Shown in pieces: positions 1-49,679 of a DNA stretch of 49,679 bases. Source of the DNA: Endozoicomonas numazuensis (GTDB lineage Bacteria; Pseudomonadota; Gammaproteobacteria; Pseudomonadales; Endozoicomonadaceae); the NCBI RefSeq assembly GCF_000722635.1, contig NZ_JOKH01000003.1, positions 10,690-60,368 on the forward strand. The letters are read 5' to 3'. The position numbers were made by a program, and so were the translations under genes. The notes beneath the pieces are model-generated. The model did not search any database, was not told the DNA's origin, and saw nothing but the letters and a program-made list of their open reading frames with translations. Position 1 is the first letter of the stretch. The number at the start of each line of letters is the position of its first letter.

Positions 1-126
1 CATCGCTCGTCGGCTTCTCGCTAGCTCTTTCTCCGCCGTGACAGCATTTTCTCGTCAGATCCATGCAATAAGCATGAATATGACGAGAAAATGTGTCAGC
101 CAAAAAAATAGCAGAGCGAGAAGCTC
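1..126. repeat. nested inverted repeat at window start
   Basis: An outer pair (CTTCTCGCT at 14-22 and AGCGAGAAG at 115-123) encloses a long inner pair (40-57 with 81-97, sharing ATTTTCTCGTCA and its complement with one bulge), which in turn encloses ATGC/GCAT around 63-75. Transcribed on either strand this would fold into a two-tier hairpin. It lies beyond the 3' end of cysH and may be a terminator, a REP-like element or the edge of something outside the window. Confidence 0.5.
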
Positions 127-153
127 AACACTTTATGAAATTTCCGGGCTAGG

Positions 154-181
154 AGGCTACCAAGTTTTAACTTGATAGCCT
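154..181 (-). terminator. hairpin downstream of cysH
   Basis: A 13-bp stem with one mismatch (154-166 with 169-181) and a two-base loop lies 28 bases beyond the cysH stop. There is no clear U-tract on the cysH strand, so it may be an mRNA-end stabiliser rather than an intrinsic terminator. Confidence 0.4.
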
Positions 182-208
182 GCTCTTAAATGTTTTCTAT
201 CTAATAGA

Positions 209-829
209 TCAGGACACCGAAGTGTGTAACCCACACTCCCGATTACCAATGACTTTAGTCGGATCGTAATAATCTTCCTCAATAGGAAGATCATTCATCA
301 CCAGGTACTCTTCAATGTCCAGCTCTGTCCAGTTCAGCAGAGGGGCAACACGGTAATAGCCATCTTTCGTCTCACTCACCACTTCAAGACCCTGTCGGAA
401 AGCGGTTTGATCCTTACGGATAGCTGTTAACCAGTAATCTGGCGAAAAGGTTTGCATGGCTCTACCGAAAGGCTCCAGCTTTACCTGCCGGGTAAATTCA
501 TCATGCTCAGGCGTATCCACTTCAGGAACGCCCCCCATAATGGCATCACGATAGGCGCGGCTGTACTCCGGGTGATAAACCTGAATATTGAGTTCAAGCT
601 TTTGAATCAGATCTCGGGCAAAACGATAAGTCGCTTGGGTACCATACCCAGAATCAATCCAGACTACGGGCAAATCCGGTTGAATCTGAGTGGCCATATG
701 CAAAATAGCAGCTTCATGAGGTCCAAAGTTGGTGGTGACCACCGGCTTCTCAGCTTTTTGCAAAGCCCAGCGGATAATCTCTTGCGGAGAGAGCTCTGCG
801 AGCTCCCGGTTAATACTCCCCAGATCCAT
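209..829 (-). CDS. cysH: phosphoadenosine phosphosulfate (PAPS) reductase CysH
   Basis: Reduces PAPS to sulfite with thioredoxin as electron donor in assimilatory sulfate reduction; cytosolic. The protein carries the nucleotide-binding SGYGTQATYRFA region in its first half and ends in the family signature ECGLH, whose cysteine (about residue 199 of 206) is the catalytic nucleophile. The paired Cys-Cys motifs that hold the [4Fe-4S] cluster of APS reductases are absent, so a PAPS-type enzyme is favoured. I place the start at the ATG at 829 because GGGGGA lies about 7 bases ahead of it; an in-frame ATG at 847 has no such site. No other cys gene is adjacent. Confidence 0.93.
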   Translation of the reverse strand: MDLGSINRELAELSPQEIIRWALQKAEKPVVTTNFGPHEAAILHMATQIQPDLPVVWIDSGYGTQATYRFARDLIQKLELNIQVYHPEYSRAYRDAIMGGVPEVDTPEHDEFTRQVKLEPFGRAMQTFSPDYWLTAIRKDQTAFRQGLEVVSETKDGYYRVAPLLNWTELDIEEYLVMNDLPIEEDYYDPTKVIGNRECGLHTSVS

Positions 830-1058
830 TGACGTCCCCCGAAACATTTATTCTTTAACCCAAAGCAGGCATTTGTGTCATGGTTTACGCCGAACTATAG
901 GTGAAGAAGCTCCCTCGAAGCAATGGAGTACCTAGAACATATCTTTCTTTGGAAATAGTTTGTTGGACTAATGCCCCAACACTCGAAGGCAGAAGATCAC
1001 CTATCCTTTGAAAGTCAGATGGATACAAACAAGTCAGAACCGCAGACACATCAGTAGT

Positions 1059-1397
1059 TCACTGAGTCGAACGCCTGACTTCAAACAAGGCGCCCCCCAG
1101 AACCCGACGATAGATCGTCATCTGGGTGCCAAAGCGCTTCAGGCCATCTTCTCTGAGAGTGGGAGCATACTCTTTAAGATAGTTATCCAAAGCTGCTTGA
1201 TTTTCCAACCGGTAGGTTACAGAAAAGCCTGTGCGCTCTGAGTGCTCGTCCAGCCGGTCATCCAGCTTTATCAACGAGATAGAGGCTTTTTCAAAACCTT
1301 CCAGGGTTACTATCTGAGTAGCATGCTCTTTTAGCCAGGTAAGAAAAGGCCTTTCGATTGAAGCCTCAACCAGACAATTCACTTCATAAATGATCAA
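1059..1397 (-). CDS. DUF4286 family protein
   Basis: A small (112-residue) cytosolic protein with the DUF4286 pattern: an N-terminal IIYEVNC strand, a WLKEHA helix and a C-terminal FGTQMTIYR segment; its function is unknown to me. The reading frame extends upstream to an ATG at 1445, but the likely start is TTG at 1397: GGGGAAGG precedes it, the family begins at this point, and the TTGA overlaps the TGA stop of the upstream cupin gene. That four-base overlap suggests translational coupling with the thiol-dioxygenase gene. Confidence 0.75.
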   Translation of the reverse strand: MIIYEVNCLVEASIERPFLTWLKEHATQIVTLEGFEKASISLIKLDDRLDEHSERTGFSVTYRLENQAALDNYLKEYAPTLREDGLKRFGTQMTIYRRVLGGALFEVRRSTQ

Positions 1398-2044
1398 GCG
1401 CCACCTTCCCCATTTATGAGTTGTCCCTGTGCCAAACCCGACCACTGCTCTGAAGCCGTCACTTTCATATACCGGCAGCCGGCATCATGACTAAAAAGGG
1501 TAAACACATCGAGTACCACAGCGCCCTCTGGACCCGCAGTCACCTGATGAACATTATCTCGATGTCGGGACAAACTGGCCATACGGCCTTCTGTCATCCA
1601 CGCCTGAGCAGAAGGCTGCAACACCATCCCTTCAAGAGTCTGCTCCAGCAAGTCGTAGTTACGTGTAGTCACCTCTCCCCCAAGCACTCTCATAACGCCA
1701 TTGCAATCACTGTGGTCATGGTAGGGAATGTAGCCATCGGGCTCAAACATCAGAAAACAGAACTCAACCGAACCTGCTCGCTTCCGGCAAACCCGGACTC
1801 CCTCCCCTTGAGGGTGAACCTGAAAAAGCGCTGGATCGGGTATTGCCACCTTATCCAACATCATTAATCGCCCCATCACCCAGAGCAGGTACGATTCCTC
1901 CTCAATGGCATCGGGCTTTTTTAGACTGCCAGCCTTTTCGGCAATTTCAGAAAGAACATCCTCCGTACACTGGGAGAAAGCATCCCTCTGGGTCAGACGA
2001 AATGGCCAGATATTGCGCGTTAGATTGATCATCCAGGAATCCAT
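1394..2044 (-). CDS. cupin thiol dioxygenase, PCO/ADO-like (cysteamine or cysteine dioxygenase family)
   Basis: A cupin of 216 residues. The segment YIPYHDHSDCNGVMRVLGG is the first cupin motif with an HxH iron-ligand pair, and DNVHQV further on supplies the third histidine, as in the PCO/ADO thiol dioxygenases that oxidise a terminal or free thiol to sulfinate using Fe(II) and O2. Substrate (cysteamine, cysteine, 3-mercaptopropionate) cannot be told from sequence. An AAGAGA stretch precedes the ATG. It is the first gene of a coupled pair with the DUF4286 gene, and cysH lies further along the same strand, giving a loose sulfur-metabolism neighbourhood. Confidence 0.75.
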   Translation of the reverse strand: MDSWMINLTRNIWPFRLTQRDAFSQCTEDVLSEIAEKAGSLKKPDAIEEESYLLWVMGRLMMLDKVAIPDPALFQVHPQGEGVRVCRKRAGSVEFCFLMFEPDGYIPYHDHSDCNGVMRVLGGEVTTRNYDLLEQTLEGMVLQPSAQAWMTEGRMASLSRHRDNVHQVTAGPEGAVVLDVFTLFSHDAGCRYMKVTASEQWSGLAQGQLINGEGGA

Positions 2045-2252
2045 ACTATCTCTTGGCTATGGTGCACTTACTTTTGGGTAAAATGTGCAACACCACAGCG
2101 GCTTCAGCGATCACTGCTGATCAAGTAAAGACCAATCTTTCGGTTTTAACCAAATTCCAAAAAAATATTACTCACCTGAAAGCATTGAACTGACTGACAG
2201 GCCAGAATGAATGTACTTTATTGAGCGAAACACTACGTTAAATCATCTTCAT

Positions 2253-2888
2253 CTATAACTTTCGTACTACATGTAAACCATGACGCACCGGTAACAGAAT
2301 ATTATCCAGGTCAGTCCTTGAAGAAAGATAGTGGTTGAGTTCAGCGATCACCTCATCCCGCTCATCTTGTGGGTCCAGAACCCCTCCTTTCCAGAGAGCA
2401 TCATCAACAACAATCACCCCCCCTTTCTTCAACATGGGAAGAATCAGTTCCAGATATTCAAAATACTTTTTCTTGTCAGCATCAATAAAAACAAAGTCCA
2501 GCTCTCCCTCGATAGTGGGAATAGTTTCAAGAGCCTTTCCGAAAAGCACTTTCAATTTATGAGCATGGGACGACCGATCAAAAAACTCTTCGGCAATGGC
2601 AATGGCTCTTGGATTCGTTTCACAACAAAAAATTTCGCCATCATCAGGCAAAGCTTCAGCCATAGACAAGGCTGCATAGCCCGTAAACATGCCAATTTCC
2701 AACACTCTCTTACTGCTGCTCAGGGCCACCAGCATTTTCAGGGTTTGACCCACCATACGCCCGGACATATTCCCCGGATAGCGAGTCCGGTCTTCTGTAG
2801 CCTGCGTCAGCTCTCTCAAAAGTGGGGACTCACCACCAGTAATATCGTGGCAATATTGTTCAATATCGGGATTAACAATGACCGTCAT
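2253..2888 (-). CDS. SAM-dependent O-methyltransferase (caffeoyl-CoA OMT type, Methyltransf_3)
   Basis: 211 residues, the usual length for bacterial members of this class I methyltransferase family. SAM-binding motif I reads VLEIGMFTGYAALSMA; the acidic ribose contact is in CCETNPRAI, and the metal-binding aspartates are in FVFIDADKKKY and VIVVDDALW. It is expected to methylate a catechol-like hydroxyl in a divalent-metal-dependent reaction; the natural substrate is unknown. The start is firm: AAGGAAAGG lies 2-3 bases before ATG. It stands alone, 208 bases from the cupin gene on the same strand. Confidence 0.85.
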   Translation of the reverse strand: MTVIVNPDIEQYCHDITGGESPLLRELTQATEDRTRYPGNMSGRMVGQTLKMLVALSSSKRVLEIGMFTGYAALSMAEALPDDGEIFCCETNPRAIAIAEEFFDRSSHAHKLKVLFGKALETIPTIEGELDFVFIDADKKKYFEYLELILPMLKKGGVIVVDDALWKGGVLDPQDERDEVIAELNHYLSSRTDLDNILLPVRHGLHVVRKL

Positions 2889-2984
2889 GGCCTTTCCTTA
2901 ACTGCATGAATCACTCAATTCTACCAAGAGCCAGCTGAGCAAAAAATGCCTACTGCATTTTAATCATCCTCCTCTCTGGGACTC

Positions 2985-3155
2985 ATGGTAGGATTTCTCG
3001 AACTCCGTTTACTTGAGAGCTCTTCCGAACGAACGATACTGCAAATAGAACTAAAGCTGGAAGCAGAAGTTTTTCACTCCTGGCAGAATAGACACCAGAC
3101 TCTATTGGTATTCGGGGAGACTGATCATGATCAATACGACGAAGTTTTGGAGTAA
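2985..3155 (+). CDS. possible small protein, 56 residues
   Basis: An ATG-to-TAA frame of 56 codons directly ahead of the SelW-like gene, beginning MVGFLELRLLESSSER and ending DQYDEVLE; acidic, with no signal peptide or membrane segment. Only a weak GGGA lies near the start, and I recognise no family. It fills most of the otherwise empty 294-base gap and ends 27 bases before the next gene, so a short two-gene unit is possible. It could equally be a chance frame. Confidence 0.35.
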   Translation: MVGFLELRLLESSSERTILQIELKLEAEVFHSWQNRHQTLLVFGETDHDQYDEVLE

Positions 3156-3182
3156 CAAATTCAACTCACAAGGCAGTAAACC

Positions 3183-3464
3183 ATGTTAGACAAACCCATT
3201 GTAGAAATAGAGTATTGCAGCCAGTGCCAATGGTTGTTGCGTTCTGCCTGGCTGGCTCAGGAGCTGCTCAGTACCTTTAACACAGACCTTGGAGAAGTCA
3301 GACTGAAACCAGGAACCGGCGGTATCTTTATCATCACCCTGAATGGCAAACAGATCTGGGAAAGAAAGCAGAACGGCGGCTTCCCTCAACCCAAACAGAT
3401 CAAGCAGAAAGTTCGTGACCTGATTGATCCTGAACGAGATCTCGGACACAACGACCGCCCCTGA
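3183..3464 (+). CDS. SelW/SelT/Rdx-family thioredoxin-fold protein (Cys form)
   Basis: 93 residues with the Rdx-family layout: an initial strand IEIEYC followed by the CSQC redox motif at about residues 12-15, a helix AWLAQELL, a basic strand EVRLKPGTGGIF and the closing GGFPQPKQIKQ. Bacterial members use Cys-x-x-Cys where animal SelW has Cys-x-x-Sec. A small cytosolic thiol-redox role is inferred; no partner is known. AAGG lies 9 bases ahead of the ATG. A short GAGCCC/GGGCTC hairpin (3497-3517) follows. Confidence 0.85.
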   Translation: MLDKPIVEIEYCSQCQWLLRSAWLAQELLSTFNTDLGEVRLKPGTGGIFIITLNGKQIWERKQNGGFPQPKQIKQKVRDLIDPERDLGHNDRP

Positions 3465-3595
3465 GACCCTTGATACTTCTAAAGCCCTATGAATAAGAGC
3501 CCTTAACAAATGGGCTCAAGTATCACTCCCATCTTTAGATGCTCTGATGCTGGCAGATACAAGCACTATCGGATGACAAATGAAGAGCTCTCTTT

Positions 3596-5686
3596 ATGGC
3601 AATAGGAATGGGAATGGGAATGGGCATGGGCATGGAGTCTGCTGGCTCAACACATGTTTATGACAGGGCCAGAAACTGGCGTGACCAGCTGATCAAACTG
3701 GATGTGACTGATTTAAAGGAAAACGTAGGCGTCACCCCTGGCGGCAGAGAAGTTTTAGTACTGAAAGAATCCGAGAACAGAGGCTGGTTGTCATACATTC
3801 CTTTCAATCCGTGGAATAGTCGCAGAACCCAAGACAACGGGGCCAGCAATAGCATGCTCTCGGATATTCAACTGATGCAACGAAGAGCCTCACAATTAAA
3901 TGACATGTACCTTCTCAATACTGAAGAGGGTTCTGAACCTCAAAACCAATCCATCACCACTGGCAAACAATATCTGCATGTTTTGCAGGACCTTATGGGC
4001 TCTCAGGCGGGTCAAATGCTGCTCATGGAATCCACACTGGAAGGCCTTTTGCAGACACTGTCAGAACCCGAAGGCGTTGCCCATGTTGCCGATGAACTTC
4101 AGCACTGCCTGACTCGATATCTGTCTGCCTCACGTCGACAGAATGAAGACACCGCAGACAGTCTCACTAAAATGCAGACTCTGCTCTATAACTGGATCGA
4201 TGAACAATCTAATCAGGTCAACTCAGATTCAGCACGAAGAGCCCTGGATCAGATCAATAAAGAAGTTCAGTCATTGTTTGAAAGTTATGGCAAGGCTTTA
4301 GATGTGCATGAGAGCCTTGTTGCAAACTCTGTCAGCAACCACTTATTTGTAGCTTCAGAGGCTGTCGCCCCTGAAACCAGAATCGTTCAAAGTACACAGA
4401 TATCTGAAACGTCAACTCAGCCCGCCAGCAAGGAGTCGTTTTTTCAGGAACTGCAAGCCGTTATGCGATCTTCAGAAGGGATGATTCAACGAATGAACAT
4501 CCCGGAAAAGTACCCGAATGGCCGGCAAATGTTGCTGGATGACCTGGAAATAGCAAAAGAAGCTCTAAAGGAAGAGCTCCACTCTCAAGAGATGTCACCT
4601 GCAGCATTGCAAAGCTGGTATACCGCCAGCAGGCAAAGACTGCTCAAAATGCAGGACACTATGTATCTTGCTGTTCGTTCTCCTGACAGACCACCAGCCT
4701 CTTATCCAGCAAGACGAGGCCTCTACAACCGCTATAGGGACTGCCCATTTAATTCTCATGCTCAGGCATTAGCCCATTCAGGATGGAGTGACTATTTCCT
4801 CCACCGTTTTTTACCATCGGTACCTTTACCCGGACCCAAACCTGTCGTCGATCAATCACAACTTGAAAATATGGAAGCCGCTATTACCAAGAACAGCCAA
4901 CAAAAAGCAGAGCTATCAGAACGACTGACTTCCATTAACACCGCAATTAAGTCCTACGATGAACAGATAGAAACCATCAATGTCAAAATGAGAGCTTTAC
5001 CGAAACCGGCGGAATTAAGAGATCACTCTCAAACTGAACGACAAAAATCCATGAATGAGCGTTTTGCTCTTGCCAATCAAAAACAAGAACCCACTGAAAA
5101 GCGGGGCCAGCTACTTCTTGAAAAAAAATCACTGGAAGCTGAAGAAATAAGAATTCATGAGGAAAGTCGCTCTCTGGCCAATGAACAAAGAACAGCCCGA
5201 CGACAGTTCGACACTGATCGCAGGGAACGACAGAGCACCTGGGACAGAGCCAATAACCAGTACCAGGATTACCTTCGCAAGCTGTCTCTGCAAACAAGCT
5301 GGCTTCAAATATTGGAGCAACTTCGAGACACCCGTAGACACGACGCAACTTCACTGGCACCGGCCTATGATACTCATCAACAAATTGAAGGTATCGATAA
5401 CCACTATGGTGGGATTGTCCCCATGGAATACAGCTTAAATGAAACCCTGCTTGATCCTAGAAACGAACAATCCAGACGAACATTTAACGAGAATGAATGC
5501 GGACTCTATAAATGGGGAGGGCACGATCACTGGACTTTTCTGATCGTGAATGAGCATGGAGAAGTGGATAGAATAAACGACTCTCAGTGCACCCGCAGCA
5601 AGTTTGCCAGCAAACAGGCCATGCTGGACTATTTCAGTGAACCTGGACGCTACATCAAGGAACAGCTGACAGCAGTACACTCTTAA
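3596..5686 (+). CDS. orphan 696-residue protein with Gly-Met repeat N-terminus and coiled coil
   Basis: I do not recognise a family. The protein opens with MAIG and then four Gly-Met repeats encoded by GGAATG/GGCATG hexamers, so several in-frame ATGs could serve as starts. There is no signal peptide or membrane segment. Residues about 420-590 are a charged coiled coil (KAELSERL, QTERQKSMNERF, RTARRQFDTDRRERQ). The C-terminal 90 residues (GLYKWGGHDHWTFLIV, RINDSQCT) look globular and rich in aromatic residues. It is flanked downstream by a strong hairpin and a copy of the 168-bp repeat. Size, isolation and composition fit the large lineage-specific proteins of host-associated Endozoicomonas; an effector role would be speculation. 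Confidence 0.75.
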   Translation: MAIGMGMGMGMGMESAGSTHVYDRARNWRDQLIKLDVTDLKENVGVTPGGREVLVLKESENRGWLSYIPFNPWNSRRTQDNGASNSMLSDIQLMQRRASQLNDMYLLNTEEGSEPQNQSITTGKQYLHVLQDLMGSQAGQMLLMESTLEGLLQTLSEPEGVAHVADELQHCLTRYLSASRRQNEDTADSLTKMQTLLYNWIDEQSNQVNSDSARRALDQINKEVQSLFESYGKALDVHESLVANSVSNHLFVASEAVAPETRIVQSTQISETSTQPASKESFFQELQAVMRSSEGMIQRMNIPEKYPNGRQMLLDDLEIAKEALKEELHSQEMSPAALQSWYTASRQRLLKMQDTMYLAVRSPDRPPASYPARRGLYNRYRDCPFNSHAQALAHSGWSDYFLHRFLPSVPLPGPKPVVDQSQLENMEAAITKNSQQKAELSERLTSINTAIKSYDEQIETINVKMRALPKPAELRDHSQTERQKSMNERFALANQKQEPTEKRGQLLLEKKSLEAEEIRIHEESRSLANEQRTARRQFDTDRRERQSTWDRANNQYQDYLRKLSLQTSWLQILEQLRDTRRHDATSLAPAYDTHQQIEGIDNHYGGIVPMEYSLNETLLDPRNEQSRRTFNENECGLYKWGGHDHWTFLIVNEHGEVDRINDSQCTRSKFASKQAMLDYFSEPGRYIKEQLTAVHS

Positions 5687-5702
5687 GTCCGTTCTGATAA
5701 AT

Positions 5703-5740
5703 GGCAAGAAGTCCTGGGATCATTACCAGAACTTCTTGCC
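5703..5740 (+). terminator. hairpin after the 696-residue protein gene
   Basis: A perfect 10-bp stem GGCAAGAAGT/ACTTCTTGCC, continued after one mismatch by CTGG/CCAG, starts 17 bases after the stop. There is no long T-run, so it is either a weak intrinsic terminator or a 3'-end protecting hairpin. Confidence 0.5.
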
Positions 5741-5757
5741 TTGGGTCCAACAGCCTC

Positions 5758-5925
5758 CTAGGAGACTGACCGAGAATAGCGTCCGAGCATAAAATTCAGT
5801 AGAACGAGTCAGCTTTTTCACTGAATTTGTGCGAATAGTTGACCTATTTAAGCAAATTCAGTGGAAAAGATGGCCGTTCTTTCTGGATTTTAGGCCGGGC
5901 TGTCTATTCTCGGTCAGCCTCCTAG
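5758..5925 (-). repeat. 168-bp palindromic repeat, copy A
   Basis: Full-length copy of the dispersed element, in the opposite orientation to copies B, D and E. Its ends are inverted copies of CTAGGAGGCTGACCGAGAAT (one mismatch on the left here). The final CTAG supplies the TAG stop codon of the convergent ygiM gene (5922-5924). The bases just outside the left end (GCCTCCTAG) read like the end of a second copy, suggesting a tandem or nested insertion. Confidence 0.9.
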
Positions 5926-6620
5926 ATCCAATCCGACGATGGTTTCTTGCGGAAACGAACCATAGGTAGGAACAACCCAAGCAGAATACCAATAATAATG
6001 GTTCCTCCTCCGTAGAGGTACCAGCGCATACTGGCACTTCGAACTAACTGGTTATTCTCTGCTTCTACTACTTCAATGCGGCTTTTCAACTGAAGATTTT
6101 CTTCCATCAGTTGTTTGTTGCGACGATCCAGAGCCTGGGGATCGGCTGTGGCTTCTCGCAGGGAAATAAATTCAGAGGTCTTCTCATCCAGCAATCCTGT
6201 GGCTTCTTCAAGAGAACCTTTGACGCTGTTGAGCTCTCCCTCAGTCGATGACAGTTCAACTTTAAGAGCAGTATTCTCACTGGTCAGCTGTGTCACTCTT
6301 TTCAGCTCTATTGGCAACCGCTCCCTGGCTGGCTGCTCGGCCACCAGATATTGACTGGGGATAAAACCCTCCAGGCCATCTGCGGTTTTGATTTTGCTAA
6401 AGCCTTCTCCGGCATCAGCTTCCAGAACAGTCATTCTCAAACCGGTTTTCAGTCCACGATGCAAAATCCGGTACTGATTCCCCGGACCTGCCCGCAGCGG
6501 CACATAAACAACATCCGTCACATAACGGGTTTCTGCCTGAACCGGTTCTGCCTGAACCATTGAACCCAGCAGTACAATACCACTGAGGGATAAAAACAGT
6601 TTGCGTAAGGGTAATTTCAC
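5922..6620 (-). CDS. ygiM: TIGR04211/YgiM-type SH3 domain protein, membrane anchored
   Basis: About 232 residues: an N-terminal signal sequence ending near VQAE, a bacterial SH3 domain (RYVTDVVYVPLRAGPGNQYRIL, then GFIPSQYLV), a coiled coil (QLTSENTALKVEL to EAENNQLV), one C-terminal membrane helix (YLYGGGTIIIGILLGLFLP) and a short basic cytoplasmic tail. This order is that of YgiM, a periplasmic SH3 protein of unknown function. The frame opens at TTG 6650, but GTG at 6620 has AAGAGAGAA just ahead and gives a normal signal peptide, so I use it. The last codon and stop overlap the repeat copy A terminus. Confidence 0.85.
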   Translation of the reverse strand: MKLPLRKLFLSLSGIVLLGSMVQAEPVQAETRYVTDVVYVPLRAGPGNQYRILHRGLKTGLRMTVLEADAGEGFSKIKTADGLEGFIPSQYLVAEQPARERLPIELKRVTQLTSENTALKVELSSTEGELNSVKGSLEEATGLLDEKTSEFISLREATADPQALDRRNKQLMEENLQLKSRIEVVEAENNQLVRSASMRWYLYGGGTIIIGILLGLFLPMVRFRKKPSSDWI

Positions 6621-6723
6621 GTTTTCTCTCTTAACCAAGCTGCCCTGCAATTACGATTCCTCAACCAGGGCGGGAAACCTGTCAGGACTTCAGTATAAGC
6701 TTGACAGGCTTCCGGAAGGAAAA

Positions 6724-7023
6724 TCAGGGGAGTACTTTCTTGAAAGGCTTCACACTAACGGACTGATAAACGCCTGCTGCCACATACGGGTCTGCATCAG
6801 CCCATACCTGAGCTGCTTCAAGGCTGCCAAATTCCGCAATAACAATACTGCCGCTGAACCCAGCCTCACCCGGGTCATTACTGTCGATAGCAGGACATGG
6901 ACCTGCCAGAACCAGACGTCCCTGAGCTTTTAATTGCTCAAGCCTTTCCAGATGAGCCGGCCTGGCAGTTTTGCGCAAAGACAGACTGTTTTCAACATCT
7001 TCACTGATGACTGCATACAGCAT
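6724..7023 (-). CDS. yciI: YciI family protein
   Basis: 99 residues with the compact YCII ferredoxin-like fold: [30 protein letters not shown] holding the conserved active-site-like histidine, then AGPCPAID and the GSIVIAEF and DPYVAAGVY segments. Family members are proposed to be small enzymes; the reaction is unknown. Its ATG directly follows the yciB stop (0 spacing), so the two are cotranscribed and probably translationally coupled. The yciB-yciI pairing is conserved in gammaproteobacteria. Confidence 0.93.
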
Positions 7024-7599
7024 TTATTTTTCCTCAGCCTGTATATGCCTGGAAATAACCAGGAACTGCAAGACGACAAAGACAAAAGTGAGAATCAGGC
7101 TACCAAAAACCTTAAAATCTACCCAGAACTCATGGAAGGTAAAGGCGACAAAAAGGTTAGCAGCACCCAGCAGGGTAAAGAATACGACCCAGCTGAGATT
7201 CATACGAATCCAGATTTCTCCTGGCAGGGTGATAGCATGCTCCATCATTCTTTGAACCAGAGTTTTCTGGCCAATAAACTGGCTACCCAGGAAAGCGGCA
7301 GCAAAGATCCAGTTAACAATGGGTGCTTTCCATTTCAGGAAGTTCTCATCCTGAAATGCCAGGGTCATCCCCCCAAATAAAACAACAGCCCCCAGAGTGA
7401 TAGCCTGACTTTTTTCCAGCGTTTTATTTTTGATGAAGCTGCCACCGTAAACAATGACAGAAGCGACAATCAAAAACAGGGTGGCACTGAATGGGCCACC
7501 CACTTCCATGGAATTACCGGCCACATCCACCATTCGGGGGTCCATCTTGTAGACCGTAAAAAAGACAATCAGTGGAATAAAGTCAATCAGTTGCTTCAT
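7024..7599 (-). CDS. yciB: inner membrane septation protein YciB (IspZ/septation protein A)
   Basis: 191 residues, normal length. Five or so membrane helices are visible: IPLIVFFTVY, ATLFLIVASVIVYGG, ITLGAVVLFGGMTLAF, IVNWIFAAAFLGSQF and the C-terminal VFGSLILTFVFVVLQFLVI. The N-terminus MKQLIDFIPLIVFFTVYK is the family hallmark. YciB is linked to envelope maintenance and septum synthesis and interacts with divisome and elongation proteins in E. coli. It is the first gene of the yciB-yciI unit, transcribed away from the divergent yciV. Confidence 0.95.
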   Translation of the reverse strand: MKQLIDFIPLIVFFTVYKMDPRMVDVAGNSMEVGGPFSATLFLIVASVIVYGGSFIKNKTLEKSQAITLGAVVLFGGMTLAFQDENFLKWKAPIVNWIFAAAFLGSQFIGQKTLVQRMMEHAITLPGEIWIRMNLSWVVFFTLLGAANLFVAFTFHEFWVDFKVFGSLILTFVFVVLQFLVISRHIQAEEK

Positions 7600-7945
7600 A
7601 TTAAACCAGTTGGGTTACCTTACGATTTACTGCAATTTTTCATTGATGGCGACTCACTGTCACCCTGTATATACCGGTTACCATTGGAGATGCGAGCAGT
7701 CAGTCACCTCACATCGTCAATGGTGATCGGTCTGGTTCTTACTCAAACCTGAGATCCAGACAAATACAGCATTGAAAATGTATCAAGCCCATTAAATTAA
7801 CATGCAGTTTACTATGGAACCGAATCATTTCCATGCTTTGCTGGCTCCAACCTGCCAACTTTTTAAAAGCCTTTACAGTTCTCTCCTCTGCTCAGGGCCG
7901 TTTAGTGATAAAGTGTACTGACAGTTACTACTTATTTGTATCGCA
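7600..7945. other. divergent intergenic region yciB / yciV
   Basis: 346 bases without a convincing gene. It must hold promoters for both directions; an A/T-rich stretch near 7755-7800 is a candidate. No operator-like palindrome stands out. Confidence 0.5.
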
Positions 7946-8833
7946 ATGACCCTGAATGTTGACCTCCATTGTCACACAACCGCCTCTGATGGTTCCATGG
8001 GACCACTGGAAGTCTACGAACGAGCGCGTGATAAAGGCGTCGATATACTGGCTATTACTGATCATGATTCGGTGGCCGCTCACCACTTTCTCAAGGACAA
8101 AAAACTTGAAGGCCCTGAACTGGTCACTGGAATTGAACTGTCGACGACCTGGTCTGCAATGGAAATCCATATCGTAGGTCTCAACTTTTCTCTGACCCAT
8201 CCAGACCTTGAACGAATCGTCAGCCATCAGTGTGCGGCCAGAAAACAACGGTCACTGTTGATTGCTACCCGTTTGGCCAAGCAATTAAAAGTAAACATCA
8301 GTGCCGATGCCCTGATGGACGAAGTCATTGATCTGGCTCTAAATCGTCAAAAACAGTCCGCAGATGATTTTCTTTTGTCCCGGGAAGACATTCAAACAGG
8401 CCGTCCTCACTTCGCTTACTGGCTAATAGAAAAAGGTTATGTCAACGAAATGCAGGCAGCGTTTGACAAACACCTGTCACATCAGAAAATTGGCAACCTT
8501 AAAGCATTCTGGCCTCCCATGAGTCAGGCCGTAGCCTGGATCAGGGCACTGGACGGTACAGCCGTTCTTGCTCACCCCGGAAAGTATAAAATGACCCGAA
8601 CCAAACTCAGGGCTCTGACCAACGATTTTAAACTGGCAGGTGGCCACGCTCTGGAAGTCAGTGGCTGCCAGCAACCCCTCGGACAACGAGAAGAACTGGC
8701 CAGCCTTTGTGAAGATTTTGAGCTCAAAGCCTCAAGGGCCAGCGACTTCCACACCCCTGCCAACCCATGGGTAGAAATGGGCAGAGCACCAGAACTACCC
8801 AAGGGAGCTATACCTGTCTGGGACAGCTGGTAA
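7946..8833 (+). CDS. yciV: PHP-domain phosphoesterase / 5'-3' exoribonuclease (RNase AM, YciV)
   Basis: 295 residues with the PHP metal-binding motifs in order: DLHCHTTASDG (I), AITDHDSV (II), GIELSTTW (III), a later LAHPGKY and the terminal SDFHTP. E. coli YciV/TrpH (RNase AM) removes nucleotides from 5' ends of RNA and matures rRNA 5' ends; the same activity is inferred. In gammaproteobacteria it usually precedes yciO and the scpAB-rluB group. Here an orphan exported protein and rluF are interposed before yciO. The site before the ATG is weak. Confidence 0.92.
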   Translation: MTLNVDLHCHTTASDGSMGPLEVYERARDKGVDILAITDHDSVAAHHFLKDKKLEGPELVTGIELSTTWSAMEIHIVGLNFSLTHPDLERIVSHQCAARKQRSLLIATRLAKQLKVNISADALMDEVIDLALNRQKQSADDFLLSREDIQTGRPHFAYWLIEKGYVNEMQAAFDKHLSHQKIGNLKAFWPPMSQAVAWIRALDGTAVLAHPGKYKMTRTKLRALTNDFKLAGGHALEVSGCQQPLGQREELASLCEDFELKASRASDFHTPANPWVEMGRAPELPKGAIPVWDSW

Positions 8834-8836
8834 ACC

Positions 8837-8942
8837 CCAGGAGGCTGACCGAGAATAGACAGCCCGGCCTAAAATCCAGAAAGAACGGCCATCTTTTCCA
8901 CTGAATTTTATGCTCGGACGCTATTCTCGGTCAGCCTCCTAG
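8837..8942 (+). repeat. 168-bp palindromic repeat, copy B (106-bp deletion form)
   Basis: Begins 1 base after the yciV stop region and keeps both ends, but lacks the central 62 bases. The junction lies at ACTGAATTT, which occurs twice in full-length copies, so the deletion is explained by recombination or slippage between those direct repeats. Confidence 0.9.
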
Positions 8943-9109
8943 CACTCACCCCTTATGCTCACAGCAGACACTACCGGGACATCTATCCAGTAAACACTCT
9001 CAGGAATAGTGCGAAAAAACCAAAGAGTAAATTCAGGAGTGACTCGCACTTTTCCTGATGATGTTTTGCCCTAAGGAAGGTGTGAACAAACCCCATGCGT
9101 GCTCTGCGA

Positions 9110-11068
9110 TTATTGAGATAGGTTATTCAGCCAATAGACCCCAATCTTCTTTTCAATGCCTCCAAACAGATCATTTTTCCCTGTCATCAGGCCCTCAGCT
9201 GTCTTATTTAAAAAATAAATTCTCATGTCCCCAGAACCATTGATCTTTGGCATAGAAGGAGCAACAAGAGATAACACACCCTGAGTACTGCTTCTGTGCT
9301 CCGTGGTATTCGATTGCCCGGATGGTTGCCCGGATGGTTGCCAGACAAAATAGCCACCGTTTCGTTCTCTATTCCGACTCTTTTCCGGAGCTGTTCTTCG
9401 CCCTGTCCCACCAGCTCCACTGCTATCCGGATCTTCATCATCTCTTTTGAAATTATTTTCACCTGCTCCCTCTTTACAGGTCTTGGGCACCACATTAATA
9501 CCCCAGAGCCTGAATTCGAAAATTTCTCCATTCAATGCTTTCTCAAACCTTTCCAGAAGAGCCAGCCTCTGCGCTCTGTCGGGAATCATCCGGCTATTAT
9601 TGCGGATTTCAAGCCGAACCCTGCTCAGCTGGTAGTCTCTATCCTGAGTGGCATCATCATTTCTGAGTGCCATCTGCATCAATTCATAACCCCTTCTTCT
9701 CACCGAAGTCATCGGATCATTCCCGGTCAGGAGATCCCAGGGGCCGACAATCGTCTGCCCTTCATCGGTGGTATCAAGTGCCACCTGATCGTACTGGGCA
9801 ACAGGATTTACACCCGTTCCATCAGTCGGCGTTTGGCCAGCTTCGTTAGAAGACACTGTCGGATTACTTTCCGAACCAGTGCCAACATTAGCTTCCAGCG
9901 GCACATTTTCATAATCGTGAACGGGTTGGAGAGCCGGTGCGGGTGCCAGAGGTATCTGAGCAGGTGGAACCACTGGAGCAACCACATTCAGACCTGCCAG
10001 AAGTTCGACCGGTACCTGCAAATTTTGCAGACCTGCCACCAGAACTTCAGGCACCTGATTCAGCAGTATTGGGACCAGCAGTATGGGGTTATGATCCGAA
10101 TGCGTCATTTCCATGGACATGGTGCCAGTCGCAATGTCATAAAGGGCGTCCATGGCCCAGCCACAGCTGATGCCCCAGAGTCCATCTATGTATTCGCCAT
10201 GATGTTGTACCAGTGCCCTTCTTGCCCTGCGACGAAACTCTTCCAGTGCCCTGACCTGTTCTTCAGAATATTGTTCTATATCAGTTACAGGCTCATTTTC
10301 ATCACCTTCGATCAGGGACTGAAGCATTTCATCGGCGTCGTTACTTTCTTTGGCATCCTCGACATAAAGCACCTGAAGCAGCTCCATGCTGGAAAAGCCA
10401 AGGTTATCGTAAGTCTTATGGTCTGGCACAGGATGTATCCTTGTATACTGGGTTCGGGTAACGGTTGTACCCTCTTTTTCTCCTGGCATCACGGTGACAT
10501 CGAAGTGCATTTGTTGGGGAGCATCGGAGGATGGCGAGGCACTGTCTAACGCCCGACATTGATAGGTTCTGCCGCGCCCTCTTCTCCTGACCGCTCCCTC
10601 TGAATCACTGTTCCGATTACTAAACACAGCCTGATTCTGCCTCTGAAGCCAGCTTTCAGGCGAGCCAACATTTACCTCAACTGGACTCTGCTGCTTAGAA
10701 TCAGGAGAACCCGTATTAGTTGATCGTTGTGAAACTCCGGACCCTGTGGCACTTGAACCAGGTCGGCTGTGCTTTACGGGCTCTGAAGAAGGATTATCAC
10801 CAAGAATTTGATCACGGGCTTGAATCGGCTGAGGGGTTTGCTGAGGAATAAAATAACTGTTTCCTCTCATCAAGGTTCGAAAGGGTGTAGCTCCAGCCCC
10901 TGGGACAGTCTCAAAATGAACAGCCTGATACCCAACACTTTGATAGCTCGAAGGGGCAACGCCGGTATAGCGCTCAAAAAGGAGCCATAGACCTGAACCC
11001 AGAGCATGGATCGAAAAGACTGTCGAGAGTAAACAAAAGGTAATCCAGAACCAGCTTGACCGCTTCAT
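9110..11068 (-). CDS. orphan exported 652-residue protein
   Basis: No family recognised. Residues 1-25 (MKRSSWFWITFCLLSTVFSIHA) form a signal peptide or anchor. Residues about 70-170 are low-complexity, Ser/Pro/Gly/Gln rich and probably disordered. A middle region (about 175-320) is better ordered: TYQCRALDS, TVMPGEKEGTTVTRTQYTRIHPV, a helical RALEEFRRRARRALV and GLWGISCGWAMDALYDIATG. A proline-rich linker follows, then GPWDLLTGNDPMTSVRRRGYELM and RLALLERFEKALNGEIFEFRLWGINVVP. It lies on the strand opposite the core block it interrupts and next to repeat copy B, suggesting later acquisition. Confidence 0.7.
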   Translation of the reverse strand: MKRSSWFWITFCLLSTVFSIHALGSGLWLLFERYTGVAPSSYQSVGYQAVHFETVPGAGATPFRTLMRGNSYFIPQQTPQPIQARDQILGDNPSSEPVKHSRPGSSATGSGVSQRSTNTGSPDSKQQSPVEVNVGSPESWLQRQNQAVFSNRNSDSEGAVRRRGRGRTYQCRALDSASPSSDAPQQMHFDVTVMPGEKEGTTVTRTQYTRIHPVPDHKTYDNLGFSSMELLQVLYVEDAKESNDADEMLQSLIEGDENEPVTDIEQYSEEQVRALEEFRRRARRALVQHHGEYIDGLWGISCGWAMDALYDIATGTMSMEMTHSDHNPILLVPILLNQVPEVLVAGLQNLQVPVELLAGLNVVAPVVPPAQIPLAPAPALQPVHDYENVPLEANVGTGSESNPTVSSNEAGQTPTDGTGVNPVAQYDQVALDTTDEGQTIVGPWDLLTGNDPMTSVRRRGYELMQMALRNDDATQDRDYQLSRVRLEIRNNSRMIPDRAQRLALLERFEKALNGEIFEFRLWGINVVPKTCKEGAGENNFKRDDEDPDSSGAGGTGRRTAPEKSRNRERNGGYFVWQPSGQPSGQSNTTEHRSSTQGVLSLVAPSMPKINGSGDMRIYFLNKTAEGLMTGKNDLFGGIEKKIGVYWLNNLSQ

Positions 11069-11225
11069 TAATCGTGCCCACTTTAGACCAGAAGCTTTTC
11101 AATGTAGGCGCAATTTTCACTTCTTGATAACTGCTAATTCGCATCATTGAATGAATATGCGACTTTAAAGGAAAAATAATGCAGGTTAGAATCCACCCGT
11201 TCTATCACTTCAAAACTCAAGTACC

Positions 11226-11999
11226 GTGCCTTCTGAAACTCTGACCCGCCTGTCAAAATGGATCGCTGATTCTGGTTACTGCTCTCGAAGAGCAGCCTGT
11301 CGACTGATTGAAGCGGGCCATGTCAACGTCAATGGCTTACCCGGAAAACACACTGATCGTGTTTCAGCTAACGACGTCATTCATGTAGAGCAGCACCTGA
11401 TCCAACCTTTTCCAGAGCTTGAATACCAGATTTATAACAAACCGGTGGGAATTGATTGTGTCTGCTCTGAAGAGGACCCGGACAGCATCATCCACCAGCT
11501 GAAAGGTAAGCAGAGAGTCTTCCCCGCTGGCAGGCTTGATAAAGACTCCCATGGTTTATTACTGCTTACCAATGACGGAGCCCTCTGTCAGAAAATCCTG
11601 CACCCGGACTTTTTCCATGAAAAAGAGTATTGCGTCGTCGTGGACAAGGCGATCACTCCCCTTTTCTGTCTGCAGATGGCACAAGGTGTTGAATACAATG
11701 GTACCCGGACTCGCCCGTGCAAAATCATTCAGACTGATACACATACCTTCCTGATTACCCTGACACAAGGCATGAACCGGCAGATTCGAAAAATGTGTCG
11801 CAGTCTGGGCTACACAGTGACCCACCTGCAACGCACCCGTCTGGTTAACCTTCAGCTTGACGGCCTTAGCTCTGGTACATTTCGAGATCTGACATCTGAA
11901 GAAGTCAAAACTCTAAAAAACACCCTCCGCCCCAATCGACCTGATGAACTTCAAGAGACGGCTGAGGCCATCAGCAAACAAAGCTCCTCAGGCCTGTAA
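11226..11999 (+). CDS. rluF: 23S rRNA pseudouridine synthase, RluF-like (RsuA family)
   Basis: 257 residues. An S4 RNA-binding domain opens the protein (RLSKWIADSGYCSRRAACRL, then GHVNVNG), followed by the catalytic domain with AGRLDKDSHGLLLLTNDG, in which the aspartate is the nucleophile, and the closing GMNRQIRKMCRSLGY. The GRLDKDSxGL form points to RluF (E. coli U2604) over RluB or RsuA; RluB is separately encoded at 17035. The start is a GTG, since no upstream ATG exists; a downstream one would cut the S4 domain. Confidence 0.85.
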   Translation: MPSETLTRLSKWIADSGYCSRRAACRLIEAGHVNVNGLPGKHTDRVSANDVIHVEQHLIQPFPELEYQIYNKPVGIDCVCSEEDPDSIIHQLKGKQRVFPAGRLDKDSHGLLLLTNDGALCQKILHPDFFHEKEYCVVVDKAITPLFCLQMAQGVEYNGTRTRPCKIIQTDTHTFLITLTQGMNRQIRKMCRSLGYTVTHLQRTRLVNLQLDGLSSGTFRDLTSEEVKTLKNTLRPNRPDELQETAEAISKQSSSGL

Positions 12000-12197
12000 A
12001 GAGCAGGTGATATGAAAGAGAAAATGCCAACATCAACCTGGCATGTTGAAAGGCGACGAGTATAGGTTAACCGAATCGTTGCACTGCCTGCCTTCGGTGG
12101 TATGATGCGCGCTCTATTATTACTGCAAGAGAATGGCAACCTGCCGACATCCCTGTGAACAGAGAGTCTTAATGACTGTTCATAAGGTGCAGGTACC

Positions 12198-12836
12198 ATG
12201 TACATAACAGCCATGAGTCAGTTTTTTCAGATTCACCCTGAGACGCCGCAGCTCCGACTGGTTCGCCAGGCCGCAGAAATCCTGAGGTCCGGGGGGGTAA
12301 TCGCTTACCCGACTGACTCAGCCTATGCTCTGGGCTGCCTGATTGGCGATAAAAAAGCCGTTGAACGTATTCGTCAGATTCGTCGACTGGATGATAAACA
12401 CAACTTTACTCTCGTATGCAGAGACCTCTCCGAGCTGGCTACCTATGCCCAGGTCGATAACGTTCAATACCGTTTGCTGAAAAACCATACACCAGGCCCT
12501 TACACCTTTATTCTGAAAGGAACCCGGGAAGTCCCCAGGCGCCTGATGCACCCCAAGCGTAAGACCATCGGCCTGCGAGTACCAGAGTGCAACATTGTCA
12601 GTGCTCTGCTCAATGAGCTGGATGCGCCATTGATGAGCAGTACTCTCCAGTTACCTGGTGATCATGAACCCATGCTTGATCCATACGACATCAGACTGAC
12701 ACTGGAAAGTCAGCTGGATCTGGTCATTGATGGTGGCTATCGCGGCATGGAGCCTACAACCGTCATCAGCTTACTGGAAGAAGCTCCTGAAGTATTGCGG
12801 GAAGGAAAAGGCAATACGGCGCCTTTTCTCAGCTAA
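12198..12836 (+). CDS. yciO: YciO (Sua5/YciO/YrdC family)
   Basis: About 207-212 residues with the YrdC fold: GGVIAYPTDSAYALGC near the N-terminus, KHNFTLVCRDLSELA, PGPYTFILKGTREVPRRL and TIGLRVPEC. Relatives make threonylcarbamoyl-AMP for tRNA t6A; YciO itself has an uncertain role. The family typically begins MSQFF, encoded from 12213, but the ATG at 12198 has the better AAGG/AGG ribosome site, so the true start is uncertain by five codons. It leads into trpS and scpAB. Confidence 0.9.
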   Translation: MYITAMSQFFQIHPETPQLRLVRQAAEILRSGGVIAYPTDSAYALGCLIGDKKAVERIRQIRRLDDKHNFTLVCRDLSELATYAQVDNVQYRLLKNHTPGPYTFILKGTREVPRRLMHPKRKTIGLRVPECNIVSALLNELDAPLMSSTLQLPGDHEPMLDPYDIRLTLESQLDLVIDGGYRGMEPTTVISLLEEAPEVLREGKGNTAPFLS

Positions 12837-13016
12837 AACCCTACCAACAAGTCAGGAAAATTTATCCTGAGTTTTATTAAAACGGTATAAACCTGAGCGG
12901 GTAAAAACAGATTCCGGGACAAAAAGGTGTTTTTACTCCCGGCAGATAAAAACATTCTTTTACCTACGTCCAAACTGTCGTAACCTGTCCACTCTGGATT
13001 CTAACGGGAGAGCCTC

Positions 13017-14231
13017 TTGAGCGCTGTAGACTCGCAGTCGCGTGTTCTGTCTGGCATGCGACCCACTGGCCGATTACATCTTGGCCACTATCATGGGGTT
13101 TTAAAAAACTGGCTTCGGCTGCAACATGAGTATGAATGTTTTTTCTTCGTAGCTGACTGGCATGCACTGACTACTCACTATGAAGAACCGGAAAAACTGG
13201 AAGACTCTGTCTGGGACATGGTCATTGACTGGCTGGCTACCGGTATCAACCCTGGTTCTGCCACCCTGTTCATTCAGTCCAGAATACCGGAACATGCAGA
13301 ACTGAATCTGCTGCTCTCCATGATCACACCGCTCTCCTGGCTGGAAAGAGTTCCCAGTTATAAGGATCAGCAGGAAAAACTGAAAGAAAGGGACCTCTCT
13401 ACTTTCGGATTTCTCGGCTACCCACTACTGCAAAGTGCCGATATTCTTGCTTATCGTGCGGGTCAGGTGCCCATTGGAGCAGACCAGGAAGCCCACGTAG
13501 AAATCACTCGTGAAATAGCCAGGCGTTTCAACCACCTCTACGGCCGCGAGCCTGGTTTTGAAGAAAACGCTGAAGCCGCCATCGGCAAAATGGGTCGTAA
13601 AACAGCCAACCTCTATCGAAAGCTCCGCCGCTCCTATCTCGAACAGGGAGATGACGAAGCTCTGGCTACAGCCAAGGCTCTGCTGAAAGAGCAAAGTAAT
13701 ATTACCCTTGGAGACCAGGAACGACTGTTTGGCTACCTGGAAGGTACCGGCAAGGTTATTCTTCCGGAACCTCAGGCATTGCTGACTGAACAATCCCGTA
13801 TGCCGGGACTCGACGGCCAGAAAATGTCCAAGTCCTACGGTAATACCATCAGTCTCAGGGAAGACCGCGACAGTGTCGCTTCTAAACTGAAAAAGATGCC
13901 TACAGACCCGGCCCGAATTCGCAGGAATGACCCGGGCGAACCGGAGAAATGTCCGGTCTGGCAGTTGCATCAGGTTTACTCGGATGAGCAACGCAAGGAC
14001 TGGGTTCAGACTGGTTGCCGCTCTGCAGGCATTGGCTGCCTGGATTGCAAGAAGCCATTGATCGAAGCTGTTCAGGCGGAACTGGAGCCGATCCGAATCG
14101 AAGCCCGGGAACTCGAGAACAATCCTGATGTCGTAAAAAGCATCATTTCTGAAGGGACTGAAAAGGCCCGGGATGAAGCCCAGGACACCCTCAGGAAAGT
14201 CCGTGAAGCCATAGGGCTGGACTATCGTTGA
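13017..14231 (+). CDS. trpS: tryptophanyl-tRNA synthetase with probable [4Fe-4S] site
   Basis: 404 residues, longer than the 334-residue E. coli enzyme. Charges tRNA-Trp. Class I signatures are HLGH (residues 21-24) and KMSKS (269-273); ADWHALTTHY and the GADQEAHVEITREIARRFN segment are typical of TrpRS. The C-terminal region carries Cys residues spaced C-x21-C-x6-C-x2-C (EKCPVW ... TGCRSAGIGCLDC), closely like the iron-sulfur cluster motif described for Thermotoga TrpRS, which contacts the tRNA anticodon. The start is TTG, with GGGAGAG close ahead and the family N-terminus VLSGMRPTG just after. Confidence 0.95.
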   Translation: MSAVDSQSRVLSGMRPTGRLHLGHYHGVLKNWLRLQHEYECFFFVADWHALTTHYEEPEKLEDSVWDMVIDWLATGINPGSATLFIQSRIPEHAELNLLLSMITPLSWLERVPSYKDQQEKLKERDLSTFGFLGYPLLQSADILAYRAGQVPIGADQEAHVEITREIARRFNHLYGREPGFEENAEAAIGKMGRKTANLYRKLRRSYLEQGDDEALATAKALLKEQSNITLGDQERLFGYLEGTGKVILPEPQALLTEQSRMPGLDGQKMSKSYGNTISLREDRDSVASKLKKMPTDPARIRRNDPGEPEKCPVWQLHQVYSDEQRKDWVQTGCRSAGIGCLDCKKPLIEAVQAELEPIRIEARELENNPDVVKSIISEGTEKARDEAQDTLRKVREAIGLDYR

Positions 14232-14299
14232 ACACTGTGTTTCAGTGAAGTAATCAGCTCATAAAAAATCAGATCAGGTCAAACCAGCCTGAACGCCAT

Positions 14300-14338
14300 A
14301 AAAAGCAGTTTCACCGTTAACCGGTCAAACTGCTTTTT
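14300..14338 (+). terminator. Rho-independent terminator after trpS
   Basis: A perfect 12-bp stem AAAAAGCAGTTT/AAACTGCTTTTT closes on a 15-base loop and ends in seven Ts. It separates trpS from scpA. Being A/T-flanked it would also work on the opposite strand. Confidence 0.8.
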
Positions 14339-14370
14339 TAGTCAAAGGATCTATAAAGGGTGAAGCATCA

Positions 14371-15237
14371 ATGACCTCCACGGAAATCGTGGCTGAGTCC
14401 GGAGCAGAGAAGCTCCCCGAAGAGCAGGTACCGGAAACTCAATCAGGCACTGAACCTGATATCATTGAACACCAGATACTGGTCATGGGTCAGCCCATGG
14501 CCAAGCTGCCTGACGACTTATATATACCACCGGATGCCCTGCAGGTATTTCTGGAAGCCTTCGAAGGCCCCCTGGACCTTCTGCTTTATCTGATCAAACG
14601 CAACAACATGGACATTCTCAATATCCAGGTTGCAGTGATCACTGAACAATATATGAAGTACGTAGACCTGATGGATTCCGGACAATTCGAGCTGGCAGCA
14701 GAATACCTGGTTATGGCCGCCACGCTGGCCGAAATCAAATCTCGCATGCTACTGCCCAGAGTTTCAGAAGATGAAGACGAGGAAGAAGATCCCCGTGCCG
14801 AGCTGATTCGTCGTCTTCAGGAATATGAACGTTTTAAAAAAGCCGCTGAAGATATTGATCAGCTGCCCAGAATGACTCGTGACCTCCACGAAGCCAGCGC
14901 CTCTCCTCCCGACATGGAACAAGAGCGCCCACACCCGGAAGTAGACCTACAAGAGATTATGCTGGCGATGGGAGAGATACTGCGTCGCTCAGAAATGTAT
15001 GTAAACCATCAGGTTGAACAGGAAGCACTGTCTACCCGTGAACGAATGAGTGAAGTGCTCTCAATGCTGACCTCTGAACGTTTCACACCCTTCGTAGCCC
15101 TATTCAGGCTGGAAGAAGGCAAACTAGGGGTTGTGGTCACCTTTATGGCCGTCATGGAACTGATTAAAGAATCCCTGATCGAACTCATACAGAACGAACC
15201 GTTTGGACCCATTCACGTTAAGGCCCGGATTGACTAA
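14371..15237 (+). CDS. scpA: segregation and condensation protein ScpA
   Basis: 288 residues; the kleisin subunit of the SMC-ScpAB type condensin. The signature FEGPLDLLLYLIKRNNMDIL begins at about residue 67 after a non-conserved acidic extension, followed by AEYLVMAATLAEIKSRMLLP and the C-terminal winged-helix region (FVALFRLEEGKLGVVVTFMAVMELIKE). It overlaps scpB by one base in TAATG, so the two subunits are translationally coupled. No smc gene is in the window. Confidence 0.97.
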   Translation: MTSTEIVAESGAEKLPEEQVPETQSGTEPDIIEHQILVMGQPMAKLPDDLYIPPDALQVFLEAFEGPLDLLLYLIKRNNMDILNIQVAVITEQYMKYVDLMDSGQFELAAEYLVMAATLAEIKSRMLLPRVSEDEDEEEDPRAELIRRLQEYERFKKAAEDIDQLPRMTRDLHEASASPPDMEQERPHPEVDLQEIMLAMGEILRRSEMYVNHQVEQEALSTRERMSEVLSMLTSERFTPFVALFRLEEGKLGVVVTFMAVMELIKESLIELIQNEPFGPIHVKARID

Positions 15238-16091
15238 TGGAAGCAGAACAGCTGCAAAAAATCCTGGAAGGAGCCCTGCTGGCCAGTCAGAAACCCCTGA
15301 CTGTAGAAAAAATGGCCGCCCTGTTTCCGGAAGACCTCTATTCCGAGGAAGAGCGCCCGGATGGTAACCAGATTCGTGAAGCGCTGGTGGCCATCACTGA
15401 AGCCTGTGAAGACCGGGGCTTTGAACTCAAGAAAGTAGCTTCTGGCTATCGCTTTCAGGTCAGACAGGAATTAGCACCCTGGGTGGGAAGGCTCTGGGAA
15501 GAAAAACCCCAGCGTTATACCCGGGCACTGCTGGAAACACTGGCACTGATTGCCTACCGACAACCCATTACCCGTGGGGAAATTGAAGACGTCCGGGGTG
15601 TTGCCGTAAGCAGTAACATTATACGAACCCTTCAGGATCGGGAATGGGTCCGGGTGGTCGGGCACCGGGATGTACCGGGTCGTCCAGCCATGTTTGCCAC
15701 GACCCGCCAGTTTCTGGATTATTTTAATCTGGAAAACCTCAATGAACTGCCTGCTCTTTCAGAAATTCGCAATCTGGAAGAAGCTGCCCGGGAACTGACA
15801 GAAGCCAGCGAGCAAAGTGAATTGCCAGCGGAAGATGCTGAAATTCAAGAAGTCATTGAAGTGGAAGAACAATCCGCAGAAGAACTCTTTGCCGAGCTGG
15901 ATCAACTGGAGTCTGATCTGCCTGACAACTTTGATGATCTGATCCGTAAGAAGAAAGTTGAAGAACTGCCGTTACCTGAACAGGAATCCGAGGCCTCCGA
16001 CCTACTGACAGAACCCTCAGGTACTGAAGCGTTCGACGAAACCTCTGAACGTCTGCCGCCCCGGGAAATATCCGACGAAAACGATCTCTGA
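15237..16091 (+). CDS. scpB: segregation and condensation protein ScpB
   Basis: 284 residues; the dimeric winged-helix partner of ScpA. Conserved stretches include LAPWVGRLWEEKPQRYTRALLETLALIAYRQPITRGEIEDVRGV and VRVVGHRDVPGRPAMFATT. The last 100 residues are a long acidic tail (EEQSAEELFAELDQLESDL and on) that is longer than in many ScpB proteins and probably disordered. Starts on the last base of the scpA stop. Confidence 0.97.
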   Translation: MEAEQLQKILEGALLASQKPLTVEKMAALFPEDLYSEEERPDGNQIREALVAITEACEDRGFELKKVASGYRFQVRQELAPWVGRLWEEKPQRYTRALLETLALIAYRQPITRGEIEDVRGVAVSSNIIRTLQDREWVRVVGHRDVPGRPAMFATTRQFLDYFNLENLNELPALSEIRNLEEAARELTEASEQSELPAEDAEIQEVIEVEEQSAEELFAELDQLESDLPDNFDDLIRKKKVEELPLPEQESEASDLLTEPSGTEAFDETSERLPPREISDENDL

Positions 16092-16163
16092 ATCCGTGCC
16101 TAATCAGTCAATTGAGTCTACTTTAGATTACATCCCGATTGACTGATTTTCGGAGCCACCGAC

Positions 16164-16667
16164 ATAAAGCTAAATACACTACCACTCCTGTTTTCCCTGT
16201 TGTTATTGCCCCTGGGCTCTATGACTGCTCTGGCAGATGACAGCAAAGATCTGGAAGCCATGATGACAGGCTATATAAAAGCCTACGAGCAGGGCGATGT
16301 AAAAGCTGTGTCCGAATTCTATGTCCAGAACGACGGCATTGACATCTGGGGCACCGCCAGAGACGAGCATGCAACCCATTTGAATGAGGTCAAAGAGGGC
16401 CTGATGCGCGACTTCAAGGAAGCCAAAACCCGCATCACCACAGAAAATGTTCGAACCTTCAACCGAGGTGAAGCCGGCGTTATCGTGTCTGAATGGGTCG
16501 TAGACTATCAGCACAAAGGCAGCAGTGAGTGGAAAAAGATCCCTCTGGTCAGAAGCACACTGTATGCAGAAAAACGGGACGGAAAGTGGAAAATCCGCCA
16601 TGCACACTGGTCTGATCCCAATGTCTACCACCCTGAGGGGCGCTCATTCCCTATTGATGAAAAATAA
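16164..16667 (+). CDS. exported SnoaL/NTF2-like protein, apparent AUA start
   Basis: From ATA at 16164 the frame reads a textbook signal peptide (KLNTLPLLFSLLLLPLGS, cleavage after TALA) and then a 140-residue NTF2-like domain (LEAMMTGYIKAYEQGDVKAVSEFY, VIVSEWVVDYQHKG, GKWKIRHAHWS), typical of SnoaL/DUF4440-type periplasmic proteins. GGAG lies 8 bases before the ATA. No ATG, GTG or TTG lies between the upstream stop (16140) and this codon; the next possible start, TTG 16200, would leave only half a signal peptide. Function unknown. It sits between scpB and rluB. Confidence 0.75.
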   Translation: MKLNTLPLLFSLLLLPLGSMTALADDSKDLEAMMTGYIKAYEQGDVKAVSEFYVQNDGIDIWGTARDEHATHLNEVKEGLMRDFKEAKTRITTENVRTFNRGEAGVIVSEWVVDYQHKGSSEWKKIPLVRSTLYAEKRDGKWKIRHAHWSDPNVYHPEGRSFPIDEK

Positions 16668-16730
16668 TCATTTCAACAGTCAGAACCCAGCAAAAGCCTA
16701 CTCTCCTCCTCACACAGTTCATGTCACTCT

Positions 16731-16896
16731 GGGAGCCTGTCGGATTTAAGCTTTCGAGCATGAAATTCAGTAGAGCGAGTCAGCTTTTTCGTTGGATTTG
16801 TGCAAATAGTTGACCTATTTAAGCAAATTCAACGGAAAAGATGGCCGTTCTTTCTGGATTTCAGGCCGGGCTGTCTATTCTCGGTCAGCCTCCTAG
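16731..16896 (-). repeat. 168-bp palindromic repeat, copy C (degenerate)
   Basis: Same orientation as copy A. The right end is intact; the left end is eroded (GGGAGCCTGTCGGATTTAAG in place of the usual end) and several internal substitutions are present. This is the oldest-looking copy and it no longer has matched termini. Confidence 0.85.
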
Positions 16897-17034
16897 CTAC
16901 GACATCTGTATGAGGGACGGAACTTCAACCCCCTTAACAGACTCATAGGGTAATCCACGCTGTCTTAAGCTATCTTAAGTCGTTATACTCTGGCCCCTTT
17001 GATTGAGTAACAGAGCGGCATTGCCGTAAATACC

Positions 17035-17943
17035 ATGACAACTGAAACCACTCCTCCCCAGGGTGAGAAGCTGCAAAAAATCCTGGCGGGTGCTGGCCTG
17101 GGCTCGCGCCGTGAGATGGAACGCTGGATCAGCGAAGGTCGTATCACCGTCAACGGCGAAAAAGCCGGCCTCGGTGATCGTGCTACTGCCGAAGACAAAA
17201 TTGCTGTAGACGGACGCCCTGTCAAACTGGAAACCTATGCTTCCAGAATTCGCCGCGTTATCGCCTACAACAAGCCCGAAGGTGAAATCTGTAGCCGCCA
17301 TGATCCAGAAGGTCGCCCAACGGTTTTTGATCGTTTGCCGAAACTTCAGGGTGAACGCTGGATCGCCATCGGCCGCCTTGATATCAACACATCTGGACTG
17401 ATGCTTTTCACCACCGATGGTGAACTGGCCAGCCGACTGATGCATCCCTCTTACCAGGTTGAGCGTGAATACGCTGTGCGTATCATGGGTAATGTAACAG
17501 AACAGAAAGTGAAGAATCTGTTTGAGGGTGTTGAGCTGGAAGACGGCCCTGCCCGCTTTACCGATATTGTTGACTCAGGGGGTGCAGGCATCAACCGCTG
17601 GTTCCATGTCTGCCTGCTAGAAGGTCGCAATCGTGAAGTGCGCCGACTCTGGGAATCCCAAGAGTTAACAGTAAGCCGACTGAAGCGTGTCCGTTTTGCC
17701 AATGTCATCATTCCGGACCATCTGCGTATGGGTCAATGGGAAGAGGTCGACAAGTCTGAAATAGACGAACTGGCCGCCGCTGTTAAACTGACGCCTGCAG
17801 CCAATGCTCCCTCTCGTAAAGCAAGCCCTCGACACACCAAAACGGGTTTGAAAATCAAAGGGACCCGAGGCAAGCCAGCCATCAACAAAAAGCGCCCTTC
17901 TCCTCACAAAAAGCCTGGCGCTTTCAAAAAGAACCGACATTAA
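17035..17943 (+). CDS. rluB: 23S rRNA pseudouridine synthase RluB
   Basis: 302 residues. Modifies U2605 (E. coli numbering) of 23S rRNA. S4 domain [22 protein letters not shown] then [10 protein letters not shown]; catalytic motif [20 protein letters not shown] with the nucleophilic aspartate; closing [13 protein letters not shown]. The last 50 residues are a Lys/Arg/Pro-rich basic tail ([30 protein letters not shown]), as is usual for RluB, probably RNA-binding. It completes the conserved scpA-scpB-rluB series, though here separated from scpB by the exported protein and repeat C. Confidence 0.95.
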
Positions 17944-17953
17944 TCCTGTCTAT

Positions 17954-17980
17954 AGAACTCCGACTTCACGTCGGAGTTCT
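17954..17980 (+). terminator. hairpin after rluB
   Basis: An 11-bp perfect stem AGAACTCCGAC/GTCGGAGTTCT with a five-base loop starts 11 bases after the stop; only a short, broken T-tract (CATCTT) follows. A probable terminator. Confidence 0.6.
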
Positions 17981-18246
17981 CATCTTACGCCCCACAGAAA
18001 AGCCGGACTCTGAGAACAGTGACCTGAGCCGCACACCTATTCAGCCTCCACAATTACGACGCCACCTTGTTCGACTTCGCCGTTTTACAGAGCATGCACT
18101 GAACATTTACTCCCTTAAACAGTCTGATGTGATCAGAGACTGCTGCGCTTTGCTGCCCTCCAAGAGCTATCTCTTAATCACAAATCCTAATCCAGACTTA
18201 TCCTTAACAGCAGTAAGTCAAAGTCATGATTTAATTTCCTCCTAAA

Positions 18247-18715
18247 CGATGGGCTGAACTCACTTTCGGGTGTGCAAACTTGGGGGGATAAACGTCGTAT
18301 CAAAAGACTGGTTCAAGCTGCTGATTTATCCACGCACACTGGTTCGTCTCTGACTGCTTCCTGTGAAGGCGTCCTGGATTTTGTTGACAACAGAGCCTAT
18401 TGAAACATTTGAGAACTGTCGGGCAGTGCTCAGATTTTACGAGCTACGCTAGCGCATAGATGACAAAACATGGAATGAGCGGACTCCGGCTCACAAGATT
18501 GTGAGCAATGAAGAGTGGAAAGTCCTCTGGATTACATATGGGAATAAGCCTTTGCCGAAAACAACACCTACGCTAACGTGGTTGTTCCAGACGATGCCAA
18601 GCTCAGCGGTTGAAGCAACTCCAAGCGGACAGGAATACCAGGCTGGAAAGTTTTATGGGAAAGTTGGACAAAAATTCAGGATCGCACTCTTACCTACCGG
18701 CTGACAAAAGGCTAA
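18247..18715 (+). pseudogene. decayed IS4-family (Tn5-like) transposase remnant
   Basis: Two ends of one transposase survive with the middle gone. The first part (18247-18366) reads RWAELTFGCANL then, after a one-base insertion in a G6 run, GDKRRIKRLVQAADLSTHTG: the N-terminal DNA-binding domain. The second (about 18388-18715) reads PIETFENCRAVLRFYELR, a stop in place of the usual Trp, RIDD, then SNEEWKVLWITYGNKPLPK, and after another shift NSKRTGIPGWKVLWESW and DRTLTYRLTKG to the stop at 18715. The catalytic core is deleted. The element is dead; I found no clear terminal repeats. Confidence 0.75.
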
Positions 18716-18820
18716 CCAGAGTCATAACAGGTAAGCCCTCCTAACTCTTCTGTTAGCAATAACCAGAACTTTTACAAACCTGGAGCCTCTTATATTACTT
18801 TAAATGGGGGCTAATGTGTC

Positions 18821-21800
18821 ATGGATGCTACAGGATCAAAGGAATTCTCGGATTACAGCTCTGAACCAGACAAAACAGCCACTTTCTCAGCTGATGAAAG
18901 TGAGTCTGTTACTCATTTCTCATCTCTAGCACAAGTTAATAATTATTTGTCGAGTCCCGAAGATTTCAGACATCTTTCAAATGTCAGCTTGTCAGGCCGC
19001 CAAATTGGTCTGTACGAACCAGAAGAATTGTTTACCGGTGAGTTATATCCTGAGCTCCAACCATTTACGCCTTCAGCTTCATCAGGTACTTTTCCGGAAG
19101 CACGACTTAATACAATAAGTACTCAGACTGAAGATTCAGCCCCTGATCATGCAGAAAAGCTGATGGAGCAGTTACAGCATATTTCCCAAACACTCACTGA
19201 TTTACAGCAGGAAGAAAGCAGCAATACTAAAGATCTTCGAAGAGTAAGAAAAGAAAGGAACAAACTGCGGCATCGGGTTGAAGAATTATCGACCAGTGAA
19301 AGAGCGGCAACTCTCCCTCTTGCTGCTTCACCCCTGAGAGCCTACGAACAAAAGATAGCCAGCTATAAAGAACGACTGAAAGTCAGGAAGACGTCCCTGG
19401 CATCATTGAAGGAGCAGCTCACGATATCAGAAAGCAGTCTTGATGATGTCACCAAAGCTTTCAAAGACAGAGAAAGAACACTGGAAGCTTGTCAAAAAGA
19501 GTTGAGAGAACTGAAACTCAAAACGGATCTTGAAAAGAACGACCAGGCAAGCCTGATAAAGAAACTGGCAGAAAATCTCCGTCAGGAATCCGGCGGCCAC
19601 TCCAAAACAGCACCCAAAATTTCAACGTTGGGGAGACTCATTAGAAACGCCTTGAAGTACAAAAAACAGGCTGAAGAAAACATTGAAAAATTGTCGGACA
19701 TTAGCTTTAGGCTGGATGAACGAAACCGAGAAGCAATTGGATTGCAGAAAGAGCTGGATAGATTGAAAGTAAAGCTCGTAACAATGACTGATACCTCTGA
19801 TCATATAGCTGCCCTGACTCGCGAAAAAGAAAGCAGGGAAGAACTACAGCGAAGCCTCGATATATTGAAAGAGGAACACAAAGAACAGTTAGAATTATTG
19901 ACTGAGGAATTTGATAGGACTAAGACCCTTCTGGTCAAAAAAGAAAGTCAGATACAGCAGGTGACTGATACTATTAAATCAGCCACATCAGTGTTGACCC
20001 ATCAACTGGAGTTAATTAATGAACAAACACATAAAATATCAACACTGACGAACAGCCTGAAAGAGGCTGAAGAAGCTCTGATAGAACATAAAGAAACAAG
20101 TGATATTTTTCTTGATTTTTTTCAGACCCAGCATACAGATGATGAAGGTTCGCTAAATGCATTGATCGCAGAAAAAGCTCAATGGGAAGATAAGCAAAAA
20201 CAACTGGAATCACAACTTAATGAACAAGTGATACTAGCGGATAAACGCCAGGAATATATAGTTAAATTAACCAGTCAGAACGATGTCCAGTCCCAAATGA
20301 TCATTGAAGCAACTGACTCCCTGACAAAGAATGAAAGCCATTTAACAGAACTAAAAAAAGAGGGGTCGAAAAAAAATAAAGAGATTCAGCAATCAAACCA
20401 AATAATAGCTTCTCTGAAAACTGATCTTGAAAGTGTTAAAACGGGTCTGAAGGAAAAAGATGCGATTATAGAAAAACTCGATACTGATCTTAAGAAGACC
20501 TTAGATAAAGAAGCAGAGCACTTACAGAAAATTATGGATTCTGAGCTTATCTTAAGAGAGGATATAGACGCTAAAGCCAGACTTATTCAAGATAAAGACC
20601 GTGAAATCGAAGTAATAAAGTTATCCATGGAAAAACTTGAGAGCGAATCAGCAGATCTACATCTGGCTCTGGAAGAAAAAAAAGAACTTAATGAAACCAA
20701 TAAGAGATTGAAAACCGATCTTCTAAAAGCACAAGAAGATATGGAGCTTCAGCACACTCAATTGATAACTTACCAACAAAAACTGGCCGAAAAATCAGAT
20801 GCACTGATCACCACCAGGCAGGAAAAATGTGATGCAGAAGTAATATTTAACTCACAACTGGAGATATCCAGAAACCATCAGACCCTGCTCAACGAAGAAC
20901 TTGAAACAGAGAGAATGATTTCTCATCGCTTAAAAACCATGATGGTTCGTATGAAGTCAGCATTGTGCCACCAGCAGGGGGGTACCGATATTGATGAAAT
21001 GGAAGATGACTCTGTCGATACTCTGGAGTCTTTTGCCGTTATGATGGTCGAATTTTGTCATTCTCACCCTGAGTTGCCGACTTTGGTCACTGACATTCAA
21101 CAGCCAAAGTCCCCGAATCCTTTTGCAGGGAGGTCGCTTGAGGAAGGTGATCATTATGACTCTACGGGGGGAGAACTGAACGATCCAGCAGAGTTCCTAG
21201 TCGATTCAGGAAACAACCCGGTCGCTGTGCATGGCAGGCAACCCCTATTTGCCCCATCGCTGTTCCCGAATAGCGATGATCCGGATTTTGAGCCGGGAAT
21301 AGAGAATCTATCTGACTCAGAAGACGATTCTTTTTTCGATGATGAACTGCCAGCGCGCAGGAGAGCCGTTTTAACTTCACCTTCATCAAGATCAGCCAGT
21401 TTGCAACCAATGTCAGGGGCTTCTCAGAGCCAGCATGCCCCAGTCACTGCAACAATCACAGCAACAATCACAGCAACAGCCAGAGAAGAGTTGCTCAGTC
21501 ATGATTACCCCGGCTGGCCGGTCAAACCCTGTCTGTTGAATCGAGCCGAATACTCTAGCCCTGAGGAGGTGTATGGCCAGCCAACAGAGCAAGATGAGCA
21601 GCTGACTCAATTCATCAATAGTGCCAGAGGTACCGGATTGCTCAAGAGTCCAGAAGAAATATCCCGGAAGCTGAATGAACATCAAATAGCGGTTCCTGAA
21701 TGGCATGAACTCAAGCAGGTCAGCACCTGGACACCTGCACTAACCCGTTATGCTTTATTTCGTTTGGGTGTTTGTGATGAGCCAGTTCTTGAAATCGAAG

Positions 21801-22999
21801 ATTTCAACATACTCAAACCAGACTGTTGGGCTTATTGTTATGCCATCGGCCAGCACCTCAAGGGTTGGGATCAAAAAAGCCTGAGAGGGATGCCAAGGCT
21901 ATATAACAACAATGGAATTTCCCCTCCTGAGTGTGACGATGTATTTCATCCCGACTGTGATAAAGAATGGAAATTTGTACACTTCCTGTTTTTGGCATGG
22001 TATTTCAAAAAAGCCGATTACACTATAAGCAACCTTAAATTAACAATGAACATTCTGAAGCCTTCTTCTCTGGTTTATCGGGAAATGGTTAGCGAATATA
22101 TTTTAAAATCACTGAATTTATACCCAATTACAGATAAGACAATCGAAATTGATCAAGAAACCGAACAAAAAATCAAAGTTCGTGCCAGCTCGATGAACTC
22201 AAATAAAGTAAAAGAGCTACTGCCATTACCAGCGGCTGTTATTGATCAGGATGGAAAGGAATTCAGAAGTTGCATCACTTCCAGTACGGGTAAATGGACC
22301 AAAGAAGCAATAAAAAAAGTAATAGCAGAGGCTCAGGGACATTTTCCCTGTACAAACCCTCACAGTAAGCGTCGATTATTTGATGACTTCTGGGATTCTG
22401 CTCAAAGGAAAGATCTGACTGCTTATAAGAGGCACCTCAATACACTGATAGAATCTTATGGTCAAAGTACTGATGCTTTCAGAAATTTAAAGATAGACCT
22501 GAAAAACAGGCGAGATAAAGTTGAGAAGCATACCAAGCTCTTTCCAATCTATGGAACCACCATAGCGGATAAACCAGCAACCGCTGCCCACCTATTACTG
22601 TCCTTTGTGTATTTTTACGGGTTTGAATCCCTTGATCCGAACCTGTTTTTTCGCCAGACATCTGGAATGCTGGCACTAATAAAACCGAATGCTACCGATG
22701 AAAAACTCAAAACGTTGGTTAATCAGCTATTGACTCTGAAACTGTACTTTTGCGGTAATGAGTCTACCCTTGCCAGTTTGAAAAAACTGGAATATTTTAG
22801 AGAATCTGCAAAAAACTGGAAACTGGCTGATCTTAAAAGGATGCGCGAAACACTACCGGCAATTCAATGTGCAAATAATGTGGTCGTAACACCAGAGGAG
22901 GAATCCACACCCTTACCTTTAAGAACTCAGGTTAAGAACCGTCCCCGTAAAAGACGAGTTGATAGTAGCCAGGAAACAAGAAGCAAGCACTTAGTTTGA
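18821..22999 (+). CDS. orphan 1392-residue coiled-coil protein with basic C-terminus
   Basis: No family recognised. Residues 1-110 are Ser/Thr-rich and probably disordered. About 110-720 is an almost unbroken coiled coil of Lys/Glu/Leu heptads. About 730-900 is acidic and disordered (SDSEDDSFFDDELPARRR), with a short Ile-Thr-Ala-Thr repeat from a 12-base DNA repeat near 21447. About 900-1360 looks globular and helical (EWHELKQVSTWTPALTRYALFRLGV, KPDCWAYCYAIGQHLKGW, HLLLSFVYFYGFESLDPNLFF). It ends in a basic cluster (NRPRKRRVD) resembling a eukaryotic nuclear-localisation signal. No signal peptide or membrane helix. GGGGG precedes the ATG by about 13 bases. Repeat copy D follows 14 bases after the stop. 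Confidence 0.75.
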   Translation: MDATGSKEFSDYSSEPDKTATFSADESESVTHFSSLAQVNNYLSSPEDFRHLSNVSLSGRQIGLYEPEELFTGELYPELQPFTPSASSGTFPEARLNTISTQTEDSAPDHAEKLMEQLQHISQTLTDLQQEESSNTKDLRRVRKERNKLRHRVEELSTSERAATLPLAASPLRAYEQKIASYKERLKVRKTSLASLKEQLTISESSLDDVTKAFKDRERTLEACQKELRELKLKTDLEKNDQASLIKKLAENLRQESGGHSKTAPKISTLGRLIRNALKYKKQAEENIEKLSDISFRLDERNREAIGLQKELDRLKVKLVTMTDTSDHIAALTREKESREELQRSLDILKEEHKEQLELLTEEFDRTKTLLVKKESQIQQVTDTIKSATSVLTHQLELINEQTHKISTLTNSLKEAEEALIEHKETSDIFLDFFQTQHTDDEGSLNALIAEKAQWEDKQKQLESQLNEQVILADKRQEYIVKLTSQNDVQSQMIIEATDSLTKNESHLTELKKEGSKKNKEIQQSNQIIASLKTDLESVKTGLKEKDAIIEKLDTDLKKTLDKEAEHLQKIMDSELILREDIDAKARLIQDKDREIEVIKLSMEKLESESADLHLALEEKKELNETNKRLKTDLLKAQEDMELQHTQLITYQQKLAEKSDALITTRQEKCDAEVIFNSQLEISRNHQTLLNEELETERMISHRLKTMMVRMKSALCHQQGGTDIDEMEDDSVDTLESFAVMMVEFCHSHPELPTLVTDIQQPKSPNPFAGRSLEEGDHYDSTGGELNDPAEFLVDSGNNPVAVHGRQPLFAPSLFPNSDDPDFEPGIENLSDSEDDSFFDDELPARRRAVLTSPSSRSASLQPMSGASQSQHAPVTATITATITATAREELLSHDYPGWPVKPCLLNRAEYSSPEEVYGQPTEQDEQLTQFINSARGTGLLKSPEEISRKLNEHQIAVPEWHELKQVSTWTPALTRYALFRLGVCDEPVLEIEDFNILKPDCWAYCYAIGQHLKGWDQKSLRGMPRLYNNNGISPPECDDVFHPDCDKEWKFVHFLFLAWYFKKADYTISNLKLTMNILKPSSLVYREMVSEYILKSLNLYPITDKTIEIDQETEQKIKVRASSMNSNKVKELLPLPAAVIDQDGKEFRSCITSSTGKWTKEAIKKVIAEAQGHFPCTNPHSKRRLFDDFWDSAQRKDLTAYKRHLNTLIESYGQSTDAFRNLKIDLKNRRDKVEKHTKLFPIYGTTIADKPATAAHLLLSFVYFYGFESLDPNLFFRQTSGMLALIKPNATDEKLKTLVNQLLTLKLYFCGNESTLASLKKLEYFRESAKNWKLADLKRMRETLPAIQCANNVVVTPEEESTPLPLRTQVKNRPRKRRVDSSQETRSKHLV

Positions 23000-23013
23000 A
23001 CATGTTGGAAACA

Positions 23014-23181
23014 CCAGGAGGCTGTCCGAGAATAGACAGGTCGGCCTAAAATCCAGAAAGAACGGCCATCTTTTCCACTGAATTTGCTTAAATAGGTCAA
23101 CTATTCGCACAAATTCAGTGAAAAAGCTGACTCGTTCTACTGAATTTTATGCTCGGACGCTATTCTCGGTCAGCCTCCTAG
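23014..23181 (+). repeat. 168-bp palindromic repeat, copy D
   Basis: Full-length copy starting 15 bases after the coiled-coil gene. Left end reads CCAGGAGGCTGTCCGAGAAT, right end is perfect. Inner arms CACTGAATTTG/CAAATTCAGTG and the tip AATAG/CTATT are intact. Confidence 0.92.
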
Positions 23182-23369
23182 CCGTTTGGGAAGGGTGGTC
23201 AAAATTATAGGGCTACGTTGAGGTCTTCCGTATGGCGCGCCAGTTCTGGAGTGTAGAGGTGTGATAAAGAGATAGCCCAAGAGGAAAGACCAAGAAGCAG
23301 CAAAAATTCAAATATGAACTATAAATGTCTCTTCAGCACAATAAATAAGACACCATAGGGACTCGCAAT

Positions 23370-25175
23370 ATGGTTACCAGATTCTGGCTAGCATTCCTGC
23401 CGCTGTTTGCTTCCCTCTCGCTGGCCGCTCTACCTGAGCCTTTAAATCAAATGCCGGTCAGATATGAGTTAAGGGCATACTCCATTACCCCCTCTCATTG
23501 GACAGGCAGTTATGTTGATATAAAAACAACCGCCTTGTCCGCTCAAACAGGTGTACCTCTGAAAAAAGAGAGGTTTGAGCCTGCTCCTTTTGATCCTATG
23601 AAGAGCCAATTCAAAGACTACTGGAGTTCAAACCAGGTACATATCTCTGGCTGCCATATGCTCAACCAGGGAGCTTGGAACGCTTGGGACTGGGTCAAAC
23701 ACAGAGGCAAAAGCGACGATCAGTTTGGTAACGGCATTACCGTAAATCACCCCGAAAACAAAGGGGCACCTAAAGATGTGATTTATTGTGACAACAACCT
23801 TCTGGCCCTGATTGAAAACGGGGAAGTGCTGGACACCCTGGACCTGAACACCCATGACCCCGATGCCCTCCAGGAGAGAAGCCCTGCTTTTGTGACCTGG
23901 GCAGTTCAGTATCCGAACAATCTCTACATGGCACGCGCTAACAAGGCCTACTCCGTTCAAATCGAAAACGGCAAGCAACTGGTCTTTAAAGGTGCACTGG
24001 AGCAGCGTTCTGCAGAACTGGATACCTTTGAAGCAGTCAGCAAGCGTATGGAGGTTCCCGAGACAGGGGAGCTCGATCTGACGCTCTACAAAGAAAAACG
24101 ATTCGATCCAGTGGTCAATGAAACCAATCGCCAGACTGGACTCAGTGTGCACATCAACAGCAAAAGACAGCCTTACCTGATTTTCACTCAATACGATCGA
24201 TTTGCACCATTCATTCGGGGCACCGTTAAGCCGGCCATTATTCTAAGAATGCCATTAGATGAAAAAACCGGATTGTTTTCAGACAGTGCAACCATCTCCC
24301 CACTGGATCCTGCAATGGATATCATTAACACCATGGCGGTGAGATATGATCAAGCCAAGGAAGACGACTGCTATCACCTACTCTGTATACTGTACGACTT
24401 TAACTTACAAATATTTAACCGGATTGCAGATTGGCATGGTACTTTCCCGAGAGCGATTCTCTCTGGTCAAAGATCATTAGAAGGCGATGTCGGAGGGCCC
24501 ACCTCCAATAGTCTACTGAGCTACCAGAACGACCTTGAAAAACATCTGGATGACAATGAGGATCGCATTGATTGTAGAACCCATCACAGTCACTGCCTGA
24601 CCATCAATGCACCCACAGCCAGTGGCAGTGACTATATCTCGTCTAATGAAACAGTCACCCGCATTCATAGCTTCAGTCACAACCCTGCGGAGCCCTTCTA
24701 TTATCGTACGGGCACCCATGAACATGCCAAACCTGCTCTCAAAAATGGCAAAACAGCTTATCTTTACTCAGGCAGCATTCCCTACGAGCGGCTGGTTCGC
24801 TATGAAAAAGGCAGTCGTAAAGCCCAGCCACATGTCAGCAATGACCTTCTGGGGCTGGACTATCTGGGTCGGAACATTCACTTTGAGGCAGGCAAAGCCA
24901 GAGGTCGCACAACGCTCCCTCCCTTTCAATATCCCGATGGCTCACTCTTCGAGTACCCGGCCGGGTATGAAATCTATACCTCTATGCGCTCTTTTGAATC
25001 GACAGATGACGGCTATAAGGAAGATCAAGCACGACTGCTGCTTCGTATACCTATGCCAGACATCCGCACCGCCACAAAAAATTATTACGATGACTTTTCC
25101 ATCGTACCGATCTGGCAAGGTAATTATCAAAGCACTCAGAGCACAACAGAAGATCTCAATCGCGATGAGCTCTGA
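23370..25175 (+). CDS. orphan exported 601-residue protein
   Basis: No family recognised. A clear signal peptide (MVTRFWLAFLPLFASLSLAA, cleavage before LPEP) sends it out of the cytoplasm. The mature part has mixed strand-rich character and several paired cysteines (CHMLNQGAW, VIYCDNN, DDCYHLLCILYDF, DRIDCRTHHSHCL) compatible with disulfides. Repeated phrases (YIRKEKRFDP-like, LLRIPMPD and ILRMPLDE) hint at a duplicated module around residues 285 and 560. AGGGA lies about 10 bases ahead of the ATG. Lies between repeat D and the IS1182 element, so an accessory gene. Confidence 0.75.
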   Translation: MVTRFWLAFLPLFASLSLAALPEPLNQMPVRYELRAYSITPSHWTGSYVDIKTTALSAQTGVPLKKERFEPAPFDPMKSQFKDYWSSNQVHISGCHMLNQGAWNAWDWVKHRGKSDDQFGNGITVNHPENKGAPKDVIYCDNNLLALIENGEVLDTLDLNTHDPDALQERSPAFVTWAVQYPNNLYMARANKAYSVQIENGKQLVFKGALEQRSAELDTFEAVSKRMEVPETGELDLTLYKEKRFDPVVNETNRQTGLSVHINSKRQPYLIFTQYDRFAPFIRGTVKPAIILRMPLDEKTGLFSDSATISPLDPAMDIINTMAVRYDQAKEDDCYHLLCILYDFNLQIFNRIADWHGTFPRAILSGQRSLEGDVGGPTSNSLLSYQNDLEKHLDDNEDRIDCRTHHSHCLTINAPTASGSDYISSNETVTRIHSFSHNPAEPFYYRTGTHEHAKPALKNGKTAYLYSGSIPYERLVRYEKGSRKAQPHVSNDLLGLDYLGRNIHFEAGKARGRTTLPPFQYPDGSLFEYPAGYEIYTSMRSFESTDDGYKEDQARLLLRIPMPDIRTATKNYYDDFSIVPIWQGNYQSTQSTTEDLNRDEL

Positions 25176-25212
25176 TAACACCACGTCAAAATATGTTTAA
25201 GGATTTGTCTTG

Positions 25213-25301
25213 AAATAACTTCCCGATTAAAACATGAACTCCGTTCACCCTGAGCTTGTCGAAGGGTGGTGGCTCTGGGCTTCGACAGGCTCAGCCCGAA
25301 C
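25213..25301. repeat. REP-like palindrome (left part, interrupted by IS)
   Basis: Contains GAGCTTGTCGAAG and CTTCGACAGGCTC arms (25243-25264 with 25280-25301), the widespread CTTCGACA-type bacterial palindrome. An outer arm AAATAACTTCC (25213-25223) pairs with GGAAGTTATTT at 27047-27057 on the far side of the IS, showing that both halves were one element of about 120 bases before the insertion. Confidence 0.75.
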
Positions 25302-27025
25302 GAGGGTGTCGCAAAACCTACTACAAGCCGGTAATCTGTATATTCAAGTAGCTTTACCGGCTTCAGCATGACGACAAGAACTCAAATAAAAATTAATACT
25401 GCTCCACAGCTCGATATTTTTTCAGGTACAGCCAGTAGTTCTGATCACAAAAAACAGGATGAATCCAAAAGATCAGCCAACAAAACAGGCAAACGACGTT
25501 TTGTTGCTCCTGACCCCAACGCAATCACTCTTGGCAACACTAACCTGAAAGAGCACCTTGAACTAACCGGTCAAAAAACACCTTTTACCGTTGCATCCCT
25601 TCTTGATGAACAGGACTGGTCTGATTTTGAGCAAAGGTATGCATTAGAAGGACGTCCTCCTTATTCACCCCGTAATATGATGGGTTTGATTCTCTATGGC
25701 ATTATGCAAGGCATTACCTCGTTGAGAACTCTGGAACGATTAGCCCGTGTCGATCTTGGCTGTATGTGGGTTACCGGAGGGATTTTTCCAGACCATGCCA
25801 TTATTGGTCGCTTCATCAATATGCACAGCGAGTCCATGACCGGTGCTTTCTTTGAAAGCCTGACACGAGCCGTTCTCAAAAAAACAGACTCCGATGGAAG
25901 TTGTCTGGCTGGTGATGGGACCGTTATAGAAGCCGCTTGCTCAAATTACAACCTGATGAAGCAGGAAGCTGCGCAACAGGTGCATGAAGCAGCACAAACG
26001 CAAGCTGACAACCATCCAGATTGCCCTGAAAGCCAAAAGAATCTGGAGATGGCCAGCAGTGCTCTCGAAGCAGTCGTTGAACGCAACGCGAAGCGAAAGA
26101 AGAACGGTAAGTCAGAAAGTGCTGTCGTAAGCCCTACAGAGCCTGAAGCTGTTGTCCAAAAGATGAAACGGGGGCGAGGGTACACAACGAGTTACAAGCC
26201 ATCCGTATTAGCTAATAACAAGCGGGTGGTACTGGCTCAGGCTGTAGACCCTACCAATGAAACTACTGTCGTAAATCCAATGCTTGATCAGTCAATGCAG
26301 ATCACGGGTAAACCAGTCGATGAAATGCTATTGGATGCTGGTTATTTTAATGATGAAGTCATTGCAACCAGTCTGGAGCACGATATCAGCCTGCTATGCC
26401 CTGAGGGTAAAGAACCAGGCAAACCCAAAGAATCCAAAAAGTTCCAGAAGGGACATTTTTATTACGATGAAACCAATGACGTTTATCGTTGCCCTGCAGG
26501 AAAAGAGTTGACTCCCATTGGTAAGATAAAAGGGAGCGCTCGCACAAAGGAGCAGAAGATATATGGCAATGGGCCTTGCGAAGGCTGCCTTCTCAAAGAT
26601 AAATGCACGAGCAATAAGAAGGGGCGGCGCATAAAGCGCTATGCAATGGATGATGCTAAAGATGCACTGAGGCAGGTTATGCAGCATCCGAAAGCCAAAA
26701 AGTCTTTCAGCAAAAGGAAGGCGATGGTTGAACCTGTGTTTGCCTATTTACGGGATGTACAGGGATTAAACCGCTTCCGTCGCAAGGGGCTGGAAAAGGT
26801 TAAACTGGAATTTGGTTTGCACTTGCTGGCTTACAACTTGAGTAGGGCTGTAAAGGCCAATATTTACGCTATTTTATGGTACAACTGGCTTCTCTGGGCG
26901 TTGTTTGAGAAGTGTCACCCATTTATAGAAAAAATGGACAGCTGGGAAAGAGTCCCAATGAAGTGTCATTCTACACCGAGCAAAGCGCCTCACTGGGTTT
27001 GAATTTTGGCTTTTAAGACACCCTC
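25302..27025 (+). mobile_element. IS1182-family insertion sequence, complete
   Basis: 1724 bp. Terminal inverted repeats begin GAGGGTGTC at both ends with further matches (AAAA, C) out to about 17 bases. GAAC flanks both sides (25298-25301 and 27026-27029), a likely 4-bp target duplication. The transposase frame is intact and fills the element, so it may be active. Confidence 0.88.
25368..27002 (+). CDS. IS1182-family DDE transposase
   Basis: 544 residues, full length. An N-terminal DUF772-type region (YSPRNMMGLILYGIMQGITSLRTLERLA) is followed by the catalytic core: D183 in LAGDGT, D323 in LLDAGYF and E455 in KAMVEPVFAYLRDVQGLNRF. Four cysteines (C374, C404, C407, C413) form the usual zinc-knuckle-like insertion. 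A charged spacer (residues 200-260) separates the first and second aspartates. No frameshift is present. Confidence 0.95.
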   Translation: MTTRTQIKINTAPQLDIFSGTASSSDHKKQDESKRSANKTGKRRFVAPDPNAITLGNTNLKEHLELTGQKTPFTVASLLDEQDWSDFEQRYALEGRPPYSPRNMMGLILYGIMQGITSLRTLERLARVDLGCMWVTGGIFPDHAIIGRFINMHSESMTGAFFESLTRAVLKKTDSDGSCLAGDGTVIEAACSNYNLMKQEAAQQVHEAAQTQADNHPDCPESQKNLEMASSALEAVVERNAKRKKNGKSESAVVSPTEPEAVVQKMKRGRGYTTSYKPSVLANNKRVVLAQAVDPTNETTVVNPMLDQSMQITGKPVDEMLLDAGYFNDEVIATSLEHDISLLCPEGKEPGKPKESKKFQKGHFYYDETNDVYRCPAGKELTPIGKIKGSARTKEQKIYGNGPCEGCLLKDKCTSNKKGRRIKRYAMDDAKDALRQVMQHPKAKKSFSKRKAMVEPVFAYLRDVQGLNRFRRKGLEKVKLEFGLHLLAYNLSRAVKANIYAILWYNWLLWALFEKCHPFIEKMDSWERVPMKCHSTPSKAPHWV

Positions 27026-27103
27026 GAACGGGAGGGGGGCAAATAAGGAAGTTATTTACGGACTATTCCTAAAGCATTTCGAAGAATTGCCGCTGGACAA
27101 GGA

Positions 27104-27123
27104 TACTGTATTTTTATACAGTA
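27104..27123. promoter_or_regulatory. LexA (SOS) box of yebG
   Basis: TACTGTATTTTTATACAGTA matches the CTGT-N8-ACAG gammaproteobacterial consensus perfectly, and symmetry extends to GGATACTGTAT/ATACAGTATCC (27101-27126). It ends 30 bases before the yebG start, so LexA would cover the promoter. Confidence 0.92.
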
Positions 27124-27153
27124 TCCTTAATCTAAACCTGACAGGAGAGGGCC

Positions 27154-27435
27154 ATGTCTATTACCCCCATGTGGCGAGTTGACCGGGACGGAAGCATGTT
27201 TACAGACAAGAAAGCCGCTGAAGAATACGATCGGATGCTGGAACTGGCTGCGAATATCACCAGCCTGCTGGAAGATCGCTTTGAAATCAATGAAGACCTG
27301 GCTGAAGAAATTGGCCTGATGTTCGCCAAAAACAAAGAAGCCTTTGCCAAAGCCTTTAAAGGCAAACCAGACCTGATTCTGGAAATTGGCAACAGCTCTG
27401 AAGCAGATGACACCGGAGATGAAGCCGCAGCCTGA
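27154..27435 (+). CDS. yebG: YebG-family SOS-induced protein
   Basis: 93 residues with YebG features: a strand MWRVDRDGSMFTDKKAAEEYDRMLELA, a helical middle and an acidic tail. YebG is a small LexA-controlled protein of unclear function in E. coli. The perfect LexA box just upstream supports the call. AGGAG lies 8 bases ahead of the ATG. A short hairpin (27464-27488) follows. Confidence 0.85.
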   Translation: MSITPMWRVDRDGSMFTDKKAAEEYDRMLELAANITSLLEDRFEINEDLAEEIGLMFAKNKEAFAKAFKGKPDLILEIGNSSEADDTGDEAAA

Positions 27436-27592
27436 AACAGGCCTACGCAATTTCCGACACACCAGAGCGGAACGCCCTAATCCGCTCTGACACCTGCCCT
27501 CCCTCCCATTTTACCTCTCAGTTTCAGGCATTTACTTTTATCAATTCCCCCTGATGTACTGCAGATTCAGCTATATATAGCCCTGTGCGACT

Positions 27593-27636
27593 AAAAACCC
27601 CATCTGCTCTCAATGATTCAGAAAGACGGGTTTTTA
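27593..27636 (+). terminator. possible terminator upstream of rapA
   Basis: AAAAACCC and GGGTTTTT arms, 27 bases apart, with a weak inner stem. It could end the yebG transcript. A separate 8-bp hairpin (27464-27488, AGAGCGGA/TCCGCTCT) lies closer to yebG. Confidence 0.4.
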
Positions 27637-27787
27637 CTAAAAACGGCGGTGCTGTTCGTCATTTTTCTCGTTATCAGACCGAGACTATACTGAACCAGCC
27701 CGCCAAGTAGCACTTGTACTGGTTGCTAATACAACCAATTCCGCTAATATAGCGGCCTTTTTGTCTGGCAAGGTATGTAGTCACGAC

Positions 27788-30658
27788 ATGACGAGCTTCG
27801 TTCCTGGACAGCGCTGGATCAGTGACACCGAAACTGAACAAGGGCTAGGTACCGTTCTGACTTTCGATAGTCGCATGGTCACCCTCTTGTTCCCCGCCAC
27901 CGGTGAAACCCGGCTGTACTCCATAAATAACTGCCCGCTTTCAAGGGTACAATTCAACCCTGGCGACAGGATTGAAAGCCACGAAGGCTGGACCATGACG
28001 GTGGCGGAAGCCATCGAAGAAAATGGCCTGCTGCTATATAAAGGTATGCTGTCCGATGGTAAGCCCAAAGCGCTTCCCGAGTCGGAATTGGGCAACTTTA
28101 TTCATTTCAACAAACCTCAGGACAGAATGCTGGCTGGTCAGATTGATCAGAACAGTAATTTCTCCCTGCGATACAAAACACTGTTGATCAATTGTCGCCT
28201 GCGCAGCTCTCACATGAGAGGACTCGTAGGTGCCCGAACCAGCCTGATACCTCACCAGCTGCACATAGCCCGTGAAGTCTCAGGACGCCACGCCCCCAGA
28301 GTGATGCTGGCGGATGAAGTCGGAATGGGTAAAACCATAGAAGCCGGCCTTATTCTTCACCAACAGTTGATCACTGAGCGTGCCAGCCGGGTGCTGATTC
28401 TGGTACCGGAGACACTCCAGCATCAGTGGCTGGTCGAAATGCTTCGACGCTTCAACCTGCACTTCAGCCTCTTTGATGAAGAACGTTGCCGTGCGATTGA
28501 AGATGAAAACCCGTTCAACACTGAACAGTTGATTCTCTGCAGTCTGGACTTCCTGAGCCAATATAATGATCGCTTTCAGCAGGCTCTCGAGGTCGACTGG
28601 GATCTACTCATCGTCGATGAGGCTCACCACCTGATCTGGTCAGAAGAAGACCCCAGCCGTGAATATCAGGTGGTGGAAACACTGTCTGCCCAGATTCCCG
28701 GGTTACTGCTGTTAACCGCAACCCCAGAACAGATGGGACCAGAAAGTCATTTTGCCCGACTTCGCCTGCTGGACCCGGATCGTTTCCATGATCTGGCCAC
28801 CTATCAGGAAGAGGAACAAAGCTATGAGCCTGTGGCAGAATCGGTTCAGGCTCTGCTGGAAAATGACCACCTTGCTGACACAGCCTGTCAGCATCTGATC
28901 GGCTTTCTGGGACAGGACTGCCAGCCTCTGATCGAACTGATCAACAGTGGCTCTGATGAACAGAAAGAAGCGGCTCGCGAGCAACTTCTGCGTAGCCTGC
29001 TGGACCGTCATGGCACCGGTCGAGTGCTGTTCAGAAACACGCGGGCTGCTGTAGGAGGCTTCCCGGGCCGGGTTGTTCAGGGCTATGCCCAGAAACTGCC
29101 CGAGCTGTATCAAATTGCCCAGGAAGAAGAAACAGAAGTCCGTGGTACGCTTTACCCTGAGTTGGCCTATCAATCACACATTCGTGTCGATGATATGGAC
29201 CCCTGGTGGAAAGTTGATCCACGTATTGACTGGCTGATCAACCTGCTAAAGCTGCTTAAAAAGCAGAAAGTGCTGGTTATTTGCGCCAACGCCAATACCG
29301 CTCTGGATCTGGAAGACGCTTTGAGAATCCTGTCAGGCATTCCCACAGCCGTATTCCACGAGAACATGAGCATTGTGGAAAGAGACCGTGCGGCAGCCTG
29401 GTTTGCAGACGAAGAGTATGGCGCCCAGGTGCTGGTTTGCTCCGAAATCGGCAGCGAGGGTCGTAACTTCCAGTTCGCCCACCACCTGGTGCTGTTTGAC
29501 CTGCCTGCTCACCCTGACTTGCTGGAACAACGCATAGGACGCCTGGACCGTATTGGCCAGACCGAAACCATCAAAATACATGTTCCGTATATTGAAGGAA
29601 CCGGTCAGGAATTAATGTTCCACTGGTATGATCAGGGACTCAATGCCTTTGCTGATACCTGTCCATCAGGCAGCATGGTCTTTGAACAGCTGGGCGAAGC
29701 GTTCACAGAAGCATTGGCACCGGAAAAGAAAACGACACTGACTGACATTCAGCCTCTGATCGAAGAAACCGCCGAGCTCAATGCAAAAATGAATGAGCAT
29801 CTTCACAACGGTCGGGACAGACTGCTGGAAATCAATTCCCGTGGCACCCTGTCCAGTGAAGATCTGATCAATGACATTGAAGAACAGGAAGAACCCAGAC
29901 AGCTGAAACGCTATATGGAAAAACTGTTTGAAGGCTTTGGTGTTGAGTCAGAAGATCATTCCAAACATTGCCTGGTTGTTCGCCCCGGCAGCCACATGGT
30001 GACCTCTTTCCCTGGCCTTCCGGCTGACGGGATTACTGTCACCTTTGACAGGGATATGGCACTTTCCCGGGAAGACATGCACTTTCTGACCTGGGAACAC
30101 CCAATGGTTCGGGACAGCATGGAAATGCTGCTCACCAGTGATATGGGTAACACCTCGGTAGCCCTGTTGAAAAACAAGGCTCTGAAACCCGGTACCATGC
30201 TGCTGGAAGCTATCTATGTGGTAGAAGCCACCGGTGAGAAAAAGCTTCAACTGGATCGATATCTGCCAGCGACACCGATTCGCTGTCTGATTGACCCCGG
30301 CATGAACAACCTCTCGGAGAAAGTGGCCTTTGACACACTGAATGCACAGCTGCAACCCATCAAGAAAGGCATGGCGAAAAAGCTGGTAAAGGCACAACGT
30401 GAACCCATCCTGTCGATGCTGGGCAAAGCCGAGCAAGCCGCCAAGGAACAGGTTAATCCTATTGTGACTGAAGCCTGCAAAACCCTGCTGAGTAATGTCA
30501 CGGAAGAGATCAAGCGACTGGCAGCTCTGAAAGCAGTGAACCCGAACGTACGTGATGAAGAGATTGAACATCTCAAACTACGTGCAGCATTGGGTCATCA
30601 ATGCCTGCAGAATGCCATGCTAAGACTGGATGGTCTGCGATTGATGATTGCGGGTTAA
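27788..30658 (+). CDS. rapA: RNA polymerase-associated ATPase RapA
   Basis: About 956 residues, normal length. A Swi2/Snf2 ATPase that binds RNA polymerase and helps it recycle after transcription. The N-terminal Tudor-like region starts FVPGQRWISDTETEQGLGTV; Walker A is DEVGMGKTIEAG (about residue 176), Walker B is DEAHH (about 277), and helicase motifs V-VI read SEIGSEGRNFQFAHHLVLFDLP and EQRIGRLDRIGQ. A frame opening at TTG 27761 adds nine codons, but the ATG at 27788 matches the family start. Confidence 0.96.
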   Translation: MTSFVPGQRWISDTETEQGLGTVLTFDSRMVTLLFPATGETRLYSINNCPLSRVQFNPGDRIESHEGWTMTVAEAIEENGLLLYKGMLSDGKPKALPESELGNFIHFNKPQDRMLAGQIDQNSNFSLRYKTLLINCRLRSSHMRGLVGARTSLIPHQLHIAREVSGRHAPRVMLADEVGMGKTIEAGLILHQQLITERASRVLILVPETLQHQWLVEMLRRFNLHFSLFDEERCRAIEDENPFNTEQLILCSLDFLSQYNDRFQQALEVDWDLLIVDEAHHLIWSEEDPSREYQVVETLSAQIPGLLLLTATPEQMGPESHFARLRLLDPDRFHDLATYQEEEQSYEPVAESVQALLENDHLADTACQHLIGFLGQDCQPLIELINSGSDEQKEAAREQLLRSLLDRHGTGRVLFRNTRAAVGGFPGRVVQGYAQKLPELYQIAQEEETEVRGTLYPELAYQSHIRVDDMDPWWKVDPRIDWLINLLKLLKKQKVLVICANANTALDLEDALRILSGIPTAVFHENMSIVERDRAAAWFADEEYGAQVLVCSEIGSEGRNFQFAHHLVLFDLPAHPDLLEQRIGRLDRIGQTETIKIHVPYIEGTGQELMFHWYDQGLNAFADTCPSGSMVFEQLGEAFTEALAPEKKTTLTDIQPLIEETAELNAKMNEHLHNGRDRLLEINSRGTLSSEDLINDIEEQEEPRQLKRYMEKLFEGFGVESEDHSKHCLVVRPGSHMVTSFPGLPADGITVTFDRDMALSREDMHFLTWEHPMVRDSMEMLLTSDMGNTSVALLKNKALKPGTMLLEAIYVVEATGEKKLQLDRYLPATPIRCLIDPGMNNLSEKVAFDTLNAQLQPIKKGMAKKLVKAQREPILSMLGKAEQAAKEQVNPIVTEACKTLLSNVTEEIKRLAALKAVNPNVRDEEIEHLKLRAALGHQCLQNAMLRLDGLRLMIAG

Positions 30659-30737
30659 AACGACCCAACATCGTATCCGCTTTAAGGAAATGCAGCTCTC
30701 CCGCTGCATTTCCTTCTCCCCTTTGAAGACCTTATGA

Positions 30738-30905
30738 CTAGGAGGCTGACCGAGAATAGACAGCCCGGCCTAAAATCCAGAAAGAACGGCCATCTTTTCC
30801 ACTGAATTTGCTTAAATAGGTCAACTATTCGCATAAATTCAGTGAAAAAGCTGACTCGTTCTACTGAATTTTATGCTCGGACGCTATTCTCGGTCAGCCT
30901 CCTAG
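30738..30905 (+). repeat. 168-bp palindromic repeat, copy E (best preserved)
   Basis: Both termini are perfect 22-bp inverted copies starting CTAGGAGGCTGACCGAGAAT. The whole element folds back on itself: ends, then AGAACG arms, CACTGAATTTG/CAAATTCAGTG, and an AATAG/CTATT tip. It starts 80 bases after rapA. Use this copy as the reference for the family. Confidence 0.95.
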
Positions 30906-31015
30906 AGCTCTACCCCCCTTGCCTCAAATTTTTCTGACATTGTAGATTTTATTAAAGGGTTCAACACCTACCTGGAAGTACCGTTGACCGAGCCCCAATA
31001 ACTCTGATTGACCAT

Positions 31016-31047
31016 AAAAAAAGAGCCGCAATAATCGGCTCTTTTTT
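31016..31047 (-). terminator. bidirectional Rho-independent terminator
   Basis: AGAGCCG/CGGCTCT stem with seven-base loop, preceded by six As and followed by six Ts, so it would terminate lpxL on the minus strand and read-through from rapA on the plus strand. A second perfect hairpin (ATGCCATGT/ACATGGCAT, 31050-31071) abuts the lpxL stop. Confidence 0.85.
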
Positions 31048-31071
31048 GAATGCCATGTCAGAACATGGCAT

Positions 31072-32019
31072 CTACTTTTTATAAAAGCCCGGCTCACCTT
31101 CCGGCCGAGTCTTGAAGCGGCGATGCAACCACATGTACTGATCCGGATTTCTTCTTACCTGTTCTTCTACGAACTGATTGACTCGGGTCGCATCCTGCAG
31201 ATCATCCCCCTGTGGGAAATCCTTCCAGGCTTCAAACACTTCAAGAACATACCCTTCGGAGCCGGGTTTGCGGGTCACGACCATGGGCACGACCCTGGCC
31301 TTACCCATTTTGCTCATCCTGGAAGTGCCTGTCACCGATGCCGTTTGAACACCAAAGAATGGGGCAAAAACACTTTGCTTAGGACCATAATCCTGATCTG
31401 GAGAGTACCAGACTGTCTTCCCCTGCCTCAAAGATCGCAACATACCTCGTACATCTCTTCTCCCCAGCAACCGGCTCCCCCGGTCATAACGCAAACGTTG
31501 TCGCCTCTGCATGTATTCAAAAACAGGGTTCTTGTGCTCCCGATAAGTTGCGTCAACACTCTGTCTGAGCGTAATCAGGGCACCCGAAATTTCTATGGTG
31601 GTAAAGTGTAGAATCAGCAGCAGATTTCCCTGTTTTGACTCTGATTCAAGATGCTCCAACCCTTTATACGTCACTAGCCGCTCAAGACGCGCTCTTGGCC
31701 ACCACCAGGCCATCAGCACTTCCATCAAACCAATGCCGACCGACTCAAAGTTCTTCTGCAACAGAACTTCCCGTTCAGCTTCACTCATACCGGGAAAACA
31801 CTTTTCAAGATTCACCCGGGTGATGCGTACCCGGTTGCCACCAAAGCGAAGTAAAAGTCGACCAATAAATCGTCCCAGACGCACCATGACAGAAAAAGGC
31901 AAAAGCGCCACCAGAGCGGTAAACCCCAACCCAAGCCATACCAGCCAGAATTTTGGTTTCAGGTAGGACCACAGAAAACGATCCGCTTCCGTAGTATTTT
32001 TTAACTCATCCGACTTCAT
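31072..32019 (-). CDS. lpxL: lipid A lauroyl-type acyltransferase (LpxL/HtrB family)
   Basis: About 315 residues. Adds a secondary acyl chain to the lipid A precursor at the inner membrane. One N-terminal membrane helix (FWLVWLGLGFTALVALLPF), the catalytic HxxxxE motif in LHFTTIEISG, RQGKTVWYSPDQDYG and the closing NPDQYMWLHRRFKTRP are all family marks. The frame can start at TTG 32022, but the ATG at 32019 follows GGTG at suitable spacing. Whether it prefers laurate or palmitoleate cannot be told. Divergent from minC. Confidence 0.93.
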   Translation of the reverse strand: MKSDELKNTTEADRFLWSYLKPKFWLVWLGLGFTALVALLPFSVMVRLGRFIGRLLLRFGGNRVRITRVNLEKCFPGMSEAEREVLLQKNFESVGIGLMEVLMAWWWPRARLERLVTYKGLEHLESESKQGNLLLILHFTTIEISGALITLRQSVDATYREHKNPVFEYMQRRQRLRYDRGSRLLGRRDVRGMLRSLRQGKTVWYSPDQDYGPKQSVFAPFFGVQTASVTGTSRMSKMGKARVVPMVVTRKPGSEGYVLEVFEAWKDFPQGDDLQDATRVNQFVEEQVRRNPDQYMWLHRRFKTRPEGEPGFYKK

Positions 32020-32422
32020 CAATTCACCAGAAACCCTTTTTCATTAACTCTGCTAAAGCAGCCAACTTATTCAAACCACCCTGAGTTGAAAAGGTAGCCA
32101 ACCTCTGAGCGTGACAATAGCCATTGAGTCTGAAAGTGCTGCATTTTCATACTGTACATTGCGCACTGACGCCCAATTTCATATTAATAAGCATTAAATA
32201 ACAAACTAACTTATACGCCCTGAACCCTATTATCTCAGGTGCTCTGGCTCAGGTCATGTCTCTCATGGACTGGGCTACTGTAAAGGCACTTGAGATTTCA
32301 ACCATATGAACATAATCTGAACGCTCGAGCGGAGTGATAGGCTGGAAGCCTGATCAAAAGGTTTGTCTTTCCACTGGCCCGTCAGCTGCACAAGGATCCA
32401 CTGACACACTGCCGTTACTACC
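32020..32422. other. divergent intergenic region lpxL / minC
   Basis: About 400 bases without a convincing gene. A/T-rich DNA at 32175-32210 (ATATTAATAAGCATTAAATA) is the best promoter candidate, probably for minCDE. Confidence 0.45.
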
Positions 32423-33220
32423 ATGAATTCAACACTGACCTCAAAACAGTCATCTGCCGCTTTCCAGCTGAAAGGCGGCATTTATACACTGACTACGCTT
32501 GAATTGCACAGCAGCTGCCTGAGCAGCCTCAGCCAGCAGTTGAAGGCGATGTCAGAAAAAGCTCCGCACTTCTTTCAGCAAACACCCGTAGTGTTGGCTC
32601 TGGAGAAGTTACCGGCAGCGATTGACGCCCACACTTTGACCGCCATTGCCGGCCGTCTCAGAGAATCCGGAATGATTCTCGTCGCTATCAGAAGCAGTGA
32701 ACAGTATAAGCTTTCAGCAGATCGAGCAGGTGTAGCATGGTTGCCCTCTCAGAAGGCACGCCCTGAAAAAAATGTCGTCATGATGAAACAGAGCGAACAA
32801 CCGATCCCTGTTGAAAGTCATGAGTCTGCTCAGCCCTCCCAGAAAAATGAAACCGTCTCCGAGCCGATGCCTGGTGCCTCCGCTTCAGAAACACGAATTA
32901 TTGAACAACCTGTTCGCTCCGGCCAGCAAGTCTATGCACCGGGTGATTTGATTGTTCTTTCACAGGTCAGTCCAGGTGCAGAATTGCTGGCTGGAGGGCA
33001 TATACACGTCTACGGCCCTTTAAGAGGCAGAGCTCTGGCCGGGGTGAAGGGCAACCCCAAAGCAAGAATTTTTTGTCATCGCTTCGAGGCCGAACTGATT
33101 TCCATCAGTGGTCAGTACAAACTAACCTGTAAGACGGAACAATCTTCCTGGAGCCGCCACTGGGGTAAATCTGTTTTAATAAAGCTTGCCGCAGATCACT
33201 TGCACATCAGCAGGCTTTAA
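32423..33220 (+). CDS. minC: septum site-determining protein MinC
   Basis: 265 residues. Blocks FtsZ ring assembly away from midcell. The N-terminal FtsZ-inhibiting domain (AAFQLKGGIYTLTTLEL, FFQQTPVVLALEKLP) is joined by a variable linker (about residues 115-165) to the MinD-binding beta-helix (VRSGQQVYAPGDLIVLSQVSPGAELLAGGHIHVYGPLRGRALAG). The ribosome site is weak. First gene of minCDE; 76 bases separate it from minD. Confidence 0.96.
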   Translation: MNSTLTSKQSSAAFQLKGGIYTLTTLELHSSCLSSLSQQLKAMSEKAPHFFQQTPVVLALEKLPAAIDAHTLTAIAGRLRESGMILVAIRSSEQYKLSADRAGVAWLPSQKARPEKNVVMMKQSEQPIPVESHESAQPSQKNETVSEPMPGASASETRIIEQPVRSGQQVYAPGDLIVLSQVSPGAELLAGGHIHVYGPLRGRALAGVKGNPKARIFCHRFEAELISISGQYKLTCKTEQSSWSRHWGKSVLIKLAADHLHISRL

Positions 33221-33296
33221 TAAATACTTGAACAACGATCACCACTGCGAGCCTGTTTTTTTAAAAACAGCTTCTAACTATTCACAGGATTTGAAC

Positions 33297-34112
33297 TTGG
33301 CACGCATAATAGTTGTAACGTCAGGAAAAGGCGGTGTTGGCAAAACCACAACCAGCGCTTCATTTGCCACGGGTCTGGCCATGAAGGGACACAGAACCGT
33401 GGTGATCGACTTTGATGTAGGGCTGCGTAATCTCGACCTTATTATGGGTTGTGAACGCAGAGTCGTCTATGACTTGATTAATGTCATTAATGGCGAGGCG
33501 GCACTTCATCAGGCGCTGATTAAAGATAAACACACTGAGAACCTCAGCGTGTTACCGGCCTCTCAAACACGGGACAAGGAAGCACTGACCCGGGAAGGCA
33601 TTCAGGCCGTTTTTGATGAGCTGGCAAAAGATTATGAATACATCATCTGCGACTCCCCTGCTGGTATTGAACACGGTGCGCTTATGGCCCTGTATTTTGC
33701 CGATGAAGCCATCATAACCACTAACCCGGAAGTCTCTTCCGTCAGAGATTCAGACCGCATTCTGGGCATTTTGCAAAGCAAGTCCAGACGCGCCGAACAA
33801 AATCTTGATCCGGTCAAAGAACACCTGCTGCTGACGCGCTATAACCCCACCCGGGTTGAAATGGGCGACATGCTCAACGTTGAAGATGTCCAGGAAATTC
33901 TCGCCATCCCATTACTGGCCGTGGTTCCTGAGTCCAAAGACGTTTTGAAGGCATCAAACCACGGTGTACCGGTCATTCATCAGCAGGCAACCGATGCGGG
34001 TCAGGCTTACAATGATATGGTCGCACGCTTTCTTGGGGCAGAACTTCCCCACCGCTTCATTAATGCCCCTAAAAAAGGCTTCTTCCAAAAAGTCTTCGGG
34101 AGTCGCGCATGA
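33297..34112 (+). CDS. minD: septum site-determining ATPase MinD
   Basis: 271 residues, as expected. A membrane-associated ParA-like ATPase that recruits MinC and oscillates with MinE. The deviant Walker A is SGKGGVGKTT. The frame runs open back to 33186, but the true start is TTG at 33297, giving LARIIVVTSGKGG with AGGAT just ahead; the longer form would overlap minC and break the family N-terminus. The C-terminus ends GFFQKVFGSRA, the membrane-binding amphipathic helix. Overlaps minE by ATGA. Confidence 0.97.
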   Translation: MARIIVVTSGKGGVGKTTTSASFATGLAMKGHRTVVIDFDVGLRNLDLIMGCERRVVYDLINVINGEAALHQALIKDKHTENLSVLPASQTRDKEALTREGIQAVFDELAKDYEYIICDSPAGIEHGALMALYFADEAIITTNPEVSSVRDSDRILGILQSKSRRAEQNLDPVKEHLLLTRYNPTRVEMGDMLNVEDVQEILAIPLLAVVPESKDVLKASNHGVPVIHQQATDAGQAYNDMVARFLGAELPHRFINAPKKGFFQKVFGSRA

Positions 34113-34366
34113 GCCTCCTGCAATTTTTTAAATCCAAACAATCAGAATGCAGCGCCTCCGTCGCCAAGGAGCGACTGCAAATTCTGGTAGCCCATGAGCG
34201 CCTGAGCCGTTCAAGCCATGATTTTTTACCGGCTATGAAACAGGATATTCTTGATGTCATCGAAAAATATTTTCAGGTGGCAGACAACACTATTTCTGTC
34301 CGGCTCGACAATGAGGGTGACTGTTCAACCCTCGAAGTGAATGTTCAGTTACCGGAAAACTCCTGA
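34109..34366 (+). CDS. minE: cell division topological specificity factor MinE
   Basis: 85 residues. Stimulates MinD ATPase and drives the pole-to-pole oscillation. N-terminal membrane-targeting MSLLQFF, contact helix AKERLQILVAHER and the beta-rich topological domain (TISVRLDNEGDCSTLEVNVQLP). Starts within the last codon of minD (ATGA overlap), so production is coupled. Confidence 0.97.
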   Translation: MSLLQFFKSKQSECSASVAKERLQILVAHERLSRSSHDFLPAMKQDILDVIEKYFQVADNTISVRLDNEGDCSTLEVNVQLPENS

Positions 34367-34405
34367 TACTCCCGATCACCAGCCCTGCGTATAATCCCTC
34401 TCAAA

Positions 34406-34434
34406 TGCAGGTACAGATAACCTCTGTACCTGCA
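34406..34434 (+). terminator. terminator after minCDE
   Basis: An 11-bp perfect stem TGCAGGTACAG/CTGTACCTGCA, seven-base loop, followed by CCTGTTTTG. A probable intrinsic terminator 40 bases after minE. Confidence 0.65.
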
Positions 34435-34659
34435 CCTGTTTTGCATCATGAATGAAAGGGTCTGTAAAACTTGCTGATAACACTTCTCATTTCGATGAGA
34501 ATAGACCGGCTTTTTTACAACCGTGGCATCACTCATCACACACAGCTGATTCATGAGCCATTTTCGGAAAATACCGTCCGTTTTAAAGAATGATGAAACA
34601 ACGTCATACCAGACGGTATTTGCATAATAACCATTACCTGAAGCACTGACACACAGCTG

Positions 34660-35742
34660 ATGACCAGAAGTAGTAAGCATTCATTTCCGTATTTAGCAGC
34701 TCTCCTGCTGCTCTGTTTTTCCCCCTTCAGCCTAGCTGCTGGAAAACCTGCACCCAGAGTCACCTCCGTCGTAGTTCAGGAAGAGAGTATCGAAAGATCT
34801 CTTACTGCTATCGGCTCATTAACCGCTAACCAGTCGGTGGATATCAGCCCCCAGATCGATGGCCGGATTGTCAGCCTGAAACTGGCAGAAGGCGGTAAAG
34901 TCGAACAGGGCAGTACACTGATCAAAATGGATGATCGTGAACAATCGGCCAAAGTGTCTGAAGCCAGAATTTCATTGAAGGATAAAAAACGACAGCTTGA
35001 CTACATGCAGACACTGTTCAAGCGCAAGGCTGTTTCCCAGGACGAACTGGAAGCCATGCAAGCTGAGGTCGATCGCCTGAGAGCCCAGTTAAGTGCTGAA
35101 GAAGCCATTCTTGATCATTACACCATTGAAGCCCCTTTCAGGGGTACACTGGGTTTCCACGAAGTCAGTCTGGGCACTCTGATTAATACAGCCACGGTCA
35201 TCACTACGCTGGACGACCTGAGCAGCATGAAACTGACCTTTGAGCTCCCCGAAAACACTCTGAGCAAAATCCAGCCGGGCTCTTCCATAGCTGCGACCAC
35301 TGAAGCCTGGCCTGATGTCCAGTTCAGTGGGGTCATTGAAACCATCAACCCACGTATTGACCCGGTTAACCTGACCTTCAAGGTTCGTGCCACTCTGGGT
35401 AACAGTGACCGCAAACTTCGCCCCGGCATGCTGATGAGAATTGATGTAGCAGGCCCCACCACAACCGCTCTGGTTGTCCCTGCCCGGAGTATTCTGTTCA
35501 GCGGCCACCAGCGATTTGTCTACGTTATTGATGATGAAAGTATTGTTCATAAACGCGAAGTAAAAACAGGCAAGACCCTTGGAAATCAAATTGCCATCCG
35601 TTCTGGACTCGATGCCGGTGAACACATTGTTGACGAAGGCATCATCAAAGTATCCGATGGCCGACAAGTATCGCTACCCCAGGAAAAGCAAGTGGTAGAC
35701 ACAGGGACAAAAACGGAGAAGTCATCGGAGTCCCGCTCATGA
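34660..35742 (+). CDS. RND efflux periplasmic adaptor (membrane fusion protein)
   Basis: 360 residues. A signal sequence (YLAALLLLCFSPFSLA) precedes the usual adaptor layout: barrel-sandwich half (VDISPQIDGRIVSLKLAEGGKVEQGSTLI), alpha-hairpin (KRQLDYMQTLFKRKAVSQDELEAMQAEVDRL), second half (TIEAPFRGTLGF) and beta-barrel (ITTLDDLSSMKLTFELPE). Bridges the inner-membrane pump to an outer-membrane channel. Overlaps the pump gene by ATGA. No outer-membrane channel or regulator gene is adjacent, so a shared TolC-like partner is likely. Confidence 0.93.
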   Translation: MTRSSKHSFPYLAALLLLCFSPFSLAAGKPAPRVTSVVVQEESIERSLTAIGSLTANQSVDISPQIDGRIVSLKLAEGGKVEQGSTLIKMDDREQSAKVSEARISLKDKKRQLDYMQTLFKRKAVSQDELEAMQAEVDRLRAQLSAEEAILDHYTIEAPFRGTLGFHEVSLGTLINTATVITTLDDLSSMKLTFELPENTLSKIQPGSSIAATTEAWPDVQFSGVIETINPRIDPVNLTFKVRATLGNSDRKLRPGMLMRIDVAGPTTTALVVPARSILFSGHQRFVYVIDDESIVHKREVKTGKTLGNQIAIRSGLDAGEHIVDEGIIKVSDGRQVSLPQEKQVVDTGTKTEKSSESRS

Positions 35743-38700
35743 TGCTTTCCGACTTGTCGGTCAAAAGACCTGTCTTTGCGACAGTGGTCAGCTTGTTGCT
35801 GGTGACATTTGGTATCGTCACTTTCCTGATGCTCCCCATTCGTGAACTCCCTGACACAACCTCACCCAAAATCAGTGTGACCACCACTTATGATGGCGCC
35901 TCTGCTGAAGTGGTCGAATCCAAGATCACCAATATCATTGAAGATCAGCTGGGTGGCATCGAAGGGATAAAAGCCATCGAAAGCAGCAGTTCTCACGGCA
36001 ACTCCCGAATTAATATCGAGTTCACACCTGACAGGGATATGGACAGCGCCGCGAATGACGTCAGGGAAGCCTTGTCGCGAGTCACCTGGAGAATGCCTGA
36101 CGAAGCAGAATCGCCAGTGGTCTGGAAAGACGACGGTAGTGGTGAATCGATTCTCATGATCACCCTCAAGAGTGACCAGATGTCACCTATTGAGCTGACA
36201 GACTATGCCCAGCGAACCCTTCAGGATCGTCTGGGACTGGTCGATGGAGTCAGTTCGGCAGAAATCTTTGGTATTCGTGAATATGTCATGCGGGTGGAGC
36301 TCGATCCTGTAGCCATGGCAGCCCGACAGATTACAGCGTCTGATATCCAGCTGGCTCTTGAACGGGATAATGTTGAATTGCCTGCCGGTGAACTCAACAG
36401 CGATCAACGCAGTTTACAGATTCGAGTGATCCGCGATTACAACACAGTGGACGACTTTCAACGCATGGTGGTCCGTCAGGACGGTAGCTCTACTGTTTAC
36501 CTGTCCGACGTTGCCAGCATCCGGACAGACGCCAAAGACACTGAAAGCCTTGCCAAGGCCAATGGCCAGAACGTAGTAACGCTTGGCATTATTCCCCTCT
36601 CCAGTGCCAACCCACTGAATGTGGTCAAAAATGTCAAAGCAGAACTTGAAGCATTTCGTCCTTTCCTACCAGAAGGGGCCAAGTTAAGCACGACTTACGA
36701 CGCTTCTGTATTTATTGAAAGCGCCATTAACGAGGTGTATCAAACCCTGTTTATCACAGTGGGTCTGGTTATCCTGGTACTTTACATTTTCCTGGGAAAT
36801 GCCCGTGCCACACTGATTCCGGCTATTACGGTGCCCGTTTCCCTGATCAGTGCCTTCATTGTTATTTATGCACTGGGTTACTCGATTAACCTGTTAACAC
36901 TGTTAGCCCTGATTCTGGCCATTGGTCTGGTGGTCGATGACGCCATTGTGGTTCTGGAAAACATACACAGACACCTGGAAGCCGGTACTCCCCCTCTGGC
37001 AGCAGCCTGGAAAGGTGCCCGGGAAGTAGGATTCGCAGTTATTGCCACTACCGTAGTACTGGTTATGACCTTTGTTCCCATCGTCTTTATGTCCGGCACC
37101 ATTGGGCGACTGTTTTCCGAATACGCTCTGACATTGGCAGGCGCTGTTGTTTTCTCCAGCCTGATCGCCCTGACCCTGTCGCCTATGCTCGGCTCCAGAA
37201 TACTTAAATTAAATGTTAAACCCTCCAGACTGAATCAACTGACGGAACGTGGCCTTTCCCGAATGGAGCAAGGTTATGAACGCTGTCTGAAAGTATTTCT
37301 GCGCCATAAATGGGCCGGTGCAGGCATTCTCGCAGGGTCACTGGCTCTTTCTGCCCTGATTTATCCTTTAATCCCTCAGACCTTCACCCCACCGGAAGAC
37401 CGGGGCGTAGTATTTGTGATGGTCAAGGGACCTGAAGGGGCCAGCTATCAAAGCATGGAATCCAGTATGCTGGACATTGAGTCCCGTCTGTTGCCAGAGC
37501 TCGATAACGGTCCATTGCAGTTTATGTTTATGCAAACGCCTGGCTGGGGAGGCCGGGGCAATAACACCGGTATGTTAATTGTCGGCATGGACGACTGGGA
37601 AGACCGTAATATGTCAGTCTTTCAGCTTGCTGCAAAAATACGACAACTCACTTCAGATATTCCAAATGTATCGGCATTTCCTGTCATGCGTTCATCCATT
37701 GGTGGCCGCTCTCAGGCCCCCATTCAATTCGTAGTGGGTGGCGGATCATTCGACGAACTGGTTGAGTGGTCGGACTTGCTGCAAGAGAAAGCCAGAGAAA
37801 ACCCAGGGCTGACGGACCTGGATCTGGATTTCAATCAGAACCAGCCTCAGCTGGAAGTCAGCATTAATAAGGAAAGAGCCCAGCAACTCGGTGTATCCGC
37901 CGAAGAAATTGGCTCCACACTGGAGATAATGCTGGGCGGTGTCACTGCCACCACCTTCATGGAAAGGGGCGAAGAGTATGATGTTTATCTCAAAGCCCCT
38001 GACAATACTTTCCATACTGCCGAAGACCTGGCATCTATGTATGTAAGGTCTCACACCACCGGAGCACTGATCAGGCTGGACAATCTGGTCACCGTAGAAG
38101 AAGTGGGTAAGGCCTCACAATTGCGTCACTACAACCGAAACCGGGCCATCACTTTATCAGCCAGTCTTCAGGACGGTTACTCCATTGGCGAAGCTCTGGA
38201 TTATCTGGATCAGTTAGTGGTTGATCACCTTCCCCAGGAAGCCACAGTAGACTACAAAGGTGAATCTTTGGACTACCGCACTAATCAGAGCTCTATCCTG
38301 ATGATATTTGGTTTGGCCATGCTGATTGTCTATCTGGTACTGGCGGCACAGTTCGAAAGCTTTGTACATCCACTCGTTGTTATGCTGACGGTACCACTGG
38401 GTCTGGCTGGTGCACTGGCCGGATTGTTGCTGGCCGGTGAAACGCTGAATATATACAGCCAGCTGGCCCTGATCATGCTGATCGGTCTGGCCACCAAAAA
38501 CGGCATTTTGATTGTTGAGTTTGCCAATCAGTTGCGCGACCAGGGTCTGGCCTTTGAAAAAGCTGTGATTGAAGCTGCCCGCTTGCGCTTACGCCCTATA
38601 CTGATGACGGCACTGACCACAGTAGCCGGCGCGGTCCCCCTGCTACTGTCTACTGGAGCAGGGGCTGAATCGCGCTTCACTATTGGTGTCGTAGTATTCT

Positions 38701-38831
38701 GGGGCGTACTGATCTCCAGCCTGCTGACTATTTTTGTCGTACCCGCTATGTATGCACTGCTGGCAAGAAAAACGACATCCCCCGAACATGTCAGTCAGCA
38801 ACTGGAGCAACAGCTGAAAGAAGCTCACTGA
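35739..38831 (+). CDS. RND multidrug efflux transporter, inner membrane pump
   Basis: 1030 residues, full length. AcrB/MexK-like proton-driven pump. N-terminal helix FATVVSLLLVTFGIVTFLMLP, first porter half, TM2-6 block (TLFITVGLVILVLYIFLGNARATLIPAITVPVSLI), the proton-relay aspartates in GLVVDDAIVVLENIHRHLE, and a symmetric second half ending GVVVFWGVLISSLLTIFVVPAMYALL. The HAE1-type family is clear; substrates are not. Its start overlaps the adaptor stop (ATGA), forming a two-gene pump operon. Confidence 0.95.
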   Translation: MMLSDLSVKRPVFATVVSLLLVTFGIVTFLMLPIRELPDTTSPKISVTTTYDGASAEVVESKITNIIEDQLGGIEGIKAIESSSSHGNSRINIEFTPDRDMDSAANDVREALSRVTWRMPDEAESPVVWKDDGSGESILMITLKSDQMSPIELTDYAQRTLQDRLGLVDGVSSAEIFGIREYVMRVELDPVAMAARQITASDIQLALERDNVELPAGELNSDQRSLQIRVIRDYNTVDDFQRMVVRQDGSSTVYLSDVASIRTDAKDTESLAKANGQNVVTLGIIPLSSANPLNVVKNVKAELEAFRPFLPEGAKLSTTYDASVFIESAINEVYQTLFITVGLVILVLYIFLGNARATLIPAITVPVSLISAFIVIYALGYSINLLTLLALILAIGLVVDDAIVVLENIHRHLEAGTPPLAAAWKGAREVGFAVIATTVVLVMTFVPIVFMSGTIGRLFSEYALTLAGAVVFSSLIALTLSPMLGSRILKLNVKPSRLNQLTERGLSRMEQGYERCLKVFLRHKWAGAGILAGSLALSALIYPLIPQTFTPPEDRGVVFVMVKGPEGASYQSMESSMLDIESRLLPELDNGPLQFMFMQTPGWGGRGNNTGMLIVGMDDWEDRNMSVFQLAAKIRQLTSDIPNVSAFPVMRSSIGGRSQAPIQFVVGGGSFDELVEWSDLLQEKARENPGLTDLDLDFNQNQPQLEVSINKERAQQLGVSAEEIGSTLEIMLGGVTATTFMERGEEYDVYLKAPDNTFHTAEDLASMYVRSHTTGALIRLDNLVTVEEVGKASQLRHYNRNRAITLSASLQDGYSIGEALDYLDQLVVDHLPQEATVDYKGESLDYRTNQSSILMIFGLAMLIVYLVLAAQFESFVHPLVVMLTVPLGLAGALAGLLLAGETLNIYSQLALIMLIGLATKNGILIVEFANQLRDQGLAFEKAVIEAARLRLRPILMTALTTVAGAVPLLLSTGAGAESRFTIGVVVFWGVLISSLLTIFVVPAMYALLARKTTSPEHVSQQLEQQLKEAH

Positions 38832-38872
38832 CAATTAATTGTTAACGGGTGACATCAAAGGTTATACAACAC

Positions 38873-38939
38873 CGCTCGCTCTGAACTTGTCGAAGTACAT
38901 CACCTCTACCCTTCGACAAGCTTCAGGATGAACGGAGTC
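38873..38939. repeat. REP-like CTTCGACA palindrome
   Basis: CTGAACTTGTCGAAG (38881-38895) faces CTTCGACAAGCTTCAG (38911-38926). Same family as the palindrome at 25243-25301. It lies between the convergent efflux and glycosyltransferase genes, a typical REP position. Confidence 0.75.
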
Positions 38940-38945
38940 AATACT

Positions 38946-40046
38946 TCACTCCACTAACTGCTCTATCCACTCCTGATAACAGGGTTTGAGAGCATGCCAG
39001 CTCAAGCCCTGCACATCAGGCGCCTGCAAGGGCTGACCAGATGCTTTCTTTAGCGCCAACACCGACAATGCTTTTGCCAGTACTCTGGCTTCCTGAGCAG
39101 GATCCTGCTCATGGGAGGGATAACGATGCTTCTGCGGGAATAACTCGGGATAAGCCAGCCTGTCAGGAACCAATGGATAACAGCCAGCTGCAACAGCTTC
39201 CAGAACCGCAATCCCCTGAAAGTCATGAATCGCCGACGAAACCACGGCATCACAACTCTGCAAAAGCTGCCGGTAGTCTTCAATGCTTTCGATATACCCC
39301 CAGGCACCCAATTCATCAGCCAAGCTTTCCTTCGCCTTGATAAACACATCGGGTATTTTCCTGAAACTCTGTCCAACAATATGAACCTGAAAAGAAACCC
39401 CCTGCGCTTTCAGATGCGTCAATGCCATAAAAAACCGCTCCGGTGCCTTGTCGTATTCCCATCGGTGATTCCATAAAATCTGCAAAGGCTGTGACGCTTG
39501 AGCATCAATATGTGTCTCAAATACGGAATCCGGAAGGGGAACAGGCAATACCGAGGAGCGCTCTCTAAGCTGATCAACCACTCCCGGAGGAACATGGTCT
39601 GGCAGCTTTCTCAGCAACTGCTCTACCCCGGCAAAAAAAGTCTCACGATTATAAGCCGTGTTAAACAGAACCTGATCGGCTGCCAGGGCGGTATAGAGGT
39701 TTAATATTTTTGGCTCAACACTTTTGTGCTGACTATCGGCCTGGGGGTAGGCAAACTGATTTTCATGGAAGTAGCAGATCGTGGGAATGGACGATAACGC
39801 GGGCACCAGGCCCTTTAAAGCAGATAAGTCAGTCATAGAGGTACAGATCATGAGATCATAACCTGACTCCAATACTTCACGCTCACCTAGCGCCCAACTC
39901 AAACTGTTTCCCCTGAGTCGCCAGTTAAAATAGCGAGGAGGCAGCGTCAGAACGGTCCAGTCATACTCAGGAAAAGCGGCCACCAAACCTTTTCGCCAAT
40001 AGGCATGACTCATGGCATCATAGGCGGACAACAATAATATTTTCAT
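38946..40046 (-). CDS. tRNA-queuosine alpha-mannosyltransferase (DUF3524, QtMan-like)
   Basis: About 366 residues. A GT-B type glycosyltransferase of the DUF3524/GTDC1 family, whose bacterial members mannosylate queuosine in tRNA-Asp. Family marks: MKILLLSAYDAMSHAYWRKGL at the N-terminus, FHENQFAYPQ, the QILWNHRWEYDKAPERFF donor-binding segment and SAIHDFQGIAVLEAVAAGCYPLVPDRLAYPE. The frame extends to 40088, but I choose the ATG at 40046 that gives the family N-terminus; the one at 40064 has AGGA too close. Confidence 0.88.
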   Translation of the reverse strand: MKILLLSAYDAMSHAYWRKGLVAAFPEYDWTVLTLPPRYFNWRLRGNSLSWALGEREVLESGYDLMICTSMTDLSALKGLVPALSSIPTICYFHENQFAYPQADSQHKSVEPKILNLYTALAADQVLFNTAYNRETFFAGVEQLLRKLPDHVPPGVVDQLRERSSVLPVPLPDSVFETHIDAQASQPLQILWNHRWEYDKAPERFFMALTHLKAQGVSFQVHIVGQSFRKIPDVFIKAKESLADELGAWGYIESIEDYRQLLQSCDAVVSSAIHDFQGIAVLEAVAAGCYPLVPDRLAYPELFPQKHRYPSHEQDPAQEARVLAKALSVLALKKASGQPLQAPDVQGLSWHALKPCYQEWIEQLVE

Positions 40047-40097
40047 TCGCTGCAAGACTGACATTCCTAATGACGTCAAAAAAAACAAAGTACTTTT

Positions 40098-41373
40098 AAC
40101 CAGGCTCTGATCAAGTTTCTGGATGCTTCACCCACGCCCTTCCATGCGGTCAAAAACATGGCCAGCCGGCTCGAAGATAGCGGTTTTCAAAAGCTCGACG
40201 AAGCCCAAACCTGGTCACTGGAAGAAGGTGGCCGCTACTACGTTACCCGTAACGACTCCTCCATCGTTGCCTTTACCCGGGGCAATCTGAATCAGGGGTT
40301 TCGGATGACCGGTACCCACACCGACTCACCCTCCTGAAATTAAAACCAAAACCTGAACTGATTCGGCATCAGTATCTGCAATTGGGGGTCGAAGCGTACG
40401 GCGGCGCCCTTCTCAATCCATGGTTTGACCGGGATCTCTCCCTGGCTGGGCGAGTGCATTATCTCACAACCTCAGGCCAGCTGGCTTGCGGACTGATTAA
40501 TTATCAAAAAGCCATTGCTGTCATACCCAGCCTGGCAATACACCTTGGTCGAGAAGCCAACAAAAACAGAACCATAAACCCTCAGAAACATATCCCGCCC
40601 ATTCTGTCTCAACTGAGCAAAGACGAAGAAGCCGACGTACGATCCATTTTGAAAGACCACTTACTGAAGAAGGCTATACCAATGTTGCGGACGTTCTGGA
40701 ATTTGACTTGAGCTTCTATGACACCCAGGGCGCCGCCACCATTGGCCTTAATGATGAATTCATTACCAGTGCCCGTCTCGACAACCTGCTCAGTTGCTTT
40801 GTTGGATTGGAATCACTCATTCATTCCGCCGATCAGTCTACGGCTTCAACTGTATTGGTTTGTAGCGATCATGAAGAAGTGGGCAGCCAGACTGCCGTGG
40901 GTGCCCAGGGACCCATGCTGCAGTCCATATTGGAAAGAATTAGTGAAACGCCCGATCAATATCGTCGGGCAATGACCCGTACGGTCATGATTTCAACCGA
41001 CAATGCCCATGGTATTCACCCCAACTATGCAGACAAGCATGACGGTAATCATGGCCCAATACTGAACCATGGTACTGTCATTAAGATCAATGCCAACCAG
41101 CGATACGCCACCAACGATGAAACAGCCGCACTGTTTCGTTGCTTATGTCAGCAGGAAAATGTGGAGTGCCAGCACTTCACGGTAAGAACAGATATAGGGT
41201 GCGGCAGTACTATTGGCCCCATTACGGCCAGTGAACTCGGCATTAAGACCCTGGATATTGGCTTGCCTACATTTGGAATGCACTCCATTCGTGAAACCTG
41301 TGGTACAAAAGATGCCTGCGAACTAAGCCTGATTCTTAAAAGATTTTATGAATTAGCGGCTTTTCCCTTTTAA
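40098..41373 (+). pseudogene. apeB: M18 aspartyl aminopeptidase ApeB, frameshifted
   Basis: The sequence reads as one M18 metallo-aminopeptidase in three successive frames. Part 1 (40098-40333): ALIKFLDASPTPFHAVKNM to GTHTDSPS. A one-base loss near 40332 (the Cys codon after DSP) shifts to part 2 (40334-40659): LKLKPKPELIRHQYLQLGVE to VRSILKDH. Another one-base loss near 40659 shifts to part 3 (40660-41373): [18 protein letters not shown] to the normal C-terminus, with DHEEVGSQT and [12 protein letters not shown] metal ligands intact. No start codon precedes part 1: the codons upstream are TTT AAC back to a stop at 40071. Decay is recent, since residues are otherwise conserved. Confidence 0.9.
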
Positions 41374-41382
41374 GAACAAAAA

Positions 41383-41421
41383 AAAGAGAGGTCGCCCCAT
41401 GAGTGAGGGCGACCTCTCTTT
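41383..41421 (+). terminator. strong Rho-independent terminator after apeB
   Basis: A perfect 15-bp stem AAAGAGAGGTCGCCC/GGGCGACCTCTCTTT with a nine-base loop starts 9 bases after the stop, with an A-run before and Ts closing it. Works in both directions. Confidence 0.9.
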
Positions 41422-41672
41422 GAATCAAACAAGCCTGTACATTAATACAGTTTCTTAAAAGCAGAATGAATTAAACAACCGGCCTTATTAAAAAGCACTG
41501 ATTAATTAACCGTATAACTACTCTCTCAACAGTTTGCAACGCTTTATTAACATTGCGTTTCAAACTGCAATTGAAATTCTCACTTAAGTACAATTTCAGA
41601 CTAACTCAAAGTCAAAGTTACTGTTATTCTTAACTTGTATCCATGCAAAACCCATCACGGTCAGGAAAGACT

Positions 41673-41849
41673 ATGAAACACCACTATTTCGCACCGTTTA
41701 AAAACCGTAAAACCGCTATTCGCCCTCAGGGTCGTGCGTATCATGCAACCGCCTATCCTAAAGGCCTGAAGCCTCTAATGAAGAACAGCAGTCAGCTCCC
41801 CCCAAGCAAGCCTGAAGGCTGCGAATGCTTTGAGCTCGGCTATAACTGA
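41673..41849 (+). CDS. small basic protein, 58 residues
   Basis: From ATG 41673 (AGGA five bases ahead) the frame reads MKHHYFAPFKNRKTAIRPQG to CECFELGYN. Strongly basic first half, Pro-rich middle, CxC near the end; no signal or membrane segment and no family I know. An A/T-rich promoter-like stretch lies upstream (41480-41640). It is isolated between terminator and quinone oxidoreductase. The good ribosome site argues for a real gene. Confidence 0.5.
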   Translation: MKHHYFAPFKNRKTAIRPQGRAYHATAYPKGLKPLMKNSSQLPPSKPEGCECFELGYN

Positions 41850-41931
41850 TCCATTCTGCCATGCCCCTGTAAATGCCCACAGCAGAATGATCAGAGAAAT
41901 CTATGACTTTATTAAAACCGCTCATCGTTGA

Positions 41932-42909
41932 TTAAGCAGGCAAGGTAAGAATGACCTTGCCTGTTGTTTTATTCGAAGCCATTAAATCATAAGCACTTTG
42001 ATATTGATCCATTGACATTACCGTATCGACAATAGGTTTTAATTGTCCCTGAGCAAATAAAGGCCAAACCTTTTCCTTTAACTCAGCTAACAGCTTCTCT
42101 TTTTCGGCAATGGGCAAAAAACGCAGTGTCGATCCAATGATTTGAATCCGCTTCATTAAAAGCAGCCCCATATCCAGCTTACCCTTCCGGCCTGCCATTA
42201 AACCAATAGTGATAATCCTTCCCCCGGTATTCATTAGCGACATGTACTTTTCCAGCCAGTCGCCCGCACAACAATCCAATACCCTATCAAAAGGCCCCCA
42301 CTCCTTTAGTGTTTGCCAATCCTGCTGATGCCGATTGATACCATTACAGGCTCCCAGTGCCTTGCAGAAAGCCAGCTTCTCATCACTGCCGACAACCACT
42401 GTGACATCCATTCCAAAATGGGCACACAGTTGAATCATCGCAGTGCCCACACCACTGGCTCCAGCCATGACCAGAACTTTGTCTCCAGGTTTCACCCTGC
42501 CACGATGAAACAGGTTTAACCAGGCGGTGGTATACACTTCAACAATCCCACCTGCCTGTATCAGACTCAATGACTCAGGCACCGGTAACAGCAAGCGCTG
42601 GTCACAAACTACGTCTGTCGCCAATCCTCCACCAGGTAATAATGCACACACTTGCTGACCTGGCAGCCACTGACTGACATTCTCCCCCACGGAGTCAATG
42701 ATACCGGAACATTCCAAACCCAAAACGGGCGTAACACCCTCTGGAGGATTATAGGTTCCAGCCTGCTGAGAAAGATCTGCCCGGTTGAGCCCTGCAGCCA
42801 CAATACGAACTTTTACCTGATCTTTACCCAAAGACTCATTGGGAAAAGACCGCCACTGCAGTGCCTTGTCAATAGCCACAAGTCCGTGAAAGCCTTTGCT
42901 ATCTTGCAT
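41932..42909 (-). CDS. zinc-independent NAD(P)H quinone oxidoreductase (PIG3/QOR type MDR)
   Basis: 325 residues, the usual size. N-terminal GroES-like domain with NRADLSQQAGTYNPPEGVTPVLGLECSG, typical of the PIG3 branch; the Rossmann part has AGASGVGTAMIQLCAHFG for NADPH. Catalytic-zinc cysteine and histidine ligands are lacking, so a quinone or enone reductase is expected. A purine-rich GAGATAAAG precedes the ATG. Stands alone. Confidence 0.9.
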   Translation of the reverse strand: MQDSKGFHGLVAIDKALQWRSFPNESLGKDQVKVRIVAAGLNRADLSQQAGTYNPPEGVTPVLGLECSGIIDSVGENVSQWLPGQQVCALLPGGGLATDVVCDQRLLLPVPESLSLIQAGGIVEVYTTAWLNLFHRGRVKPGDKVLVMAGASGVGTAMIQLCAHFGMDVTVVVGSDEKLAFCKALGACNGINRHQQDWQTLKEWGPFDRVLDCCAGDWLEKYMSLMNTGGRIITIGLMAGRKGKLDMGLLLMKRIQIIGSTLRFLPIAEKEKLLAELKEKVWPLFAQGQLKPIVDTVMSMDQYQSAYDLMASNKTTGKVILTLPA

Positions 42910-43429
42910 CTTTATCTCAAACCTCTGTGATCAAGCCGATACAGGTATCAAGGAAATACCTCTGTTACCTGGCTGTATTAAATGGGAGTTTTACCGTCTG
43001 ACAGCGGTCCCGGCAGAGACCCCTAACTAGCTGCATTCAGGTATAGACTGTATTATGTCCCCGGGGATAATAACAATCAGTGCAGAAAACTGATTGTGAA
43101 AGCCCCCAAAGCACTGGTAACTTAAAAATAGAAGTCAACCAAAGCTTTGGGACGGGTATATGGACAGACTGTCTGGTAGCCATTACAGCTACATGAGCCA
43201 AACGAAGTTTTTCCGGCAATCAAAGCTATGGCAGGCTTTGTCTATTTCCGGTACAGAAAGGGTTTGAAGACCCCCTGTGAATAGTTTGGTACAAGTGTTT
43301 CAGGAACAGTGGGATGGAGTGACCTATAGTCGATGAACGTCGTCTTAAACACCCCGTAACAGAACGTATTCCTGCAAGAGCCGAGGCGGCACACCCGATA
43401 TCGAAAAACGACACGGAGCTTCACAATCC
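42910..43429. other. intergenic region upstream of prc
   Basis: 520 bases with only short, unconvincing frames. It contains a perfect 8-bp hairpin CAATCAGT/ACTGATTG (43074-43096). It must hold the prc promoter and that of the divergent oxidoreductase; I cannot fix either. Confidence 0.45.
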
Positions 43430-45547
43430 ATGATACCGACCCTGCGAAACGCCAGGAAAACACCATCGGTTTTTTTTGCCCTGTTCACCGCGCTCTGTAT
43501 AACCACCAGTTCGGTTTTTGCCGCTGATCAGAAACTTGAGCGCCCGGTCGAAGAGCTCGAGCCCAGCCTGCAGCAGGCCATCGCAAGTGTGAACGTGGTA
43601 CAGCTGTTATCTCGCAATCATTACCGAAAAATAGCCCTGGATCAGGAGAGTGGCGAAAAAGTTTTCCAACGCTATCTTGATCGTCTGGACCCTAACCGCA
43701 GCTTTTTCCTGCAAAGCGATATCGATCAGTTTACCCCTTATAAGGAGAAACTCGACAGCTCCCTTAAAAGTGGTGACCTCAAGCCAGCCTTCGAAATCTT
43801 CAACCGTTACCGGATTAGAGCCGAACAACGCGCTCGCTATATGCTGGCCTTAATCAAGCAAGGCGTGGAAAAGCAAAACCTGAAAAAGAACGAAGAGCTG
43901 ATAGTCGATCGCAAGGAACAGCCCTGGCTGGCCAACAAAAAAGCGCAACGTGACTTATGGCGAAAACAATTCAAAGACAGCGTATTGACACTCAAGCTGA
44001 ACAACAAAACCAATGAAGAAATTGCCGATCAGCTGAGCCGTCGTAACACCAACCTGCTGCGCCGTCTGCACCAGAGTAAAAGCGAAGACGCTTTCCAGAC
44101 TTACATTAATTCCTTTACCGGAATTTTTGATCCACACACCCAATATTTCTCCCCCCAGACCGCTGAGAACTTTGACATAAACATGAGCCTTTCTCTGGAA
44201 GGCATTGGCGCGGTTCTTTCCTCTGAAGACGAATACACCAAAGTGGTCAGTGTTGTTCCGGGTGGTCCGGCTGAAAAAGCAGGCCAATTAAAACCCGGGG
44301 ACAAAATTATCAGCGTTGGCCAGGGCCGCAAGGGACCCCTGGAAGACGTAGTAGGCATGCGTTTGGATGACGTTGTTAACCTGATCCGTGGTAAAAAGAA
44401 AACACTGGTCAGACTGGAGATTATTTCTGGTTCCAGTAAAAGTAGCAGCACTCGTATCTATGAAATTGTTCGGGACAAAGTCAAACTGGAAGAACAGGAC
44501 GCCAGCAGCCGTATTCTGGAATTCAAACAGGATGGCAAAAACAAACGTGTGGGTGTCATAGAAATCCCTACCTTCTACATTGACTTCAAAGCCGCTCAAT
44601 CCGGTGACCCGAATTACAAGAGCACGACTCGTGACGTAAGGAAGCTCCTTGAAAAGCTCAAGAAAGAAAACCTGGATGGACTGGTCATTGATCTTCGCGG
44701 CAACGGCGGAGGATCTTTGCAGGAAGCCAATGAGCTGACAGGCCTGTTTATTGATCAGGGCCCAACGGTTCTGGTTCGTGACAGTCGAGGCCGTACCGAG
44801 CGACAACAAGACCCGGATCCTACACAGGTTTACGGTGGCCCTATGGCCGTTGTTGTTGACCGCTTAAGTGCCTCTGCGTCAGAAATATTTGCCGGTGCCA
44901 TGCAAGACTATGGCCGGGCTTTGGTCATTGGTGGCCAGACCTACGGCAAAGGCACCGTTCAGAGCATTCAACCACTTAACCATGGTCAACTGAAACTGAC
45001 TCTGGCCAAGTTCTACCGTATTTCTGGTCAGAGCACACAAAACCAGGGTGTACTACCAGACATTGCCTTCCCTTCACTCTACGACGGTCGTGACATCGGC
45101 GAAAACAAATTACCCGATGCCCTGCCCTGGGATACCATCGAGCCAATCCCATATCGAAAATATTCAGATATGAAGCCCTATCTGGAACCACTGGACAAAA
45201 AACATCGTAAGCGCACTGACGACGACCCGGACTTCGTTTATCTGAATGAAATGAAAGACTACCTGGCACGCTACGAAAACCAGGAAAAAGTCTCTCTCAA
45301 TGAAGAGAAGCGCAAGCACGAAATCCAGACCATGCGAAGCCAAAGACTGACCATTGAAAACCGGTTAAGGAAAGCCAAAGGTGAGCCTTTGCTAAACAAC
45401 CTGGATGAACTGGAAGAGGCTGAGCAAGAAGAAGCATCGGCCGAAGCCAAGAAGAAAAAGAAAGAAGCAGACGCTTTTATCAAGGAAGCTGGAATGGTGC
45501 TAGTTGATTTAATACAACTAGAAAAGAAACAAACCGCCAGCCGTTAA
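43430..45547 (+). CDS. prc: tail-specific periplasmic protease Prc (CtpA family, S41)
   Basis: 705 residues. Degrades or trims periplasmic proteins from the C-terminus, including cell-wall enzymes. Signal peptide (VFFALFTALCITTSSVFA), N-terminal helical domain, PDZ domain (GIGAVLSSEDEYTKVVSVVPGGPAEKAGQLKPGDKI) and the Ser/Lys protease core: GLVIDLRGNGGGSLQEA, then the nucleophile in DRLSASASEIF and the lysine in QTYGKGTVQ. The C-terminal region is Lys/Glu-rich. A GGAG lies about 12 bases before the ATG. Confidence 0.96.
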   Translation: MIPTLRNARKTPSVFFALFTALCITTSSVFAADQKLERPVEELEPSLQQAIASVNVVQLLSRNHYRKIALDQESGEKVFQRYLDRLDPNRSFFLQSDIDQFTPYKEKLDSSLKSGDLKPAFEIFNRYRIRAEQRARYMLALIKQGVEKQNLKKNEELIVDRKEQPWLANKKAQRDLWRKQFKDSVLTLKLNNKTNEEIADQLSRRNTNLLRRLHQSKSEDAFQTYINSFTGIFDPHTQYFSPQTAENFDINMSLSLEGIGAVLSSEDEYTKVVSVVPGGPAEKAGQLKPGDKIISVGQGRKGPLEDVVGMRLDDVVNLIRGKKKTLVRLEIISGSSKSSSTRIYEIVRDKVKLEEQDASSRILEFKQDGKNKRVGVIEIPTFYIDFKAAQSGDPNYKSTTRDVRKLLEKLKKENLDGLVIDLRGNGGGSLQEANELTGLFIDQGPTVLVRDSRGRTERQQDPDPTQVYGGPMAVVVDRLSASASEIFAGAMQDYGRALVIGGQTYGKGTVQSIQPLNHGQLKLTLAKFYRISGQSTQNQGVLPDIAFPSLYDGRDIGENKLPDALPWDTIEPIPYRKYSDMKPYLEPLDKKHRKRTDDDPDFVYLNEMKDYLARYENQEKVSLNEEKRKHEIQTMRSQRLTIENRLRKAKGEPLLNNLDELEEAEQEEASAEAKKKKKEADAFIKEAGMVLVDLIQLEKKQTASR

Positions 45548-45558
45548 TATAACTATTC

Positions 45559-45579
45559 AGGGCCTGACCATCAGGCCCT
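45559..45579 (+). terminator. terminator after prc
   Basis: A 9-bp stem AGGGCCTGA/TCAGGCCCT with a three-base loop, 11 bases after the stop, followed by TCACTTCTTT. Probable intrinsic terminator separating prc from the integron. Confidence 0.75.
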
Positions 45580-45760
45580 TCACTTCTTTAAAGCGCCCGC
45601 CCTAAAAATAAGTACTTAGCCCTACCCCTCAAGAAAAAATACTGGCACAATGTCGCTCAATAGAATGAATACCCCCAACAAGCAGGAAGCTATTGAGCCA
45701 AGGGATAAGTGCTCGCCAGCTGTTTAGGCAGTTAGAACTCCTCGGGCGGTAGCGTGCCAC

Positions 45761-46720
45761 TTATATTCTGCACAAAGGACTTTTAACAGCGTGTCCACCA
45801 CGATTCAACACATGTGTCTAGATCTGGGTTGTCTTTAAATCTTTGTGTCCAAGAAGCTCCTGAACCGTTCGTATATCGTAACCATCATCCAGCAAATGAG
45901 TGGCAAAAGAATGTCGGAAAGTGTGGCAGCTTCCCTTCTTTTCTATACCGGATAACTCAATGGCTCGTTTTACCGCTCTTTGCAAAGTGCTGTCATCAAT
46001 ATGATGGCGTCGTTCACAGCCATCTCGGGGATCGATTGAGCGCTTGTGGGAACAAAAAAGATATTGCCAGTGCAAGCTTTTTGCATGAGATGGGTATTTT
46101 TTTGCAAGAGAATCCGGCATCCAAACTTCACCAAAACCGGCTTCTATATCGGCAGCATGAAGAAAACGAACTTCGCTTATTCTAGCCTGTAGCTCAGGAA
46201 TAAGCGGATCAGGCAAGACAGTCACCCGGTCTTTATTACCTTTGCCACTTCGAACAAGAATAGCTTTGCGGTTGAAATCAATATCCTTAATACGCAAGCG
46301 AAGACATTCTGTTATACGAAGACCTGAGCCATACATCAGCTGAACCGGTAACTTATGTGCAGGGCTGATTACTGAGAAAATAGCATTCACTTCATGCCGT
46401 TCAAACACCACAGGAATTTTGGTGGCCTTCTTAGCTCTGACCAGATTGCTGACATCCCCCAGGGATCTGCCTAAAACTTGCGTGTATAAATAGTTCAGAG
46501 CATTCAATGCCTGGTTTTGCGTTGAAGTTGCAACCCGACGCTGAACGGCAAGATAAGTCAAAAATTGCCTGACATGATCAGGCCCTAAATCCTGAGGATG
46601 CTTCATATGGTGATAGCGAATGAAGTACTTGATCCAATAACAATACGACTGTTCAGTGTTATAGCTATAGCGCTTCACTCTCAGGGTGTTACGTACTTCA
46701 GTCATAAAAGGAGAAGGCAT
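45761..46720 (-). pseudogene. intI: integron integrase IntI with TAG at the catalytic tyrosine
   Basis: Site-specific tyrosine recombinase that integrates and excises cassettes. 300 sense codons precede a TAG (45818-45820); the frame then continues THVLNRGGHAVKSPLCRI to TAA (45761), which is the normal IntI tail. Visible active-site residues: R135 (GSGLRITE), K160 region (VRSGKGNKDR), H266 and R269 (CHTFRH), H292 (LGHKD). The TAG replaces residue 301, the Tyr that follows KTTQI in the family. The IntI-only insertion is present (SHKRSIDPRDGCERRHHIDDSTLQRA). One base change from TAC or TAT explains it. Without suppression the product lacks its nucleophile. ATG 46720 has GGAT ahead. Confidence 0.93.
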
Positions 46721-46732
46721 GATAAATCCAAC

Positions 46733-46752
46733 AACTGTTATTTTGTACAGTA
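46733..46752. promoter_or_regulatory. LexA (SOS) box of intI
   Basis: AACTGTTATTTTGTACAGTA carries CTGT-N8-ACAG, the LexA consensus. It ends 12 bases before the intI start codon, the usual location in LexA-controlled integrases of chromosomal and mobile integrons. Confidence 0.82.
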
Positions 46753-46970
46753 TTATTGAAGAGAATGCTAAAAATGCAAATAACTCACACGCGGCCTATT
46801 CAGGGCAGCAGTCAAAATGGCATATAGCCTATTGAAAATTAATGACTTTTCGACACACTGAAAAGTTGGGATATATCTCAAGTGAGTGAATTGCCCCTGA
46901 TTTGGGGGGATATGCTGCGTGCGCGCGTAATATCCAATATTACTCGTTTGAGTTTTAATAGCTGTTAGGC
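46753..46970 (+). other. attI region and first cassette junction
   Basis: Non-coding DNA between the intI promoter and cassette 1, where attI is expected. The crossover point is fixed by GTTAGGC at 46964-46970: its complement GCCTAAC opens attC1, so recombination falls between G46964 and T46965. Any cassette promoter Pc must lie in or near this stretch but I cannot name it. Confidence 0.75.
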
Positions 46971-47065
46971 TCAAAGCTCCTCCTATGAAGATAGTAACGG
47001 TGCGCTTTATGAAATTTAAATCTCTAGAGTGATAAGTACATTTTTTATTCTGTAACAGATAATAC

Positions 47066-47719
47066 ATGAGTTACGTCAAAGCTTATTCATCAAAAAAGAA
47101 AAATATCATAGATTTTCTATGGATGTTCTCATTAGCAATAATCACTAACTTTGGTTCTATCTCCACATGGTACCGTGATACGAATAACCCTACGCAAGAA
47201 TATGTTTATATAATTTTGTCAGTCATATTTGGTTTGATTTCATTGATTTTTATCTATGCTGCATTTCTAGCTTTTGTGAAAGTTTTCAAAAGCCAGTCAA
47301 ACTGGTTTATAATAGTTAATTCTAAAAAAATAAAATTAAAAACACCTGAGTCTGAATATAAACTATCCTTCTCGTATAAAACATCTGATATTATAAGGAT
47401 CGAGCGAGATGAGGTAAATAACGGTGGGGATGGTTTAGATGTTTACTGGTATATATACATAAAGAATAATTCTAAAGTTGAGAAAATAAAACTTAATGTC
47501 AAACCTTTTGTTATTGAAAATGTTGTCCATCAAATAAAGAAATTAAACTTAGACAATATTGAATTCATAAGCAAAGACTTTAAAGGGAATATCACCACTT
47601 GGAATTTAACATTACTTGATAGAATAAAAATGAAACTGAGTTTCATAATAGGCATTGCAATCTTAGGCAGCTTTATTCTTCCAGCGTTTCAATATTACTA
47701 TTTAATACTATACAATTAG
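47066..47719 (+). CDS. cassette 1: membrane protein of unknown function
   Basis: 217 residues, A/T-rich compared with neighbouring core genes. Two N-terminal membrane helices (DFLWMFSLAIITNFG; YIILSVIFGLISLIFIYAAFLAFV), a soluble strand-rich middle (WFIIVNSKKIKLKTPESEYKLSFSY, DVYWYIYIKNNSK) suggestive of a PH-like fold, and one C-terminal helix (LSFIIGIAILGSFILPAFQYYY). No family recognised. The stop lies one base before attC1, a normal cassette layout, and low G+C points to foreign origin. Confidence 0.8.
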   Translation: MSYVKAYSSKKKNIIDFLWMFSLAIITNFGSISTWYRDTNNPTQEYVYIILSVIFGLISLIFIYAAFLAFVKVFKSQSNWFIIVNSKKIKLKTPESEYKLSFSYKTSDIIRIERDEVNNGGDGLDVYWYIYIKNNSKVEKIKLNVKPFVIENVVHQIKKLNLDNIEFISKDFKGNITTWNLTLLDRIKMKLSFIIGIAILGSFILPAFQYYYLILYN

Positions 47720-47720
47720 A

Positions 47721-47785
47721 GCCTAACAAGTGCAGGCAAAAGGGACGCCTCACTGCGTTCGCCGCCCCTGCTGCAAGCGTTAAGT
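47721..47785 (+). other. attC1 (65 bp)
   Basis: R'' GCCTAAC and R' GTTAAGT at the ends, with inner arms around GTGCAGGC and TGCTGCAAGC. Closes cassette 1. Differs from attC2 at its internal loop by about one base. Confidence 0.9.
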
Positions 47786-47843
47786 GGCAGGGTGTATAGA
47801 TTGGTTAGTAATCTGAAAGTGCCGTACAAGTAGAAAGAAGAAG

Positions 47844-48092
47844 GTGTGTACCATCTGGCGATCAAGATCAGGTGTATTATCCTTCTTGCAATGCCAGCGT
47901 AAGCAGTATGCTGTTTCTCAATTTTGGGCGGAGCTGGCAAGAGGTTTCAGGTTTTCTTTCCTTGTGCCACGACAGTACAGAGTTCGGAGTCCTTCAGTTC
48001 TGAGCAATAGACAACCATTTACAAGTGCTTTGCTTTTTTTTCTCCTCAGTGACTCTGAATCAGTGCTCAGCAAAAAACAGAAAATAGATTAA
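47844..48092 (+). CDS. cassette 2: weak reading frame, 82 residues
   Basis: The only sizeable plus-strand frame in cassette 2, from GTG 47844 (AAGAAGAAG just ahead) to TAA. It reads MCTIWRSRSGVLSFLQCQRK and is Arg/Ser/Phe-rich with no family. Composition is unlike a typical protein, so cassette 2 may be a non-coding or promoter-bearing cassette instead. Confidence 0.3.
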   Translation: MCTIWRSRSGVLSFLQCQRKQYAVSQFWAELARGFRFSFLVPRQYRVRSPSVLSNRQPFTSALLFFLLSDSESVLSKKQKID

Positions 48093-48167
48093 TCTGCTGG
48101 CGGTGAGGTCAGGTGCCAAAAATATCAATGGAGTCTCGCCAGCCCAACCATCGTAGCGGCCAGGGCC

Positions 48168-48232
48168 ACTTAACAAGTGCAGGCAAAAGGGACGCCTCAC
48201 TGTGTTCGCCGCCCCTGCTGCAAGCGTTATAA
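48168..48232 (+). other. attC2 (65 bp)
   Basis: R'' ACTTAAC and R' GTTATAA. The internal sequence is almost identical to attC1 (one difference, GTG for GCG in the loop), marking both as the local attC type of this integron. Confidence 0.9.
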
Positions 48233-48253
48233 CCCTAAATCAACTTAGTACAT

Positions 48254-48734
48254 ATGGAATGTGTTATGAGAGAAAAATTATTAAAAGATATTCTCATTCA
48301 AAAAGGTAAACTTGACTGTTACTTCGGCGATGAGGTTCCAGTTAGCTTATGGCGAGCATTGAAGAAAAAAATCGAACAATGGCATTTTTGACTTTATAGA
48401 AGAAGCTACAATCTTATCCAACGGGCGCCCAAGGGCCGCTGACATTAAGATCTATGAGCATAGAAATGGTGAAAAGTGGGTTTCAGTTGAAGACAGGCCG
48501 AGAGGTTTAAGCACCTTTGATAAAGAGGGCTGTCCCCCTGGAAATGGCTGGGAGTACTACAAGATTCCCGCTGGAACTATTCTTCCTGAAGAGTTGGCAA
48601 TTGTAAAAGATCAGTATAATAAGCGGTACGATGCAACACACTATACAATCGCACCTGCATACGATATGTCACTTGTTCAATTTAAATCTGCTCTAGCAAC
48701 ATTTGCTGCTGAGTTATTCAATAAGGCTGTATAA
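48254..48734 (+). pseudogene. cassette 3: Tse2-like ADP-ribosyltransferase toxin, frameshifted
   Basis: From ATG 48254 or 48266 the frame reads REKLLKDILIQKGKL to SLWRALKKK and then meets TGA at 48389. One frame over, open from 48363, it continues NNGIFDFIEEATILSNGRP, RGLSTFDKEGCPPGNGWEYY, KIPAGTILPEELAIVKDQYN, KRYDATHYTIAPAYDMSL and ends 48734. The last segments align by eye with Pseudomonas Tse2 (IPDGTDIPPDLKVKQDSYNK, ATHYTI), an NAD-dependent toxic ADP-ribosyltransferase. Removing one A from the A7 run at 48365-48371 (or one T from the T5 run at 48385-48389) restores one protein of about 155 residues. The stop abuts the next ATG (TAAATG). Confidence 0.8.
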
Positions 48735-48950
48735 ATGAAGATTTCAAATACGCTTGCTCCTTTACTAGTCTCAGCAGTTAGAGATGCCATCATTTACCAA
48801 GAAGGCTTTCTAGGCAGCGATACAGTAAAAGATACGACAGATTATGAAGAGCACATAATGCAGTTAGAACAACTTCTTGAAATATTAAAAGAAGAATATA
48901 AAGAGATTGAAGAAGAGGTTGGTTTGCCTTTGGATAAAATATTGAAGTAA
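48735..48950 (+). CDS. cassette 3: putative antitoxin/immunity protein
   Basis: 71 residues, strongly acidic and helical (EEHIMQLEQLLEILKEEYKEIEEEVGLPLDKIL). Its ATG follows the toxin stop with no gap, which implies co-expression, and the pair fills one cassette. Small acidic partners are common for Tse2-like toxins, so an antitoxin role is inferred from position and charge; I do not recognise the sequence itself. Confidence 0.65.
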   Translation: MKISNTLAPLLVSAVRDAIIYQEGFLGSDTVKDTTDYEEHIMQLEQLLEILKEEYKEIEEEVGLPLDKILK

Positions 48951-48955
48951 CCGGG

Positions 48956-49017
48956 TTATAACAAGTGGGTGCAGAGTGACTGCGCCTGCGGCGCAGCACC
49001 TGACCCAAGCGTTAGGT
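48956..49017 (+). other. attC3 (62 bp)
   Basis: R'' TTATAAC pairs with the TTATAA that opens cassette 3; R' is GTTAGGT. The centre CGCCTGCGGCG differs from attC1/2, so this cassette comes from another attC lineage. Confidence 0.88.
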
Positions 49018-49101
49018 TCCAAAATAGGGCATACTTATCATTCCATAAACTCAACTGAAAATTATCCATAAAGCCAAAAACAAACCAAGGATGTACGCAA
49101 T

Positions 49102-49548
49102 ATGATCACTGATGTAATCCAGTATGTTGAAAGCCACCCTCTCGGCACACTCCTGATCACTCTCAGTCTTGCAATCTTCGGTTACTTGCTCCGAGTTAGC
49201 TTCTTCCAAAGGCAAAGAATCAGAAAAAGTCTGGACAGTATTAGTGCTGTTTTCCGTGATGACCTGAATGCCCTGATCGAAAGCGACCTCAAAACTATGG
49301 ACATTCTTAATGAGTCCAGTTTCAACAAGCATAGGTCTGTCATCAGAAATGAAATTAAGCCTCTCGCCATTCATCAGCGTATTCGCCTGAGCAGAGAATG
49401 GAAGCAACTGGCCTACGGTAATAATAAAGAACAAGGCAAGCTTTTGCGCTATGAGCAATATGCTGATTGTTACTCCATTAGTGAGAACAAAAAACTTAGA
49501 AACCTTGCTGTCCATCGTATAAATTCTATCCTTAAAATTTGTGCATGA
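49102..49548 (+). CDS. cassette 4: membrane-anchored protein of unknown function
   Basis: 148 residues: one N-terminal membrane helix (LGTLLITLSLAIFGYLL) then a cytosolic helical region (FRDDLNALIESDLKTMDIL, FNKHRSVIRNEIKPLAIHQRIRL). The pattern of an FRDxLxxLI segment followed by a KHRxxIxxE segment recurs in integron-cassette hypothetical proteins; no function is known. AAGGA lies 10 bases before the ATG and the TGA directly touches attC4. Orientation agrees with the other cassettes. Confidence 0.75.
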   Translation: MITDVIQYVESHPLGTLLITLSLAIFGYLLRVSFFQRQRIRKSLDSISAVFRDDLNALIESDLKTMDILNESSFNKHRSVIRNEIKPLAIHQRIRLSREWKQLAYGNNKEQGKLLRYEQYADCYSISENKKLRNLAVHRINSILKICA

Positions 49549-49609
49549 ACCTAACAAATGGTTCTAAGGGACGCTGCCTGCGGCAGCGCCCTTGAACCAG
49601 GCGTTATGT
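49549..49609 (+). other. attC4 (61 bp)
   Basis: R'' ACCTAAC pairs with the TTAGGT that opens cassette 4; R' is GTTATGT. The loop arms GCTGCC/GGCAGC are visible. Cassette 5 begins at 49604 and its first 76 bases hold no gene start. Confidence 0.88.
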
Positions 49610-49679
49610 CGCAGCAACACATTCAAGCTTTTCTCTGTTGATTGGTCAGTTTTTTTCTGAGGGTTTTTCTGGCCTAGTG

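What the first reader, a model, noticed from the sequence alone, without database searches (positions are those of the whole stretch)
45761..45823. Amber stop exactly at the integrase catalytic tyrosine
The IntI frame is intact through GHKDLKTTQI, has TAG where the nucleophilic Tyr301 belongs, and then continues with the normal conserved tail THVLNRGGHAVKSP to its own stop. A single-base change would give this. A random nonsense mutation hitting that one codon of 320 is unlikely a priori. It could freeze the cassette array, be recent, or be read through by an amber-suppressing tRNA, in which case integrase activity would depend on suppression.
Basis: partly seen in the sequence, partly recalled or inferred. 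Interest (0 to 1): 0.85.

Follow-up and report, generated by a model that had tools for sequence, protein, structure and literature searches.

The report
Recently broken integron integrase gene
In an Endozoicomonas bacterium, the gene for the enzyme that shuffles gene cassettes has a stop codon exactly at its active-site tyrosine; the rest of the gene is well preserved, so this looks like a very young, ordinary gene inactivation of a kind that is common in integrons.

Summary
An integron integrase gene (minus strand, 46720..45761, 320 codons with its stop) has an in-frame TAG at 45818-45820, codon 301, where 80 of 80 relatives have tyrosine; the normal tail follows to its own TAA. The gene heads a real integron: LexA box, attI core, attC-bearing array.

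Best reading: an ordinary nonsense mutation, very young. The gene otherwise evolves under strong purifying selection (dN/dS about 0.06-0.07), and at most about 5-7% of its own branch can have been neutral. No tRNA with a CUA anticodon and no PylS above cut-off was found; release factor 1 is present. Suppression is unsupported, not excluded. Hitting this codon is a 1.5% event (2 of 132 single-base nonsense routes), and a third to nearly half of surveyed intI genes are inactive in print.

The array need not be frozen: the genome has a second, intact, divergent IntI. Ordinary in kind; side observations (repeated intI breakage in the genus, a conserved element behind intI) are more curious.

The parts
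45761..46720 (-). intI frame, 320 codons including the final TAA at 45761-45763
45818..45820 (-). in-frame TAG at codon 301, the position of the catalytic tyrosine
45821..46720 (-). the 300 codons that are translated before the stop
45764..45817 (-). 18-codon tail behind the stop, like that of the relatives (T302, H303, S314, P315 kept)
46735..46750 (.). LexA box CTGT-N8-ACAG just upstream of intI, identical in L181, L183, L184 and L187
46964..46970 (+). attI core site GTTAGGC; similarity to the sister integrons ends at or just behind its GTT
47721..47784 (+). attC-like site of cassette 1
48168..48231 (+). attC-like site of cassette 2
48968..49017 (+). attC-like site (3' part and core) of cassette 3
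49549..49608 (+). attC-like site of cassette 4; the array continues beyond the window
45607..45756 (.). conserved non-coding element behind intI, 87% identical to the one behind the second intI of this genome

Best explanation
This is the integrase gene of a resident integron that was functional until very recently and has been knocked out by one nonsense codon, which happens to fall on the catalytic tyrosine. Translation stops after residue 300 (shown at sequence level). The product keeps the N-terminal domain, the other catalytic residues and most of the catalytic domain but lacks the nucleophile and the last 18 residues, so it cannot cleave DNA (inferred from the known chemistry of tyrosine recombinases). 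Loss of the integrase is probably tolerated or favoured because an active integrase is costly (shown by others for class 1 integrons in Acinetobacter baylyi; inferred here). Cassettes may still be moved in trans by the second, intact IntI of the genome (inferred).
For: Stop and normal tail. Tyr in 79 of 79 loci and in L009. Purifying selection: dN/dS 0.059-0.067 against G001 and 0.069-0.075 against G009; changes unique to the window branch 3 nonsynonymous and 26 synonymous, against 5 and 35, and 7 and 42, on the two sister branches. With a background of 12:77, no more than about 5-7% of the branch can have been neutral at the 5% level. LexA box and attI core in place. Nonsense codons elsewhere in the family fall at unrelated positions: 6 of the 150 matches listed (my count; more were not listed) in 369 genomes of the class have an in-frame stop, one of them this gene; the other five are at query positions 79, 112, 195, 218 and 247. 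The same intI lineage is broken in other ways in other genomes of the genus: split by an insertion with an IS605 OrfB gene in G010, reduced to remnants in G008. In print: nearly one third of intI genes are pseudogenes (PMC2426708, abstract and passages), 43-46% inactive (PMC3108266, passages), and active class 1 integrases lost by frameshift in evolution experiments (PMC3510236, abstract and passages).
Against: The exact coincidence with the catalytic codon (2 of 132 routes) is left to chance. [quoted passage not shown] this fits only if the event is young.
Confidence: 0.83

Rival explanations
1. Sequencing or assembly error: the true codon is tyrosine and the integrase is intact.
For: No reads could be examined. 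The gene shows no other sign of decay. The assembly was error-corrected, digitally normalised and gap-filled (PMC4132622), if the identification with that assembly is right.
Against: No N run in the window. The paper reports about 10 million Illumina read pairs for each of two libraries, i.e. deep coverage of 6.34 Mb (PMC4132622; depth inferred). The nearest other gene of this genome that covers this end of the protein is only 52% identical, so collapsed repeats are unlikely; the truncated copy L181 does not reach this codon.
Confidence: 0.07
2. Read-through or suppression: the stop is decoded at a useful rate and some full-length integrase is made, so recombination is throttled by translation.
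For: Frame and tail behind the stop are conserved and the gene is under purifying selection. A precedent exists: the internal stop of IntI2, whose suppression gives activity (PMC2426708, passage).
Against: No CUA-anticodon tRNA among the 88 found nor in the loci of the pattern scans that ARAGORN examined (30 of 122 hits; 18 of 18 hits); release factor 1 present; no PylS above cut-off; amber codon in 0 of 80 relatives. A young mutation explains the conservation as well.
Confidence: 0.04
3. Selected catalytically dead binder: the truncated protein still binds attI or attC and was favoured because it blocks other integrase activity, for example that of the second IntI.
For: The stop removes the nucleophile and leaves the rest of the protein; a second intact IntI is in the genome.
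Against: The lost tail is conserved in relatives and is thought to serve subunit contacts (recalled), so binding in a proper complex is doubtful. No second example: 0 of the 5 other located stop-bearing genes has its stop here. No functional data.
Confidence: 0.04

Closest known systems
intI pseudogenes of integrons (surveys PMC2426708 and PMC3108266)
   Same: Integron integrase with an internal stop; nearly one third or 43-46% of surveyed intI genes are inactive.
   Different: Here the stop is exactly at the catalytic Tyr codon and the LexA box is still intact.
IntI2 of class 2 integrons with the premature ochre codon at position 179 (PMC8876359, passages; PMC2426708, passage)
   Same: A single nonsense codon in an integrase whose activity is reported to return when the stop is suppressed.
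   Different: Amber, not ochre; position 301, not 179; a cassette array in an Endozoicomonas genome, not a Tn7-type element; no evidence of suppression here.
   Same: Ortholog, 94% identical, same LexA box, attI core GTT and element behind the gene.
   Different: Tyr at position 301, 319 residues; other DNA behind attI; the tail-specific protease gene that neighbours intI in the window was not found in the 16.9 kb examined.

Membership tests
Integron integrase (IntI) | Match to the curated integron integrase model | tested here: met
   TIGR02249 411.7 bits for residues 1-300, cut-off 265
Integron integrase (IntI) | Catalytic R, K, H, R, H residues | tested here: met
   R135, K160, H266, R269, H292 present; which residues are catalytic is recalled
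Integron integrase (IntI) | Catalytic tyrosine in the translated product | tested here: not met
   TAG at codon 301: an intI gene, but not demonstrably a working IntI
Integron integrase (IntI) | IntI-specific patch (additional domain) | not tested
   named in PMC2426708; not mapped here residue by residue
Integron | attI beside intI and an array of attC-bearing cassettes in one orientation | tested here: met
   attI core 46964-46970; 4 attC-like sites in the window, about 20 by pattern up to C3:78.8 kb
Integron | LexA box at the intI promoter (frequent, not universal) | tested here: met
   16-bp box at 46735-46750; lexA at 261 bits, cut-off 110.95; binding itself not testable
intI pseudogene | Internal stop in a frame that is intact in relatives | tested here: met
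intI pseudogene | Relaxed selection | tested here: inconclusive
   branch ratio 3:26 is no higher than in the sisters; fits a very young event, continued use or a base error
Suppressed or recoded amber gene | tRNA with CUA anticodon or pyrrolysine machinery | tested here: not met
   150 of 344 tRNA candidates were scored
Suppressed or recoded amber gene | Amber codon conserved in relatives | tested here: not met
   80 of 80 relatives have Tyr
Suppressed or recoded amber gene | Full-length product in the cell | not testable with these tools
   no protein or ribosome data

The most novel reading that the evidence does not exclude
The amber codon at the nucleophile is a translational safety catch: a truncated DNA-binding form is made most of the time, and rare read-through gives a few active integrase molecules, so that cassette shuffling is throttled by translational error.
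Probability: 0.03. Interest if true: 0.75.

Novelty: new member of a known kind. Interest (0 to 1): 0.13.

Why it matters
As it stands it matters little: one more inactivated integron integrase, unusual in that it seems to have been caught very soon after the event, with LexA box, attI core, array and the other catalytic residues still in place. It adds to the signs that intI of this lineage is lost again and again in Endozoicomonas. If read-through were shown it would matter much more, because the rate of cassette shuffling would then be set by translation.

Tried and rejected
Suppressor tRNA: pattern scans and the Rfam tRNA model over the whole genome gave nothing with a CUA anticodon. Of the 122 hits of the loose pattern (reversed control 362), 30 became loci and were scanned with ARAGORN, without a tRNA. 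The six Rfam hits that ARAGORN did not accept were looked at one by one: Gly-like, anticodon loop with GCC, odd T arm.

Pyrrolysine: only a cross-hit of 27.4 bits, cut-off 178.

Catalytic-Tyr nonsense as a recurrent state: 0 of 80 relatives and 0 of the 5 other stop-bearing genes located from the class survey. One further stop-bearing gene, G636 in the phylum survey, was not located. L066 was dropped because its alignment ended before residue 295; it is included.

attC search by complementarity missed plain sites and returned chance hits; motif patterns replaced it, so the count of about 20 is approximate. Rfam had no match in 42000-49679 at gathering scores.

That the shared break point of intI remnants (about residue 64) marks an IntI-made deletion at a secondary site was considered and left open: the two G008 copies share the same flank and may be one event.

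RNA structure of the element behind intI: consensus fold with 18 pairs and no two-sided change in 6 sequences, so no support for a structured RNA.

Papers: 'Endozoicomonas' with 'integron' gave 4 papers; in PMC4557100 the only occurrence of integron is in the reference list, the other three were seen only in the listing. PMC12491435 has no occurrence of integron, integrase or pseudogene in its main text. I met no report of this integrase in these searches; most subscription journals are not covered.

Full report
What is there. The window is C3:10690-60368 of a 6.34-Mb genome in 31 contigs. Its closest named relative for this gene is Endozoicomonas arenosclerae ab112 (L009, 94% identity). Size, number of scaffolds and scaffold N50 (0.92 Mb; C3 has 917,146 bases) fit the E. 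numazuensis DSM 25634 assembly, from a sponge, described in PMC4132622 (first of two parts of the text read); this identification is inference. On the minus strand, 46720..45761, lies a 320-codon intI frame. Codon 301 is TAG (45818-45820); the tail THVLNRGGHAVKSPLCRI and a TAA at 45761-45763 follow. The 300 residues before the stop score 411.7 bits with the curated integron integrase model, cut-off 265.

The integron. A 16-bp LexA box lies at 46735-46750. It is identical in L181, L183, L184 and L187, has one or two changes in its inner eight bases in the remnants L188 and L189, and is missing in L191. The genome has lexA. Similarity to the integrons of related genomes ends at or just behind the attI core GTT (46964-46966), beyond which each has other DNA, except the second copy L181 in the same genome. 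Behind it are four attC-like sites in the window and, by pattern, about 20 up to C3:78.8 kb, with transposase genes in the array. Of eight array proteins given to Pfam, three had any match at E 0.001 or better; those at L179:12321-13199 (DUF4145) and L179:5039-6052 (ANAPC3, barely) exceed a curated cut-off. None is a resistance family, but not every cassette was scanned. Beside intI lies an intact tail-specific protease gene, 43430-45547.

Is the stop at the catalytic tyrosine? Yes. Position 301 is Tyr in 79 of 79 loci L010-L088, in L009 and in the genome's own second IntI (L003). The other catalytic residues are in place (their role is recalled).

How old is it? Against the two orthologs G001 and G009, dN/dS is 0.059-0.075 by two methods, over 318 codons with the two stop-bearing columns left out. 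Codon changes unique to one branch are 3 nonsynonymous and 26 synonymous for the window gene, 5 and 35 for G001, 7 and 42 for G009. If the sister branches (12:77) give the rate under selection, the window branch can have been neutral for at most about 5, 6 or 7% of its length (kappa 1, 2, 4; Poisson, 5% level). The bound assumes constant rates and rests on small counts. So either the stop is very young, or the gene is still used, or the base is wrong.

Chance. In the intact G001 gene 132 single-base changes create a stop, 2 of them at codon 301: 1.5%. In a survey of 369 genomes of the class, 146 had a match at 1e-40 or better; of the 150 matches listed (my count; more were not listed), 6 contain in-frame stops, this gene among them. 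The other five stops lie at query positions 79, 112, 195, 218 and 247. Nonsense codons in intI thus fall anywhere, and one at the tyrosine is not a recurrent state here. Frameshifts are not counted in this survey. Published surveys give nearly one third pseudogenes (PMC2426708, abstract and passages) and 43-46% inactive integrases (PMC3108266, passages); [quoted passage not shown] In evolution experiments the cost of an active class 1 integrase led to frameshifted intI1 (PMC3510236, abstract and passages).

Suppression. The tRNA model found 88 tRNAs in the genome, with 150 of 344 first-look candidates scored. ARAGORN, run on stretches around them, found 82, none with anticodon CTA and one tRNA-Tyr with GTA; the six others are Gly-like with GCC. 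A stricter pattern scan for a CTA anticodon loop followed by a T loop gave 18 hits, against 30 for the reversed control; ARAGORN found in the 18 fetched loci only tRNA-Glu, -Ala and -Gly genes and two tmRNA genes. Release factor 1 is present; PylS is not, at its cut-off. TAG ends 2 of the 23 longer frames that I picked in the window. There is no special reader of TAG that I can find; ordinary leakiness cannot be excluded by sequence.

Is the array frozen? Not necessarily. A second intI at C6:77108-78055 (L182:11108-12055) is full length, 420 bits with the integron integrase model, and has Tyr; my patterns found no convincing attC site in the 20 kb around it. A second, truncated integron copy lies at C3:807-810.4 kb (L181): an intI fragment, the same attI, the same cassette 1 and one more attC. 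Over 1253 bases it differs from the window at 13 positions, all between 46612 and 46893; the 889 bases from 46894 to 47782, nearly all of cassette 1 included, are identical. This suggests that cassette 1 moved between the two attI sites very recently, by IntI or by gene conversion. Inside the array three pairs of direct repeats are 96.5-98.5% identical; three further pairs are 76-87% and one inverted pair 99.8% identical.

The wider pattern in the genus. Among 11 genomes of the genus, own included, intI of this lineage is open in G001 and G009, amber-stopped in G000, split in G010 by a 1.58-kb insertion with an IS605 OrfB gene, and reduced to remnants in G008. More distant intI genes with an open frame occur in G003, G004 and G007; G006 has fragments. 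The window case fits a genus in which this gene is broken often and by different means.

Verdict. Sequencing error, read-through and a selected dead binder remain as minor rivals. As a discovery it is ordinary.

Noticed in passing
window 45607-45756 and L182:12065-12215: A non-coding element of about 150 bases directly behind intI is 87% identical between the two intI loci of this genome although their IntI proteins are only 52% identical; it is also behind intI in G001 (two loci), G009 and G010. In this genome it was found only behind these two intI genes, apart from one 23-base match. Function unknown; no covariation in 6 sequences.
   Followed up: partly
L181:4362 (C3 about 810.4 kb), L188:4797, L189:3204: Remnant integrons in which intI is cut at the same place (window 46530, about residue 64) once in G000 and twice in G008. 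In G008 the flank resembles (by eye) a 5' piece of a group II intron, and L188 has a group II intron maturase gene close by; in G000 the flank is other DNA.
   Followed up: partly
L187:7033-8607 (G010): The orthologous intI of G010 is split by a 1.58-kb insertion with an IS605 OrfB/TnpB-like gene on the opposite strand.
   Followed up: partly
window 46530-47782 against L181:3110-4362: Cassette 1 is identical at two integron loci while the adjoining intI/attI part differs by 13 bases: very recent cassette movement or gene conversion.
   Followed up: partly
L202 (C15:2866-3182) and L201 (C3:598553-602127): Six 83-base tRNA-Gly(GCC)-like sequences with an altered T arm, 40-43 bits with the tRNA model and not accepted by ARAGORN, lie among normal tRNA genes.
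   Followed up: partly
L231 and L232 (C4:334234 and C4:341233): Two tmRNA genes with different predicted tag peptides in one genome, 7 kb apart.
   Followed up: no
window 43430-45606: The tail-specific protease gene beside intI in the window was not found in any of 9 related loci examined (L183-L191), and similarity to the orthologous integrons ends about 120-160 bases behind the intI stop, so the integron seems to sit in different genomic places.
   Followed up: partly
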